NCBI RefSeq assembly: GCF_947495325.1
Contig: NZ_CANLYK010000003.1
Coordinates: 62,001 to 126,000 of the forward strand
Source: an uncultured Allomuricauda sp.
Lineage (GTDB): Bacteria; Bacteroidota; Bacteroidia; Flavobacteriales; Flavobacteriaceae
Length of the DNA stretch: 64,000 nt
Reading direction: 5' to 3'
Position numbers and translations under genes: made by a program. The notes under the pieces are model-generated. The model saw only the letters and a list, made by a program, of their open reading frames with translations. It made no database searches and was not told where the DNA came from. Shown here in pieces: positions 1-64,000 of the stretch. Every line of letters starts with the position of its first letter. Within the stretch, counting starts at the first letter, position 1.

Positions 1-26
1 TTTATTCTACATATTTAGTTGTTAGA

Positions 27-60
27 GGACTATTGACTACCTTTTTATGGACAATAGTCC
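27..60 (-). other. Inverted repeat 3' of the PL7 gene
   Basis: GGACTATTG (27-35) is the exact reverse complement of CAATAGTCC (52-60), with a 16-base spacer. It lies just beyond the stop codon of the PL7 gene on the minus strand and could form a 9-bp stem at the end of the susC-to-PL7 transcript. There is no good T-run after the stem on the minus strand, so it may be an mRNA 3'-end stabiliser rather than an intrinsic terminator. No gene is seen in 1-93. Confidence 0.35.
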
Positions 61-93
61 CCATTTTAACCAAACTAACTCAAAAAAAGATCA

Positions 94-1002
94 TCAATGT
101 TCAACCTGTAATTCATAAATTTTCACCTTGGCAAATGCTCCTTCATCCCTTGTCTGAAAATAGTTTCCTGCTTTGAAGTAATTTTCAAACACACCCCATC
201 TTCTAATACTTGCATCGTCGTATACAGCGAATTCATTTTTATTCAAAGACACTACCATTTTGCCATTGGTAACCTTAACTTCTATATAAAATTTTCCAAA
301 TCCTACTTCCTCCTCAAACGTATGACCCTTATCATCACCCCATGCTTCCTCATGTAATATTCCTTCTTGGGTGGCCGCTAGAGATTTAAGTACTTTTGTC
401 TTGACCCGAATTTTGCCCTTATCCCAGTAAATTTTCAAAATTGGAGGTGCATTATTGTCCTTTTGCCCTATCAAGTCTCGTTGCTCATTGGTCAGTCTAC
501 CATGAATCTGCAAAATAATAACTTTATGATATTTTCCATTCTTGTCCCTAGACACTTCATCCATGGCCATTTTGGCTTTTAAAACACCACCTTGGGCAAA
601 TGTCCAGTTTACATTATCATCTCCTGGAACCATCTGCTCCCGCAATTCTGACCTAGAATATTTTGTATTAGCCGTTGTGGCGTCACTTGGATAGGCATAA
701 AAAACCAATGCTCCAGAAACAGAGTCATTGTACATAAATGGCTTCAATGTTTCATTCGTTGCATAATCCAAAATCTCCGGTGGTTCCACACTCACAGCTC
801 CACCTTTTCCTTTTCCTTCAGGAATGGTAACTTTCCAGTGGGATAAATCAATGTCAGGAAGCCTTAACTTCTTCTTCTTTTTGTGTTTTTCAATTTTTGT
901 CTTCGACTCTGCAACGCTACTTTTCTTTTTTTGAGAAGTAGCGTTAACAGATAGAAAAATTAGTATAGCAAATACCAATAAGTCTTTTCGAAGTTTTTTC
1001 AT
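94..1002 (-). CDS. Alginate lyase, polysaccharide lyase family 7 (PL7)
   Basis: Cleaves alginate by beta-elimination, giving unsaturated oligosaccharides. All three PL7 signatures are visible: RSELRE (about 117-122), QIH (165-167) and YFKAGNYFQ (275-283), which contain the catalytic His/Tyr and substrate-binding Arg of the family. The N-terminus is a signal peptide ending near NATSQ, with no lipobox cysteine, so the enzyme is probably secreted or periplasmic. A very lysine-rich linker (about 25-47, KHKKKKKLRL) joins it to the single catalytic domain; no CBM is present. It is the last gene of the susC-susD-lipoprotein-lipoprotein-PL7 unit, 11 bp after the previous gene. Substrate preference (M, G or MG; endo or exo) cannot be read from the motifs. 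The family call is secure. Confidence 0.93.
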   Translation of the reverse strand: MKKLRKDLLVFAILIFLSVNATSQKKKSSVAESKTKIEKHKKKKKLRLPDIDLSHWKVTIPEGKGKGGAVSVEPPEILDYATNETLKPFMYNDSVSGALVFYAYPSDATTANTKYSRSELREQMVPGDDNVNWTFAQGGVLKAKMAMDEVSRDKNGKYHKVIILQIHGRLTNEQRDLIGQKDNNAPPILKIYWDKGKIRVKTKVLKSLAATQEGILHEEAWGDDKGHTFEEEVGFGKFYIEVKVTNGKMVVSLNKNEFAVYDDASIRRWGVFENYFKAGNYFQTRDEGAFAKVKIYELQVEH

Positions 1003-1013
1003 TAAAATTAAAA

Positions 1014-2462
1014 TTATTGGGCAATAACCTTTACATTATCTATATAGGCATCTTTTGGCGTAACCGCATAAAACATTACGGCAACCTCACCACTATCAGG
1101 AGCGGTAAATGGTATTTGAACCAATGTTCCAAAATCATCTGTAGTATCCGAGAATTTACCTTCTGCAATAAACCCTTCATGAAAACCTAAATTATCTCCA
1201 ATATTATCAACGGCATCTGCCCCATCATCATAATGTTCGCCTAGTATTAAACCTACTACATTTCTTCCTCCTATTGGATCGGTTCCGCTATCATCTTTGA
1301 TAGCATATTGATACTCTAAGACATAATTAGCGCCAGGAGTTAGAATAAGTTCTTGATATGCATATCTGGAACTTGAAGATCTTAATTCTCCTCCAGATTG
1401 ACTTGAAGACCACTTGGCCCCTCTTGTTTTGCCTCCAGTATCATTTCCATCGATATCAAAATCAGAACCATCAGAACTTGATCCAAAAGGATTAGTGTCA
1501 CCATCTGTAAATGTTTGCCATTTCCAGAAATCCTGATTATCCTCAAAATCACCATTTATAATGGTTGAACCAGTAGTTCTAGGCATGTAAATATTATCAA
1601 CTGTTATAGTAGCATGATCATTTGCAGTTCCAGTAGCACCCAATTCAAAGATAATTGAATCAAACTGAGAAACTGGAGATGAGAAATCAGAGGCTAAATC
1701 AAGATCAAAGCTAGTCCATTCTCCATCTGTTAAATCTAAATCGTCGATTTCATGGTTTACCGTATTAGTTCCGTCTACCAATGTTATTTTCAATTTATCG
1801 ATACCCGTTGCAAAATCCGAATAAACATCAAAATGAATAACCTCAGCTCCAACACCACTGTAAAATGCATCAGCAACAACCACTTCATCACTCAATTCAA
1901 CTACTCCTGTTTCACTATGTAGTCGTGAAAATTCCAGTAAGGTATTTCCAGAATCTTGTATTACTTCCTTACCCCCTGATCCATCTGCACCAATCGGAAA
2001 ACTGGAATCGGTATAAATATTAAAAATATTATACTGCTTAGCTGTTGGCGAATCTGCGGCCGTTTCTATAGATTCTACTGTATGATCTACGGTTATATCT
2101 TGCGTTTTAACGATATCCGCATAACCATCGGCCTTTGTTGTTACCGTTATCGTATAGTCTGCCGACTCTTCCACGTTAGAATAATCATGGATAGTACTCT
2201 CTCCTTGTACTGTGGTAACGGGATTACTTCCGTCACCAAAATCCACAACATAGGTATCAACACCAACCGTTAGAGGTGATACAGTTATAATTGTACCATC
2301 TCCACTTGCCTCCGCTGAAAAACTGGAAAACACAGCGGTTGTAGAACTGTCTGCACCTGACGAAACCTCTGGAGCCACTCGTGTAAACTCATCCTCTTCA
2401 TCACATGCTATTATAAGCCCAATTACCAAAAGAGCTCCTATTCCTTTTTTTATTAAATTCAT
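1014..2462 (-). CDS. PKD-domain surface glycan-binding lipoprotein (SusE/F position)
   Basis: A putative outer-membrane lipoprotein that should bind alginate for the adjacent SusCD transporter. I start it at the internal ATG giving MNLIKKGIGALLVIGLIIAC, a clean lipoprotein signal, rather than 21 codons upstream as in the ORF track. After the lipobox cysteine the protein is acidic (DEEDE). A PKD-like domain follows (about 40-130, with VVDFGDGSNPVTTV), then a beta-sandwich domain (about 145-300) and a C-terminal CBM-like domain (about 305-482, ending DAYIDNVKVIAQ). No catalytic signature is visible. Position between susD and PL7 in the same unit supports a binding role; alginate as ligand is inferred from neighbours only. 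Confidence 0.8.
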   Translation of the reverse strand: MNLIKKGIGALLVIGLIIACDEEDEFTRVAPEVSSGADSSTTAVFSSFSAEASGDGTIITVSPLTVGVDTYVVDFGDGSNPVTTVQGESTIHDYSNVEESADYTITVTTKADGYADIVKTQDITVDHTVESIETAADSPTAKQYNIFNIYTDSSFPIGADGSGGKEVIQDSGNTLLEFSRLHSETGVVELSDEVVVADAFYSGVGAEVIHFDVYSDFATGIDKLKITLVDGTNTVNHEIDDLDLTDGEWTSFDLDLASDFSSPVSQFDSIIFELGATGTANDHATITVDNIYMPRTTGSTIINGDFEDNQDFWKWQTFTDGDTNPFGSSSDGSDFDIDGNDTGGKTRGAKWSSSQSGGELRSSSSRYAYQELILTPGANYVLEYQYAIKDDSGTDPIGGRNVVGLILGEHYDDGADAVDNIGDNLGFHEGFIAEGKFSDTTDDFGTLVQIPFTAPDSGEVAVMFYAVTPKDAYIDNVKVIAQ

Positions 2463-2552
2463 AATCTTATTTATTTGTTTGTTTATCTCTGTCAAAGTCT
2501 GTTTTACTTTATAAAGCATAAACATTATACTTATCAGATATGTTACTAGAGA

Positions 2553-3359
2553 TTAATCAATTCTTTCTATACTTATCTTAGAATATCTACATTCAGTACC
2601 ATCGTATTCAATATTGAATCGCATGTTCTCCGTATTTTCTCCAGTTGCAAACCTAACCGAATACTCTTCATATGCTGAGGCAGAGGAGGATAGTGGGATG
2701 TCTTCACTTAAAAAGTCTTCACCTGTATCCCCATCTTCAATTAAGAGTTGTCCAGCAGAACTACCCGTGCTTTTACTCACATACCAAAAAACTATCTCAT
2801 ACTGCGCATCAGCTACCACACGAATAGTTTGATCAAGAAATTGGGAAGAGCTACTAATTTTAGCTCCTCCATTACCTTCTGGTGGTGATGGATCAGAACT
2901 ACCTGAATACGTACTTGTACCTCTACCACCACCCCATGGTGTTCTTGGATCGCATAAAAAGTCTGGACATTCAAAAGCAGCTACTAATTCATCAACAACT
3001 TCAACGTCTAGGGTAATTGTAGATATTTCACCATTACTATCAGAGGCTGTTAAGGTAACAGGGAAAATACCTTCACCTTCAAAAGTGTGTGATGGATCTC
3101 TTTCTGTTGAAGTAACTCCTCCTCCAAAATCCCATAGATAAGTATTGGCTTCCGAAGAAAGATCAGTGAAGTATAGTATTGTGAAATCATCTTGATCGGC
3201 AGTATAATCAAAATTTGCCTCCGGAAATACAGTATCTGCTTTAGAACCTGTATCCGGCAAATCATCTCTAAAAAGATCAGTGCCAACACAACTAACAGCA
3301 AAAATAGCTATCATGAGCACCAACGTTATTTTTCGGAAAAATTTTACTTGATTTTTCAT
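2553..3359 (-). CDS. PKD-domain lipoprotein, putative alginate-binding surface protein
   Basis: A 268-residue lipoprotein: MKNQVKFFRKITLVLMIAIF is followed by AVSC, a lipobox. A PKD domain occupies about 45-125 (YLWDFGGGVTSTERDPSHTF). A second beta-rich region (about 135-268) is Gly/Ser-rich and resembles the C-terminal CBM-like part of the next gene in the unit (SSSQ...Y.I.FWY versus SSSR...Y.LEYQY), suggesting related binding modules. It sits 18 bp after susD, the usual place of a surface glycan-binding protein. No enzymatic motif is seen. The 90 bp between it and the next gene hold no recognisable signal. Confidence 0.78.
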   Translation of the reverse strand: MKNQVKFFRKITLVLMIAIFAVSCVGTDLFRDDLPDTGSKADTVFPEANFDYTADQDDFTILYFTDLSSEANTYLWDFGGGVTSTERDPSHTFEGEGIFPVTLTASDSNGEISTITLDVEVVDELVAAFECPDFLCDPRTPWGGGRGTSTYSGSSDPSPPEGNGGAKISSSSQFLDQTIRVVADAQYEIVFWYVSKSTGSSAGQLLIEDGDTGEDFLSEDIPLSSSASAYEEYSVRFATGENTENMRFNIEYDGTECRYSKISIERID

Positions 3360-3377
3360 AGTTTAAATTTTTGAGTA

Positions 3378-4841
3378 TTAATATCCTGGATTTTGAGTTA
3401 GAAGGCCTCCACTAATGTTAATTTCACTGGCAGGTATTGGTAACAATAATTTTCTGGCATCAAAGACATAATCCATTTCGATTGCGTGTGCACTTAGTAC
3501 TGCATCTGCAACGCCAAACCTTAACAGGTCAAACCAACGTTGGTTTTCAAAAGCAAGTTCTACTCTTCTTTCCAACAAAAGATCATCTTGAGTAATTGAA
3601 GTTACAGTATCAGTTAAACCAGCTCTGTCTCTTACCATTTGAAAAGAAGCTAGTGCTGCAGTATCATTGGTAGACGCTCCCCCAGCCATAATGGCCTCGA
3701 CATGCATTAACAATACATCGGCATATCGTAAAGCAATGTAATCGTTACCTGCATCACGTCCCGCCCCATATGTTGGCGGTACCGTGGTTATATCGGATCC
3801 TTCTGGCAAAAACTTAATTACCTCATTTGACAAACCAAAGGTAACATAAGAAAGCGCTGTTCTATCTCCACCTGCTGCTGCAAAATCTACAATAAGATTA
3901 TCATTAACTATATTTTGACCATCTTCTGCACCAACACGTGTGGATGAAGTAAATTCAGCTGAAAAACCTTGGCTTTCCAACTGGTTACCGGAAATATATT
4001 GAATAGCAAATATGACTTCACTATTTGCAGATGCATCATATTCCTCCTCGGTCCCTGAATAAAATACGTCATTAAAATCAGGCTCTAAAGAGAAATTTCC
4101 ACTATTAACTATGTCTTCGCATAACTGCCGTGCACCGGTATAGTTAGGATTATCCTGAGTAAGATATACCTTTGCCAAAATACCTTGTGCAGCCGCTCTA
4201 GAAGCTCTTATTACATTTGAATTATCCAAAACACTTATTGCCTCTTGCAAATCTGCAATGATTTGAGCATAAATCTCTGACTCGGGCGTTCTAATAAATG
4301 GTGTCTCTTTATCATCTGGTGATACTACTTCTGTAACCAGAGGCACATCACTAAATAAGCGAACCAGTTTGAAGTACGCATAAGCTCTTAAAAATTTAGC
4401 TTCTGCAGTATATCTTGCTTGATTACCAGTATCTGCAATATCAATAAAGTTCAAAACATTGTTTGCTCTAAAAATAACCTCGTACATAGAAGCGTAGTAA
4501 TCCTCAACTTCTACGTTGTTAGCATTAACAAGATAACGGTGAAAATCAGCCTTTGAGCCTTCTGTGGTAGCGTTTCTTGTATTATCGGTTCTATGTTCTG
4601 TTAGAAGGTGCTCAAATTGCACTCCCCTATTTGTCGTTGCTTCATTTGAATTTGTAGCATCATTTACACCTTGAATGGCATCATAAATCCCCATAAGTCC
4701 AGAAAACACGTCAGCATCCGTTTGAAAGAATGAATCTACAGTAACTACAGAGTCTGGAACTGGGTTTAAAAATTCTTCTGTATCACAGGAGAGAAAAAGA
4801 GACCCTGTGAAAGCAAAAATTAGATATTTTATATTTTTCAT
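3378..4841 (-). CDS. susD: SusD-like nutrient-binding outer-membrane lipoprotein (alginate locus)
   Basis: The surface lid protein that works with SusC to capture oligosaccharides. The signal peptide MKNIKYLIFAFTGSLFLSC has a lipobox, followed by FLNPVPDSVVTVDSFFQTD, typical of the SusD N-terminus. TPR-like helices follow (RAYAYFKLVRLFSDVPLV), and the C-terminus LLTQNPGY is the common SusD ending. Length (487) is normal. It follows susC by 21 bp. Alginate as ligand is inferred from the flanking PL6, PL7, PL17 and kdgF genes. Confidence 0.95.
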   Translation of the reverse strand: MKNIKYLIFAFTGSLFLSCDTEEFLNPVPDSVVTVDSFFQTDADVFSGLMGIYDAIQGVNDATNSNEATTNRGVQFEHLLTEHRTDNTRNATTEGSKADFHRYLVNANNVEVEDYYASMYEVIFRANNVLNFIDIADTGNQARYTAEAKFLRAYAYFKLVRLFSDVPLVTEVVSPDDKETPFIRTPESEIYAQIIADLQEAISVLDNSNVIRASRAAAQGILAKVYLTQDNPNYTGARQLCEDIVNSGNFSLEPDFNDVFYSGTEEEYDASANSEVIFAIQYISGNQLESQGFSAEFTSSTRVGAEDGQNIVNDNLIVDFAAAGGDRTALSYVTFGLSNEVIKFLPEGSDITTVPPTYGAGRDAGNDYIALRYADVLLMHVEAIMAGGASTNDTAALASFQMVRDRAGLTDTVTSITQDDLLLERRVELAFENQRWFDLLRFGVADAVLSAHAIEMDYVFDARKLLLPIPASEINISGGLLTQNPGY

Positions 4842-4862
4842 AATATATTTTCTTTACTAAAA

Positions 4863-7800
4863 TTAAAAGTCAATGTTCAAACCAAGTGTAACCGTTCTAA
4901 ATATTGGTGTACCCGCTCTTTGGGATCCAAAAGCCCTTACATTACCATTATCATCATGCTCTGGATTAAAACCGTGATAATCATCAGCAGTGATGTAAAT
5001 CAAATTCTGGCCAGTAACATAAAGTCTTACTCCATTCAATCCAATACGTGATACGACATCTTTTGAAAAGTTATACCCTACGTTTACGTTACGTAGAGAA
5101 AAATAGTCTGAGCTTGCTATTACATCACTGGTCACAACTTTTCTTTGAATGAAGGACACATCGGGGACAAGACCAGCTGCTACAGCCTCCTCAGCACCTG
5201 TGCCTCTAGTCGTATTACCAAACCAGTTAAAGAAATACTCATCTCCAATATTATTTACTTGACCACCTAACTGACCTTGTACCATAAAAGAAATGTCGAA
5301 GTCGCCAATTTTAAATTCGTTCGTGAAACTGTAGATCAAATCAGGATAAGGATCTCCTAAAATGGTTTTATCCTCTTCAGTAATTAAGCCGTCACCATTT
5401 AAATCTTTTACAATTGTTGCCCTTGACTCTCCATTTATTCTGTTCCAGGGACTGTCAACATACGTTGTTCTAAAAGAAGTTTCATCAAAAAGCTCTTCAT
5501 CAACAACAAAACCCCAGTAAGATGAGATAGGTTCACCTATTCGGTTTATCCATTGTGAATTTCTACCATAAGTATCTGAGATCAAAGCATTGTTAGAATC
5601 ACCAAAACTCAACAATTCATTTTGGTTAGTAGAAGCTATGAATGTAGAATTCCATCTGAAATTTTCAGTAACAATGTTCCTAGTTCTTAATTCAAATTCC
5701 AAACCTCGGTTCTGAACTTCTCCTAAGTTTACAATACCCTGGTTAAATCCAGTTAGATATGAAACAGGATTGTTCAAAAGCAGCTCATCACTGTTTCTTT
5801 GATAATAATCAATTGAACCTGAAATTCTATTCCCTGCAAATCCATAGTCCAAACCTATGGTTAGTTCTTTGGAAGCCTCCCATTGTAGATCGGGATTCGC
5901 AATATTAAGTGGAGAAGCACCTTGAGTTACACCATAGTTGGTATTTTGATTTAAGGCCAGGTAAGGCCATGCATTTGTTAGCGCATTTCCAACGTTAAAG
6001 TTCTCCGAACCTGTAAGTCCATAACTAGCTCTAAACTTTAAATTGCTTATCCAATCGGTATTAACCAAGAAATTTTCTTTGGCAACATTCCAACCAACTG
6101 ATACTGCAGGGAAATTACCCCACTTTGAATCAACACCAAAAACCGAACTACCATCTCGTCTAAAAGATGCATTGAATAAGTACTTATCTGCAAAGGCATA
6201 ATTAACTCGTGCAAAAAAACCTAGTTTGCTACGATTTGTGTTAAATTCAGTTACAATAGTATTTTCTGGATCGGCCCCATTCATGTTCTTAAGCCTATCA
6301 TCCGTAAATCCACTACCTGTGATTGTGCTAAACTCAGATCTTCTTTTCTGAATTGTTGCACCTGCCAATAAATTAAGGTCATGCTTCCCAAAATTCTTAC
6401 TATAATTTAAAGTGTTATCACTGATTAATCTTGTTCGATATCTATTATTTAAAGTATACTGTGACCTACTATCACCAGATTGATGATAATTTGTACCATC
6501 CCATCTTGTTTGTTTTCTTTGATCTATAGTTACACCCAAAGATGTTTTTGCCGTTAGACCATCGATAATTTCATAACTTAAGTATGTGGAACCATATAGT
6601 TTGGTATTAAAATCGTAATGCTCTCTCTCCACATATTGTTGGTACGGGTTTGAGTCACCTGATGTACGAGGTCTGGCATCACTTCCATTCCCATCTAAAT
6701 CCAGTTCAACCAAATGATCTTCCCAAAAGTAATCTCCGACACCAACATTTGGGTATACATCTCGATTAATAAACTGCAATGATTCTTCTGTATGGTAAAT
6801 AGGCAACCAAGGTGATTGACGAATTGGATTATGAATCGACGTTGGCAAACGTCTTTGCTTTGTGTAAGAAGGAGTCACACTAACACCAAACTTAATTTTT
6901 TCGCCAATTTTTGAATTGACCTTTAAATTACCTGTATACAATTTATAATCGTCAGTAATTACAACACCTTCATCATGCAGGTATCTCAAAGATGTACTGA
7001 AACTTGTATCCTCTGTTCCCCCTCTTGCTGAAAGTGAGTGACTGGTAACATTACCTCCATCAAAGAAAACATCTTGCCAATCTCTATTTACTCCTGTTGT
7101 CGCTACTAAAAGCTTTATATATTCCGATTCTTCCGAGAGTGTCCCCGTAACTGATTGCTCCAACGCCAACCATTCATCAATATTTTTTTTGTAATCCTCA
7201 CTGCCATGTGCTTGCTTAAATCCTGTGTAGGTTTGGTAGCTAAATTTTGTTTTCCCTGCTTTACCACTTTTAGTAGTAATTAAAATAACCCCATTTGCAC
7301 CTTCACTACCATAAATAGCAGCCGAGGCAGCATCCTTTAAAACTTCAAAAGACTCTACATCGTTCATATCAAGATTTCCTAGAAAATCTGAACTTACAAC
7401 AATACCGTCAACCACTAATGCCGGACCTGAATCCGCTGCAATTGACCCAACACCTCTAATGGTAATAGTGGGTGCCCCACCTGCTTCAGCATTGGTAGCT
7501 TGAATGTTTACACCGGATACCTGTCCGATAAGGGCGTCATCCACCCTAGATACTGCAATCTGATCTAAAGTTTCATTCACTACCTTGGAAATAGACCCAG
7601 TAACCGTCGATTTTTTCTGGGTACCATACCCAACGACAACCACTTCATCCAGTTCGCTAAGATCTTCAGCCATAACAATGTTTACCGTGGTCTGGCCGTT
7701 TACGATAACTTGTTGTGTAGCATAACCAATGTAGGAGAAAACCAAAACGTCTCCATTGCTTACCTGAATCGTGTAGTTACCATCAAAATCTGTTTGAGTT

Positions 7801-7955
7801 CCCCTGGTTGTGTCAAAAACAACCACGTTCGCCCCGGGAATCGGGACATTGTTCTCATCTGATACATTACCCGACAGACTATAGTTGTCCTGGGCAAATA
7901 ATTGAATATTGATCGACAATATTGCAATTAAAATTAGTTTTAATTTTAAATTCAT
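4863..7955 (-). CDS. susC: SusC/RagA-type TonB-dependent transporter (alginate locus)
   Basis: Imports alginate oligosaccharides through the outer membrane, energised by TonB. After the signal peptide (MNLKLKLILIAILSINIQLFAQ) comes a carboxypeptidase-D regulatory-like domain (SLSGNVSDENNVPIPGANVV). Next are the TonB-box region, DEVVVVGYGTQKK, the plug domain (about 110-230, ending GVILITTKSGKAG) and a beta-barrel ending GLNIDF with terminal Phe. The ORF track starts 7 codons earlier at a TTG; the ATG at 7955 fits the signal peptide. It opens the unit transcribed from the operator-containing promoter at about 8233-8275, leaving a leader of about 300 nt. Confidence 0.95.
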   Translation of the reverse strand: MNLKLKLILIAILSINIQLFAQDNYSLSGNVSDENNVPIPGANVVVFDTTRGTQTDFDGNYTIQVSNGDVLVFSYIGYATQQVIVNGQTTVNIVMAEDLSELDEVVVVGYGTQKKSTVTGSISKVVNETLDQIAVSRVDDALIGQVSGVNIQATNAEAGGAPTITIRGVGSIAADSGPALVVDGIVVSSDFLGNLDMNDVESFEVLKDAASAAIYGSEGANGVILITTKSGKAGKTKFSYQTYTGFKQAHGSEDYKKNIDEWLALEQSVTGTLSEESEYIKLLVATTGVNRDWQDVFFDGGNVTSHSLSARGGTEDTSFSTSLRYLHDEGVVITDDYKLYTGNLKVNSKIGEKIKFGVSVTPSYTKQRRLPTSIHNPIRQSPWLPIYHTEESLQFINRDVYPNVGVGDYFWEDHLVELDLDGNGSDARPRTSGDSNPYQQYVEREHYDFNTKLYGSTYLSYEIIDGLTAKTSLGVTIDQRKQTRWDGTNYHQSGDSRSQYTLNNRYRTRLISDNTLNYSKNFGKHDLNLLAGATIQKRRSEFSTITGSGFTDDRLKNMNGADPENTIVTEFNTNRSKLGFFARVNYAFADKYLFNASFRRDGSSVFGVDSKWGNFPAVSVGWNVAKENFLVNTDWISNLKFRASYGLTGSENFNVGNALTNAWPYLALNQNTNYGVTQGASPLNIANPDLQWEASKELTIGLDYGFAGNRISGSIDYYQRNSDELLLNNPVSYLTGFNQGIVNLGEVQNRGLEFELRTRNIVTENFRWNSTFIASTNQNELLSFGDSNNALISDTYGRNSQWINRIGEPISSYWGFVVDEELFDETSFRTTYVDSPWNRINGESRATIVKDLNGDGLITEEDKTILGDPYPDLIYSFTNEFKIGDFDISFMVQGQLGGQVNNIGDEYFFNWFGNTTRGTGAEEAVAAGLVPDVSFIQRKVVTSDVIASSDYFSLRNVNVGYNFSKDVVSRIGLNGVRLYVTGQNLIYITADDYHGFNPEHDDNGNVRAFGSQRAGTPIFRTVTLGLNIDF

Positions 7956-8159
7956 TAGATATTTAGTTAATTTCAAAAAAAGTTGAGTTAATTAATCCTT
8001 ACTGTTGAGCATTCCGGCAAGAATAATTTTCTTTACTGTTCTACATTTTCATTAGGATTCTTAAAACACAATCTAAAATTTGCCTTCCACTTTTTAAATC
8101 TCTTAAAAACATAATAAAAATGTTAAGGTTAGTGCTTACTTCAAAAAGAAGTAAATTTT

Positions 8160-8187
8160 AAGAGGACAATAGTAAACTTATCCTCTT
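8160..8187 (-). other. Hairpin in the susC leader
   Basis: AAGAGGA (8160-8166) pairs with TCCTCTT (8181-8187) around a 14-base loop. If the promoter at 8268-8275 is real, this stem lies in the 5' leader of the susC mRNA, roughly 75-100 nt from the start site. It could be a partial attenuator or a folding element. The rest of 7956-8388 is AT-rich, without an ORF or other recognisable element besides the operator array and the kdgF terminator. Confidence 0.35.
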
Positions 8188-8232
8188 TTCATTTAATCAT
8201 GGTTCCATAGTTTTAGTTTGTTAATTTCTTTT

Positions 8233-8275
8233 TTGGTAATCCAATCTGGTTTACCAATTTGGTTTACCAAATATA
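8233..8275 (-). promoter_or_regulatory. Triple operator array plus -7 box for the alginate susC unit
   Basis: Three 12-bp units lie in register at 13-bp spacing: TTGGTAATCCAA (8233-8244, degenerate), CTGGTTTACCAA (8246-8257) and TTGGTTTACCAA (8259-8270). Each is a near-perfect inverted repeat TTGGT-NN-ACCAA, as bound by FadR-type GntR regulators. Read on the minus strand, the last unit overlaps TATATTTG (8268-8275), an exact match to the Bacteroidota -7 consensus TAnnTTTG. The operators then lie over and just downstream of the -7 box, which suits a repressor. The upstream -33 region is only T-rich. The same 33-bp block recurs at 13347-13379 with 31 of 33 identical bases. Confidence 0.72.
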
Positions 8276-8352
8276 TGTTATCTAAAAGTTAAATAAAAAC
8301 TTAATTTGGATTTAAATGTTAAAATTTTAAGACTAGACACAGTTTTGTGCCC

Positions 8353-8390
8353 AAAAAACACCAAGTATTTATTTTTATAGGTGCTTTTTT
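8353..8390 (-). terminator. Intrinsic terminator of the PL6-PL17-kdgF unit
   Basis: On the minus strand AAAAAAGCACC pairs with GGTGTTTTTT (one bulged G), followed by the T-run. The 5' arm overlaps the kdgF stop codon. It would end the upstream operon before the separate susC promoter. Confidence 0.6.
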
Positions 8391-8742
8391 ATCGGTTTTG
8401 CATGAAGTCTTCGCGGATTGGGCTAAAAACATCAATTAAAAACCCAGCTTCAAGGCATAGAGCACCGTGCATTACATGCGGAGGTATGTAGAAAGAATCC
8501 CCAGCATTAAGTATTTTGGTTTCGTCCCCAATAGTCAGTTTAAAGGAACCACTTACCACATAAGTTACTTGGGAATGATGGTGTTCGTGCATAACACCAA
8601 TTGCCCCTTTGGCAAATTTTACATTTACCAACATTATCTTGTCATCATATCCCATAATTTGTCTTTCAAGACCTTCACCTACTGTTTCCCATGGGATTTC
8701 ACTTCCTATTAAAAACTCCTTACTTGATCCAAAACTTTCCAT
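8389..8742 (-). CDS. kdgF: KdgF, cupin enzyme for unsaturated uronate linearisation
   Basis: KdgF converts 4,5-unsaturated monouronates released by lyases into the linear ketouronate (DEH in the alginate pathway). The 117-residue single cupin carries the KdgF metal site: HEHHHSQ (His52, His54, Gln58) and His92 in PPHVMHG. It also has the family-specific C-terminal catalytic triplet DVFSPIR (Asp104, Phe106, Arg110), which separates KdgF from generic cupins. No signal peptide is present, so it is cytoplasmic. It lies 4 bp after the PL17 gene, matching its role on the PL17 product. This is a confident assignment from motif spacing and context. Confidence 0.9.
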   Translation of the reverse strand: MESFGSSKEFLIGSEIPWETVGEGLERQIMGYDDKIMLVNVKFAKGAIGVMHEHHHSQVTYVVSGSFKLTIGDETKILNAGDSFYIPPHVMHGALCLEAGFLIDVFSPIREDFMQNR

Positions 8743-8746
8743 AAAA

Positions 8747-10990
8747 TTATTTTTTTAGTTGGCCAAAATAGTATGGCCCTGTCCAATTATATATGTTATT
8801 TTCAATTTCCAATTCGTGCTTCTGTTCTTTTAAAGTATTTACGTTTGATACAATAAGTAATTTTGTATTTCCTTTCTCACTTTCGATTTCCACAGCTGTA
8901 AAATCCATAGTATCAATTACAACCTGAAGCGCTGCAACACTGCTAGAGGCATTTACGGCAAACTCCGAAACCGGACTATATGACCCATGGGACTCGATAA
9001 TGGATACAAAAACAGTATTTGATATGTCCTTTCTTCTCACAATCAAGGCAGGATCCCTTCTTAAATTAAAGCTGGGGTCATTTGCCCCAATTCTGGCGAA
9101 TAGTAATTCATCCTGAAGATTTGCGGCTACGGTTAGACTATAAAACTTTTGATTGTTGAGCCAGGACAACTTTGTGTTCTTTGATTTTGGTTGCCCCTTT
9201 CCTTCCAGCCATAAATGTTGATATCCATTTGCTGCCCCTATTTGACCCAAGGTTTTGGGTGCCTCGTAATCAAAGTTCACTTCCATAACCTGTCCCAGAA
9301 AATAAAAGGGAAGGTCATATTGATTACTGGTTTCGGAACTCACCTTCAATATATCCAATATATAAGGTTTCTCATAGTCGCTATCCGTGATTAAGGCAAA
9401 TGTTCTGTGCAGTTCAGTCCCTGGATAAGCATTCTTTTCCTTTGCGCTAATAAGTTGTAGATTTTTATCTGAGGCATCAAAAAAATGTAAAACTGAATGG
9501 TTCTTACTTCCTATTTCATACTTTCCTTGAAAATGTGAGGTCTCATTTTGAACCAAAGTATTATGGGCTATTGTCTGCTTTGCCCAAGTGGTATTCTCCT
9601 TTAGATAATTTCCACCACCTTTCTGTTCAATATTGACAAATCTGGCCAATCCATAATCTTGAAGGACTTCATCTCCTTTTTCAAATACAGAAAATGAGAG
9701 TTTGTCATAGTGACCATGGCTCAATCCCTGTGCAGCATATTTAAAGACCAACTCCATATCATTTTTTCTCAAAATACCTATTCCACCTTCTGTCCCATCA
9801 GAACCATCCAATAAATTGACTGTTTTTTTGAGAAATGGCTCTGACTTGCCTTCTTTTATTCCTATAGCGATGGACAAGCCTGCATCATTCAATACTACTC
9901 TATCTTGCTTTTCTGCAATACTCAATAATTGAGCATTTTCACCTCCAAAATGATATGCAATATCAACCGCCGTGACCAATTCCCTAGAATAATAGGACAT
10001 TCCTTTTTGGCCATCATTTATTGGAAAGAATTCACCATTGGCATCAGTAAGGTTGAGTAAGGTCTCTACACTCTTTAATAAAACCCCATCATTATATTCA
10101 AATATTTTCAATTCTGGCTTAGCATTGTGCAATGCCTGTCCAAAAATTAAAAAGGGATACATAGCGTAGCGTTGATAATAAGGCCCCTCTGTATAGTATC
10201 CATCAGGAGAGAATGGTTCATCCAAATTGCCAAAAAAACCAATCTTCTGATCCTTAGTCTTAATAAAGCCCCCATCATTGTCTTTCATGTCCTCTGAAAG
10301 GTTATCCACTTTTAAACCATATAAGGCGCGGTTCAACAATTGGTCATCATCCATCACCAAGGCAATCATACCTACTGCCACATTGCCCCAAGTACTATGA
10401 TTATGAACACGATTAAAAAACTGTGGATTGCCTTTTGAAATGAAATCTGCAAAAGGTTTGAACAAGTCTTTTTCCAATTTCTTTCGCTCATTTTTTGAGA
10501 GCCAATCATAGATGCAATCGTAAGCTTGACTTGTGTACACCAACCAATTGGAATCATTCAAGCACTGCCAAAACAATTTGCCCCGCGCATAAGACCGCTC
10601 TTTTGGGTGCACTGGAAGTGTGGGGTACATTTCTGCATAGGACATCAACACATCCCTAACATAGACTGCATACTTTTCGTCATCCAATATTTGAAAGAGC
10701 ACTCCCGCTTTTTGAAGTATTAAAAAGTTTTTTTTATGCCGTTCATGCGTATACCCTCCAGAATAATCCTTGGGAATGGGCATATGAATCCCAGTCGCAA
10801 TTTCGGCATCAACTTCATCTTTTATTTTAGACAATGATGCATCAAACAAAGGAACAGTCCCTAGTTTGGATCTAATAGCTTCAACTCCTTGTTTTGTAAG
10901 TATTAATTTGGGATGTTCCTGCGCCTGAATCAGGGTGTGAAAACAAAAAACAAAAAGCAAACAGAAAAAATGATAGGTCTTTCGATTCAT
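8747..10990 (-). CDS. Oligoalginate lyase, polysaccharide lyase family 17 (PL17)
   Basis: An exolytic lyase that trims alginate oligosaccharides to unsaturated monouronate. It has an N-terminal alginate-lyase (alpha/alpha) domain (about 25-360) and a C-terminal heparinase II/III-like beta domain. Family residues are visible: Asn-His in RVHNHSTWGN (about 197-198), the tyrosine-rich DGYYTEGPYYQRYA (about 263-276) and the His of LSHGHYDKLSF. The signal peptide MNRKTYHFFCLLFVFCFHTLIQAQ lacks a lipobox, so it is probably periplasmic. I use the ATG at 10990; the ORF track starts five codons upstream at another ATG touching the PL6 stop. Length is normal for PL17. It follows PL6 and precedes kdgF in one unit. 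Confidence 0.93.
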   Translation of the reverse strand: MNRKTYHFFCLLFVFCFHTLIQAQEHPKLILTKQGVEAIRSKLGTVPLFDASLSKIKDEVDAEIATGIHMPIPKDYSGGYTHERHKKNFLILQKAGVLFQILDDEKYAVYVRDVLMSYAEMYPTLPVHPKERSYARGKLFWQCLNDSNWLVYTSQAYDCIYDWLSKNERKKLEKDLFKPFADFISKGNPQFFNRVHNHSTWGNVAVGMIALVMDDDQLLNRALYGLKVDNLSEDMKDNDGGFIKTKDQKIGFFGNLDEPFSPDGYYTEGPYYQRYAMYPFLIFGQALHNAKPELKIFEYNDGVLLKSVETLLNLTDANGEFFPINDGQKGMSYYSRELVTAVDIAYHFGGENAQLLSIAEKQDRVVLNDAGLSIAIGIKEGKSEPFLKKTVNLLDGSDGTEGGIGILRKNDMELVFKYAAQGLSHGHYDKLSFSVFEKGDEVLQDYGLARFVNIEQKGGGNYLKENTTWAKQTIAHNTLVQNETSHFQGKYEIGSKNHSVLHFFDASDKNLQLISAKEKNAYPGTELHRTFALITDSDYEKPYILDILKVSSETSNQYDLPFYFLGQVMEVNFDYEAPKTLGQIGAANGYQHLWLEGKGQPKSKNTKLSWLNNQKFYSLTVAANLQDELLFARIGANDPSFNLRRDPALIVRRKDISNTVFVSIIESHGSYSPVSEFAVNASSSVAALQVVIDTMDFTAVEIESEKGNTKLLIVSNVNTLKEQKHELEIENNIYNWTGPYYFGQLKK

Positions 10991-11005
10991 AATTAGCGCA
11001 TCCAT

Positions 11006-13339
11006 TTAATTAGAGATCACCCCTAAGTTACTCCCATCTGTTGCCTTACCTATCAAAGCTGAATTCGATTTTAAGGTATAGCTGGCCTCAGAATCAAATG
11101 CCGGAGGTAAAGACCAGGAATTCCTGACCGTGTACTTTTCATCTCCTGTTACATTGATACTGGCGCCATTAAAGAAATTGTTGTTCAATATATTGACAAT
11201 GGGTTCCCCCACAACCAAATGCATTCCAACACCTTTACTCACATTGAAAATATTATTTTTTATATCGATTACCTGAACCCCATAAAGTGAAACAGATGCA
11301 TTGTACTTGTTTCTTTTGTCATGCCCAACATTATCGAATACACAATGATCCATTTCCAAAAATGGTCCAAAAGTACTTTCATCCTTTCCTCCTCTATGTA
11401 ATCGTAAAGCAGCTCCCCCCACATCTGAAAAAATATTGTTCTTCATAATAACATATTCTGCATTATAAATTCCTATATCATCAGTTTCCTTGTCCAAGGC
11501 GATTACATTTCCAGAAATCATTTTGAATTTTGAGTTTTTGATACTGATGGTGTCCGCAAAAGTGTTTTTGTAGACCCGAATCGCATCATAGGAGTGGTTC
11601 ACATCCAAATTAGTAAACTCACAATCCTCTATGAACAATTTGTAATTTTTGTTCATAGAGTACTTGCTTGTTGTAATCACAGAATTACCTGTTCTATCCG
11701 GAGATTCTGCACCATCAAAAATAAGATCTTCTAATGATAGGCTACCTCCATTGCTAATTTCAAACAGTGATTTCTTTTCAAAAAGGATAGTGGGTTTTTC
11801 GGTGTTTTTGGATTTTATAGTTAATGGATGACCAACCGCTAGGGTTTTGGTCTGAGTGTATGTTCCGTTTTCCAATTCCAAGATATCTCCTGGTTTTGAG
11901 TTTTTTGCCGCATCGAACAAGGTATTCAAGCCTGGGGATACTACTATGGTTTTTCCGGATGATAGTTCCACATCAATATCGTCCTTTGGATACCAACTTA
12001 CTCCTGTATTTTCTTTTGTTGCCAACTTATCGCTCAGTACCGCTCCTTGATTACCTTCCAAATTTTGAGGGATGGGCAATCCGTATTCATTTTTGGCAAA
12101 TTCAATGGTTTTGGACGAAAAACCACTTTCCGTAATTGGGTTAATATTTGAACTTAAAAGATTATCCTTAAAATTGATACCACTTATATCATCATATACC
12201 GTAAAAACATCATTTTTGTCCTGATTGTAAAAAATATTGTTGGTCATAGATGAGTTGATGGGAACAGCACTTCTTTCGGAATCGCTTCCTGCACATAATT
12301 GAATATGGTCACAATCTATAAATGTATTGTTGTGGATTTCGGCATCCTCAACCTGAAAATACCTGTTTAATGGCGAATTTGGCACACCGTTCATCACCAC
12401 AAAAGCCCCACGGAAACGATATCCCTTCAAACCAATTCCGTAGTTATTCCTAACTGTTTGATGGCCGTTAATAACCCGAATGCCTCCTGTACTGGGTTTA
12501 TTGTTACCTATAAAAACATTGCCTTCAACCAAGGTTTCATTTCCATGTCTCATAGTCAATGTTCCCGTACATTCATAGAAAACATTGTTTCGATATACAT
12601 TATTATACGATTTATTGGAAATAATCTCGTGCTCTCCGTTACATCGGTCAAAGTAATTAGATTCTACGACAGTCATGGAATTCACCAACGAATAGTGACT
12701 TGTTCCTATCCGAAGTGTTTCGCCCCCATTTGAACCCAAATTGGGCCTATGTCCAAAATAATTATAATCTATTCTATTGTTGTTCTCCTCACTTTCCTTG
12801 GTATTTAACCTAACAATCATGGTTACCCCCCTATTGCCCTTGCCTACCAAATGGTTATGGTCCACACGATTATTATTCCCGTAAATGGCTACCCAAGTGT
12901 CAGGTTCATGACGTTCGGGATTATTGTAGCGATCAATTACACATTCAGTAACCCTACTATGGTTTGCCAATGTATTCTTATCTTTTTTAAAGGAAATTAC
13001 TTCTGTGGTAGGTGTAAAACCATTTTTAAAAACCAATCCCTCGACAACCAAATAACTTCCAGCCAATCTTAAATTAGAATTTCCTTGCAATGTCACTTTA
13101 CCTTTTTCCTCAACAGTAAGTGTAATGGGATTATCCTCAGTACCATTTCCTTCAAATAGAAGCTCTGCATTTTCCCATACACCATTTGCCAGCTTAATTA
13201 CATCTCCAGGTTGCGCATTAGAAACTGCCTCGTTAAATTCATCAACGGAATTAATTAGTCTCGAAGATGTATTGGACTGATTGCAAGACGCTAATAGAAT
13301 GAAAAAAAGGCATAAAAAAAGCTTCCTTGAAATGTTCAT
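11006..13339 (-). CDS. Alginate lyase, polysaccharide lyase family 6 (PL6), two-domain lipoprotein
   Basis: A parallel beta-helix lyase related to chondroitinase B. The signal peptide MNISRKLFLCLFFILLASC has a lipobox, so it is membrane-anchored. The first helix domain (about 28-430) begins INSVDEFNEAVSNAQPGDVI and carries the PL6 catalytic pair: Lys243 in SNKS and Arg264 in TMRHGN. A second beta-helix domain (about 455-777) begins with a similar repeat (NTLFDAAKNSKPGDILELENG), as in the two-domain AlyGC-type subfamily. It is the first gene of the PL6-PL17-kdgF unit, starting only 8 bp from the twin operator. Substrate bias among M, G and MG blocks is not readable. Confidence 0.93.
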   Translation of the reverse strand: MNISRKLFLCLFFILLASCNQSNTSSRLINSVDEFNEAVSNAQPGDVIKLANGVWENAELLFEGNGTEDNPITLTVEEKGKVTLQGNSNLRLAGSYLVVEGLVFKNGFTPTTEVISFKKDKNTLANHSRVTECVIDRYNNPERHEPDTWVAIYGNNNRVDHNHLVGKGNRGVTMIVRLNTKESEENNNRIDYNYFGHRPNLGSNGGETLRIGTSHYSLVNSMTVVESNYFDRCNGEHEIISNKSYNNVYRNNVFYECTGTLTMRHGNETLVEGNVFIGNNKPSTGGIRVINGHQTVRNNYGIGLKGYRFRGAFVVMNGVPNSPLNRYFQVEDAEIHNNTFIDCDHIQLCAGSDSERSAVPINSSMTNNIFYNQDKNDVFTVYDDISGINFKDNLLSSNINPITESGFSSKTIEFAKNEYGLPIPQNLEGNQGAVLSDKLATKENTGVSWYPKDDIDVELSSGKTIVVSPGLNTLFDAAKNSKPGDILELENGTYTQTKTLAVGHPLTIKSKNTEKPTILFEKKSLFEISNGGSLSLEDLIFDGAESPDRTGNSVITTSKYSMNKNYKLFIEDCEFTNLDVNHSYDAIRVYKNTFADTISIKNSKFKMISGNVIALDKETDDIGIYNAEYVIMKNNIFSDVGGAALRLHRGGKDESTFGPFLEMDHCVFDNVGHDKRNKYNASVSLYGVQVIDIKNNIFNVSKGVGMHLVVGEPIVNILNNNFFNGASINVTGDEKYTVRNSWSLPPAFDSEASYTLKSNSALIGKATDGSNLGVISN

Positions 13340-13346
13340 TTAAAAA

Positions 13347-13376
13347 TTGGTTTACCAAATTGGTTTACCAAATATA
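13347..13376 (-). promoter_or_regulatory. Twin operator and -7 box of the PL6 promoter
   Basis: Two perfect TTGGTTTACCAA units (13347-13358 and 13360-13371) form a 13-bp tandem. On the minus strand the distal unit overlaps TATATTTG (13369-13376), matching TAnnTTTG, and TTTTG (13396-13400 read on minus) lies 19 bp further upstream as a fitting -33 element. The operators thus cover the -7 edge and the expected start site. The block matches 8246-8278 at 31 of 33 positions. The same DNA lies upstream of the divergent RraA-like gene and could control it as well. Confidence 0.75.
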
Positions 13377-13378
13377 TG

Positions 13379-13386
13379 TATATTTA
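13379..13386 (+). promoter_or_regulatory. Possible -7 box for the divergent RraA-like gene
   Basis: TATATTTA differs from TAnnTTTG only in the last base and lies 51 bp before the ATG at 13438. The operator half-site TTGG at 13360-13363 is near where a -33 element would be, so a regulator on the twin operator could affect both directions. The assignment is weak because the region is AT-rich. Confidence 0.3.
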
Positions 13387-13437
13387 CGACATTCACAAAA
13401 ATATCACTGACAAACGACCAAAATAACATATATCGGC

Positions 13438-14157
13438 ATGAAAAATTACCAAGAATCCATTATTGAAAAATTAACCCAGGTAAGCACAGCTACCATCGCA
13501 ACATGTCTGTTTAAAAAAGGGTTAAAAAATCAGTTTATACAAAAAGTCCGTCCATTAAAATCCCGAAACAAAACCATGGTAGGACTCGCCTATACCTTGC
13601 GTTATATTCCGGCCCGTGAGGATTTGAATCCGATTGAAGTTTTTAGAGATCCCAAACACCTGCAAAGAGTTGCCGTGGAGGAATGTCCGGAAAACCATGT
13701 AATGGTCATTGATAGTAGGAAGAATTCGAGAGCGGCATCTGCAGGCTCCATTTTAGTGACCCGACTTATGAAAAGGGGTGCGGCAGGTATTGTAACCGAT
13801 GGTGGTTTTAGGGATTCAGCAGAAATTGCAGAACTCGATTTTGCATCCTATCATGTTACACCATCCGCTCCCACTAATTTAACACTTCACCAAGCCATTT
13901 CCATTAACGAACCCATTGGTTGTGGTGATGTTGCTGTTTTTCCTGGAGATTATATTGTAGGAGACAATGATGGGGTAATGGTAATTCCTCAAAACATTGC
14001 AGAAGTTGTTGCCAATGAATGCCTTCAAATGACATTGTACGAGGAATTTGTGATGGAAAAAGTTGAAAATGGAACCGCAATCATTGGATTATATCCGTTA
14101 ACCAACGATACATTCAAAACTGAGTTTGAAGCCTGGAAAATTTCAAAGAAAAACTGA
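13438..14157 (+). CDS. RraA/HMG-aldolase family protein linked to the alginate locus
   Basis: A cytoplasmic 239-residue protein of the RraA-like fold, the family of 4-hydroxy-4-methyl-2-oxoglutarate aldolase and oxaloacetate decarboxylase. The core reads GAAGIVTDGGFRDSAEI (115-131). It includes the Arg125-Asp126 pair that in the aldolases binds substrate and the metal-coordinating water, followed by Glu129. Where I expect an acidic residue about 21 positions earlier in several aldolases, this protein has Ser104 (AGSILVT). It diverges from PL6 with the twin operator between them. Class II pyruvate aldolases split 2-oxo-4-hydroxy acids, and KDG and DEH have that pattern, so a role in alginate monomer breakdown is a plausible inference, not shown. 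It is unlikely to be a true RNase E inhibitor. Confidence 0.8.
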   Translation: MKNYQESIIEKLTQVSTATIATCLFKKGLKNQFIQKVRPLKSRNKTMVGLAYTLRYIPAREDLNPIEVFRDPKHLQRVAVEECPENHVMVIDSRKNSRAASAGSILVTRLMKRGAAGIVTDGGFRDSAEIAELDFASYHVTPSAPTNLTLHQAISINEPIGCGDVAVFPGDYIVGDNDGVMVIPQNIAEVVANECLQMTLYEEFVMEKVENGTAIIGLYPLTNDTFKTEFEAWKISKKN

Positions 14158-14159
14158 TT

Positions 14160-16439
14160 TTATTTTTTTGGATTCGGACTCAGTTCCAACTCTAAAACGC
14201 CTCCCTTTACAATCTCATCATGGGTTATCCAATACCGTTTCAATGGCTCTCCATTAAGTTTAATTGATTTTATGTAGCTATTTTCTTTGGAATTATTCTT
14301 GGTAATTATGGTGAATTTTTTTCCAGAATAGTACTTAGAATCCAGACCTATTTCTACCTGATCAAATACTGGGCTTGTAATCTGATATTTATTATCCCCT
14401 ATTGAGGCTGGATAAATTCCCATCATAGAATATACCAACCAAGCAGACATGGTCCCCGTATCATCATTCCCAGGAAGTCCATCAGGCTTGTTCTGAAAAT
14501 ACTTGGTCACTAATTCCTCTACTGTTTTTTGGGTGCGCCATTCTTCACCGGCGACATAGTTAAACCAATACGGATATGCAATATCGGGTTCATTGGCCAT
14601 ATCAAATTGATTGTCGTCAAACACTTTTTGTAATTGGATTGTGAAGTTTTTATTACCTCCCATCAATTTTTTAAGCCCTTTTATATCATGGGGCACCATA
14701 AAGGCATATTGCCAAGCGTTACCCTCTATATAACCCACATTTTTTTCAAAATTGGCCCCTGCCAATGGATCAAAAGGTCCATAAAAAGTTCCATCAGAAT
14801 TTCGGGGTCTTAGTAGATTATACTCCTTATCAAATAGTTTTTTATAAGATAATGAACGTTTTCCATAGGTTTTATAATCTTCTGTTTTTCCCAATGCTTT
14901 TGCCAAGACGGCAATGGAATAATCAGCTGCATTGTATTCCTGTGTTGTTGAGACCGAGCCCACATCCTCAGTGGTCAAATATCCTTTTTCCAAATAATTT
15001 TTGAGCCCGGGACGTAATGGATTACCCTCAATTTGATTTGCACTTTTCAACATGGCCGAATATGCTTTTTGAACATCAAAATCCTGAATACCTTTTAAAT
15101 AGGTGTCAACAATGACAATGCTTGCGGGATCACCAACCATGGTAAATGTTTCTGTTGAATTTAGTTCCCACTTGGGCAACCATCCATTTTCATCGTACAT
15201 AGCCAACATACTTTTTACCATATTTGATTGTTGTCTGGGATATACCAAGGACATGAATTGATGTAAGTTCCTATAGGTATCCCATAGTGAAAACACCGTA
15301 TATCTAGTTCCAGTAGTATTCCCTATTTTCCCTGTATTTATTTCAGGGTAATCACCATTAAAATCGTTCAAGGTATTGGGGTGAATCAATGTGTGGTACA
15401 GTCCCGTATAAAAGTTAATCTTATCCTCTTCCGAACCACCTTCCACTTTTACTTTTGATAGTATTTGATTCCATTCCCCAAGGGTTTCTTCATAAACGGT
15501 TTCAAATGATTCATTGGATGTTTCTTCCTCTAGATTTTCCCTTGCATTTTCGATACTGACGTAGGATACGCCAATTTTTACTTCAACAGTTTCCTGTTTA
15601 CTGAAAGTATACTTGAAATACGTTCCGATGCTATCGCCAACAATCATTCTTGTAGCATTGTCCATCATTCGTGTTTTTCCATTGTAAGTCATCCATTGAG
15701 CTTCTTCCCCTTCGTACTTTCTGGGTTTCTTCCAAACTCCAAAACTGTCCGCAGGCTTTGAAAATTTAGCCACAAAATATACTGGATATGCCGACTCTGG
15801 ATTGTTGTAACAAAATGCACCTACAGTTCGCATACCTTCAATTTCTGAAGATGATACGACTTTGACCATGGCGCCTTCTTCATTGGTAAGGCCCAATCCC
15901 AAATTCAAAAGAATATTGGATTCCCCAGCAGGAAACGTAAACCTGTTCACCCCAACACGTTTTGAGGTCGTGAATTCGGTTTTAATATTGTATTTATCCA
16001 ATGTATTGCTGTAATAGCCTGCTTTTGCCACCTCATTAGAGTAGGTCGAGCCATACTTTAAATGGTTAGTTTGTACATCACCAGTAGTTGGCATGACCAA
16101 AATTACGCCTAGGTCAGGACAGCCTACGCCACTAAGGTTTACTTGACTAAATCCTGTTAAAAAGGTATTTTCATAAACATATGGATTGGAAAGCCATCTA
16201 CTATCTTTTTCTAAAACATTTTGCTTGCCAGCCACATTAAAAGGTGCTATACTTACCATACCCCTTGGCGCTACCGGCCCTGGGTATGTTGCACCAAAAT
16301 TGGATGTACCAATAAAAGGGTTTACGTAATCTGAAACTTCTTGCCCCCTTAATCCTGTACTACAAAATAGCAAACAGATAATAGTTCCTGTTTTTACTCC
16401 TGATATTGATTTTAAGGTTTTAAGTATACTTTTTGACAT
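14160..16439 (-). CDS. GH92 alpha-mannosidase, ANEP-variant
   Basis: A calcium-dependent exo-alpha-mannosidase fold: N-terminal DYVNPFIGTSNFGATYPG, general acid Glu572 in EGNAWQY, and the base region GNDDTGTMSAW (657-667). The +1-subsite motif, HGNEP in alpha-1,2-mannosidases, is MANEP here (about 614-618), followed by DIAYPYWFNY instead of SHH. The linkage cleaved is therefore probably not alpha-1,2. A signal peptide ends near LRGQE without a lipobox. It is the last gene of the 41-kb cluster, converging on the RraA-like gene with 2 bp between stop codons. Confidence 0.9.
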   Translation of the reverse strand: MSKSILKTLKSISGVKTGTIICLLFCSTGLRGQEVSDYVNPFIGTSNFGATYPGPVAPRGMVSIAPFNVAGKQNVLEKDSRWLSNPYVYENTFLTGFSQVNLSGVGCPDLGVILVMPTTGDVQTNHLKYGSTYSNEVAKAGYYSNTLDKYNIKTEFTTSKRVGVNRFTFPAGESNILLNLGLGLTNEEGAMVKVVSSSEIEGMRTVGAFCYNNPESAYPVYFVAKFSKPADSFGVWKKPRKYEGEEAQWMTYNGKTRMMDNATRMIVGDSIGTYFKYTFSKQETVEVKIGVSYVSIENARENLEEETSNESFETVYEETLGEWNQILSKVKVEGGSEEDKINFYTGLYHTLIHPNTLNDFNGDYPEINTGKIGNTTGTRYTVFSLWDTYRNLHQFMSLVYPRQQSNMVKSMLAMYDENGWLPKWELNSTETFTMVGDPASIVIVDTYLKGIQDFDVQKAYSAMLKSANQIEGNPLRPGLKNYLEKGYLTTEDVGSVSTTQEYNAADYSIAVLAKALGKTEDYKTYGKRSLSYKKLFDKEYNLLRPRNSDGTFYGPFDPLAGANFEKNVGYIEGNAWQYAFMVPHDIKGLKKLMGGNKNFTIQLQKVFDDNQFDMANEPDIAYPYWFNYVAGEEWRTQKTVEELVTKYFQNKPDGLPGNDDTGTMSAWLVYSMMGIYPASIGDNKYQITSPVFDQVEIGLDSKYYSGKKFTIITKNNSKENSYIKSIKLNGEPLKRYWITHDEIVKGGVLELELSPNPKK

Positions 16440-16459
16440 AAATTTGCCGTATTAAACTA

Positions 16460-17566
16460 CTATTCTTTTGATGTTTTTATGACCTCGAACTGCTCATCGG
16501 TAAGGGTATAATCATCGAAGAATGCAACTCCGGAAGCTCCGTTGTCTTTTGCGTATTGTATTGCCAATTTTAGGTCCTCAGGACTGAGTTTAGGAGTATA
16601 TAATCCTGTGTGTAAATCAGTTGGTCTTCCTTCCAAATCTTCTACCCCTTGCGCTGTTGCGTAGCCTATCCAGTCCAATTCCTCATTGTAAAAATTATAA
16701 TAAATCATTGGCAATACAATATCAATATTCCATTTATCCCAACGTTGACGTACCATATGATCAGCCATTTCAGGATATGGAAAAACAGCTGCACTTAGTT
16801 TTTTATCGTATTTATGAACTAGGTTATAGGCTTCATTTACCAGGGATTTTATCTCGTTCAAGCGAAAATTCTTCCACTCAATGTCTATGGCCGGATTTTC
16901 CATTTTTCTCGGGTCTTTATGATGAAGTGCCATAAATTTCTCCACACTGGCATCGGAATAATCGAAATCAAAATCCGGTAGTTCCTCCTCTTGTTTTAAA
17001 TTATACTTTGGAAGCAGGCCGATAGGCAAATAGACATCTGGATAGCGTATGTAATCCAGATGCACACTAGCAATGCCCTCAACCTTGGCAAGACCTTCAA
17101 CCAAGCTTAAAATGTGTTTTCTTGCATCGGGATGACTGGGTGAAAGCCATTGGTAATAATTTACATACGGACGTTCATCAAAACAAGACTTCCCACTCCT
17201 ACTGACCATATACCAATCTGGATGTTGCAAAGCAATGGAATCCCCGGGCCGGTTGGTGGTAAACATCCAAGCATGTACTTCCAGACCCTCCTCAGTTGCC
17301 AAAGGTGCTACCCGTGCCAACAATTTTGGATTGGCACCAGAATTTATAAGCACGGCGTCAATACCATATCCCTTCAATTTTTTGAAATGGGCCGTATACG
17401 CCGAATCCGACTTTTTATGCCCCACCGTAATCCAGTTCCAATACTTAAATTTTGGTTCTTTTATGGTTACATCTTCCACCCCAGTAGTTTCCTTTGACTT
17501 TTCCTGAGTGTTGCAAGACATCAAGCCTAGCAAAAAACAACAAACACCTATTCGCATAATTTTCAT
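16460..17566 (-). CDS. GHL10-type (DUF187-like) putative glycoside hydrolase lipoprotein
   Basis: A TIM-barrel protein of the glycosyl-hydrolase-like 10 type. Markers are the barrel start KLKGYGIDAVLINSGA (about 63-78), the acidic strand VHLDYIRYPD (168-177) typical of the family, and the late strand DIVLPMIYYNFY. I start at the ATG giving MKIMRIGVCCFLLGLMSC, a lipoprotein signal; the ORF track start, 10 codons upstream, would overlap the previous gene. The start lies 7 bp from the CBM9-like gene's stop. The substrate of this group is poorly known; here it could be the missing endo-type enzyme, which is inference from context. Confidence 0.72.
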   Translation of the reverse strand: MKIMRIGVCCFLLGLMSCNTQEKSKETTGVEDVTIKEPKFKYWNWITVGHKKSDSAYTAHFKKLKGYGIDAVLINSGANPKLLARVAPLATEEGLEVHAWMFTTNRPGDSIALQHPDWYMVSRSGKSCFDERPYVNYYQWLSPSHPDARKHILSLVEGLAKVEGIASVHLDYIRYPDVYLPIGLLPKYNLKQEEELPDFDFDYSDASVEKFMALHHKDPRKMENPAIDIEWKNFRLNEIKSLVNEAYNLVHKYDKKLSAAVFPYPEMADHMVRQRWDKWNIDIVLPMIYYNFYNEELDWIGYATAQGVEDLEGRPTDLHTGLYTPKLSPEDLKLAIQYAKDNGASGVAFFDDYTLTDEQFEVIKTSKE

Positions 17567-17573
17567 ATCCAAC

Positions 17574-18644
17574 TTATTTTGATATAAACTTTCCATCTTC
17601 TTTTACTATCAATATTTTATCCGTGAACGGACTTTTAATGCTAAGGTTCCAACCCGTACTGTGGTTTTCCAATATGGGTTCTAAAACCTTACTTTCTACC
17701 TCTATTTCTGTAGCCATCAAACTGTCTATTGAAGTAAAATAGGCTTCATGTTCTTTGAAATGTGCATTTTGAACACGGTACATCTTATACAGTTCCCATT
17801 TTATTTTTTCATCTTGGGGAATACTGAAATTATCTGGTTGCCCTACTTCATTTGATGAAAAATATACATAACCCCATTTTTCCGGTTCATGCATATTGAC
17901 AACCCCCATGGGAGACCATACCCAATTGTATTCATGTAATGGCTTTCCCCGTGCATCCTGCTTTCTTTCATAATTACCATCAGAAATTTGAAAATCCCAA
18001 TTCACCCTGGAAAAATTGACTCTCCAGAATTTATCCGTTGGCACATTCTTGTCAAAATACCCTTTTTTATAAACCGCCCACGGAATTGCCATTTCCAAAA
18101 CCCAACCCGTATCTGTATCATTTGGATTGTTCAGTGTTCCATTTACTTTAACCGCAGACTTTAATCCGGTAGCATTCCAATCATTTAAAACCACATTCTC
18201 ATTCCGGTATGGTTTTGTCACAAACAAGTCCCAAACAGTGTTTAGGGCATTTACCTCCAGCTCATAATAATTGTGCGTATCACCATCGGGATCTATAAAC
18301 ACTTCAAAATCATTGTTGTGGAAAATAATAGTATCCCTTTTTTTAAGACTTGCCCAAACGTGGGGTTCTTCCAATTTGGCCAACATATAGAAATAGGTGT
18401 TGTCCCAAAGCATCTTCACCTGTGTTTTGTACTTCGGTTGCTTTACACCTTCTATATCGATAAAAGCTTCTGACCATTCTGATTTACTCCAAGAACTATC
18501 TGAACCATCACCATCAATTTTTATTCTTTCAAGTGTTTTATAGGCTATATAACTTTTGGGCGTTGGTTCCTTTTTTGACTGGGCACAGCCAAACATTGAA
18601 AACCCGGCACACAACAAAATCAAAAACTCAAATTTTAAATTCAT
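17574..18644 (-). CDS. CBM9-like (carbohydrate-binding/DOMON-type) lipoprotein
   Basis: A 356-residue lipoprotein (FLILLCAGFSMFGC lipobox) with a family-9 carbohydrate-binding-like fold over about 30-260. Markers are IKIDGDGSDSSWSKSEWS, VKMLWDNTYFYMLAKLEEPHVW, DNNFEV-type strand HNNDFEVFIDPDGDTHNYYELEVN and WVLEMAIPW. The C-terminal 90 residues include YKMYRVQNAHFKEHEAYFTS and have no recognised function. No catalytic residues are seen. It sits directly before the GHL10-like gene and may bind glycan or help that enzyme. Such CBM9-like proteins often sit in Bacteroidota glycan loci; the ligand is unknown. Confidence 0.72.
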   Translation of the reverse strand: MNLKFEFLILLCAGFSMFGCAQSKKEPTPKSYIAYKTLERIKIDGDGSDSSWSKSEWSEAFIDIEGVKQPKYKTQVKMLWDNTYFYMLAKLEEPHVWASLKKRDTIIFHNNDFEVFIDPDGDTHNYYELEVNALNTVWDLFVTKPYRNENVVLNDWNATGLKSAVKVNGTLNNPNDTDTGWVLEMAIPWAVYKKGYFDKNVPTDKFWRVNFSRVNWDFQISDGNYERKQDARGKPLHEYNWVWSPMGVVNMHEPEKWGYVYFSSNEVGQPDNFSIPQDEKIKWELYKMYRVQNAHFKEHEAYFTSIDSLMATEIEVESKVLEPILENHSTGWNLSIKSPFTDKILIVKEDGKFISK

Positions 18645-18677
18645 AGACTCCCTATTATCCTCTCACATTCAAAATAT

Positions 18678-21014
18678 TTAATAGACCACAATCTCATCCA
18701 CCGCTATTTTTGAAGGAACTCCAGCTTGGTGGTGTCCTTCCGGTATTGGGTTTACACTTTTTGCTTTTATTTTTATGGATTTCGCTACTGTTTTGTCAAA
18801 ATCCACTGTGTATGTAACTTTATTACGTCCTTGAATGATGCTCTGTTCCGTTTTATGGATTTCTCCCAATTTTGAGTAAGATTCCCCATCTTCCGAACCA
18901 TAAACCTCTACATATTCTGGAATATAAAGGCCTCCGATGGTAAACCGTAGACAAGTCATTTCCATTTTCTCAATCTTTGAGGGTTCTGCAAAAATCAAAT
19001 CCACTTCCAAATCCCCTTTTATCGTTTGCCAATTGGAATCCCATCTATGTAGTTTTCCATAGTTTAAATCCACCAGTTTATCAATTTCATCTTTTTCTTT
19101 AGGATTCACGGCCTCTGAATGATACACTACTTTGGCACCAAAAGCCTTGTGTATGGGAAAATGTTTTTCCGATATATTTCCTACCTGTTTCCCATTTAAA
19201 AAACTGGTCGCCTTTAAGGTGGCGGTGCTATCAATACTAAATTCCCCTTCATATTTGGTTGAACTTAAGGTTGGTTCATTACCATCCAGAGTGTAATATA
19301 TCTCCAAATCTTCCACCTCAGTTTTTAAGGAGATATCAACAGCTCCTGTCCCAGTACCCTCATGGTCAATTTTTACATTAAAGGCACTTGTGGCATATCG
19401 TGTGCCTTGTTCATCAAAGCGTTTAAATTGATAAAGTAAACGTGACGTAAACCCTTCCCAGTTTTTATGTTTCTCCTGCGTCCAACCATTTTCTGCAATG
19501 GCATACAAGCGCGGAAATGTCATATAGGTAAGCTTGCCCCAATCGCTGATGGACTCCGTCCATAAATTTCCTTGCACTCCTAAAACATGTTTTCCTTGTA
19601 CTTCCGTTAAACTGTCTGATACAATATTATAATGATAGGCATCTTTCAGAAAACTGTAGGCATATCCCAAATTAGGTTCTAGGTCGTCATCCCCTTGTTT
19701 TAAATCCAGATAACAATACTTAAAGGGCGTCATAATTACATCGTGACCTGCTCTTGCAGCGGCAATACCTCCTTTTTCACCACGCCAGGACATCACTGTT
19801 GCATTCGGCGCTAGACCGCCTTCCAAAATCTCATCCCAACCGATCATTTTTTTATTGCGGGCATTGACCATCTTTTCCACACGCTTAATAAAATAGCTCT
19901 GCAGTTCATCTTCATCAGCCAAGTTTTCTTCTTTAATCCGTTTTTGGCAATCTGGGTCAGCTTTCCACGCTTGCTTATTACATTCATCTCCGCCAATATG
20001 GACATATTCAAATGGGAAAAGTTCCATAACCTCGCCCAGAACATCTTCCACAAACTCAAAAGTGGTCTCTTTCCCAGGACAATAGGTATTATCTCTTGAA
20101 ACACCACCGGTCCCCACATAAAAAGGACCTCCCGTGCAGGATATTTCTGGATAGGATGCAATAGCGGCCAAAGAATGTCCGGGCATATCAATCTCCGGAA
20201 TTATTTCAACATAGCGTTCTTTGGCATAGGCCACGATCTCCTTTATATCCTCTTGGGTATAAAAACCGCCGTAAGTGGCTTTATCTCCATCTTTTTGAAC
20301 AGGTCTGCCCCACCAATTGGAAACACTTTCATCAGTTACATTGTAATCCACCCTCCAAGCTCCAATTTCTGTTAACTTGGGATACTTCTTAATTTCCAAA
20401 CGCCATCCTTGGTCATCTGACAAATGCCAATGAAAGCGATTCAGTTTAATCTCGGCCATAAAGTCAATTACGTCCTTGATCTGTTCCTTATCAAAAAAAT
20501 GCCGGGAAACATCCAGCATATAACCTCTCCATCCAAAAGCGGGCTTATCCATAATTGTAACCACAGGGACGCCCCAAACAACATTGGGCTTTTCTTTTGT
20601 TGAATAGAATGATGTGGGAAGTAGTTGTTTTAAACTCTGCAAAGCATAGAAAAAGCCTGCTCCCGAAGCAGCTTTTATCTGTATTTTGGCTGTATCCACT
20701 TGGAGCTTGTACGCCTCATTTTCCATGGAGGCATCAGTGCTTAAAGAAATAGTCCCCTTGCCTGTTCCTAGTTGAATTTCCGGAACCCATCCGGATACGG
20801 TTTCAAATTGGTTGAAAAACCTAGCAACTATTTTTTGTTGCTCTTCGTTTTCAACAGCAACAATAGTATTTGCATTGATTTCAAAATATCCGTGGCCCTC
20901 TATTAAATCAGCTGGTAAAGGGGTTATGGAAATTTCACCAAGTTGAAGATCTTTCTTGCCGCATGATGCAACCCATACTAATCCAATAAGTCCCAACGCT
21001 AATCGCATTTTCAT
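18678..21014 (-). CDS. GH20 beta-N-acetylhexosaminidase with chitobiase and F5/8-type C-terminal domains
   Basis: Removes terminal beta-GlcNAc or beta-GalNAc by substrate-assisted catalysis. The lipoprotein signal ends GLVWVASC. It has an N-terminal GH20b domain (about 28-150) and the catalytic barrel (155-515) with Asp343-Glu344 in HIGGDECNKQAW. Other landmarks are FHWHLSDDQGWRLEIKKYP and EIDMPGH. A chitobiase-C-like module follows (about 545-615, IYYTLDGNEPTLSSTKYEG), then a galactose-binding-like domain (about 630-778). Its ATG overlaps the GH92 stop by 4 bp (ATGA), so translation is probably coupled. Confidence 0.93.
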   Translation of the reverse strand: MKMRLALGLIGLVWVASCGKKDLQLGEISITPLPADLIEGHGYFEINANTIVAVENEEQQKIVARFFNQFETVSGWVPEIQLGTGKGTISLSTDASMENEAYKLQVDTAKIQIKAASGAGFFYALQSLKQLLPTSFYSTKEKPNVVWGVPVVTIMDKPAFGWRGYMLDVSRHFFDKEQIKDVIDFMAEIKLNRFHWHLSDDQGWRLEIKKYPKLTEIGAWRVDYNVTDESVSNWWGRPVQKDGDKATYGGFYTQEDIKEIVAYAKERYVEIIPEIDMPGHSLAAIASYPEISCTGGPFYVGTGGVSRDNTYCPGKETTFEFVEDVLGEVMELFPFEYVHIGGDECNKQAWKADPDCQKRIKEENLADEDELQSYFIKRVEKMVNARNKKMIGWDEILEGGLAPNATVMSWRGEKGGIAAARAGHDVIMTPFKYCYLDLKQGDDDLEPNLGYAYSFLKDAYHYNIVSDSLTEVQGKHVLGVQGNLWTESISDWGKLTYMTFPRLYAIAENGWTQEKHKNWEGFTSRLLYQFKRFDEQGTRYATSAFNVKIDHEGTGTGAVDISLKTEVEDLEIYYTLDGNEPTLSSTKYEGEFSIDSTATLKATSFLNGKQVGNISEKHFPIHKAFGAKVVYHSEAVNPKEKDEIDKLVDLNYGKLHRWDSNWQTIKGDLEVDLIFAEPSKIEKMEMTCLRFTIGGLYIPEYVEVYGSEDGESYSKLGEIHKTEQSIIQGRNKVTYTVDFDKTVAKSIKIKAKSVNPIPEGHHQAGVPSKIAVDEIVVY

Positions 21015-23233
21015 AATCCCGTATTTATTAACTCCCTATTAGGTTCAGCTCCCAGAACGAAATGGAGCTCTCCACCATCCATAATTTGCTGATGGGTTAT
21101 GGTCAATTGCTGATAAGGTTTCCCGTTTAAGGTAATCTCTTGTATATAACTATTGGTTTTGGATTGATTTTCCGCACTTATCGTGAATTGCTTTCCATTT
21201 TCCAGGTCAATCACGGCTTCTTCAAAAAACGGTGATGTCAAACTATAGATGCCATCTGCCGGGTTTATTGGATACATGCCCAATGATGAAAATACCAACC
21301 AGGCCGACATTTGTCCACAATCCTCGTTACCACAATACCCGTCAGGTTCCGTGCTATACTGGGTCTCAATAATTTTGCGAACCATTTCTTGGGTTTTCCA
21401 AGGTTTGCCAATAGCATTGTATAGATACGATACGTGATGACTAGGCTCGTTTCCATGTGCATACTGCCCAATCATTCCCGTACTGAAAATGGGCAATTTA
21501 TCTCCAGCTGATGGGTAATAGGTAAACATGGAGTCGAGTTTCTGTTCAAAACGTTTCTTGCCTAAAGTATCTATCAAGCCATTCATGTCATGGGGTACAA
21601 ACCAGAAATATTGCCATGCATTACTTTCACAAAACTCTTTAGTATATGCTTTTGGAGAAAATGGGAAACTAAAATTTCCATTTTCATCCTTGGGTCGAAA
21701 AAAAGTCGATGAACCATCATATAGGTTCTTCCAATTATCCGCTCTTTTTAAAAATACTTTTTCTGTTTCATTATCGCCAAGCGCTTTGGCAAACTGGGCT
21801 ATACACCAGTCGTCATAGGCATATTCCAAGGTCTTGGATACTGACCAATTTTCGTGGTCTTCACCTGTGGGAACATATCCTAGTTCCATATACCTATCTA
21901 TCTGCCTTCCCTTCTCCGTTGCCGAAGCCACACAAGCTTTCAGAGCTTTTTCGGCATCCATAGGGATTCCCTTAAAATAGGCATCCACAATGACTGGAAC
22001 GGCATGGTAACCGATCATCATATTGGTCTCATTTCCGGCCATGGACCAAACGGGAAGCAAGCCGGTTTCATCATAATGGGATAAAAACGATTTGATCACA
22101 TCGCCTGTTTCCTTCGGATTTAAAATCGTGTATAAAGGATGGGTAGCTCTAAACGTATCCCAAAGCGAAAAAGTATCATATTTGGTATAGCCATTTGTCA
22201 CATGGACTTCACCATCCGCTCCCTTATAAGCCCCGTCCACATCACTATGTGCTGAAGGTGTCAAAAAGCAGTGGTATAAATTGGTGTAAAAGAGTTCTTT
22301 TTGCGCCTTTGTTGCCGTTATTTTTATTTTGGACAACTGTTTTTCCCATATGTTTTGGGCCTCCTCCTTAGTTTTTTCAAAATCCCAATGTGGCAATTCG
22401 GTTTTCAAGTTTTTACGGGCACCTTCAATACTTGCGGAGGACAAAGCAACTTTGACCAATATTTCTTCACCAGTTTCCGTGCTATAATTTGCCACAAATC
22501 GCGTAAATTTTCCGTTTACCGTACTGGTATTCTTTTCTTCTGAATTTTCATACAAATCTGTTTTTTTAAACGGCTTCGAAAACTTAGCCACAAAATACAC
22601 CCGTTGGTCCCTGGCCCAACCTTTTGACTTTCGATACCCAGAAATGGTTTGGGAATCTTCAACAGTGATTTTAGTATCTACAGGGGCATCCCAGTTTAGA
22701 CTATACCCTAAATCAAGAATCAATTGGCTTTTTTCATCTTCGGGGAATGTATATTGATGGAATCCTACCCTAGAAGTGGTGGTAAGTTCTGCTTTTATTC
22801 CTGAACTCAACAAATCCACGGCATAATACCCTGGGGCTGCTTCTTCTTGATTGTGTGAAAATTTTGAATATGGCCGGTATCTTCCTTCTTGGGTCAAGCT
22901 TTCGGTAAACCTACTGTTTAAGGGCATCAATAATAAATCATACATATCCCCTGCACCAGTTCCGGACAAGTGGGTATGGCTAAATCCGGCTATGGTTGAA
23001 TCCGGCCAATAATAGCCCGCAATCCTATCCCATCCTGGAAGTCCATTATCCGGGCTCAATTGTACCATTCCAAAGGGCAAAACTGCACCTGGATAGGTGT
23101 TTCCAGGACCGTCCGTACCCGTGAATGTGTTCACGTAGCCTGTTAATTTTTCCTTTTCAGGAACCACATCTTTTTCTTTACATGACCAATGGCCAAGCAG
23201 TAAAATGAAAGCTATAAATATGTATTTTTTCAT
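21011..23233 (-). CDS. GH92 alpha-mannosidase, HGNEP type (predicted alpha-1,2)
   Basis: A lipoprotein (ILLLGHWSC) with the GH92 start YVNTFTGTDGPGNTYPG and general acid Glu536 in CESNAWQY. It carries the HGNEPSHH motif (593-600) linked to alpha-1,2-mannoside recognition at the +1 subsite, and GNEDCGQMSAW (635-645) with the base aspartate. Length 740 is typical. It overlaps the next GH20 by 4 bp and lies 15 bp after the previous one, so two GH20s and this GH92 form a tight group. Confidence 0.93.
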   Translation of the reverse strand: MKKYIFIAFILLLGHWSCKEKDVVPEKEKLTGYVNTFTGTDGPGNTYPGAVLPFGMVQLSPDNGLPGWDRIAGYYWPDSTIAGFSHTHLSGTGAGDMYDLLLMPLNSRFTESLTQEGRYRPYSKFSHNQEEAAPGYYAVDLLSSGIKAELTTTSRVGFHQYTFPEDEKSQLILDLGYSLNWDAPVDTKITVEDSQTISGYRKSKGWARDQRVYFVAKFSKPFKKTDLYENSEEKNTSTVNGKFTRFVANYSTETGEEILVKVALSSASIEGARKNLKTELPHWDFEKTKEEAQNIWEKQLSKIKITATKAQKELFYTNLYHCFLTPSAHSDVDGAYKGADGEVHVTNGYTKYDTFSLWDTFRATHPLYTILNPKETGDVIKSFLSHYDETGLLPVWSMAGNETNMMIGYHAVPVIVDAYFKGIPMDAEKALKACVASATEKGRQIDRYMELGYVPTGEDHENWSVSKTLEYAYDDWCIAQFAKALGDNETEKVFLKRADNWKNLYDGSSTFFRPKDENGNFSFPFSPKAYTKEFCESNAWQYFWFVPHDMNGLIDTLGKKRFEQKLDSMFTYYPSAGDKLPIFSTGMIGQYAHGNEPSHHVSYLYNAIGKPWKTQEMVRKIIETQYSTEPDGYCGNEDCGQMSAWLVFSSLGMYPINPADGIYSLTSPFFEEAVIDLENGKQFTISAENQSKTNSYIQEITLNGKPYQQLTITHQQIMDGGELHFVLGAEPNRELINTGL

Positions 23234-23248
23234 TTTCCCGTTGTTCGT

Positions 23249-25552
23249 TTAGTGACCAGTTACCTCGCTGTCTATTGGTATTAATTGTTCTCCTTGTACG
23301 GTGTACCAAACATTTATCATCCGAGGGTTTTGACTGGGCTTGTATCGTATTGAGATGGGATGCCATCCTTTTTTAAGTGCTACTTTCCCATGACGTTTAC
23401 GAGGACCGTGATACCCCCCATTGTCAACAACTATTTCATCTCCGATAAACAACAAATTGCCTCCATCGGAACGCGTCTCAAATTCGTAAACGGCATCTTT
23501 TTCTGCTTTGAAATATCCCTGATAGATCATAGAGAAGTTTTTGTCATCCTTAAAATTACCTAGAGCAATGCTGTCCACTTTTGTATAATTGGCATCAGTA
23601 AGTGTTTTAATATCTTCCACTTTTTTAAATTTCCCTCGAGTGATCCATCTTTTTAAACCGCTTTCTTTTGGGGTTTTGCCGGATGCCTCTTTATAGGTTT
23701 TCTGAATTACCTTTGCTTTTTTTAAATCATTGAATTTTTCATCACGATAGGCACGGGCCTTGATTTCAATTGTATCGTTCACCATAAAAGGGGCCTCATA
23801 TTTTATGGCTTCTTTTGTTGGATTGCTTCCATCCAAAGAATAATAAATTTCCACGTCCTTAAGAGGGTATGCCAGTTCCAAAGCCACTTTGATGCTGTCC
23901 ACATAAGCAATGTCCTTTTCAAGACCTTTGACCGCAGGAATGTAATAGTACACATCAAGGGCATCCAACCTACTATACTGTTTTTCCAATCTCGAATTGA
24001 ACTCCCCAAAATCTTTTTCTTGCGTTGCCCATCCATTTTCGGATACGGCCAACATTCTGGGAAAGGCCTGATACTGCAATCGTTTAAAACTCGGAATCCA
24101 CTCCGACCACAAATTTGCCTGCAATCCAAGAACCCGTTCTGTTTGCTGAGGCGTAAAATAATCTGGTACCGGTTCGTAGTTGTATATTTTTTCTACTGGA
24201 TTACCTTCATTTAAATAGTCAAAATAATAGGCATCCGTGGTTGTAATTACAATATCGTTTCCATTGTCTGCTGCAATTCCAGGTGCTTCGGGTCTCCAAC
24301 CCCGCCACCACATGATAGAGGCATCTTTTGTTAGGCCGCCTGTAACAATCTCATCCCAGCCCATTAACTGTTTTCCTTTGGATTGCAAAAACTTCTCTAT
24401 ATGTCTATTGAAATGTGATTGTAATTCATGTTCGTCTTCCAAGTGATGCTTCTTAATCATAGCCTGACAATTGGGACATTTTTTCCAAGTCCTTATATTG
24501 ACCTCATCACCTCCAATATGGATATATTTACTTGGAAACAGTTCAGCCACCTCCGTCAATATGTTCTCCATAAACTCGTAAGTAGTGTCCTCCGCCAAAC
24601 AAGCGGGTTTGGTAAATACGGTATCAAAACCGGATTCTTCTCCTTCGCACAATAAAAAGGGATAATTATCAATTGCGGACATAAAATGACCAGGCATATC
24701 AATCTCAGGAATTACAGTAATATTGCGTTCATCCGCATAGCTTATAATTTCCTTGATTTGTTCTTGGGTAAAAAATCCCCCGTACTTTCGTTCCCCATCC
24801 ATTTCCTTAAAATTGGATTCGTCTATTTTGTACAATTCATTTTCAACAGCTCTGGTGTTACAAATGGTGTCTTGGTTGTTAGGGATTCGCCAGGCACCTT
24901 TTTCCGTTAATAGCGGGTATTTTTTTATCTCGATACGCCATCCTTGGTCATCTGTGAGATGCATGTGATAGGTATTCAATTTATAAAGTGCCATATAATC
25001 CAAAAAGGTCTTTACTTCATCAATATTGAAGAAATGACGGCTAAAATCCATATGCATCCCTCGCCAGGAAAAACGTGGCTCATCTTCAATACTCACTGCA
25101 GGCACAAACCAATCTGTAGCTGTTTTTTTCGAACTTTCTATGGCTACTGGTAAAAGCTGACGAATAGTTTGAACTGCATTAAAAAAACCACCTTCATCCG
25201 ATGCTTCTATCACTATAGAAGTAGTATTAACTTCTAATGTATATGCGCCTTGTTTTAAGCCTTCTACATTTTTAAAAAAAATTGCTCCCTCTGCCAATGT
25301 ATTTTTCAATTCCAAATTGAAGTCTGCCGCCTTTTCAAACATGCTTACCAAAAAGTCTGCTGCTTTTTCTTGATTTTCGTTATCAAGGATAATCGCTGTA
25401 TTTTCTTTTATTTCAAAGGAACCTTCATTGAGCTTAAAATTTAAAGGCTTTGGAATTATGGATATATCCTCTTTTTTAAATGACGGATTGGACTTTGAGC
25501 ATGAAACCGAAAAAATCAAAATAAAAATTAAAAATAGGCTATGCTTTTTCAT
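23249..25552 (-). CDS. GH20 beta-N-acetylhexosaminidase with C-terminal PA14-like domain
   Basis: A lipoprotein (IFSVSC) hexosaminidase. The catalytic pair Asp349-Glu350 lies in HIGGDEVNIRTW, with THYHMHLTDDQGWR-type and EIDMPGHFMSAI strands before it. A chitobiase-C-like segment (about 565-625, IYYSLDGSNPTKEAIKYEA) is followed by a PA14-like carbohydrate-binding domain (about 665-760, GYFKAEKDAVYEFETRSDGG). The different C-terminal module suggests that it and the other GH20 act on different ends or linkages of the same glycan. Its start overlaps the GH29 stop by 4 bp. Confidence 0.93.
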   Translation of the reverse strand: MKKHSLFLIFILIFSVSCSKSNPSFKKEDISIIPKPLNFKLNEGSFEIKENTAIILDNENQEKAADFLVSMFEKAADFNLELKNTLAEGAIFFKNVEGLKQGAYTLEVNTTSIVIEASDEGGFFNAVQTIRQLLPVAIESSKKTATDWFVPAVSIEDEPRFSWRGMHMDFSRHFFNIDEVKTFLDYMALYKLNTYHMHLTDDQGWRIEIKKYPLLTEKGAWRIPNNQDTICNTRAVENELYKIDESNFKEMDGERKYGGFFTQEQIKEIISYADERNITVIPEIDMPGHFMSAIDNYPFLLCEGEESGFDTVFTKPACLAEDTTYEFMENILTEVAELFPSKYIHIGGDEVNIRTWKKCPNCQAMIKKHHLEDEHELQSHFNRHIEKFLQSKGKQLMGWDEIVTGGLTKDASIMWWRGWRPEAPGIAADNGNDIVITTTDAYYFDYLNEGNPVEKIYNYEPVPDYFTPQQTERVLGLQANLWSEWIPSFKRLQYQAFPRMLAVSENGWATQEKDFGEFNSRLEKQYSRLDALDVYYYIPAVKGLEKDIAYVDSIKVALELAYPLKDVEIYYSLDGSNPTKEAIKYEAPFMVNDTIEIKARAYRDEKFNDLKKAKVIQKTYKEASGKTPKESGLKRWITRGKFKKVEDIKTLTDANYTKVDSIALGNFKDDKNFSMIYQGYFKAEKDAVYEFETRSDGGNLLFIGDEIVVDNGGYHGPRKRHGKVALKKGWHPISIRYKPSQNPRMINVWYTVQGEQLIPIDSEVTGH

Positions 25553-26847
25553 TTTATTTTCAATTTTAGAACCTCATCTATCCCATCTATTTTTTTACTG
25601 TCCATGTAAATAAAAACACCTTCTTTTATTTGTTTGAATTTCACTCTTTTTCCGTCAAAAGTTTTTACCGAAACTATCTTTTCGTTTAATTCTGGAATAA
25701 AGAGATAGGGTTTTGATGAAGGCTTTAAAATATGCATAAACAGCGTTTTCCCTTTTCGGGTCATTGTACCCCATTCTTGGCTTTTAATAACATTGCCACG
25801 TGTACCATAAATACTTTCTCCGTAAGTACTGATCCACTCACCTATTTCACCTAAAGTATCAACAAACTCTGGCTGAATTTCTCCATTTGGCATTGGGCCT
25901 ACATTTAGTAATAAGTTGCCATTTTTACCTGCCGCATTTACAAGAAAGTGAATGAGTTGCTTTGTAGTTTTATACTTTTTGTCGTTTAAATTAAACCCCC
26001 ATGCTTTTCCCATGGTAGCGCAAGATTCCAATGGCAGCTGACTTACCTGAACTCCTGCACTATATCCTCCTTGATTTTCTCCCGGCAAATCGCGCTCAAA
26101 AGTTTGAATATCCTCTCCCGGTATGGGTTGAATGTGATGATTATTTGCGATTAAAGTATTTGGGCTCAGCTCGTGGATTAAAGCATAAATCTCATCATAA
26201 TGCCAATTGGCTTGTTTTCTGTCCCAATGTCCATCAAACCAAATACATCCTATTTTGCCATAATTTGTAAGAAGTTCGGTGAGTTGGGTTTTCATGAATT
26301 TTATATACTCATTCCAAGCGGCTTCATCTCCTTTTCTACCATTTTTATAGTCCTCTCTTGCCCAATCCAAAAGTGAGTAATAGAAATTTAGTTGTATTCC
26401 TCCTTTTTTACAGGCTTCAGCCAATTCCTTCAAAGGATCTCTATCAAACCGTGTAGCATCGATAATATCATAATCTGTAGCATTGGTATCGAACATACTA
26501 AAGCTATCATGGTGTCGAGAGGTAATTGTAATATACTTCATGCCTGCAGATTTGGCTATTTTAACCCACTCCTCGGCATTGAAATCTTCAGGGTCAAAAA
26601 ATTTCGGTAACTTTTTATAGGTCTCCAATGGTATTTTTTGTTGATGCATTACCCATTCACCATCTCCTAAAACACTGTAAACACCCCAGTGAATAAACAT
26701 ACCAAATTTCATATCCTGAAAAGTAGCCCGTGCTTCTAAATTAGCTTGGGTTGGTGTATACTCTGGCATTGGGTGATCGTAAAATTTTTGTGCATTTACT
26801 GTAAGTGTTGCCCAAAAACACATCAAAATCAAAATCGCTTTCTTCAT
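25549..26847 (-). CDS. GH29 alpha-L-fucosidase
   Basis: A retaining exo-fucosidase. The signal peptide MKKAILILMCFWATLTVNAQ lacks a lipobox. GH29 landmarks: MKFGMFIHWGVYSV (46-59), YITITSRHHDSFSMFD (105-120) and nucleophile Asp205 in CIWFDGHWD. The barrel ends near NGNLLLNVGPMPNGE, and a short C-terminal beta domain follows. At 432 residues it is compact. The linkage (alpha-1,3/4, core alpha-1,6 or other) cannot be fixed. It is translationally coupled to the downstream GH20 (ATGA overlap). Confidence 0.93.
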   Translation of the reverse strand: MKKAILILMCFWATLTVNAQKFYDHPMPEYTPTQANLEARATFQDMKFGMFIHWGVYSVLGDGEWVMHQQKIPLETYKKLPKFFDPEDFNAEEWVKIAKSAGMKYITITSRHHDSFSMFDTNATDYDIIDATRFDRDPLKELAEACKKGGIQLNFYYSLLDWAREDYKNGRKGDEAAWNEYIKFMKTQLTELLTNYGKIGCIWFDGHWDRKQANWHYDEIYALIHELSPNTLIANNHHIQPIPGEDIQTFERDLPGENQGGYSAGVQVSQLPLESCATMGKAWGFNLNDKKYKTTKQLIHFLVNAAGKNGNLLLNVGPMPNGEIQPEFVDTLGEIGEWISTYGESIYGTRGNVIKSQEWGTMTRKGKTLFMHILKPSSKPYLFIPELNEKIVSVKTFDGKRVKFKQIKEGVFIYMDSKKIDGIDEVLKLKIK

Positions 26848-26881
26848 TGTCTCATTAATTTGGTATACTTAATTTTTGCTG

Positions 26882-28384
26882 TTATCTGTCTGTTTTATAA
26901 ATATCGATGGACACATCATTGGACTGTGCTTCCCCTTGGGTAGAACGTCCTTTATTCACCACCGCTACCAATTCATCTGTAAGTTCTTTTACTAGTTCAG
27001 GATATTTGTCGTGCACATTATGTTGCTCTTCTTCATCTGCCATCATATCGTATAATTGCACTTCTGGCATTCCCATTTTTCGGGCCTTGGGGCCTTTTAT
27101 ATTGGACCATCCGCCAGAACCTGGAGTAAGTTCCAGTTTCCACTTTCCCTTTCGTATGGAAAATTTTCCATGAATCGAATGGTGTACTACAACATCATGA
27201 TTGGTAGTAGCTGTAGCATCGGTAAGTAAGGGTAAAATGCTAAAGGAATCCTCACCCGCGGTATCGGGAATCCCTGATCCTGTTATCTCCGCAACCGTTG
27301 CCATCAAACTGGTCAGACAAACCAATTCATCGCTTTCAGAATTGGGTAGCACCTTGCCAGGCCATTTGACTATAAAGGGAATGCGATGACCTCCCTCCCA
27401 TATATCCGATTTGGAACCTCTAAACTGTGCACTTGGAAAATGACCCTGTTCTTCCAACTGCTTTCCGTTAGCTGCTGGATAAGAACAGCCATTATCGCTC
27501 GTAAAAAAAACCAAGGTGTTATCTGCAATCTTATTTTCCTCCAAAGCTTTCATCACTTGCCCAACTAAATCATCAGTCTGCATCACAAAATCTGCATACG
27601 GTCCCATACCGCTTTTCCCTTTCCATTCTGCCGAGGGAACAACTGGACTATGGGGAGAGTTCAATGCCAAATACAGAAAGAAAGGAGTATCTTTTTTTGA
27701 TTGTTCTTCAATATATTCTGCAGTATTCTTAGCCAAAAGGGGCAACATTTCCACTTCTGGCATATGGTCTACAACCTTATCATTTTGAATCACGGTTTTC
27801 ATGACTCGGGAATGATGAAACCCGAAATAAGAATCAAATCCCCTGCTAATTGGTCCATTGGGGACCGTGGAACCCACAGGTGCCAAAAGCGCTTTTTTTC
27901 CATCGTATAATTTGACGGCCTTTCCACTATCGTCCACAAAATCAAATCCCAAATGCCATTTCCCAATAATGGCCGTGTTATATCCTTGTTTTTTTAATAA
28001 GGATGGAACAGTCAATCTGTCCTTGTCAATCAATGGTTCCCGTTCGGCACCACCTGCCAAAACACCTTCTTGTAGACGACTACGCCATGCGTAGCGTCCG
28101 GTTAGAATGCCATAGCGAGTGGGCGTGCATACCGAGGAACCTGAATGTGCATCGGTAAAAGTCATACCTTCCCGAGCCAGACCATCAATATTGGGTGTTG
28201 GAATCTTGCCTCTTTCAGGATTTAACACCTGCACATCTCCATACCCTAAATCATCGCAAAGAATATAGACGATATTGGGTGCAGTTTTTACTGGCTCCAC
28301 TTTGGGTTCAACCGTTTTTTTCTGTGCACATGAAATCACGGTAACGGCCAAAAAAAGTACTGGAACCAACCGTTTTAAAATCAT
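26882..28384 (-). CDS. S1-family sulfatase lipoprotein (CTPTR), arylsulfatase A / GalNAc-6-sulfatase-like
   Basis: A formylglycine-dependent sulfatase. The metal-binding start YILCDDLGYGDV and the maturation motif CTPTRYGILTGR are intact (modified Cys about residue 86 from the MILKRL start), and GKWHLGF follows. The C-terminal part has the usual IRKGKWKLELTPG and LYDMMADEEE blocks. I start at MILKRLVPVLFLAVTVISC; the ORF track begins six codons earlier. N-terminal wording resembles arylsulfatase A / GalNAc-6-sulfatase groups, but the S1 subfamily and target sugar are not settled. No sulfatase-maturating enzyme is in the window. Confidence 0.9.
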   Translation of the reverse strand: MILKRLVPVLFLAVTVISCAQKKTVEPKVEPVKTAPNIVYILCDDLGYGDVQVLNPERGKIPTPNIDGLAREGMTFTDAHSGSSVCTPTRYGILTGRYAWRSRLQEGVLAGGAEREPLIDKDRLTVPSLLKKQGYNTAIIGKWHLGFDFVDDSGKAVKLYDGKKALLAPVGSTVPNGPISRGFDSYFGFHHSRVMKTVIQNDKVVDHMPEVEMLPLLAKNTAEYIEEQSKKDTPFFLYLALNSPHSPVVPSAEWKGKSGMGPYADFVMQTDDLVGQVMKALEENKIADNTLVFFTSDNGCSYPAANGKQLEEQGHFPSAQFRGSKSDIWEGGHRIPFIVKWPGKVLPNSESDELVCLTSLMATVAEITGSGIPDTAGEDSFSILPLLTDATATTNHDVVVHHSIHGKFSIRKGKWKLELTPGSGGWSNIKGPKARKMGMPEVQLYDMMADEEEQHNVHDKYPELVKELTDELVAVVNKGRSTQGEAQSNDVSIDIYKTDR

Positions 28385-28406
28385 ATGTCTGTAGTAGTTC
28401 ATATTT

Positions 28407-30719
28407 TTAATTTATGACAGGTTCTGGGCCCATCTCCATTTCCAAAATTCCACCCTCAACAATTTCTTGATGGGTTATCCAATAGCGGTCCAAAGTTTTT
28501 CCGTTCAGTTTCATCGATTGGATATAGATGTTGTCTTTGGAATTGTTATTTGCTTGGATTTTAAATTTCTTTCCTGAATAATAGTCCTGGTCCAATTTTA
28601 TTTCGATTTCATTAAAAACAGGACTTGTAATTTGATAGACATTATCCCCAGGGTTTATAGGGTGAATTCCCATTGCAGCCAATACGTACCATGCGGACAT
28701 TTGCCCCACATCTTCATTGCCACATAAACCGTACGCGTCCGTTCCATAAGCAGATTCGCATATTTTTCGTGTCCATTTTTGGGTCAAATGTGAAACTCCA
28801 GCGGTATTTAGCATAAATGGAACATGGTGCACTGGTTCGTTTGGATGATTGTAATAGTTATTCCAAAGGAAATCTTCCGGAGTATTTTCAAAGAAAGAAA
28901 TAAGTTCATTTTTAAAGGCTTCCTCACCTCCCATCAAAGTTTTTAAACCTTCAATATCATGGGGTACAAACCATCCTTGTTGGTAGGGGTTGCTTTCGAT
29001 ACATCCCTGTCCATGAACCGTTTTTCCTTTCCATTCCAACCAATTTCCAGTACTGTCCTTAGCTCTGAACCAATTCACTTCATCATTCCAAATATTAGCA
29101 TAGTTCTTACTTTTCTTAAAGTACTCCTCTGCAATTTCTTTTTTACCCAGAGATTTTGCAAATGTTGCCAATGCCCAATCCGAATACGCGTATTCCAAGG
29201 TTTTGGAAATGTGCTTATGGGCATATCCCAATTCGCCATTTCCAGTATTGTTGACCGTATTTAAAGAATATTGAAAAGCCTTCTCTATATCATAATTCCG
29301 AATTCCCTTTTGATAGGCATCATTGATTACGGAAACGGCGGGATTCCCCAGCATACACCCCGAATAGGAATTCAACATTTCCCATCTAGGCAGGTATTCA
29401 CGTCCACTTAGCTCAGCCATCTGCAATAAGGAATTCACCTCATCATTTACCAATTTTGGGTTGATTATTGTCTGTAAGGGGAATTGCGACCGAAATACAT
29501 CCCAACCACTAAAAATGGTTCTATAGGTAAAGTCTTTGGTTTGATGTACTTTTTTATCAGCACCGATATACTTCCCATTAACATCTGAAAATGTACGTGG
29601 ATCTATCATGGTATGGTACAGGGCAGTATAAAAAATAGTTTTTTCTATCTCTTTTGCACCTGAAACAGAGACATCTTTTATAGCGTCATTCCACAAAATA
29701 CGCGCATCGTCACTGACTTTGTCAAAATCCCAATGGTCAATGTCGTGCTCCAAGTTTGCCTTTGCTCCTTCTATATTTACAAATGAAATACCGCTTTTTA
29801 CCAAAACCTGTTCCCCTGCCGTGGTACTGAAATTGGTATAAAACCCTAAATGTTTTCCTTGAAGTTCCTTTTTGCCTTCAAAAATTTGGGCATTTTCTAC
29901 AGCTAGTTGATAGTCATCTTGCCTTATAAAGCGCATTTTTCGGGGCACATCAGGAATATTGGCACTCCAAAATCCATAATCCTTAAGTGGTTTACTGAAC
30001 TGGCAATAAAAATAGACTGTGTAATCGGCGTTTCCGGCCCCAGCACCCCAGCCTCCTCCTTCGGGTGGACATTTCATCCAGCCAGAAATGGTATTTTCAT
30101 TTACAACTTTAATATACTGCTCTGTGGACGTTCCTCCTACCCGGCGTGATAAATCTATCTGAATCCTGGAACTATCATTTTCAGGGAAGGTAAATCTTAG
30201 GATTCCTGCCCTAGGTGCAGCTGTCAGTTCTACTTTCACATGATAATCATCCAGCGTTACAGCGTAATAACCGGCTTTTGTGACTTCTGTCTTGTGTGAA
30301 AATCGGGAACGATACCCGCCTTCGGGATTCTTGGGAACACCTCTATTTGTTTTTAACTTCCCTGTTGTTGGTGTAACTAAAAAGTTTCCTAAATCTCCAA
30401 ACCATCCCACACCACTCATATGTGTAAAGCTAAAACCTTCCAAAGTTTCGTGTTCATAGGAATAACCTGAACCATTATCCCCACCTGTAAATGTATCTGG
30501 GCTTAGTTGTACCAAACCAAAAGGCGTGGCCGTTCCAGGAAAGGTTTTTCCAAAACCATGTGCATCTTTTGTTTTTTTACCATAGGTAACCGCTCCAATA
30601 ATAGGATTGATATAATCCACAGGTTGTTTTTGTTGGGGAGTCGGAGTACATGAATTCACAAAAACTACCACACAGCACATGGTAGTCCAAAATTCTAAAT
30701 TTAATTTGTGTATCCCCAT
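28407..30719 (-). CDS. GH92 alpha-mannosidase, HPNEP variant
   Basis: A lipoprotein (VVFVNSC) GH92 with YINPIIGAVTYG at the N-terminus, general acid Glu575 in IESNPYQQ (NPYQ replaces NAWQ) and GNEDVGQMSAW (667-677). The +1-subsite motif is HPNEPVHH (625-632): His is kept but Gly is changed to Pro, so specificity may differ from the two HGNEP enzymes in this cluster. It also has an insertion AHGFGKTFPGTATPFG at the substrate-binding N-terminus. It lies 7 bp after the GH3. Confidence 0.9.
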   Translation of the reverse strand: MGIHKLNLEFWTTMCCVVVFVNSCTPTPQQKQPVDYINPIIGAVTYGKKTKDAHGFGKTFPGTATPFGLVQLSPDTFTGGDNGSGYSYEHETLEGFSFTHMSGVGWFGDLGNFLVTPTTGKLKTNRGVPKNPEGGYRSRFSHKTEVTKAGYYAVTLDDYHVKVELTAAPRAGILRFTFPENDSSRIQIDLSRRVGGTSTEQYIKVVNENTISGWMKCPPEGGGWGAGAGNADYTVYFYCQFSKPLKDYGFWSANIPDVPRKMRFIRQDDYQLAVENAQIFEGKKELQGKHLGFYTNFSTTAGEQVLVKSGISFVNIEGAKANLEHDIDHWDFDKVSDDARILWNDAIKDVSVSGAKEIEKTIFYTALYHTMIDPRTFSDVNGKYIGADKKVHQTKDFTYRTIFSGWDVFRSQFPLQTIINPKLVNDEVNSLLQMAELSGREYLPRWEMLNSYSGCMLGNPAVSVINDAYQKGIRNYDIEKAFQYSLNTVNNTGNGELGYAHKHISKTLEYAYSDWALATFAKSLGKKEIAEEYFKKSKNYANIWNDEVNWFRAKDSTGNWLEWKGKTVHGQGCIESNPYQQGWFVPHDIEGLKTLMGGEEAFKNELISFFENTPEDFLWNNYYNHPNEPVHHVPFMLNTAGVSHLTQKWTRKICESAYGTDAYGLCGNEDVGQMSAWYVLAAMGIHPINPGDNVYQITSPVFNEIEIKLDQDYYSGKKFKIQANNNSKDNIYIQSMKLNGKTLDRYWITHQEIVEGGILEMEMGPEPVIN

Positions 30720-30725
30720 AATTAA

Positions 30726-33416
30726 TTATTCCACTTTTAATACTCCCCTTAAACGAATATCCTTTGATGATGCACCAATCATGATTCTAAAATCTCCAGA
30801 TTCTACAACTCGATTTAAATCTTTATCTAACATAGAGAGTTCTTCTGGTCCTATTTGAAAAGTTACTTGTTTTTGTTCTCCTGCTTTTAGCGAAATTCTT
30901 TGAAAGCCTTTAAGTTCTTTAATGGGACGTACTACTGAAGCCAATTCATCCCGAATGTATAGTTGAATGACCTCATCACCATCAATTTCTCCAGTATTCT
31001 TTACCATACACGAAACTTGGACCGTTTCGCTATTTGCGATATTATTTTTACTGAATTCTAAATTGGAATATTCGAAAGTGGTATAACTCAACCCAAAACC
31101 AAATGGGAACAACGGTTGCCCAGTAAGATTATGGTAATTATCACCCCGTCCTGTGGGCTTGTTGTTATAATACAACGGACATTGTGCTGCATCAACTGGA
31201 AATGTAATGGGTAAACGTCCTGCAGGATTTTCATCCCCAAACAGTATATCTGCCAATCCGTTTCCTCCATTTTCACCAGAATACCAAGACATTACTATAC
31301 CATCTACATCAGGCTTCCAATTAGCCATCGTTATGGCGCTTCCACCAACTAATACGACAACTGTTGGTTTGCCTGTTTTAGCAACTGCTTTAATTAAGGC
31401 TTCTTGATGTCCTGGAAGGTCTAATAAGGCCCTATCTTGAAATTCGCCTTCGTGAATTCCTGCTACCACTACGGCAATATCACTTTGTTTCGCGATTGCA
31501 ACTGCGTTGTCAATTTGTTTATCAACCTTATCTTCTACTCCATAATCCCAAATCATTTTAAATTTTGCATTTCCTGCCGATTCAAAATATTCTAGTTTTA
31601 TGTCATACGTTTGTCCTGTTTTAAAAGTCAATGGTTTTACTATGGTGTTGTAAGATTGTTTCTGCCAATTGTCAATAATCAACTCGCCATCTAAATACAA
31701 TCGGTAACCATCATTGCCTTCTATACCAATATTAAAAACTCCAGATTTTGGTGCTTTTAATTTTCCTGTCCATCGTACTGAAAACCAGTCATACGGCAAA
31801 TCTTTATGTGGAGAAAAGAGGGTCCAACCAAATTTAATTTTTTTATCGGTGCGTTCTACTTTTGGTGTTCCGCTTAGTTTAATGTTATCAAAATACTCCG
31901 CTTTTAAACCTTTAGTTTCTTTTCCTTCTTTAGTTGTTGACAAATATTCTGAAGCAATAACTTTATAAGTCTGTTCTTTAAATGGTACACCTTCTGTATA
32001 GAATACATTTGCTTCTCCAATCTTATTAATTATACCATCGTACATAGACACTTTATCATTTCCAGGTCCGCTATAACCTCCTAAACGTGCTGCTTTGGCA
32101 TCGTAACCTATAAGCGCCACTTTAGTTGATTTTTTTAATGGTAATACCTCATTTTCGTTCTTCAATAAAACCATCGCTTTTGCTGCTGCTGTTCTTGCCA
32201 ATTCTCGGTGGTCTTTATGTCCGTTCCAAAGCGTTGCTTCCTTAGCGTCTACATACGGATTTTCAAATAGGCCCAATTCAAACTTCACTTTTAAAATACG
32301 CCTAACGGCCTCATCAATAGCTTTTTCATCGACCATTCCATTTTCAAAGGCTTCCCAAAACAATGGTTTATGATTGTAATTGGTTTGAAACATGACATCC
32401 AATCCCGCTTCCACGGCATCCTCAGTAGCTTCGGCATAATCTTTAGCTGTAAAATGTAATACATTGGCGCCTCCTGTTGCTCCCGCATCGGAAATCACAA
32501 AACCATCAAAACCCCATTCTTCTTTCAGTTTTCTATGCAACAACCATTCGTTGGAAGTACATGGTGTTCCATCCACAGAATTATAGGAGGTCATTACAGA
32601 CCGCGCCCCTGTTTTTTGGAATACAGTTTTAAAGGCTGGAAAATAGATTTCCTCCAACAAACGCTCATTAAAACTAATGGGGTAACTGTCCCTACCGCCT
32701 GCTCCCACATTGGCCACAAAATGTTTTGGTGTGGTGATAACATCCTCCCGTTCAAAAGCTCCAATAAATGCCGATGCCATTTGCGTGGTCAAATACGGGT
32801 CTTCCCCATAAGTTTCTTCGGTACGCCCCCAACGTACATCACGTGCAATGTTTAATACTGGTGATAGAATTTGACGTATCCCTCTTGTTTTAGTCTCTTT
32901 GGTAATGGCATTGGCTACCTTGCTCACTAAAGTGGTGTCCCAGGTTGCTGCCAGGGCTATGGCTTGTGGGTACGCCGTTGCCCCATCACGTGCCAAACCA
33001 TGTAAGGCTTCATTAAATGGGATTATGGGTATACCCAAACGGGATTCCTCCAAAAAATAACGTTGAATTTCGTTGATATCCTGAGCCATTTGTTCGGCAC
33101 TTCCCGTGGAACCATAATCCATGATTTGTTCTGCGGCATTGTCATTCTTTCCTTTAGATGATATTTGAAACCCGAAAATACCGTGTTTGAGCTTGTCCTT
33201 GCCAATGCTTAAATCGCCGGGAATCATAAACATTTGCCAGAATTTTTCTTCCAGAGTCATTCTTCCCATAAGATCGTCTACACGTTCCTGTACCGAAAGT
33301 TTTGGGTTTTTATACCCTGGATTTTCATCGTTCGATTTCTTGGAACATGCCCATATGCACAAGCCCGAAAAGGTGAGTATCACTATCTTTTTTATGTATT
33401 CCAATTTTTTAATCAA
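30726..33416 (-). CDS. GH3 beta-glycosidase with inserted PA14 domain
   Basis: A retaining exo-beta-glycosidase (glucosidase, xylosidase or similar). It has the GH3 barrel (about 40-385) with KHFVANVGAGGRDS and nucleophile Asp310 in VISDAG. The second alpha/beta domain is split by a PA14 domain (about 503-640, LKAEYFDNIKLSGTPKVERT), and an FN3-like domain ends the protein. Lipobox: SGLCIWAC. There is no ATG near the signal peptide: the ORF begins with TTG immediately after the sulfatase stop, so a TTG start (first or fifth codon) is likely. Substrate is undetermined; beta-xylose on an N-glycan core is one possibility. Confidence 0.9.
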   Translation of the reverse strand: MIKKLEYIKKIVILTFSGLCIWACSKKSNDENPGYKNPKLSVQERVDDLMGRMTLEEKFWQMFMIPGDLSIGKDKLKHGIFGFQISSKGKNDNAAEQIMDYGSTGSAEQMAQDINEIQRYFLEESRLGIPIIPFNEALHGLARDGATAYPQAIALAATWDTTLVSKVANAITKETKTRGIRQILSPVLNIARDVRWGRTEETYGEDPYLTTQMASAFIGAFEREDVITTPKHFVANVGAGGRDSYPISFNERLLEEIYFPAFKTVFQKTGARSVMTSYNSVDGTPCTSNEWLLHRKLKEEWGFDGFVISDAGATGGANVLHFTAKDYAEATEDAVEAGLDVMFQTNYNHKPLFWEAFENGMVDEKAIDEAVRRILKVKFELGLFENPYVDAKEATLWNGHKDHRELARTAAAKAMVLLKNENEVLPLKKSTKVALIGYDAKAARLGGYSGPGNDKVSMYDGIINKIGEANVFYTEGVPFKEQTYKVIASEYLSTTKEGKETKGLKAEYFDNIKLSGTPKVERTDKKIKFGWTLFSPHKDLPYDWFSVRWTGKLKAPKSGVFNIGIEGNDGYRLYLDGELIIDNWQKQSYNTIVKPLTFKTGQTYDIKLEYFESAGNAKFKMIWDYGVEDKVDKQIDNAVAIAKQSDIAVVVAGIHEGEFQDRALLDLPGHQEALIKAVAKTGKPTVVVLVGGSAITMANWKPDVDGIVMSWYSGENGGNGLADILFGDENPAGRLPITFPVDAAQCPLYYNNKPTGRGDNYHNLTGQPLFPFGFGLSYTTFEYSNLEFSKNNIANSETVQVSCMVKNTGEIDGDEVIQLYIRDELASVVRPIKELKGFQRISLKAGEQKQVTFQIGPEELSMLDKDLNRVVESGDFRIMIGASSKDIRLRGVLKVE

Positions 33417-34781
33417 TTAAAATCGATGTGTATTTTGTTTTAAATCGGTATCAAAAGCCTTGAGTTTTTCACGTAACTTTCTTACTACTTTAGGATTGCC
33501 TTCCGCAACGTTATTTTTTTCTGAAACATCTTTGGCCAGATTGTATAATTCTATTTTATCTTTTACTACGCGTAGCTTCCAGTCTTTATATCGTATAGCT
33601 TCGGCAATTGTGTCCTTATAATAGAAAAAGCCTTCTTTTATATGTGGTGATTTTGTTTTCTTACCTGATAATAATTTCCAAATATTCTTTCCATCTATGG
33701 GTTTATCCGACATTTCACCATCGGTTAAATGAGCTATGGTAGGCAGAAAATCTATGGTAGAAGCAACTTGATTGCACACACTCCCTGCTGCTATTTTTCC
33801 TTTCCATTGAGCAATCATAGGTACACGCATACCACCTTCATACGTTTGAAATTTAAACCCTCTTAATGGCAAAGCACTACCACCACGACCGTTGTCCAAT
33901 TTCCATGGACCATTATCCGAAGTATAGATGACCAGCGTAGTGTCATCAATGCCCAAAGTTTCCAAAGTCCTTAAAATTTTACCTACGCTCCAATCTATTT
34001 CTTCAATAACATCACCATATAGACCTCTTTTACTTTTTCCCTTAAAACCTTCGGAGGCATATAGTGGAATGTGGGGCATTGTATGGGCCAAGTATAAAAA
34101 GAAGGGGGCATCTTTGTTTTCTGTTATAAAATCAACCGCACTTTCCGTGTAACGCTTTGTCAGTGTGGTTTGGTCTACTGGATATTCTACTACTGCATCT
34201 TGCTTCATTAGCGGAACTTTACTTTTACGCCACTTTTTCTCACGAAGACTATCTAAAGTCATTCCTTCCCTAAAAACAATGTTTTCCGCTACCTTGCAAT
34301 TTGGGTTAACCGACATATCATTGCTGAAGGGGATTCCAAAATATGAGTCGAAACCCTGTTTTGTTGGCAAATAGTGCAGCTCATCTCCTAAATGCCATTT
34401 ACCTATGCAAGCCGTGGCATATTGCTGGGCTTTGAGCATATCCGCTATAGTCCATTCCTGGTTGGACAATCCTCCAGGCCTATTTGGCCATAGCACCTTG
34501 GGTACTCCAACTCTTGTAGGATACGAACCCGTCAGCAAGGCTGCACGTGATGGGGAACATACCGGTGAAGCAGAATAAAAATCAGTAAAGCGTATACCGT
34601 CTGCGGCCATTTGGTCAAGATTTGGTGTTTTTATAAGCGGAGAACCAAAAACACCCACATCCTGATAACCCTGGTCATCTGTAAAGATGATAATTACATT
34701 GGGCATAGAACTCTTATTTTGTGCAACCATAACGGTATTAGAACTCAAAAGAAAGATTATTGCAATTAATTTTCTCGTCAT
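33417..34781 (-). CDS. S1-family sulfatase (CSPSR)
   Basis: A 454-residue arylsulfatase-like enzyme with signal peptide MTRKLIAIIFLLSSNTVMVAQ and no lipobox. It has IIIFTDDQGYQDVGVFG, maturation motif CSPSRAALLTGSYPTR with modified Cys75, GKWHLGD and the late TSDNGPW block. It is the only one of the six sulfatases here lacking a lipoprotein cysteine, so it may be soluble periplasmic. Its ATG overlaps the GH95 stop by 4 bp, and the GH3 starts at its own stop. Confidence 0.9.
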   Translation of the reverse strand: MTRKLIAIIFLLSSNTVMVAQNKSSMPNVIIIFTDDQGYQDVGVFGSPLIKTPNLDQMAADGIRFTDFYSASPVCSPSRAALLTGSYPTRVGVPKVLWPNRPGGLSNQEWTIADMLKAQQYATACIGKWHLGDELHYLPTKQGFDSYFGIPFSNDMSVNPNCKVAENIVFREGMTLDSLREKKWRKSKVPLMKQDAVVEYPVDQTTLTKRYTESAVDFITENKDAPFFLYLAHTMPHIPLYASEGFKGKSKRGLYGDVIEEIDWSVGKILRTLETLGIDDTTLVIYTSDNGPWKLDNGRGGSALPLRGFKFQTYEGGMRVPMIAQWKGKIAAGSVCNQVASTIDFLPTIAHLTDGEMSDKPIDGKNIWKLLSGKKTKSPHIKEGFFYYKDTIAEAIRYKDWKLRVVKDKIELYNLAKDVSEKNNVAEGNPKVVRKLREKLKAFDTDLKQNTHRF

Positions 34782-37096
34782 TTCTGTTTATTTAAAAAAC
34801 CATCAAACCTGTACTTTTTTCCAGGCTTTGTATTAAATTCAATCGTTTTGTTATTATAAACCAAAGTGCAGTTTTCCCCACTTTTTGAAAGCACCTCAAC
34901 CTCTTGTAAAACTGAATTTTTCCAGGTAAAGGACAGCTCAAAACCACCTCTTGCACAAACACCTGAAACAGTACCATCTGCCAATGCATTGGGTAAGGCG
35001 GGCAATAATTCTATCTTGTCCAAATGGCTTTGTAGTAGCATTTCAACAATTCCCGAAGCCCCTCCAAAATTTCCATCGATTTGAAATGGTGGATGTGCAT
35101 CAAAAAGGTTTGGGTAAGACCCTCCCCTAATTTTACGTTCGGGAACCTCAGCCGGACTCAATAAAATATTCAATAGCTTATACGCTCTATTTCCATCGTT
35201 AAATCGTGACCAAAAATTTATTTTCCAAGCCAAACTCCAACCCGTACCATTATCCCCTCGGTATTCCAATGATTGCTTCGCAGCTTTCATCAATTCTGGC
35301 GTTTCTTCATAATTAATTCCTTTTCCGGGATAGACGGCCCATAAATGCGATACGTGCCTGTGATGATTTTCAGGGTCATCCCTATCTTCCATCCACTCCT
35401 GTAATTGCCCGTGCTTTCCTATTTTATTTGGAGCAATTTGTGGAAGCATTGTTTTTAGCTTTTCTGAAAAATCATGGTCCGTCTCCAGAATAGCTGACGC
35501 TTCCACAATCGTTTTAAATAAGGCGCGTATGATTTGATGGTCCATGGTTGGGCCCGCAACCAAGCCTCCAATTTCAGGAGAATTTGATGGTGAACTTATC
35601 AGGTAGCCTGTGTTGGGGTCCTTATATAAAAATTGAGAATAAAACAATGCCGCATCACGCATGAGTGGATAATTTTCTTTTAAGAATTCTTTGTCCTTGG
35701 TAAACAAATAGTGCTCCCAGATATGTGAACAAAGCCATGCGCCGCCTGAAAGCCATATTCCGTGGTTGGATGCATTTACCGGAGCCGCCCCTCTCCAAAT
35801 ATCCACATTGTGATGAACGATCCACCCCTCTGCATTATAATGTTCCTTGGCCACGATGCTTCCCGTTTTTGAAATATCCTCGATAAAATCAAACAAGGGT
35901 TCGTGGCATTCACTCAAGTTGGTCACTTCCACAGGCCAATAGTTCATTTCCAGATTTATATTGGTCGTATAACTACTGAACCATGGTGGTTTTATCTTAT
36001 CGTTCCAAAGCCCTTGAAGTGTAGGTGGTTTGCTTCCAGGTCGACTTGAGGCAATCATCAAGTACCGTGCGTATTGCACATATAAAGCAATTAATTGGGG
36101 ATCATTGGGGTCTTTCCAAAAGTCATAAATCCTTTTATTGGTAGTCACTTTCGATTTTCCATTATCCCCAAAGTCCAACTGAAAACGATTATATAAAGAT
36201 TGATAATCTTTACTATGCCTTTTCTTTATTTTCTCAAATTTTTTGGATTCAATACCTTTTAAGGTTTCACTTACCTGTTGATAAGGATTGCCCGATACAT
36301 CTTTAAAATTGATATAATTAGTTGCTGCCGACATATAGATAGTGGCTTTGGATGCATCAACTATTTTTAGCTTACCATCTTCAACTTCTACAATACCATC
36401 AGTATCTACTTTTATTGTTGAAACACCCTTTAAAACACCGTCTTTTATTTTTACTTCAAGTGTTTGGGATTTACCACTTGTTTTCAGTTGTTTATCTTCA
36501 TGAATAGCATCTAACCAAATTTTAAAACTTAATGCTTTTGATTTGCTTGAGGTTAGGTGTACAACCATGACCTTGTCCGGAAAACTAGAGAACACTTCAC
36601 GTTCAAAAACAACATCATTTACTTTGTATGATACGTTGCTAACCGCATTTTCTATATCTAAAGTCCTTGAATAATTTGAATACTTTTCATGTCCATCAAA
36701 ATTGATGTAAATGTCTCCAAAAGGCTGATAATGAATTTGTTTTAGCGGTTCGCTCATAAACTCTTTTGTAGCCAGGTCTTGAGCTTCCCGCTGTTTACCA
36801 TCGGTTAACAATTGTCTTATTTCCGCTAGATAATTTCCTGCACCTTTATTGGAATAATCATGTGGTTGCCCCCTCCATAAGGTTTCTTCATTAAACTGAA
36901 TATGTTCTTGTTCCACACCACCATAGACCATCGCACCCAAATTTCCATTTCCAATGGGTAGTGCCTCAGTCCATTTTTTCGCGGGAACATCATAAGCAAG
37001 CTTCATACCTTCCTGTGACAACAAATCATATTGGACCAAGAAAAGTAATGCAGCGATACCAATCAATTTTGTCATTTTCATGTAGGGTAATTTCAT
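34778..37096 (-). CDS. GH95 alpha-L-fucosidase (or alpha-L-galactosidase)
   Basis: An inverting enzyme of the 1,2-alpha-L-fucosidase family. The N-terminal beta domain starts WTEALPIGNGNLGAMVYGG, and FNEETLWRGQPHDYSN is the typical GH95 signature. The (alpha/alpha)6 barrel carries NINLEMNYWPVEVTNLSE with the Asn-X-Asn of the family and DGNFGGASGIVEMLLQSH near the C-terminus. The ORF track starts at TTG 37108; the ATG at 37096 (MKLPYMKMTK) or 37081 (MKMTKLIGIAALLF) fits better. Signal peptide ends DLLSQ with no lipobox. Length is normal. Confidence 0.92.
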   Translation of the reverse strand: MKLPYMKMTKLIGIAALLFLVQYDLLSQEGMKLAYDVPAKKWTEALPIGNGNLGAMVYGGVEQEHIQFNEETLWRGQPHDYSNKGAGNYLAEIRQLLTDGKQREAQDLATKEFMSEPLKQIHYQPFGDIYINFDGHEKYSNYSRTLDIENAVSNVSYKVNDVVFEREVFSSFPDKVMVVHLTSSKSKALSFKIWLDAIHEDKQLKTSGKSQTLEVKIKDGVLKGVSTIKVDTDGIVEVEDGKLKIVDASKATIYMSAATNYINFKDVSGNPYQQVSETLKGIESKKFEKIKKRHSKDYQSLYNRFQLDFGDNGKSKVTTNKRIYDFWKDPNDPQLIALYVQYARYLMIASSRPGSKPPTLQGLWNDKIKPPWFSSYTTNINLEMNYWPVEVTNLSECHEPLFDFIEDISKTGSIVAKEHYNAEGWIVHHNVDIWRGAAPVNASNHGIWLSGGAWLCSHIWEHYLFTKDKEFLKENYPLMRDAALFYSQFLYKDPNTGYLISSPSNSPEIGGLVAGPTMDHQIIRALFKTIVEASAILETDHDFSEKLKTMLPQIAPNKIGKHGQLQEWMEDRDDPENHHRHVSHLWAVYPGKGINYEETPELMKAAKQSLEYRGDNGTGWSLAWKINFWSRFNDGNRAYKLLNILLSPAEVPERKIRGGSYPNLFDAHPPFQIDGNFGGASGIVEMLLQSHLDKIELLPALPNALADGTVSGVCARGGFELSFTWKNSVLQEVEVLSKSGENCTLVYNNKTIEFNTKPGKKYRFDGFLNKQK

Positions 37097-37104
37097 CTTT
37101 CTAT

Positions 37105-38898
37105 TCAACCTTTTATTTCTAAATAAAATGGATACACGTATACCAATGTTCCGTTTCTTTCAACATATAGCTTGGGCATGATTCTAACATCCCCTTTGTT
37201 CAACAGTATATTTTTAAAACTGAGCTGGGTTTGCCCCTTTCCTTCAAACTCCATTTTTCTACTGTCATCTCCAATAACCAATTCTAAATTGCCGTTATGG
37301 TTTAGTCCTTTGTCAAGGTGTACAGTTATATCAAAAGACTTTGTTTCATCAATTTTGGCATCCCAATAAATAAAATCCTTCTTGATACCCACTACTTTTT
37401 CAAAATGAGCATCGTTCTGATTAAGCATAACCGGGTTTTCAAAAGTTGTTCCGATAATCGGTTTAGGAGATTCCACAATATGTTTGGATGATTCCATTGT
37501 AGTAAGCCAAATGTCCATTTCAGACTTCAATTCTTTTACGATGGCTTCATTCTCACCTGAAATATCATTTTGTTCAAAATAATCTTTGCTCAAATCAAAT
37601 AACTCGAACTTATCATTTCCTTCATCATCCTGACCTACGCCCACAAGTTTTAGGTTTCCTTTTCGGGTAGATACATTTCTGTACCTCACGGGAGCGGTTC
37701 TTGACCAGTATCGATTTATTATTCGATTAGGAAAATTGTCTTCCGCCTTGGTCAACAGGGGCATTAAACTTTCTCCTTCAATTTCCAGGCCTACAGGTAT
37801 TTTTGCTCCTGCAAGTTCTGCCAATGTTGGTAAGATATCGTAATGGGCGGCGGGAGCTTTAATATCCCGGGCTTCTTTAAACATCTTGGGATAATACCAA
37901 AAACTGGGTACTCTTACGCCTCCTTGAAATACGGAACCTTTTCTTCCCCGCATACCAGCAATATATCTTGGATGCTGCGGGCCATTGTCCGTCATGAAAA
38001 TAACCAAGGTGTTTTCCTCTATACCCAAACTTTCCAGTTTATTGAAAAGTAATCTTAGGTTGTCATCAATGTTGGTCACCATACCATATACCTTTCTGGC
38101 ATTCTCCCTACTATGCTTGGTCACTTTTGGATACGGATTACCCTGATCTATTAGTCCTTCATCTGAATCCGTATCCTTATACATATCATAGTATTCCTGT
38201 GGAAGTTGCAAAGGACCGTGAGGGGCATTAAAAGACAGGTATAGAAAAAATGGATCGTCTTTGTTTTCTTCCACGTATTCCATCGCAGCTTTTGTGAATA
38301 CATCTGTACAATATCCTTTGGTTTGAACCTGTTTCCCATTACTCCAAAGAATAGGGTCAAAGTAGCTGCTGTCCCTTTTTAATGTATTTGGCCAGTCTCC
38401 ATATTGTCCAATTCCTCCTGAAAGATGATTTAATGTATATTCAAAACCTTGGTCTTGCGGACGCATTGGGTAATTATCACCTAAGTGCCATTTACCTATC
38501 ATTCCTGTTTTGTAGTTAGCTTCCTTAAGCAGCTCAGCTATGGTGACCTCTTCAGTTGCCATCATGGCACCTCCCCTATAGGTGTCGTGTACGCCCGTGC
38601 TCATGGGGTATTTACCAGTCATTAATGCAGATCGAGTGGGAGCACAAACCGGGTTTACCAAAAATTCATCAAAACGTACACTGCGTTCTGCTAGACTATC
38701 TAAAACAGGGGTCTTAATATTGGGGTTTCCATAATATCCCAAATCTCCAAAACCTTGGTCATCCGTTATAATTAAAATTATATTTGGTTTTTCTTGGGTT
38801 TTATCAACTTTTTCAGCACAAGACATCATACTTAAACCTATAATAAATAGGCTTATTATTATTAACTTCATTACTGTCGTGTGTTGTAAAAACTTCAT
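37105..38898 (-). CDS. S1-family sulfatase with C-terminal beta domain (CAPTR)
   Basis: A 597-residue lipoprotein sulfatase. MKLIIISLFIIGLSMMSC is the signal, so the true start may be the internal ATG at 38871. It has IIITDDQGFGDLGYYG, maturation motif CAPTRSALMTGKYP (Cys85 from the longer start), GKWHLGD and MTDNGPQHPR. Beyond the sulfatase fold (about 1-470) is an extra beta-rich module (about 480-597, FDITVHLDKGLNHNGNLELV) not found in the other five, perhaps glycan-binding. The target sulfate ester is unknown. Confidence 0.9.
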   Translation of the reverse strand: MKFLQHTTVMKLIIISLFIIGLSMMSCAEKVDKTQEKPNIILIITDDQGFGDLGYYGNPNIKTPVLDSLAERSVRFDEFLVNPVCAPTRSALMTGKYPMSTGVHDTYRGGAMMATEEVTIAELLKEANYKTGMIGKWHLGDNYPMRPQDQGFEYTLNHLSGGIGQYGDWPNTLKRDSSYFDPILWSNGKQVQTKGYCTDVFTKAAMEYVEENKDDPFFLYLSFNAPHGPLQLPQEYYDMYKDTDSDEGLIDQGNPYPKVTKHSRENARKVYGMVTNIDDNLRLLFNKLESLGIEENTLVIFMTDNGPQHPRYIAGMRGRKGSVFQGGVRVPSFWYYPKMFKEARDIKAPAAHYDILPTLAELAGAKIPVGLEIEGESLMPLLTKAEDNFPNRIINRYWSRTAPVRYRNVSTRKGNLKLVGVGQDDEGNDKFELFDLSKDYFEQNDISGENEAIVKELKSEMDIWLTTMESSKHIVESPKPIIGTTFENPVMLNQNDAHFEKVVGIKKDFIYWDAKIDETKSFDITVHLDKGLNHNGNLELVIGDDSRKMEFEGKGQTQLSFKNILLNKGDVRIMPKLYVERNGTLVYVYPFYLEIKG

Positions 38899-38907
38899 TA
38901 TTTACCT

Positions 38908-40503
38908 TTAACTATTCCAATGATCTTCCATAATTTGCAACACTTCAGGATTGTCCTTATCGGTATCACCAAGTGTTTCACGTTGCCTTAAAATTTCAGC
39001 TTTCATTTCTTTGATGACATCTTGATATTCTTCATCATTATAAGCATTGTGTGTTTCGTTGGGATCTTTTTCCAAATCGAAGAAGTCCCAAAATTTTGTG
39101 GGTTGATTTTCTTTCGTGTACCTGTTAACTTTTAATGCATTTCCATAATAGAATGCCAACTTGAATCGTTGACCCCGTATTCCAAAATGCCCTGGACGAT
39201 CACTTGAATGGTCCCAATAGCGATAATAACCATACTCGCGCCAGTCGGCTGGTGTATTTCCTTTCAAGTTTTCTCGAAAGCTATGTCCTTGCATGGTTTT
39301 TGGATATTCCAATCCAGCATAATCTACAAACAAGGCAGAGAAATCAGCATTTTCAATTAAATCTGAATTTCGCTGACCTGCTGGTATTTCCTTTGGATAT
39401 CGGATAACGAATGGCATGTGGATAGACTCTTCATAAATTAATCGCTTATCGAACCAACCATGTTCCCCCAAGAAATACCCTTGATCCGCCGTATAGATAA
39501 CTATAGTATTTTCTGCTAGCCCTGATTCATCTAGATACTTTAAAAGTTTTCCTATGTTATCATCAATCGCAGCCCCGCAACGCATAAAATCCTTTACGTA
39601 CTTTTGATAAGTTTTGTAACGTGCTTCCATTTTGGTTAACCCATCAACAGTCAATGGTAATTCTGGATATTTCATATAACCAGGCACATTTTCTGGGTCT
39701 TTGGAAGCCCTTAGATACCTTGCTTTTAAACTGTCTATTGATTGTCCACGGAAAGACCTTCCCGTTGTTTTAGGTCCTTCATCATAAAATGTATCGGGAA
39801 TTGGGATATCCCCATCTCTATATAAATGACTGAATCTTTCCGGATAATCAAATGGCTCGTGGGTGGCCTTAAAATGACACATGGCCATAAAAGGCTTGGA
39901 TGTATCCCTATTTTCTATCCAATCTATGGTTTTATCAGCAATGACATCTGTGCTAAAGCCTTTGTATGGCATCCCCCCTTCAGTATAATCTTTCCAATTA
40001 TCTTTAGTTTTCATTATCGGGTCCCAATATCTTCCTTGTCCCGGCAATACACAGTAATAATCGAAATCGTCCGTAGGTTCCTGTTTTAAGTGCCACTTTC
40101 CTATTACCGAGGTTTGGTAGCCGCCTCTTTGCAATACACCAGCAATGGTCGGGTGCTTTGGTGATAGTCCTGCTCCCAAGGTGATAACACCATTAATATG
40201 GCTATACTGACCTGTGAGCACCGTTGCCCTACTCGGAGTACAAATGGAGTTCGATACCAAGCAATTGTCCAGTACCGTGCCCTCTTTGGCCAACCGTTTA
40301 ATATTTGGTGTATGCACATAATCTTCCAAGATACCGCCATAGATTCCCCAGGCTTGCGAAGTATGGTCATCGGACATGATGTAAAGAATGTTTGGTCTTT
40401 CCGGTTCAGCCACTTCTGTCTTTCCCTCTACCTTATTTTTACAGCTGAAATTTGTCAGAAACAAGACTGAAAGAAGAACAATAAAGTAAAATTTTGTTTT
40501 CAT
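38908..40503 (-). CDS. S1-family sulfatase (CTPSR), glucosamine-6-sulfatase-like
   Basis: A lipoprotein (FLTNFSC) sulfatase of 531 residues with ILYIMSDDHTSQAWGIYG, maturation motif SNSICTPSRATVLTGQYSH (Cys88), GKWHLKQ, FDYYCVLPGQGRYWDP and YTADQGYFLGEHGWFDKR. The VLPGQG block and overall order are shared with the sulfatase at 43657-45264, so the two are paralogues. They resemble the glucosamine-6-sulfatase/heparan-type branch of S1. Activity on 6-sulfated GlcNAc would fit the GH20 neighbours but is inferred. Confidence 0.9.
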   Translation of the reverse strand: MKTKFYFIVLLSVLFLTNFSCKNKVEGKTEVAEPERPNILYIMSDDHTSQAWGIYGGILEDYVHTPNIKRLAKEGTVLDNCLVSNSICTPSRATVLTGQYSHINGVITLGAGLSPKHPTIAGVLQRGGYQTSVIGKWHLKQEPTDDFDYYCVLPGQGRYWDPIMKTKDNWKDYTEGGMPYKGFSTDVIADKTIDWIENRDTSKPFMAMCHFKATHEPFDYPERFSHLYRDGDIPIPDTFYDEGPKTTGRSFRGQSIDSLKARYLRASKDPENVPGYMKYPELPLTVDGLTKMEARYKTYQKYVKDFMRCGAAIDDNIGKLLKYLDESGLAENTIVIYTADQGYFLGEHGWFDKRLIYEESIHMPFVIRYPKEIPAGQRNSDLIENADFSALFVDYAGLEYPKTMQGHSFRENLKGNTPADWREYGYYRYWDHSSDRPGHFGIRGQRFKLAFYYGNALKVNRYTKENQPTKFWDFFDLEKDPNETHNAYNDEEYQDVIKEMKAEILRQRETLGDTDKDNPEVLQIMEDHWNS

Positions 40504-40527
40504 TTTTCTTTAATTAGAATAATCAGG

Positions 40528-42126
40528 TTAAAAAATTGCTTTTAGAACCATGGGATAACTTCTTCCATTAATAGTCGGAACGGTAAGGGTCAAAGCTGTT
40601 TTTGTCTGTTTGAACCTTACTTTATTGCCACTATCCAACCTTGATAATTTCTTTAGTCTTCCCGGGTTCAATGTATTATCTAGCCCAAATGTCGATATTT
40701 TAATTTCCCCCTTTTTAGGGTTCATAATCATAATGTATAAATTATCACCCTTTTTGGTAAATCTCACTTCATCAGATGCGTAAGCATCCGAAGCTGTGGT
40801 TCTTTGGTTATAGTGCTCACCAGTTTTTTTCTTGGCCGCAATATCATCACCTGCATTTCTGACTTCCCCCTGCCCGTTTTGTTCATTTTCCCCTCGTACA
40901 CTTTCGCCATCACCATATACTTTCCAAGGCCTGGTCCCATAAATAGCTTCTCCGTTTATCTTTAGCCAATCCCCAACGGTTTCTATAATTATCTTTTGTT
41001 CAGGCGGAATAGACCCATCTGGATGCAATTCGATGTTTAGTAATAGGTTCCCATTTTTACTGGTAGCTTCAATTAGCATTTCTAAAATAGTTCGAGCGTT
41101 GTGGGTCAGATGGCGATCTTTTTTGTAGAACCAATCCGTAAATGTAATTTCGGATTGCCATGGATATTCCCGCAACGTATTGCTACCGCCAGACTCCACT
41201 TCATTCACAGTACCCTTAGCCTTTCTTTTTAACAGCATAACCGCTTCAATGGACCCATACTGCTTAAGGCTATTGTTATATAGTTTACGGCTTACTTCCT
41301 TGCCATATTCACCATAGGTAAAATTAAACCCATCGTTATACAACAAATCTGGTTTGTACTTATTTACCAGCTCCAAATGGCGTTCCTGCCAATTCCTTTT
41401 TATTGCTTCAATGCGCTCAGGAGTTCTGCTTTCTGGAATGGGTCCATACAAATCCGCAGGATCCAGACCTTCCCACCATTTTCCTTTTCCATCTTCTTTG
41501 GTGAGTCTTCCATCGTAAGGCACACCTGCTTTTTCTCCTGTTTTATCAGCACCAAAGGCCGGTTTCCACCAATTCAGGAAACGATCATCGTGGCTCGTTA
41601 CCCCAAATTTCAGATTGGCTTTACGGGTTGCCGCCTCAAATTCACCGATAATATCTCTTTTTGGCCCAACGTTTACCGAGTTCCAAGGGTGGTACGAAGA
41701 ATCAAAAAGGTCAAAATGGTCATGATGGTTTGCCAAAGCAACTATATATTTGGCACCATTTTCCTTGGAAAATTTAATCAAGGCATCAGCATCAAATTTT
41801 TCAGCCTTCCATAAATTAATGACATCCTTAAAACCAAATTCTGAAGGGTGTCCGTAGGTCTGCAAATGATAGGGATTTGCCATTTTTCCGAATTTTTGTT
41901 TCCCGACATCCTTCATGTACATATGGCGCGCATACCACCCTCCGCCTTGCTCTGGAACACTTTGTGGTCCCCAATGAAACCAAATTCCAAACTTGGCATC
42001 CCTGAACCATTCTGGGCATTCGTACTGCGCTGCAAGTTCATCCCATGTTAATTCTTGCTGTTGCGCAAAAACAATATTTGCAACAGACACAAACAGAAGA
42101 AAACTTAAAACACCAAAATACTTCAT
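40528..42126 (-). CDS. GH29 alpha-L-fucosidase-like enzyme
   Basis: A second GH29, longer and divergent from the other. Signal peptide MKYFGVLSFLLFVSVANIVFAQ; the ORF track starts at TTG 42138, while ATGs at 42135 and 42126 are available. It has AKFGIWFHWGPQSVPEQGGG, YIVALANHHDHFDLFDS and likely nucleophile Asp in PDLLYNDGFNF (about residue 265). The barrel ends NGNLLLNIELHPDGSIPPEQ. A basic, low-complexity insertion (about 415-445, DDIAAKKKTGEHYNQRTT) precedes the C-terminal beta domain. Flanked by sulfatases on both sides; activity on sulfated or internal fucose is a possible specialisation. Confidence 0.9.
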   Translation of the reverse strand: MKYFGVLSFLLFVSVANIVFAQQQELTWDELAAQYECPEWFRDAKFGIWFHWGPQSVPEQGGGWYARHMYMKDVGKQKFGKMANPYHLQTYGHPSEFGFKDVINLWKAEKFDADALIKFSKENGAKYIVALANHHDHFDLFDSSYHPWNSVNVGPKRDIIGEFEAATRKANLKFGVTSHDDRFLNWWKPAFGADKTGEKAGVPYDGRLTKEDGKGKWWEGLDPADLYGPIPESRTPERIEAIKRNWQERHLELVNKYKPDLLYNDGFNFTYGEYGKEVSRKLYNNSLKQYGSIEAVMLLKRKAKGTVNEVESGGSNTLREYPWQSEITFTDWFYKKDRHLTHNARTILEMLIEATSKNGNLLLNIELHPDGSIPPEQKIIIETVGDWLKINGEAIYGTRPWKVYGDGESVRGENEQNGQGEVRNAGDDIAAKKKTGEHYNQRTTASDAYASDEVRFTKKGDNLYIMIMNPKKGEIKISTFGLDNTLNPGRLKKLSRLDSGNKVRFKQTKTALTLTVPTINGRSYPMVLKAIF

Positions 42127-42138
42127 GCCAAACATCAA

Positions 42139-43650
42139 TTATCTAAACCTATAAGCTTCAGGATTCTCAAAAAGTCCAAACTCCTTTTTCGTCAGGTCAG
42201 CTGGATCTCCTGTTTCTACGATTAGCTTTTTCAACTCATTCATTAAATCATCTTTTACAGCAGCATAATTTTCATCTTCAATTAAGTTAGATAATTCCCA
42301 AGGGTCATTTCTTAAATCGAACAACTGATAGGTATATACATCATGCTTTGCGCTTACTATCAATTTATAGTCTCCTTTTCTAACGGCCCTATGTCCGCCG
42401 CCAGGATTATGTTTTGCTTTTTTATTTAACAAATCACCGGGCCATGAATTATACGCATACATCATACTGTTTCTTACGGTCTTGGTCTCGTCCTTGATTA
42501 CCGGTGTTAAATCTTTGGTTTGAACGGACTCTGGTATTTCCAATCCCGTTAAACCGCAAAGTGTTGGGAAAACATCGTGTAGATAAGCCAAGGCATCGAC
42601 CTTTGTGTTTTGCGGTATATTGGGACCACAGAAAACCAATGGAACACCCACACTATGCTCATATACATTTTGTTTGCCCAATAACCCATGCTGGCCAACT
42701 GCCAGTCCATTATCTCCAGAGAAAACAATGATAGTATTTTTACTTTGTCCTGAATCTTCCAATGCTTTTACTATGCGTCCAATTTGAGCATCGGTAGCTG
42801 TAATCATAGCATAATAATCTGAGATTTCTCTTTTAACAATAGAGTCTGTTCGTGGAAAAGGTGCTAAACGTTCATCTCTAATTTTTTCATCTGCAATTTC
42901 AAAAGGATGTTCCGGCATAAAGTTTTTTGGCAGCTCAATGGAGTCGGTAGGGTACAGTTCATGATATTCTTGAGGGGCAGTTCTAGGGTCATGGGGAGTA
43001 GTAAAGGAGACATACATTAAAAAAGGATTTCCCTCCGAATAATCCTCAAGAAAATCGACAGCAGCATCAGCAAAAACCTCACTACTAAACTTTTCCTTTT
43101 GTTGATACGGTTCTGACCAACCTGTTTCTGGTGCATAATCCTTCACTTTTGTCCCAAAATGTGTCGTCATACCTCCTAAAAAAGCTGATTTCACATGATG
43201 AAAACCGCGTTCTACCCATTCCATACCATTATGTTGTTTACCCGTAGCAAATGTGGTATATCCGTTAGCCTTGAAATACTCAGGAAAGGTAAGCTTGTTA
43301 CTTTTTCCCCTATCCTTCAACGGGAAAGCAAATTGGGCATATACATTTGGTTCTATATTAAAATAGTGCCTCCCTGTCATTAACATGGCCCTACTTGGAG
43401 AACAGACTGCAGCCGTTGTAGCCCCTAGAATATAAGCATTGGTAAATGATGTTCCGTTTTCAACCAATGTATCCATATTTGGAGTTAGAACATTGTACTT
43501 ATTCATGGCTCCAATAGTGCCCGCACGTTGATCATCTGTAAATAGAAACAGGATATTTGGTTTTTTTGCTATTTCCGGAACCCTTTGTTCTTTGCACCCA
43601 ACAAGTAAAATGAAAATCGACAAAGCCAAGAATTTCATTACGTATTGCAT
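42139..43650 (-). CDS. S1-family sulfatase (CSPSR), iduronate/choline-sulfatase-like branch
   Basis: A lipoprotein (FILLVGC) of 503 residues; MQYVMKFLALSIF could also start at the internal ATG at 43638. It has LFLFTDDQRAGTIGAMN, maturation motif AAVCSPSRAMLMTGRHYF (Cys83), GKQHNG in place of the usual GKWHLG, and FSGDNGLAVGQHGLLGKQN. The TTPHDPRTAPQEYHELY block is typical of this branch. Changing Trp-His to Gln-His in the active-site segment sets it apart from the other five and hints at a different sulfated residue. Confidence 0.9.
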   Translation of the reverse strand: MQYVMKFLALSIFILLVGCKEQRVPEIAKKPNILFLFTDDQRAGTIGAMNKYNVLTPNMDTLVENGTSFTNAYILGATTAAVCSPSRAMLMTGRHYFNIEPNVYAQFAFPLKDRGKSNKLTFPEYFKANGYTTFATGKQHNGMEWVERGFHHVKSAFLGGMTTHFGTKVKDYAPETGWSEPYQQKEKFSSEVFADAAVDFLEDYSEGNPFLMYVSFTTPHDPRTAPQEYHELYPTDSIELPKNFMPEHPFEIADEKIRDERLAPFPRTDSIVKREISDYYAMITATDAQIGRIVKALEDSGQSKNTIIVFSGDNGLAVGQHGLLGKQNVYEHSVGVPLVFCGPNIPQNTKVDALAYLHDVFPTLCGLTGLEIPESVQTKDLTPVIKDETKTVRNSMMYAYNSWPGDLLNKKAKHNPGGGHRAVRKGDYKLIVSAKHDVYTYQLFDLRNDPWELSNLIEDENYAAVKDDLMNELKKLIVETGDPADLTKKEFGLFENPEAYRFR

Positions 43651-43656
43651 TGTTCC

Positions 43657-45264
43657 TTATTTTTTTAAGTTTTTTGATTTTAAGAATTTCTCCAAATGCA
43701 TTTCATCCAACTCGTCGCTATCGCCGTATTTTGTTCGCATTTCTTTCAGACGTTCGTGCATAACTTTCTGGACATCTGAATAGGATACATCATTATAAAC
43801 ATTGGTCATTTCTGAAGGGTCCTTTTCAAGGTCATACAATTCCCAATGGTCTATGTCATAATAAAAATGAATCAATTTGTAGCGATCTGTCCTAACCCCA
43901 TAATGACGTTTCACGTGGTGTTCTGCCGGAAACTCATAGTAAGTATAATAAATGGCATCCCTCCATTCACTTGCTTTGCCATTGACCAATTGTCTAAACG
44001 ATTCTCCTTGAATCTCCTCCGAAATTTCTGCTCCTGCATAATCCAAAAATGTTGGGGCAAAATCCAAGTTTTGAACCATTTCATCAACAACAGTTCCAGG
44101 TTTTATTTCTTTGGGATATTTCATGAGCAAGGGTGTTCGAAAGGATTCTTCATACATAAATCGTTTATCGAACCACCCATGTTCCCCCAAATAGAAACCT
44201 TGGTCCGAAGTGTACACCACGATGGTGTTTTCCTCCAATCCATTTTCTTTTAGATAATCCAGAACCTCTCCAACTCCATCATCCACAGATTGAATTGTAC
44301 GCAAATAATCTTGCATGTATCTGTTGTACTTCCAGAGAGCCAACTCTTTTCCTTCTAGGTTTCTCGATTTAAAGTCGGCAATAACAGGGTCGTAATAGGC
44401 ATCCCAAGACTCTTTCTGCCCATCAGTCATTCTGTTATACCTTCCCTGAAAAGAATTTCGGTATTTGGTCTGAATCTCTCCTTCTTTGTCCAACATCTTA
44501 AGGTCATACACTAAATCCATGTCTCTGTAAATTCCCATTTCGTGGGCTGCAGCGGCAGGCCTACCTTCATAATTGTCAAAAAAATTAGCTGGGGGCTCAA
44601 AAGTCTTATCATCAAATAAGTGAAAGTATTTTTCCTCGGGCATCCATGTTCTGTGTGGTGCTTTTTGGTGATATAACAATAGAAAGGGTTTATCTTTTTC
44701 TCTTTTGGTCTCTAACCAATCCAATGCAATGTCCGTGGTTACCTTGGTTACATAGCCTGGGTAATTCTTTTTTACGCCGTTTTCGATAAAATCTGGAGAG
44801 TAGTATTGTCCTTGTCCCGGTAATACATTGCTGTAATCAAATCCTTGGGGCAATCCCTTTAAATGGATTTTTCCTATCAAAGCAGTTTGATAACCAGACG
44901 CTTGCAATGTTTTTGCAAAGTTTTCTTGATCCCAATTAAATGCATTGATATTGTCCACCTTTCCATTCACATAACTATGTTTACCCGTAAGCATCACTGC
45001 CCTACTTGGCGCACAAATGGAATTCGTAACAAACCCTTTGTTAAAAATAGCTCCCTCTTTTGCAATTCTATCAATATTGGGAGTATTGTTCAATCCATGT
45101 CCATAAGCGCTAATGGCTTGATAGGCATGGTCATCACTCATAATAAACACAATATTGGGTCTTGGCGTTTTTTCCTCTTTAACCGTTTTGCAAGACATAA
45201 AGGTCAAGGCAAAACATAAAATGATGAAGGGTTTTTCTAGGATTGATTGCCATAAACTTTTCAT
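43657..45264 (-). CDS. S1-family sulfatase (CAPSR), glucosamine-6-sulfatase-like
   Basis: A lipoprotein (FALTFMSC). I start at ATG 45264 (MKSLWQSILEKPF); the ORF track uses a TTG nine codons upstream. It has IVFIMSDDHAYQAISAYG, maturation motif SICAPSRAVMLTGKHSYVNG, GKIHLKG, VLPGQGQYYSPDFI and YTSDQGFYLGEHGWFDKR. The VLPGQG-YY-PDFI block is a hallmark I associate with bacterial GlcNAc-6-O-sulfatases of S1. It is a paralogue of the sulfatase at 38908-40503. It lies 3 bp after GH130. Confidence 0.9.
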   Translation of the reverse strand: MKSLWQSILEKPFIILCFALTFMSCKTVKEEKTPRPNIVFIMSDDHAYQAISAYGHGLNNTPNIDRIAKEGAIFNKGFVTNSICAPSRAVMLTGKHSYVNGKVDNINAFNWDQENFAKTLQASGYQTALIGKIHLKGLPQGFDYSNVLPGQGQYYSPDFIENGVKKNYPGYVTKVTTDIALDWLETKREKDKPFLLLYHQKAPHRTWMPEEKYFHLFDDKTFEPPANFFDNYEGRPAAAAHEMGIYRDMDLVYDLKMLDKEGEIQTKYRNSFQGRYNRMTDGQKESWDAYYDPVIADFKSRNLEGKELALWKYNRYMQDYLRTIQSVDDGVGEVLDYLKENGLEENTIVVYTSDQGFYLGEHGWFDKRFMYEESFRTPLLMKYPKEIKPGTVVDEMVQNLDFAPTFLDYAGAEISEEIQGESFRQLVNGKASEWRDAIYYTYYEFPAEHHVKRHYGVRTDRYKLIHFYYDIDHWELYDLEKDPSEMTNVYNDVSYSDVQKVMHERLKEMRTKYGDSDELDEMHLEKFLKSKNLKK

Positions 45265-45294
45265 ATTGGAATCTTTACATTTTTCGTTCAATTA

Positions 45295-46260
45295 CTAAAG
45301 ACTATTTTCCTTGGTAAACTGAATTACCTCGCTCAATCTTCCAAAAGCAAGGGCAACAACCGTATCTGCCGCTCCATAATAGATTGCAAGTTTGTCATCC
45401 TCAGTATCGTGAAGCGCAGCACACGGAAAAACTACGTTGGGTACATCCCCAACTTGCTCATATAATTCTGATGGACCCAACAAGTAAGGTTGTGTTCTAT
45501 ATTTCACCATATCTGGTTGATGTTCATCCAAAATGGCAGCTCCCATAGCATATCGGAATCCGTTACACGTATTTATAACTCCGTGATACAACATTAACCA
45601 GCCATCGTTTGTGAGAATAGGAATTGGCCCCGCTCCTACTTTTGTGCATTGCCAAGCGCTATCCTCAAAATTCGTTGCCTTCATCACACAGCGATGCTCC
45701 CCCCAATATTTCATATCTGGGCTGTAACTTATATAGATATCTCCAAATGGAGTGTGCCCATTATCACTTGGTCGGCTCAACATGGCATATTTGCCATTGA
45801 TTTTTTTGGGAAACAATACTCCATTTCTATTGAAAGGTAGAAAAGCATTTTCACACTGAAAAAATTCCTTGAAATCAAAGGTATAGCCAATTCCAATGGT
45901 AGGACCATGATAACCGTTGCACCAGGTAATCCAATACCTATCCTCTATAAAAACAACCCGTGGATCGTATTTATAATCGGAATCTATCATTTGGGTATTA
46001 CCAGCTTTCATTTGTATGGGGTCATGGTTTATATCCCAATGGATACCATCCTTACTGAAACCAGCAAAAATGTTCATCTGAACAGCTTTGTTGTCGCATC
46101 TAAAAACACCTGCAAAACTATCTTTATATCTTACAACAGCACTGTTGAAAATGCTATTGGATGAAGGAATTGCATATCTATCTATTATTGGGTTGGCATT
46201 GTAGCGCCATAAAACATCTTTGCAATTATTGGGCTTATCCTGCCAAGGAATCAAATTCAT
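45295..46260 (-). CDS. GH130 mannoside phosphorylase (GH130_2-like)
   Basis: A five-bladed propeller enzyme of 321 residues with no signal peptide, hence cytoplasmic. The opening [20 protein letters not shown] and [20 protein letters not shown], plus [20 protein letters not shown] with the catalytic Asp and [20 protein letters not shown], resemble the phosphorylases acting on beta-1,4-mannosyl-GlcNAc (as I recall the B. theta BT1033 type). It would convert the imported core disaccharide to mannose-1-phosphate plus GlcNAc. It is next to the only inner-membrane symporter of the cluster. Hydrolytic GH130 subfamilies remain an alternative. Confidence 0.85.
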
Positions 46261-46268
46261 ATGTGTTC

Positions 46269-48146
46269 TTAATTGCTATACTTTCTTACTTTATCCAACC
46301 ACGTATATTTTAAAATAACTGAGCTTATAATAAATACCCCTAAAGCTATCCATGTCTTTGGATAATCCCTAATCATAAAATAAATTGGCAACAATATCAT
46401 ACTGGATTGCCAAATAATGCCAATTGCACAATTGAGCATATCCTTTGTAAAATCTCTATTCTTTTTAAAATTCTTGTCTTCCTTTTTTAGTACAACATAG
46501 ACTGGATGCCACCATCCCCAAGGCCTTACGCTAGCATAAAAGTTTTTTAATGTTTCCATTTTGGTTGCAGGGGTAAGCAAAGTTCCTAAAAAAGAGCCTA
46601 GAAGTGATACAGTAAAAATAATGGGAAATAAGTAGATGTCGGGAATTTGAGAAAAATAAAAAAGGTTGGAATCTATCTCAAAATTGGCTTTGTTTTGATG
46701 TAGCAAAAATTGGATGGTCGCAATAACCAATCCAGAGGTCATTCCCCAGAAATAGCCCCAACCATTGAAGCGCCACCAAATCCATTTTAAAAAATTGGCA
46801 GCAACATACCCACCATAAAGTGCGCTGGTAATCCAAAGCGTAATGGAGTTTATGGAATCGGCAAAAAAGCCCATGGTGACCCCAAAGAGGACCACAGTAA
46901 AAGATGCAATATGACTGGCCCTGATATAATGCTTTGGTTCCGCGATCGGTTTAAAGTATTTCTTGTAAATATCATTGACGATATAGGCGGGTCCAGAATT
47001 TACGAAAGCGGAAAAAGTGGACATAAATGCAGCAAGAAGTCCTGCCAGGAGCAATCCCTTTATACCAACTGGAATATGATGATTTATGACCTTGGGCAGT
47101 ATTATCTCTAAGTCTCCCAAGGAGAGTTCTGATGACATTGCCATTGAGGGAGCAAGATATACAAGTGCCAAAACAACAATCCCTGAAATAAGTAGGTAAC
47201 GGGGAATAAACAAAATTAAATTGGTAAATCCACTCATGTAAGCAGCTTCCTTTACGGACCTGGTTGATAGGATTCGTTGCATATCGAAACTTGGAATAGG
47301 ACCGGCTACGCTCGCAAAAAATCCCTTAAAGAGCGACATTCCAATAAAAGCACCGAACATTTTATAACCGTGGGAATCAATGAGACCATTAAAGGCCTCA
47401 TATTTTTCGCCCCATGAACCGTTAAGCTGATTGGAAAAGAAAATATTGGTCCATTCTGTCGAAATAACATTATTTATTTCAACATCTGTCACGGAAACAA
47501 ATGCATATATGGCCACCAAAATTCCTGCAACCACCATAATCAAGTACTGCAAAACTTCTGTTGCCACTACCGAGAACATCCCCCCCTTAATCGTATACAG
47601 CGTTGTTAGGAATATAATAAGAAATGCATAGCTCTGGTCAGAACTAAGCAATACCTCTCCATTGATGGCAAATGCCAAATCCCATGGTAAAATTATGGTC
47701 ATAAATTTCCCTACTCCTTCAAAAAAATAAGCGATGAAACCAATGGTTGCCACAATTGCAAAAATAGCCACGATAAGATGGGAGGCCCTACCCGATTTGT
47801 CGTCTCCAAATCGGGTCAAAATCCACTCAGAACCAGTCATTATATTCGAACGTCTGATCCAGGCAGCCAAAAAAACCATGATGAAAATCTGGTTAAAAAC
47901 CGGCCACATCCACATGAACATAAAACTCTTTGTCCCATAAAGAAACAATATGCCCACCATCCAGGCCGTACCGGATATATCGAACATACCCGAGCCATTA
48001 CTCAATCCCAAATAATACCACTTTATACTTTTCCCTCCTAAGAAATAGGAGTTTAGCCCTTTTGAAGCCCGTTTGGAAACCCAAATACCAACACCAAGTG
48101 TCAATACAATATAAAGTGCTATTATTAAAATATCTATATGATGCAT
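46269..48146 (-). CDS. Sodium:solute symporter (SSS/SLC5 family)
   Basis: An inner-membrane sodium-coupled transporter of 625 residues with about 13-15 hydrophobic helices. The N-terminus [20 protein letters not shown] and [20 protein letters not shown] are typical of the family, with a late cytoplasmic segment and C-terminal helix pair. Placed between GH92 and GH130 with gaps of about 10 bp, it most likely imports the small mannoside or monosaccharide that GH130 or central metabolism uses. The solute cannot be read from the sequence. Confidence 0.9.
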
Positions 48147-48157
48147 TCTTGGTTTGG

Positions 48158-50407
48158 CTATTTAGTAAGTCCCCAATTTTCATTGGGGATATTTCCCATA
48201 ACAAAATGAAGCGTCCCTCCCTCTGTTATTTGTTGGTGTGAAATTGTTGTTTGATTAAACGGGTTTCCACTGAGTGTTGCCGATTGTATGTAAATATTCT
48301 CCTTGGAAACATTTTCAGCTTCAATTGTAAATTTTTTGTCCTCAGAAATATTGATTGTTGCTTTTTCAAAAATTGGGCTTCCAATTTCATATTCCGTTGA
48401 AGCCGGGTTCATAGGATACAGACCAATTGAACTCATAACGTACCATGCACTCATTTGACCGCAATCCTCATTACCACTCAAACCATTGGGAGTGGTATTG
48501 TATTGGGTATTCAAAATATGATGCGCCCAATATTGCGTGCGCCATGGTTTGTTGGCATGATTAAATAAATAAGCGATATGGTGACTTGGTTCATTACCAT
48601 GTGCATACTGGCCAATTAAACCTGAGATATCCACTGAAGCATTGTTTCCTGTTATCTCAGAACTCTGAGTAAAAAGTTGTTCTAAACGTTCCGCAAAAAT
48701 TTCATTGTTTCCATGGAGGGACACAAAATCTTTAGGGTCATGTGGCACAAACCAGCTATGTTGCCATGCATTACCTTCTGTATAATCCGTATGTTCTCTA
48801 TGGTTTGAATATTTTGGATCAAAAGGTTCGTTCCACGAATTTCCATCAACCGATTTACCTCTCATAAATCCGGTCTCTTCATCAAATAAATGTTGATACG
48901 CCCTGGAACGGTTTAAAAAGAACTTATAATCTTCCTCTTTTCCCAAAGCTTTTGCCATTTGTGCAATACACCAATCATCATAGGCGTATTCCAAAGTAAT
49001 CGTGACTGACTCGTCTATTGTAGTATACGGGATATAACCGTATTTTTTATAATACTCTAATCCCCGCTCATCTTGCATCATGGTCGTTTTCATCGCTTCA
49101 TAGGCTTTTTCAGCATCAAAACCCTTAATTCCTTTTAGATATGCCTCAACAATCACTGGAATGGAATGATAGCCTGTCATTGTATTTGTTTCATTGGCAT
49201 AAAGTGTCCAAACAGGAAGTATCTTTTTTGTCTCATAATAAGAGAGCATAGTATTCACCATATCTGAAACCCTATCTGGCGCAACCAATGTGAGTAATGG
49301 GTGCTCTGCTCTAAATGTATCCCAAAGGGATAAGGTTGAATATGCTGTATAATTTTCTGCTGTAACGATGCTGTCATCTTCTTTTCTGAATTGCCCATTT
49401 TTATCACTAAATGTCACTGGTGCCAATTGAGAATGGTACAGCGATGTATAAAAGATAGTTTTGAGGGAATCCACTGGAGTTTCCACCTCAATTTTTGATA
49501 GCGCGCTTTTCCAGGTATTTTCTGCCTGTGCTTTTACTTTTTCAAAATTGAAACCTCCTCCATCCAAATTCTCTTTTGCATTATCAATACTTACTGAGGA
49601 AAGGGCCACTTTCACAAAGAGTTCATTGTCCTCTTTTTCATCAAAGAATAACTGTACGGCTGTTTTTGTACCCATGCCCATATTGGCATTTACAGCTCTT
49701 TTATCTACATACACTTTGTGTTCAGCAATAGCTTTGGAAAACTTGGCAACAAAAAACACTTTCTGATTCTTTGCCCATCCAGTACTAAATCGGTAACCAC
49801 TTATGGTAGAATCATTTTCAACTTGAAATGAAGTTTTGGTTGCCTTATCCCAATTGATGCCAAAACCCAAATCCACAACAACTGATTGTATATCTTTTGG
49901 TTGATATGAATATTTATGTATTGCCGTTCGCTTGGATGTTGTTAATTCAACATTTATACTATGGTCTTCAAGAAAGACTTGATAATAGCCAGGTTGTGCT
50001 TCTTCGTTTGTGTGACTGTAAGATGATTTATAGGGCAGTGAATCGCGAGAAATGGGCATTGTTGACAAATCCACTTTTTTGTTTATGGGCATAAACAATA
50101 CATCCGCCAAATCCCCAATACCTGTTCCACTTAAACTTAAATGACTAAAACCAATTGCAATAGAATCTGAATAATGATATCCCGAACACCAGTCCCAACC
50201 ACTTATTCCATTTACCGGACTAACCTGAAGCATTCCAAAAGGAACGGTTGCCCCTGGATACGTATGTCCATGTCCACCTGTTCCAATAAAAGGATCCACA
50301 AAATCAACCAAAGATTTTTGATTGCGATTTTTTTGTGCCGTTTTTTCGTTACAGCCCAAAAAGAAAAGAACCAATATCAATAAACAGAATAACGAAGTGT
50401 ATTTCAT
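48158..50407 (-). CDS. GH92 alpha-mannosidase, HGNEP type (predicted alpha-1,2)
   Basis: A lipoprotein (VLFFLGC) of 749 residues starting FVDPFIGTGGHGHTYPGATV, with general acid Glu544 in EGNAWQH, HGNEPSHH (603-610) and GNEDCGQMSAW (645-655). It is closest in motif content to the GH92 at 21011-23233, so both probably take alpha-1,2-linked mannose. It is the first enzyme gene after susCD, separated from susD by 205 bp that hold a hairpin. Confidence 0.93.
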   Translation of the reverse strand: MKYTSLFCLLILVLFFLGCNEKTAQKNRNQKSLVDFVDPFIGTGGHGHTYPGATVPFGMLQVSPVNGISGWDWCSGYHYSDSIAIGFSHLSLSGTGIGDLADVLFMPINKKVDLSTMPISRDSLPYKSSYSHTNEEAQPGYYQVFLEDHSINVELTTSKRTAIHKYSYQPKDIQSVVVDLGFGINWDKATKTSFQVENDSTISGYRFSTGWAKNQKVFFVAKFSKAIAEHKVYVDKRAVNANMGMGTKTAVQLFFDEKEDNELFVKVALSSVSIDNAKENLDGGGFNFEKVKAQAENTWKSALSKIEVETPVDSLKTIFYTSLYHSQLAPVTFSDKNGQFRKEDDSIVTAENYTAYSTLSLWDTFRAEHPLLTLVAPDRVSDMVNTMLSYYETKKILPVWTLYANETNTMTGYHSIPVIVEAYLKGIKGFDAEKAYEAMKTTMMQDERGLEYYKKYGYIPYTTIDESVTITLEYAYDDWCIAQMAKALGKEEDYKFFLNRSRAYQHLFDEETGFMRGKSVDGNSWNEPFDPKYSNHREHTDYTEGNAWQHSWFVPHDPKDFVSLHGNNEIFAERLEQLFTQSSEITGNNASVDISGLIGQYAHGNEPSHHIAYLFNHANKPWRTQYWAHHILNTQYNTTPNGLSGNEDCGQMSAWYVMSSIGLYPMNPASTEYEIGSPIFEKATINISEDKKFTIEAENVSKENIYIQSATLSGNPFNQTTISHQQITEGGTLHFVMGNIPNENWGLTK

Positions 50408-50504
50408 AAAATCAATCTGTTATGCACTTATTATTATTGTCATACACTAATTGGGAGAAGCTTCCATTGGATTATAAAATATTACATAGAAGAATTAGAA
50501 TAAA

Positions 50505-50532
50505 GAGCTCCGAGGTAACACCGCCGGAGCCC
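50505..50532 (-). terminator. GC-rich hairpin between susD and the enzyme genes
   Basis: In an AT-rich 205-bp gap, GCTCCG (50507-50512) pairs with CGGAGC (50525-50530), extendable by flanking pairs with one mismatch. On the minus strand the stem is followed by TCTTTATT. It may act as a leaky terminator or RNA-stability element lowering expression of the downstream enzymes relative to susCD. Nothing else is recognised in 50408-50612. Confidence 0.5.
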
Positions 50533-50612
50533 TTGCTTGAACTGCTCTAAACTAAACTAACTCTAACTATTTCTTTTAATCAAACAACAAACATTGCAAA
50601 GAGCACTATTTA

Positions 50613-52325
50613 TTACCAACCTGGGTTTTGTTCCAAGTTTGGATTAAGGATCAATTCATCTAATGGTATTGGCAATAAATAAACTCTAGTTTCGTCAAAA
50701 TTGAAATTTCCTGTTGCTGCGAAAGGTAAAATATAACCATCCGTATCCAGCGTTACACTTGTTGGAGCCAATTCAACATTCACAATGCCATCGTCATAAA
50801 AGGCTCCTCTAGGTTGATCACCATCAATAAGCGCATGCGCTCTCCATCTATATATGTCATTGGCCCTAAACCCTTCTGCCATAAGTTCAACAGAACGTTC
50901 TCTTCTTATCTCATAAAGAACATCCGATAAAGTATAGCCATAGTTAGGCCAATCTGGATCCGTGGTAATTGCTCCCAAAGTCATGCTTGGCATACTTACA
51001 CGGGCTCGTAATAGATTTATAGATTTATCCAAATCTCCCTGGGTGATTGATCCTAATTCTGCCTTGGCTTCTGCAAAAATTAATAGGACCTCAGCATAAC
51101 GCATTATTATTCTAGAAGTCTCTCTAGTAAAGTTGCTACGATCAGCATCAATATTCACATCCCTGTATTTTTGGGACTCATATCCAGTAAGACCTGCGTT
51201 GGCTGTACTAAAATCTGGATTAGCCCAAAGAATTTCACTGTCATCGGTATCTTTCACCAAAACATCACCAGGCACCATAATAGTGGCCGCAAGTCTTGGA
51301 TCTCTATTGTCCTCTATGGTTGATAGGTCTTGATCTCCTTGATAAAGAGGACTTACCGAAATAGGATCACCATCGGTACACAAGTAACTACGAACAGCAA
51401 ATCTTGTATAGCCACATCTGTTTGGCCAAGACAGTTGAAGAACATTATTAATGCCCAAGTTTAGATCATCATAATCCCTCCAAAGCATTACCTCACTGTT
51501 GCCACTCAATCCAATTTGATTAAAAAGCGAACCATAGTCACTATGCAATGAAAACACACCACTATCCATTATATCTTCTGCAGTTTCAGCGGCAATTTGT
51601 AAATAAGAGGTGCCATCGGAGCCGGCAACGCCGAAATCAGTTCCATTATGATACTTTTCCCAAGTACCTTCATAAAGGGCTACCCTGGCTTTTAGCAGTT
51701 GCGCAGCTTCCTTACTTATGCGGGGGTTCCCATCGATTTCTGGAAAAGATTGTAGCATAGATATGGCCATGTCCAAATCAGCAATGATGAAATCCGCCAC
51801 TTCATTTCGAGGGTTTCTTGGTGCAAAAACAAATTCTTCATCTTGATCCGTAAAATATTGGTCAAAAATTGGTACTGCACCATAGCGTTCCAATAAATTA
51901 ACATAGTGATAAGCTCTAAAGAAAAAACCTTCCCCTCTGTATTGATTAATCAGTACTTCATCCCCTTCAGCTTGTAATGAACGGTCTAAAAAAAAGTTGG
52001 TCTCTCGAACCTCATCAAAACTCCATACTGTATTGCTAGCTGACGTAGGGACATCTAAACTTATACCACTGAGTCTATTACTGGGATTTTCAGTAGTACC
52101 CATGTCCTCACTCATATCTGGCAGTACATTGAAGCCAACACTTGTGGACTGCCATCCAGGAAGATCGGCATAAAAGGCATTAGCGGCAGTTCTTAAATCT
52201 TGAGGCGTTTTATAGAAGGAAGCTTCCGTTATAGTATCTAAAGGTGTTCTTTCCAAGAAGTCGTCATCGCAAGACGAAAGACAAATCAGTGAACACAAAA
52301 CGAATGTCTTAAATATATTTTTCAT
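50613..52325 (-). CDS. susD: SusD-like outer-membrane lipoprotein (sulfated-glycan cluster)
   Basis: The glycan-binding partner of the adjacent SusC. Signal peptide MKNIFKTFVLCSLICLSSC with lipobox, FLERTPLDTITEASFYKTP, helical repeats (FFFRAYHYVNLLERYGAVPI) and the typical end LILNPNLEQNPGW. Length 570, longer than the alginate SusD. It follows susC by 10 bp. The ligand should be the mannose/fucose/hexosamine glycan of this cluster. Confidence 0.95.
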   Translation of the reverse strand: MKNIFKTFVLCSLICLSSCDDDFLERTPLDTITEASFYKTPQDLRTAANAFYADLPGWQSTSVGFNVLPDMSEDMGTTENPSNRLSGISLDVPTSASNTVWSFDEVRETNFFLDRSLQAEGDEVLINQYRGEGFFFRAYHYVNLLERYGAVPIFDQYFTDQDEEFVFAPRNPRNEVADFIIADLDMAISMLQSFPEIDGNPRISKEAAQLLKARVALYEGTWEKYHNGTDFGVAGSDGTSYLQIAAETAEDIMDSGVFSLHSDYGSLFNQIGLSGNSEVMLWRDYDDLNLGINNVLQLSWPNRCGYTRFAVRSYLCTDGDPISVSPLYQGDQDLSTIEDNRDPRLAATIMVPGDVLVKDTDDSEILWANPDFSTANAGLTGYESQKYRDVNIDADRSNFTRETSRIIMRYAEVLLIFAEAKAELGSITQGDLDKSINLLRARVSMPSMTLGAITTDPDWPNYGYTLSDVLYEIRRERSVELMAEGFRANDIYRWRAHALIDGDQPRGAFYDDGIVNVELAPTSVTLDTDGYILPFAATGNFNFDETRVYLLPIPLDELILNPNLEQNPGW

Positions 52326-52335
52326 GATTTTTTTT

Positions 52336-55300
52336 TTAAAATGATACGTTTAGACCTAGTGAGACAATCTTGGACAATGGGTAGGACTGTGCACTACCAA
52401 ATGTACCTGCTGTAACTATTTCAGGGTCAAAAAACAAGAGATCATCAATAGTGATAAGGTTTTCACCCGTTGCAAATAACCTAATCGTGTTAATTCCAAA
52501 CTTTTCCGTAGTTTCTCTAGGGATAGTATATCCTATTTGCAAACTCTTTAACCGTGCATAAGCTCCATTTTGTATGTATCTATCTACAGCATACCGGTAG
52601 TTTCTGTTATTATTTCCTGGATTTGCGGTATATGGCGCTGGAAAATAGGCATCCGTATTTGGCCCTAACGGACTTTCAGTATCCGCGGCTCTAAAATAAT
52701 CCAGATGCTCTTCCCAGACATTGATGTGAAAAGGACCTTGTCCAGGGCCTCTAAACCGCTGGTGGTTTGACAGCAATACATCGCGTTTTCCCACACCTTG
52801 AACCAACATATTAAAATCAAAATTTTTGTAATTCATAGCCAAGGTTGCAGAATATTGATAGCGAGGAGTAGAGTTTCCGATAATATCCCAATCCCCAGTA
52901 TCACCCTCAACAAATTCCCCTCTGTCAATTACACCATCACCATTAAGGTCTTTGTATTTGGTATCCCCGGCCCAAAAATTACCTGCTACAAAAGACTGGT
53001 CTACGGGATACGTAGCATACTCATCATCGGTTTGGAACCAACCATCCCACTGTAATCCCCAAATTTCTCCAAGATCTTGACCTTCATAAAAAGGTTGCGC
53101 CAAAGAGCCTGTTTCGTTTGGATATTCTACCATTGTTCTTTGGTAATCCGATAATACCCCTCTTATGCTAAAACCAAAATCCCCGAATTGCTGTCTCCAA
53201 GAGGCTTCCACTTCCCATCCTTCAACTCGCGATGTTCCTATATTTGTCAAAGCAGCAGAGGTACCTAGCTGAGAAGGTAAATCCAACCCTTGTGCCGCTA
53301 TACCCTCAATATCCGTTCTATACCAAGAAAAGGCTACATCGAGTTTATTGAACGCTTGAAGGTCAAAGCCAATGTCAGTGGTTTTGACTGTCTCCCATGT
53401 TAAATTTTGGGTAACTAAATCTGGCGTATCAGAGGATACTTCTTGCTGCCCATTAAATAAGAAAGACCCTCCCGGTGAATTTATATCTATGGTAGATAAA
53501 TATTGGTTAAGAGGAACATTTTGATTCCCCAAGGTACCATAGGACCCCCTCAACTTAAAGGTTTGTATGGCATCAATAGGCCAAAAATCCTCTCTTGCAA
53601 CATTGTATCCAGCAGAATAACTAGGGAAGCCAGACCATCTGTTATCTGGTTCAAATCTTGATGAACCATCCCTTCGATAACTAAATTCCAACAAATACTT
53701 TTCTTTGTAATTATATCTGAACCTGCTAAAAACACTTTGGGTAGCCCAATGTGTTCTAGTTTCATTTACTTCTTGAAGATCATCTAATGAAGCATTTAAT
53801 GAGACTATGTTATTAGTTATCAAAAAATCCGTTTGTCCGTTTAGGGAATGGAATTTATTTACCTCACTTTGATAACCCGCAAGTACATCTATGTTATGAT
53901 TTCCAAATGAAGTGTTGTACGTAGCAAAGAGGTTTGGCGAAAAATATTCTTGGTCTTGAAGCGTTACACCATAAAAGGTGCTGGCTTGAACAGGTGCAGT
54001 TATAAGACCCTGTGGTCTTATAACCTGATTTGATAGGATGCTTGACTCCAGAGTATTATTGTCTCTTCTATAATTTAAGTTGGCATTGAACTTTAAATTT
54101 TTAATAGGTTCAATAATAATACGAGGCAATAAAACAAGTTGATCGTTATCTGTTGTAGAACGTTGTGTATCCCAAAACATGAAATAATTATGTTGTAATT
54201 GACCCGAACCGTATATGGGGTCTACTAAAGGAATACCTGGTTTTAATTTTGAAATCAAATCCAAAGCCCTAGATTTATTTCTTGCATTCGTATCTCCAGC
54301 CGATGCTATAGGAAAATCGGAATTACTCTTTCTTAATTTCGTAAAAAGCTCCAAGGTTAACCAATCTTTAGGTTTGGCTGAAATTTTGGCGTCTACATTA
54401 TATCTCTCGAAAGACTCATCACCAACCTTTAAGAGCCCATCTTCATCATAGGCACCAACAGACAAGTAATAATTCAATTCTTCGGTTCCTCCACTAAGAC
54501 TTAGATTATGCTTGGTACGTTGTGCCCATTTCTTTAGAATAACTTCCTCCCAGTCCGTGGCACCGGTAGCATCAATACCAATAGAGGTATAACTCCAGTT
54601 CGTATTAGCCGCATTTGCCGTAATACTAGGAGCACTTCCTGGGTTTTCCATGTTGGCCAGAATATTTGCCAAATCTGTTTCATCATGATATGGATTTTGG
54701 TTATTGTTTATTCGAGCATCATTTACTGCATAGGCAAAGTTGATTGGACTTGCATTTTTTGGCCATCTTGTGGGTTTGGTAAATGAAACACTTGTACTGT
54801 AATTTACTCTCATTTTTCCATTACTGTTCTTACCACTTTTGGTAATCACCAATACGGCTCCACCTGCAGCACGGGAACCATATATAGAAGCTGCCGCGGC
54901 ATCTTTAAGAACAGAAACAGATTCTATATCCTCTGGGTCAATATCATTTAAGCTTTGTTCAATACCATCAATAAGTACCAATGGACCAGCATTACTGATA
55001 CCACTGTTTTCAGTAAGGTCCGTAGTTATAAAACCACGAATATTAATGTTTGATGGTGCACCAGGTTCACCTCCAGACGAAGAGTTGGTGATCTGTAGAC
55101 CAGGTACAGTACCTTGTAACGACCTAAAAGCGTTAGCTGTAGGTCTGTTTTGAAAAACCTCAGCTCCCACTTGAGATACGGCTGCAGTTAAATTTACCTT
55201 CTTCTGTGTACCGTATCCTACAACCACAACTTCATCCAGTATGGATGTATCTTCTTCAAGCGTTACGTTTAAGTTTGTTTGATTGCTTATTGCTATTTCC

Positions 55301-55626
55301 TTGGTAGCAAAACCTATATAGGTAAATACCAGAGTAGCTCCGTCCGGTACCGAAATGGTATAGTTACCATCAAAATCTGTTTGGGTACCATTAACAGTAC
55401 CTTTTTCAACAATACTGGCTCCCGGAAGTGGATTGCCATCCGCATCTGTTACAACACCTGTAACTTGCTGTTGAACTGTTTTAGCTTTGTTCAACATTTT
55501 CCCACCTTCAACATCATTGGGTGTAAACCCAAATACCGTTGTAAAGCTGAGAAAAACAAAGACTTTCGTAAAAATCAATACTCTTCTTCTAAGATAAGGA
55601 AGAGCGCTGTTTGGTTTGGTTCTCAT
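52336..55626 (-). CDS. susC: SusC/RagA-type TonB-dependent transporter (sulfated-glycan cluster)
   Basis: An outer-membrane importer of 1096 residues. A long basic N-terminus (MRTKPNSALPYLRRR) precedes the signal helix, then a carboxypeptidase-D regulatory-like domain (QVTGVVTDADGNPLPGASIV), the DEVVVVGYGTQKKVNL segment, the plug (about 140-265, ending AVLVITKSGKN) and a barrel ending SLGLNVSF. It opens the 22-gene run. The 551-bp upstream gap contains the TTGGTCGA direct repeat described separately. Confidence 0.95.
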   Translation of the reverse strand: MRTKPNSALPYLRRRVLIFTKVFVFLSFTTVFGFTPNDVEGGKMLNKAKTVQQQVTGVVTDADGNPLPGASIVEKGTVNGTQTDFDGNYTISVPDGATLVFTYIGFATKEIAISNQTNLNVTLEEDTSILDEVVVVGYGTQKKVNLTAAVSQVGAEVFQNRPTANAFRSLQGTVPGLQITNSSSGGEPGAPSNINIRGFITTDLTENSGISNAGPLVLIDGIEQSLNDIDPEDIESVSVLKDAAAASIYGSRAAGGAVLVITKSGKNSNGKMRVNYSTSVSFTKPTRWPKNASPINFAYAVNDARINNNQNPYHDETDLANILANMENPGSAPSITANAANTNWSYTSIGIDATGATDWEEVILKKWAQRTKHNLSLSGGTEELNYYLSVGAYDEDGLLKVGDESFERYNVDAKISAKPKDWLTLELFTKLRKSNSDFPIASAGDTNARNKSRALDLISKLKPGIPLVDPIYGSGQLQHNYFMFWDTQRSTTDNDQLVLLPRIIIEPIKNLKFNANLNYRRDNNTLESSILSNQVIRPQGLITAPVQASTFYGVTLQDQEYFSPNLFATYNTSFGNHNIDVLAGYQSEVNKFHSLNGQTDFLITNNIVSLNASLDDLQEVNETRTHWATQSVFSRFRYNYKEKYLLEFSYRRDGSSRFEPDNRWSGFPSYSAGYNVAREDFWPIDAIQTFKLRGSYGTLGNQNVPLNQYLSTIDINSPGGSFLFNGQQEVSSDTPDLVTQNLTWETVKTTDIGFDLQAFNKLDVAFSWYRTDIEGIAAQGLDLPSQLGTSAALTNIGTSRVEGWEVEASWRQQFGDFGFSIRGVLSDYQRTMVEYPNETGSLAQPFYEGQDLGEIWGLQWDGWFQTDDEYATYPVDQSFVAGNFWAGDTKYKDLNGDGVIDRGEFVEGDTGDWDIIGNSTPRYQYSATLAMNYKNFDFNMLVQGVGKRDVLLSNHQRFRGPGQGPFHINVWEEHLDYFRAADTESPLGPNTDAYFPAPYTANPGNNNRNYRYAVDRYIQNGAYARLKSLQIGYTIPRETTEKFGINTIRLFATGENLITIDDLLFFDPEIVTAGTFGSAQSYPLSKIVSLGLNVSF

Positions 55627-55935
55627 AAACTTGTCTAGTTAACAATTGGTAATAAATTAGTTAAGTTTTTTAGGAATTAAATCCTCTCATTATAATAGCC
55701 TAGGTCTTACTAAAACTTCAGATGTTTGGACTATTCTATCTTTGTTAAAGCCTCTGAAACCTCTTTAACACAATTTCCCATTAGGCTTTAGCAATATGTC
55801 AATCTAAATTGTCAAAAGTGCTTAGTTATAAAATTGTAAAGCAGAACCAATTTCAAATGGTAGCCTTACAATTTTTTTCACTACTCTTAATGATAAGTTA
55901 AACTTAGATATTTGATTTTCCTGCATCTTAAAATT

Positions 55936-55964
55936 TCGACCAACAACTTTTCTCAATCGACCAA
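55936..55964 (-). promoter_or_regulatory. TTGGTCGA direct repeat, candidate LytTR operator upstream of susC
   Basis: TCGACCAA occurs at 55936-55943 and 55957-55964, read TTGGTCGA on the minus strand. The two copies are in direct orientation with a 21-bp period. LytTR-domain regulators usually bind two 9-bp direct repeats about two helical turns apart, and a LytTR regulator gene lies just upstream. The rest of the gap 55627-56177 is AT-rich; a small hairpin TTACG-TTTT-CGTAA sits at 56047-56060. I did not find a convincing -7 box for susC. Confidence 0.5.
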
Positions 55965-56177
55965 AATTGTGAGAATTTTATGAAAATTTTTTCTTAAAAA
56001 GAATGTTGAGGCGTAATTCTTACAACTCTAGAGCGAATTGATTTTTTTACGTTTTCGTAATACCGTCTGTTTGGATCAACATGCCTTTTTATTCCTTTTA
56101 AAAGAAAAATAAGGAGTATTCGCAAAGCCTTCTGAAAGTAATCCTTTGTGATTTTTAAAAGACTATTATTCCTTAAA

Positions 56178-56888
56178 CTATATGGAAGAATTCAGGATTT
56201 TTTGTTTAGCCTCATCCAGATAAGATCTACCTATCACATATCTTAGGCCTTCAATTTCAACACTATTTCCTTCAACCGCATCTATTTTATCCAGAGCTAT
56301 GGTATACGATCTATGAATTCGGATAAAATCCCGCTCCGGCAACAAATTGGTGAAATCCGACAGGGTACTGTGAATTATGTATTTACCGGTAGTGGTGTTG
56401 ATCCGTAAATAATCCTTTAAGGATTCAACTACCAATATTTCATCCAAAAAAATCTTTTTCATCTTCTTTTTGTCAATCTTGACAAAAAGATATGGACGAT
56501 CTTTGTTACTTTCAACAGAGGTTTTGGAACCATCCAGTCTTCGGTTTATCTTGTTCAATGCTTTCATGAACCTGGGAAACTCAATTGGCTTGATCAAATA
56601 GTCCAACACATCGAGTTCGTAGGTCTCAATTGCAAATTCATCATATGCGCTAGTAATAATCAATAAGGGTGGAGACTCTAGGCTTTTAATAAAATTGATA
56701 CCATCCAAAACTGGCATGTTGATATCCAAAAAAATAACATCTACTTCATTACTCTTAAGAAAATTTAGTCCGTCAATTCCATTGCTAAATGTTTCTGTGA
56801 CCTCAAAATCTTCAATTTGTTCCAAATACTTTTTAATAATGCTGATGGCCAACGGTTCATCATCAATAATTAAGCACTTTATTTTCAT
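56178..56888 (-). CDS. LytTR-family response regulator
   Basis: A two-component response regulator. The REC domain (about 1-120 from the chosen start) has CLIIDDEPLA, phosphoacceptor Asp55 in VIFLDINMPVLDG and the conserved Thr/Ser-Lys positions. The LytTR DNA-binding domain (about 140-236) contains VKIDKKKMKKIFLDEILVVE and FIRIHRSYTIALDKID. I start at ATG 56888 (MKIKCLIIDDEP), the usual beginning of this family; the ORF track starts 17 codons upstream. It follows the kinase gene and precedes the susC promoter region, so it is a candidate regulator of the 41-kb cluster. Confidence 0.93.
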   Translation of the reverse strand: MKIKCLIIDDEPLAISIIKKYLEQIEDFEVTETFSNGIDGLNFLKSNEVDVIFLDINMPVLDGINFIKSLESPPLLIITSAYDEFAIETYELDVLDYLIKPIEFPRFMKALNKINRRLDGSKTSVESNKDRPYLFVKIDKKKMKKIFLDEILVVESLKDYLRINTTTGKYIIHSTLSDFTNLLPERDFIRIHRSYTIALDKIDAVEGNSVEIEGLRYVIGRSYLDEAKQKILNSSI

Positions 56889-56941
56889 CAATCTAAATTT
56901 TCTTTTTCCAAGACCAACCTTAAGCTGTTCTTTGAACATTT

Positions 56942-57997
56942 TTAAACCTTAATTTTAAGGTTAACCACAAACATATTGTCCGCATTGTTAATGGTTAATT
57001 TATAATCACTTCGTTTGTATCCTAAAGCAAGTCTTTTTTTAACGTTTTCCAAACCTATCCCATTAGATTGACCAAAGCGTTTTTCATCCTTAACCGGAGC
57101 CGGCATGGGATTGGAAATTTTAAAATACAGAAAATCATTTTTAACAGCTAGGTCAATATCAATTTTAACTTTTCCTATATTCTTGTTCACTCCATGTTTG
57201 AAAGCGTTTTCTACAAAAGACAGCAACAATATGGGTGCAATCTTTTTATCCTGGATATCTCCAGAAATGGACATGTCAATTTCCAACAGTTCATTATGGC
57301 GAACTTTTTCCAAATCCAAATAATTTTGAATGCATAGGATTTCATTTTCCAACGTTTGCTTTCTATTTTTTGTTTCGTAAAGCAAATAACGCATCAACTC
57401 AGAGAGTTTAAGGATGATTTTAGGTGTGTTTTTTGATTTTTCAACAGCTAAAGAATAAATGTTGTTCAACGTATTAAAAAAGAAGTGTGGTGAAATCTGC
57501 GTTTTTAAAAACAATAATTCCGTTTCCAATTGTGCTTTTTCAAGATCCGTGACCCTTTTATGCTCTGCTAAAAAATCCAGTGTTATTTTAATTGCCGTAA
57601 CAAAGGTCACCACGTATAATTCCCCAATCATCATGTCAATGGTATAATTCAGTGTTATCTTATTAATCGTTGCCGGTCCTTCTGGCCATACATCTTGACT
57701 TACCAAAAAGTACGTAAGATTAAACTTGACCAATACCATTAAAAATATAGCGGACAAAATGGATATGATGTAAGACAAATACCTTTTCTTGAACACCAAT
57801 TTTGGCATCAAAAAATAAATATTGAAGTAACACAGAGCCATATGGATAGGGAAACCCAATAAATTGGTCTTAAAGGAATATCCATAATCATCAAAATAGC
57901 TTCCCCATCTAAAAACATTGAACAGAAAATATACGGACCAAAAGGTAATGTGATGTACCAATGATACCTTATATAGCTGTCTGGAGTCAAAATTCAT
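56942..57997 (-). CDS. LytS/YehU-type membrane sensor histidine kinase
   Basis: A sensor kinase of the His_kinase (PF06580) type. Four hydrophobic helices occupy the N-terminal half (HHITFWSVYFLFNVFRW onward). A short linker leads to the phosphoacceptor His in LFLKTQISPHFFFNTLNNIY, then an ATPase domain with ENAFKHGVNKN and SNGIGLENVKKRL. The ORF track begins at a GTG (58054); ATG 57997 (MNFDSRQLYKVSL) is the likelier start. There is no large periplasmic sensor domain, so the signal may be sensed in the membrane or through a partner. It pairs with the downstream LytTR regulator. Confidence 0.92.
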   Translation of the reverse strand: MNFDSRQLYKVSLVHHITFWSVYFLFNVFRWGSYFDDYGYSFKTNLLGFPIHMALCYFNIYFLMPKLVFKKRYLSYIISILSAIFLMVLVKFNLTYFLVSQDVWPEGPATINKITLNYTIDMMIGELYVVTFVTAIKITLDFLAEHKRVTDLEKAQLETELLFLKTQISPHFFFNTLNNIYSLAVEKSKNTPKIILKLSELMRYLLYETKNRKQTLENEILCIQNYLDLEKVRHNELLEIDMSISGDIQDKKIAPILLLSFVENAFKHGVNKNIGKVKIDIDLAVKNDFLYFKISNPMPAPVKDEKRFGQSNGIGLENVKKRLALGYKRSDYKLTINNADNMFVVNLKIKV

Positions 57998-58231
57998 TTT
58001 TGAGAAATGCTTGGTTGGCCTTATTGGCTTCAAATCAGCTGATTCTTTGTTCACCTGATTTCGTTTTCCTGCAGTTAAATTTATGAATTTTTAAATACTG
58101 AAATTTTTTTTTCATTTAGAAGGTAAACTCTTTTTATCAAAATTCATTCTCCGTTCTCCAATCGGAACTACACAAACCACCAACTTTTTGTACATCAATT
58201 CAACCTTATAAAAAGTCCAATTTAATACCAT

Positions 58232-59773
58232 TTATGATCTTTGGTAGTCATAAAAAGTTCTGGACATTTTTTCCAGTTTTTGCTTGATTACTGGTTTACT
58301 GACAGATGAAAAACCCATTACCAATCCTTTTTCCTTTTCGTTTCTCAAAAAGTACTTGCTATATGGAAAAGATACAATTCCCGCATCCATCAATACCTTG
58401 GTAATCTCAATATCATTCATTTCAGCCGGAAGTCTGGCCATAAGATGAAGGCCTTGGTTGGCAGGTTGAATTTTTATGTTTTTGTCAAAAAGATTTTGAA
58501 ACTGATCTACAAAAAATAGCTTACGCTCATTAACAACTTGAATGACTTTTCTTAAATGCTGATTAATATAGTCCTTCTCAATAAAATCTGACATGACCTT
58601 TTGGGTAACCGGAGAGATAAATCGAAAGGATTGTTCAAACATGGCTTTAATGCTATCCACAAAATGTGGAGGTGCAATTAAATACCCCAATCTTATTGAA
58701 GGATGCAAGATTTTATTAAACGTTCCCTGATAAAAAACCCGATGCCCCTTATCCAAACCAAATATGGAGGTAATTGGACTTTCCCAGTTGCTAAATTCAT
58801 TATCATAATCGTCTTCAATAATCATCATCTTATTTTCCTTGGCCCAATCCAAAAGTTCCAATCTCCTTTTTAAACTCATTTGAACACCCGTGGGATATTG
58901 ATTTGAAGGGGTAGTATAAATCAACTTCCCTTTCTTAAGTTTAACTTTATCCAAGCTTGATATTGATAGTCCTTCTGAATCGATTTGAGTTGGAATAACC
59001 CTAGCTTTCAAACTTTTAAAAACAGCAAGCGCATTTGCATATGTAGGGTTTTCAACAACTACTTCATCGTCTGCATTTATAAGTAAATCCCCTATAATGG
59101 ATAGGGAATGTAATGAGCCCGTAACTATGATAATCTGGGAATAATCGCATTGTATATTCCTGTAGAGTTTTAAATAATCCGCTATATTTTTTCTTAAACA
59201 GTCTAAACCAAGTGTATGCTTATAGGACATATCGGAATATTTGATATCCCTCCAATAGTTATTGGTCAACTTTTGCCATTGTCTTACCGGAAAGACATCT
59301 AAAGGTGGCAAACCTGGTCTAAAAGCAATGCCCCGCTCATGCCCTCTGTTCATTAAGGTGACATTGGCACTAAATTGAGTTGCCCTTTCTGAAATATCGG
59401 GGTACTTCGTTACTTCCTTTTGGGTTCTTAGACTATACTTTATTTTCTTGTTCCTTATATCATTTACATAAAATCCAGAACCCTGCACTGAATAAACGTA
59501 ATTTTCCAAACACAATATTTCATAGGCCTTCACTACCGTGCTTCGCGATAAGCCCATATCCTGGGCGAGCAATCGGGTTGGGGGTAACTGATATCCTTGC
59601 ACCAGTTTTTTTTTGTTGATGGCGTTTATGAAGGAGTTTGACAGTTTCACATAGAGACTTTGTCCCCCTTCCGTTGAACTAAAGCCATGTGAAATAAGTA
59701 AGCTGTTAAGTTTGGTCTTCAAAATTGAAACGCTGTAAAAAATAAAATTGGTATGGGAAAGGTAGAAAAACAT
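58232..59773 (-). CDS. MocR/PdxR-type transcriptional regulator (GntR-aminotransferase fusion)
   Basis: A winged-helix GntR domain (about 40-105, LPPTRLLAQDMGLSRSTVVKAYEIL) is fused to a class-I aminotransferase-like domain (about 150-505). The latter includes TTPSNQYPTGVQMSLKRR, IIEDDYDNEF and the PLP-lysine segment YQGTFNKILHPSIRLGYL. Such proteins use PLP or an amino-acid adduct as effector. The first 30 residues are hydrophobic and unusual, so translation may start later at a non-ATG codon. It diverges from the aminotransferase gene with a 212-bp shared region and most likely controls that unit. The 177 bp between it and the kinase gene hold nothing recognisable. Confidence 0.92.
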   Translation of the reverse strand: MFFYLSHTNFIFYSVSILKTKLNSLLISHGFSSTEGGQSLYVKLSNSFINAINKKKLVQGYQLPPTRLLAQDMGLSRSTVVKAYEILCLENYVYSVQGSGFYVNDIRNKKIKYSLRTQKEVTKYPDISERATQFSANVTLMNRGHERGIAFRPGLPPLDVFPVRQWQKLTNNYWRDIKYSDMSYKHTLGLDCLRKNIADYLKLYRNIQCDYSQIIIVTGSLHSLSIIGDLLINADDEVVVENPTYANALAVFKSLKARVIPTQIDSEGLSISSLDKVKLKKGKLIYTTPSNQYPTGVQMSLKRRLELLDWAKENKMMIIEDDYDNEFSNWESPITSIFGLDKGHRVFYQGTFNKILHPSIRLGYLIAPPHFVDSIKAMFEQSFRFISPVTQKVMSDFIEKDYINQHLRKVIQVVNERKLFFVDQFQNLFDKNIKIQPANQGLHLMARLPAEMNDIEITKVLMDAGIVSFPYSKYFLRNEKEKGLVMGFSSVSKPVIKQKLEKMSRTFYDYQRS

Positions 59774-59863
59774 TTCATAATATTGATTTGGTCATTTAAA
59801 TAACTAAATATTAAATATTTAATTGAAAATAATGATTCAAATAACCCAAATCGATTGAATTCC

Positions 59864-59893
59864 TTTTGACAATAAAATAGAGGCTTAACTTTT
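59864..59893 (+). promoter_or_regulatory. Candidate promoter of the D-amino-acid unit
   Basis: TTTTG (59864-59868) and TAACTTTT (59886-59893; one mismatch to TAnnTTTG) are 17 bp apart, within the Bacteroidota -33/-7 range, about 92 bp before the ATG at 59986. An imperfect palindrome TTGCA-AA-TGCAA (59953-59964) lies in the leader and could be a regulator site. No experimental support. Confidence 0.4.
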
Positions 59894-59985
59894 AGAAAAA
59901 AGACTCTAAAACCCTTACCTGCCTATGTTGGTCACAATGCACCCGGATACCCATTGCAAATGCAACATATACTTTCATTCTTACT

Positions 59986-60858
59986 ATGAATAATTATCCT
60001 GAAAACGTATACATAAATGGAAAAATAGTTCCTCATGAAGAAGCTAAAATCTCCATTTTTGATAGAGGTTTTTTATTTGGAGATGGTGTATATGAAGTAA
60101 TGGTTCAAATTGGCAAAAACTTTTTTTATGGCGAAGAACATCTGGATAGACTTGCGGGGTGTCTTAAAAAAATAGGTTTGGATTTTAATGTCTCTACACT
60201 ACTTAAAGAAATTGAAAATTTATTGCTTGCATCAAAATTAGATGATAAAAGTTGCATGGTATACATTCAAATTACAAGAGGAATTGCCATTAGGTCACAT
60301 GCATTTCCAAAAGCTCCACAACCAACAATTGTAATGTATGCAGTTCCATTCACATTGCCAGACATTAACCAAAAGAGTATTGCCACGGTTACTACTGTTG
60401 ACAATAGATGGCACCGATGCGATATTAAAACCACTTCCCTACTGGGAAATGTAATGGCAAACAATCTGGCAGCTGAGCAAGAAATGTACGAATCAATTTT
60501 TATACGAAATGGAAGTGTAACAGAAGCATCCCATAGCAATGTTTTTTTTGTGAAAGACAGGGTTGTTTATACCCACCCTGCCAACGCATACATATTGAAT
60601 GGTATTACGAGACAGATTGTTATACAGTTATGTGAAAAGCTTGAAATAGAGATTAAAGAAGATGCAATTCCAGCGGAAAATATCAGTAAAATGGATGAGG
60701 CTTTTCTAACGGGCACCGCTACGCAAATAGCATCCATTGGTAGTATTGACGGTCATTTTTATACTTCTGATGGAACTATTGGCCCCATCACACAAAGACT
60801 TCAAAATGCTTTTTTAGGATTAAAACAAAATCTGAACAGAAAATCCATAACCATTTAG
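59986..60858 (+). CDS. D-amino-acid aminotransferase-like enzyme (PLP fold type IV)
   Basis: A class-IV aminotransferase of 290 residues, no signal peptide, cytoplasmic. Family landmarks: IFDRGFLFGDGVYEVM (24-39), PLP lysine Lys148 in DIKTTSLLGNVMANN, EASHSNVFFV and the late FLTGTATQIASI. The length and the RGFLFGDGVYE block fit D-alanine/D-amino-acid aminotransferases better than branched-chain enzymes, and the D-aminoacylase-like gene downstream supports a D-amino-acid role. It would turn D-amino acids into keto acids. A branched-chain or aminodeoxychorismate-lyase-like activity cannot be excluded. Confidence 0.86.
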   Translation: MNNYPENVYINGKIVPHEEAKISIFDRGFLFGDGVYEVMVQIGKNFFYGEEHLDRLAGCLKKIGLDFNVSTLLKEIENLLLASKLDDKSCMVYIQITRGIAIRSHAFPKAPQPTIVMYAVPFTLPDINQKSIATVTTVDNRWHRCDIKTTSLLGNVMANNLAAEQEMYESIFIRNGSVTEASHSNVFFVKDRVVYTHPANAYILNGITRQIVIQLCEKLEIEIKEDAIPAENISKMDEAFLTGTATQIASIGSIDGHFYTSDGTIGPITQRLQNAFLGLKQNLNRKSITI

Positions 60859-60913
60859 CACTACTTTTATGAATGGGAAGCTCTAATATGTTTATGAACC
60901 AAAACTAAATTCA

Positions 60914-62206
60914 ATGAAAATAATCAACCTTGCGAGTATCCTAATTGTATTGATAACCAATATTCATTTTGTCCTTGGCCAAGAAATACCTCAACCTGAA
61001 AAATCTTATATAAAGGAGATTAAAAAGCTTGGCGAAAGAAAAGCTGTAAAAGAAGCTTTTGCCATTGTGGATGATATTGAGAACGAAACCAATAAGGATC
61101 TTATCGTATTAACGGAAATTCCTGCCCCACCGTTTAAGGAAAGTGTGAGAGCGGAAAAGTTTAAATCCATGGTTGAAGATGCTGGAGCAGATAAAGTATG
61201 GATTGATGAAATAGGAAACGTAATTGGGTTAAAAAAAGGTTCGGAAGAAGGTAAAGTAGTTGTTTTGGACGCTCACTTGGACACGGTTTTTCCTGAAGAC
61301 ACAGATGTTACTGTCAAACAAAAAGGAGATACCCTCTATGCCCCTGGAATTGGAGATGATACAAGAGGGCTCGCAATGATCATTGCAACTGTAAAAGCAA
61401 TCAAAAAAGCAGAAATAAGAACAAAATCCGATATTTTATTCATCGGATCTGTTGGTGAGGAAGGTTTAGGTGATCTTAGAGGTGTAAAACATCTATTTAA
61501 AAAAGGTAAAACTAAAATTGACTCTTGGATTTCCATAGATGGTGGAAAAATGGGAAGGGTTAACAACGCTGCTTTGGGTTCTGTACGGTACAAAGCCGTT
61601 TTTTCTGGAAAAGGAGGGCATTCTTGGGGCGCATTTGGCTTGGCCAATCCGCATCATGCCTTAGGAGCCTCCATTAAAGAGTTTACTTTACAAGCATCGG
61701 AATTTACTTCAAAAGGCGCAAAAACAAGTTTTAATATTGGCCGTATTGGAGGTGGCACCTCAGTAAATTCCATTCCTTTTGAATCTTGGATGGAAGTAGA
61801 CATGAGATCTATCAGTGCGGAAAGACTCAAACAAATAGATAGCATATTTAAAATATCAATGCGAAAAGCTGTAGATGAATACAACGAATCTGGAGTGAAA
61901 GATTCGATAAAATTAGAACTGGTTAAAATTGGGGATAGACCCTCCGGAGAAACTCCAATTGAGAATGCCCTGGTACAACGGGCAATTGCAGTTTCCAACT
62001 ACTTTAATGCAGAACCAAAACTAACCATTGGGTCCACAAATGCCAATATCCCGATATCAATGGGCATTCCCGCTATAACCATCGGCCGTGGAGGAAAAGG
62101 AGGTTCGGCTCATTCTTTAGGTGAATGGTGGATGAACGACAATGGTGCTGAAGCAATAAAACTGGCTCTGCTACTTACCTTGGCCGAAGCAGGAATATCA
62201 AAATAA
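60914..62206 (+). CDS. Secreted M20-family metallopeptidase
   Basis: A zinc-dependent exopeptidase or amidohydrolase of the M20 (PepT/ArgE/carboxypeptidase) family, 430 residues. The signal peptide MKIINLASILIVLITNIHFVLGQ has no lipobox. Metal ligands are visible: His/Asp in LDAHLDTVF, Asp in GIGDDTRGLA, Glu-Glu in GSVGEEGLGD, and the final His in GSAHSLGEWWM. The lid/dimerisation domain contains FSGKGGHSWGAFG. It lies 55 bp after the aminotransferase and 11 bp before the deacylase. It may free amino acids from peptides outside the cytoplasm. Substrate unknown. Confidence 0.88.
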   Translation: MKIINLASILIVLITNIHFVLGQEIPQPEKSYIKEIKKLGERKAVKEAFAIVDDIENETNKDLIVLTEIPAPPFKESVRAEKFKSMVEDAGADKVWIDEIGNVIGLKKGSEEGKVVVLDAHLDTVFPEDTDVTVKQKGDTLYAPGIGDDTRGLAMIIATVKAIKKAEIRTKSDILFIGSVGEEGLGDLRGVKHLFKKGKTKIDSWISIDGGKMGRVNNAALGSVRYKAVFSGKGGHSWGAFGLANPHHALGASIKEFTLQASEFTSKGAKTSFNIGRIGGGTSVNSIPFESWMEVDMRSISAERLKQIDSIFKISMRKAVDEYNESGVKDSIKLELVKIGDRPSGETPIENALVQRAIAVSNYFNAEPKLTIGSTNANIPISMGIPAITIGRGGKGGSAHSLGEWWMNDNGAEAIKLALLLTLAEAGISK

Positions 62207-62217
62207 ATCGGGAATAC

Positions 62218-63798
62218 ATGAAGAATAAAGTAATCTTTCAATTGGTTTTAGTAGCGATTTGTCTTTTTGGTTGTGGCAAACAACCATATGACATTCTTAT
62301 TTTGAATGGAGAAGTTTATGATGGCTCTGGCAATGCTCCTTTTAGTGCCGATATCGCAATCAAAGATTCTGTTATTGTAAACATTGGAGACCTATCCGAA
62401 TTTAAGGCCGTTAGAACAATCGATGCCAAAGGTCTTTCAGTTGCCCCAGGTTTCATAGACATGCATGCCCATTTGGACCCACTTTTGGAGCTTTCAGACT
62501 GTGAAAGCCATATAAGACAGGGGGTTACCACTGCGTTAGGAGGTCCAGATGGTTCCAGTCCTTGGCCCATGAAGTCGTATATGGATACGCTTAAGCAGAT
62601 AGGAATTGGAATGAATGTGGCCTATTTAATCGGACATAATACCGTTCGGAAAAATGTGATGAACCTCGATAACAGAGCGCCTACAGCGCAGGAATTGGAG
62701 GAAATGAAAGCACAGGTACAACAAGCCATGGAAGATGGAGCATATGGCATATCTACAGGTCTCAAATATTTGCCCGGAGCTTTTTCCAAGGTGGAAGAGG
62801 TTATAGACCTTTCAAAGGTAGCCTCTAAAATGGATGGTATTTACACCTCGCATCTAAGAGATGAAGGTCTTGGACTTTTCGATGCTGTGGCGGAAGCGAT
62901 TAGCATCTCCAAAAAGGCGGATATTCCTGTGATACTCACCCATCATAAAGCCATAGGAAAACCAATGTGGGGGAAAAGTACAGTTACATTGGCAATGGTA
63001 GATTCAGCCAGAGCCTCAGGTTTAGATATTAAAATGGACCAGTATCCTTATAGTGCAAGCCATACAGGAATTTCCGTTCTAATTCCGAGTTGGGCAAGGG
63101 CTGGTGGAACTGAAGCTTTTAAGGAAAGAGTGAAAAATGTACAACTTAGAGATAGTATTAAAGCGGGAATAATTTATAATATTCTAAATGATAGAGGTGG
63201 AAACGATTTAACCCGTATTCAATTTGCCAAAGTAAAATGGATGAAGGAGTTGGAAGGTAAAACACTAAAATACTGGTGCGAATTAAGAGGACTTGAACCC
63301 ACTCTAGAGAATGGTGCCGATTTAGTTATAGAAGCTCAAGTCAATGGAGGTGCCTCTTGTATCTATCATGCTATGCATGAAGAGGATGTAGAACGTATCA
63401 TGAAACATCCCCAAACCATGATTGCATCTGATGGCCGGCTCGTGAAACCAGGACAAGGACATCCCCATCCTAGATGGTACGGTACATTCCCAAGGGTACT
63501 GGGGCATTATGTTAGGGAAAAATCAACTATTACCCTTCCTGAAGCAATCTATAAAATGACCTCGCTACCAGCCACCTCACTTGGACTAGCAAATAGAGGG
63601 GCGATTAAAAAAGATATGATGGCGGATATTGTCATTTTTGATTCCAATACTATTATTGATAAATCAACATTTGAGGAGCCCCATCAGTATTCAGAGGGAA
63701 TTCATTATGTTTTGATCAATGGGCAAATTTCCATTGATGAATCAAAATTCAAGGGCTTGAAAGCGGGGAGGGTATTGCGAAAAAATGCTTCAAAATAG
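62218..63798 (+). CDS. N-acyl-D-amino-acid deacylase-like amidohydrolase, lipoprotein
   Basis: A 526-residue amidohydrolase of the D-aminoacylase type. The lipoprotein signal MKNKVIFQLVLVAICLFGC is unusual for a family often cytoplasmic. It has DILILNGEVYDGSG, metal His83/His85 in FIDMHAHLDPLL, Cys95 (SDCESH), YTSHLRDEG, VILTHHKAIGKPMWG and the late Asp in MIASDGRLV. The C-terminus MMADIVIFDSNTIIDKSTFEEPH is typical. It would hydrolyse N-acyl-D-amino acids or related amides in the periplasm, feeding the aminotransferase. Dihydropyrimidinase-like activities are less likely given the motif set. Confidence 0.88.
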   Translation: MKNKVIFQLVLVAICLFGCGKQPYDILILNGEVYDGSGNAPFSADIAIKDSVIVNIGDLSEFKAVRTIDAKGLSVAPGFIDMHAHLDPLLELSDCESHIRQGVTTALGGPDGSSPWPMKSYMDTLKQIGIGMNVAYLIGHNTVRKNVMNLDNRAPTAQELEEMKAQVQQAMEDGAYGISTGLKYLPGAFSKVEEVIDLSKVASKMDGIYTSHLRDEGLGLFDAVAEAISISKKADIPVILTHHKAIGKPMWGKSTVTLAMVDSARASGLDIKMDQYPYSASHTGISVLIPSWARAGGTEAFKERVKNVQLRDSIKAGIIYNILNDRGGNDLTRIQFAKVKWMKELEGKTLKYWCELRGLEPTLENGADLVIEAQVNGGASCIYHAMHEEDVERIMKHPQTMIASDGRLVKPGQGHPHPRWYGTFPRVLGHYVREKSTITLPEAIYKMTSLPATSLGLANRGAIKKDMMADIVIFDSNTIIDKSTFEEPHQYSEGIHYVLINGQISIDESKFKGLKAGRVLRKNASK

Positions 63799-63826
63799 CA
63801 TAAAACAGATTTTCTTGTCAACCAAT

Positions 63827-63858
63827 AAAAAAAGGGATGCAAATTGCATCCCTTTTTA
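63827..63858. terminator. Bidirectional intrinsic terminator
   Basis: GGGATGCAA (63834-63842) and TTGCATCCC (63844-63852) form a perfect stem, flanked by A-run and T-run (AAAAA...TTTTT), so it can terminate transcripts from both sides. It separates the plus-strand deacylase unit from the converging SusD-like gene. Confidence 0.88.
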
Positions 63859-63899
63859 AAGTGAGAAACTAAGCTAACTCAAATTAACTGCTAACCATT

Positions 63900-64000
63900 T
63901 TATTGATTAACAGGTGTTGGCGTAAACAAATCCGGTATTGGGTTAGGAATGTTACTATTATTATTAATTTCTTCCTGAGCATATAAAAAGCGTTGCGGGT
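63900..64000 (-). CDS. SusD-like protein, C-terminal fragment (cut by window edge)
   Basis: Not in the ORF track. The minus strand reads PQRFLYAQEEINNNSNIPNP and continues IPDLFTPTPVNQ to a TAA at 63900-63902. The PQRFLYAQEEINNN pattern resembles the C-terminus of SusD/RagB lipoproteins (commonly PRRLLYPQxExNxN). The gene continues beyond 64000. It suggests that another susCD-type locus begins to the right on the opposite strand. Confidence 0.7.
   Translation of the reverse strand, partial: PQRFLYAQEEINNNSNIPNPIPDLFTPTPVNQ

Follow-up and report, generated by a model that had tools for sequence, protein, structure and literature searches.

Probable AusR operators in tandem at the alginate promoters of an Allomuricauda genome and a candidate antisense RNA in susC leaders

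Alginate genes, operator arrays and their likely regulator

The window, a 64,000-nucleotide stretch of the genome of an uncultured Allomuricauda species, contains two alginate transcription units on the minus strand, assigned from Pfam families. The first unit (8389-13339) is composed of genes for PL6 (11006-13339), PL17 (8747-11005) and a kdgF-like cupin (8389-8742), the PL numbers being deduced from the families. The second unit (94-7976) contains susC (4863-7976), susD (3378-4841) and genes for a PKD protein (2553-3359), an unknown protein (1014-2525) and PL7 (94-1002). An rraA-like gene on the plus strand (13438-14157) is divergent from PL6. Positions 14160-55626 are occupied by a large PUL with several GH92, GH20, GH3, GH95, GH130, alpha-L-fucosidase and sulfatase genes next to SusC/SusD, and its content suggests a sulfated N-glycan-like substrate. 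The MocR-type GntR/aminotransferase regulator encoded at 58232-59773 is unrelated to the operator described below.

A sequence-only reading of this DNA had proposed that a 33-bp promoter-operator cassette is repeated in front of both alginate units. The stretches 13347-13379 (TTGGTTTACCAAATTGGTTTACCAAATATATGT) and 8246-8278 (CTGGTTTACCAATTTGGTTTACCAAATATATGT) are indeed identical at 31 of 33 bases. The operator unit is a 12-bp palindrome, TTGGTNNACCAA, of the form TTGGT-NN-ACCAA with a 2-nt spacer. Two units on the minus strand (13347-13358 and 13360-13371), both exactly TTGGTTTACCAA, form a double operator with a 13-bp period in front of the PL6-PL17-kdgF unit, 7 bp from the PL6 start codon. 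The claim of two tandem units per place holds at this array (13347-13371) and falls short at susC, where the minus-strand units at 8246-8257 and 8259-8270 are joined by a third, in-register unit, TTGGTAATCCAA, at 8233-8244. The resulting triple operator (8233-8270) has the same 13-bp period. The double operator is also located upstream of the divergent rraA-like gene. Since a divergent rraA gene stands beside the same array in the loci of five relatives (L027, L035, L037, L065 and L093), the double array probably serves both directions, and with them the rraA-like gene.

Both promoters carry the flavobacterial sigma-A -7 box TAnnTTTG, here TATATTTG, on the minus strand at 13369-13376 (PL6) and 8268-8275 (susC). 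As had been noticed before, the box overlaps the first, inner operator unit at both places. The -7 box spans positions -12 to -5 (PMC9723704), which places the predicted minus-strand start sites at about 13364 for PL6 and 8263 for susC, inside the first operator unit, and predicts repression by occlusion. Further upstream the two promoters differ. The PL6 promoter has a TTTG-type -33 element on the minus strand (13396-13399), 19 bp before the -7 box, and TTTG is found at this distance in 18 of 20 PL6/PL17 promoters of relatives. The susC promoter has TTTT at this place, as part of the element TTTT-N2-TTTAAC-N6-ATAACA (8276-8298, minus strand), which replaces the canonical -33 box. Both the TTTT and the TTTAAC-N6-ATAACA are conserved in the susC promoters of relatives, and a pattern search found the element in a single copy in this genome. 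It could bind a second factor or represent an unusual form of promoter. Because the -33 parts differ, what is shared as a cassette is the -7 box with its operators, and not the whole promoter.

A protein of 239 residues with a GntR domain (65 bits) and an FCD domain (84 bits), both above cut-off, is encoded at C3:61198-61917, between PL7 and MFS transporter genes. The earlier expectation of a FadR-type GntR gene is borne out in kind but not in place: it was sought elsewhere in the genome, and turns out to be part of this alginate locus, with 84 bp between it and the window. We refer to the protein as AusR, for reasons given below. A site with one mismatch, TTGGTTAACCAG, is positioned 19 bp before the ATG of its gene. 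The relatives of known structure, identified by sequence match, are GntR-family regulators including PdhR, NanR and FadR; the match to NanR of E. coli (PDB 6on4 and others) has a value of 2.8e-11. The D-x3-H, H and H residues of the FCD domain are conserved in 79 aligned sequences, consistent with an acid ligand. The genome contains a second, weaker FCD gene at C1:591312 (37 bits).

Specificity and conservation of the arrays

In pattern searches of the 4.1 Mb genome, the single 12-mer has 16 exact matches against 10 for a reversed control, and the 16-mer at two mismatches has 75 against 25. Such bare-motif counts are weak evidence; signal is told from chance only by a position between genes and by the tandem period. 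Eleven of the 16 exact sites are inside genes. The remaining five, outside coding sequence, all precede alginate genes: three are in the window, one is followed after 7 bp by the ATG of a distant gene for a PL7 alginate lyase (C1:691815), and one precedes genes for a TIM-barrel isomerase and a PL6 homologue (C3:349989). The circumstance that would have spoken against the operator, a motif frequent outside uronate genes, is thus not what the genome-wide search found. The last of these sites belongs to a second alginate operon (L123 5989-11645, from C3:349989 onward), which is composed of a perfect AusR-type site and genes for the isomerase (AP_endonuc_2), the PL6 homologue and a 774-residue protein.

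The 25-bp tandem with up to three mismatches occurs at six places in the genome and at none for the control, and the best three matches belong to the arrays of the window. The weaker matches at C1:304068, C2:823667 and C2:854321, which fall within open reading frames, were discarded. Shuffled loci of relatives, 0.77 Mb in all, yielded no array. Neither kdgA (C3:55294) nor kdgK has an upstream site at one mismatch or fewer, and the regulon therefore does not cover the whole pathway. A LacI-family gene adjoins the alginate SDR/MFS genes, with a kdgA cluster nearby (L024 1107-2138 and L121 6265-10489). As this cluster has no AusR-type site within one mismatch, another regulator is likely to act there.

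We examined 80 named loci around relatives of the regulator protein, with no Zobellia locus among them. At least one array is present in 74 of these loci; of the six that lack one, five are short contigs. Sites are spaced 13 bp apart in 128 pairs and 26 bp apart in 43; other distances of up to 60 bp account for two pairs only, and the control pattern gave none. So constant a period of 13 bp suggests that neighboring dimers are held in a constrained geometry, and adjacent AusR dimers may bind cooperatively. The TAnnTTTG box runs into the first unit at a constant offset in 71 of 72 susC promoters and 19 of 20 PL6/PL17 promoters, or 90 of 92 together. In a sample of 121 Flavobacteriaceae genomes, with AusR presence defined by E<=1e-40, arrays were found in all 28 genomes that encode AusR and in two of the 93 that do not (Fisher p 2e-25).

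Conserved hairpins in the susC leader

In relatives, a leader of 165-320 nt separates the array from the start of susC. The alignment of these leaders (L025-L104) contains two conserved hairpins behind the susC array. An mRNA attenuator was the first idea for their role, and was set aside on the strand-asymmetric pair changes. Imperfect pairs on the susC strand are A.C in 71 cells of the alignment and G.T in eight. An A.C on the sense strand corresponds to a G.U on the other strand, and the hairpins therefore point to an RNA antisense to susC. The antisense strand is paired at 97.1% and the sense strand at 91.2%. Read as antisense, the alignment has 18 cells with a double change, versus 5.4 in shuffles, the sequences being related and the cells thus not independent events. 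The second hairpin is followed on the antisense strand by a U-run, as in a terminator, which is longer than that on the sense strand. Of 70 leaders, 57 have a TAnnTTTG box for antisense transcription at a distance of 30-44 nt past the first hairpin, versus 13% in shuffles; a -33 box for this promoter was looked for in the leaders and not found. Together these features would outline a candidate small RNA of the relatives, antisense to susC and about 86-100 nt long.

It is also possible, if rather unlikely, that the hairpins work in the susC mRNA itself, either as an attenuator or by affecting its stability. They are located 20-80 nt into the predicted susC leader and keep 91% pairing on the sense strand, and L070, one of two relatives folded, folds slightly better in this orientation. 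The bias of imperfect pairs towards A.C, which reads as G.U on the opposite strand, argues against this role, as do the nearly complete pairing, the frequent TAnnTTTG box and the longer U-run, all of which favor the antisense strand.

A model was built from the hairpins only, with no operator sequence included and with the window copy among its training rows. Of 120 relatives, 20 have a strong match to it (E<2e-5), in each case about 200 bp or less from an operator array. The same search gave no strong match in genomes without AusR. Some of these genomes appear to be those of named loci from which the model was built, so that the test is not fully independent. Rfam contains nothing credible for the leader hairpins. 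We lean slightly towards the view that the alginate susC units of Flavobacteriaceae combine a fixed-phase AusR array on the start site with a conserved, previously undescribed antisense RNA directly behind it that would dampen susC. Strong matches to the RNA occur only beside AusR arrays. The RNA would be a possible second layer of control.

The window contains a degenerate copy of the two-hairpin element on the plus strand (8128-8189), antisense to the susC leader. This copy has lost the conserved loop and the TAnnTTTG promoter box, and may therefore be decaying here. Among the relatives, Flagellimonas aquimarina (L026) has an intact copy. Between PL7 and ausR of locus L024 (6010-6065) there is a further hairpin, GGACTATTG...CAATAGTCC, that has a 10-mer (complementary strand) in common with the loop of the antisense hairpin of the window. 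This 10-nt match was seen by eye and, given the many possible pairings, may be due to chance.

Probable control by AusR and comparison with known regulators

The repeats of the window are accounted for by AusR, a known system here seen in one more species. Each 12-bp palindrome would be the site of one AusR dimer, with sites two deep at the PL6-PL17-kdgF unit, three deep at the susC-to-PL7 unit and single elsewhere. Because the -7 box and the predicted start site share bases with the first unit, AusR bound to this unit is predicted to block RNA polymerase. Intermediates of alginate breakdown would release AusR, and both units, the distant PL7 gene and the isomerase-PL6 operon would be induced together, probably along with rraA and ausR. 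We consider this explanation as a whole, from stacked operators and start-site occlusion to release by intermediates and joint induction, to be highly probable, with the binding, repression, start sites and effector deduced from the DNA. The sequence-only reading had already coupled both units to one regulator and named AusR as the candidate; the position of the sites, their genome-wide specificity and the co-occurrence of arrays and regulator support both proposals. Its prediction of repression from the overlap of operator and -7 box gains support from the position of the sites and from the preservation of the overlap in relatives.

The arrays could instead be read by another regulator, such as the second FCD protein (37 bits) or the LacI-family protein encoded near the locus, with the GntR neighbor as a bystander. 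This is very improbable, as the arrays track relatives of AusR (28 of 28 genomes with, two of 93 without), the GntR gene has its own site and is part of the same locus in the named relatives, and the palindrome has the form known for the FadR subfamily. Least credible is that AusR acts here as an activator: the sign of control is not given by sequence alone, but in 90 of 92 promoters the first unit lies over the -7 box and the predicted start, a position from which a bound protein normally keeps the polymerase off, and AusR is a repressor in the account given in PMC8286568.

The AusR model is hereby extended from one species to a sequence rule: TTGGTNNACCAA with a 13-bp period and the first unit on the -7 box. 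By this rule, about one in four of the sampled Flavobacteriaceae genera would have an alginate regulon. What is added to the earlier observation is the rule on spacing, the test of co-occurrence and the candidate antisense RNA.

AusR of Zobellia galactanivorans (Dudek et al. 2020) is described in papers that cite the original work as a GntR-family repressor of alginate catabolism, with single, double and triple operators at alginate promoters and repression relieved by alginate intermediates (PMC7874173, PMC8286568, PMC8073546). As in that description, the alginate PUL of the Allomuricauda genome includes the gene for a GntR-family regulator, and the sites form a double (13347-13371), a triple (8233-8270) and singles at the distant PL7, the isomerase-PL6 operon and, with one mismatch, ausR. 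The host differs in being another member of the Flavobacteriaceae with its own gene content, including the PL6-PL17-kdgF unit and the divergent rraA-like gene. The likeness of the two systems is drawn from these descriptions; none of the papers found in the literature search gives the operator sequence of Z. galactanivorans.

Sites of the FadR subfamily are composed of TKGT and ACMA boxes, which in several groups, UxuR among them, are separated by 2 nt (PMC4494728). The sites described here share with such operators the TKGT/ACMA palindrome, the 2-nt spacer, a GntR and FCD regulator and a link to sugar-acid metabolism (PMC4494728). Unlike UxuR-type operators, they are arranged in 13-bp tandem arrays, and their host belongs to the Bacteroidota. 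The predicted AusR resembles NanR of E. coli in being an FCD-family repressor, but the effectors differ. NanR binds several tandem repeats at one promoter, which are direct hexamers, in contrast to the 12-bp palindromes of the arrays described here.

DonS-like antisense RNAs of Bacteroides PULs are 78-128 nt long, divergent to susC homologs, and repress them (PMC7366714, PMC11697453). The candidate small RNA would be similar in length and likewise antisense to and divergent from a susC homolog. It differs in belonging to alginate PULs of Flavobacteriaceae, in its hairpins, and in being mostly single-copy and always located beside AusR arrays. If the candidate RNA is expressed, marine alginate degraders would join gut Bacteroides in using DonS-like RNAs to control glycan uptake.
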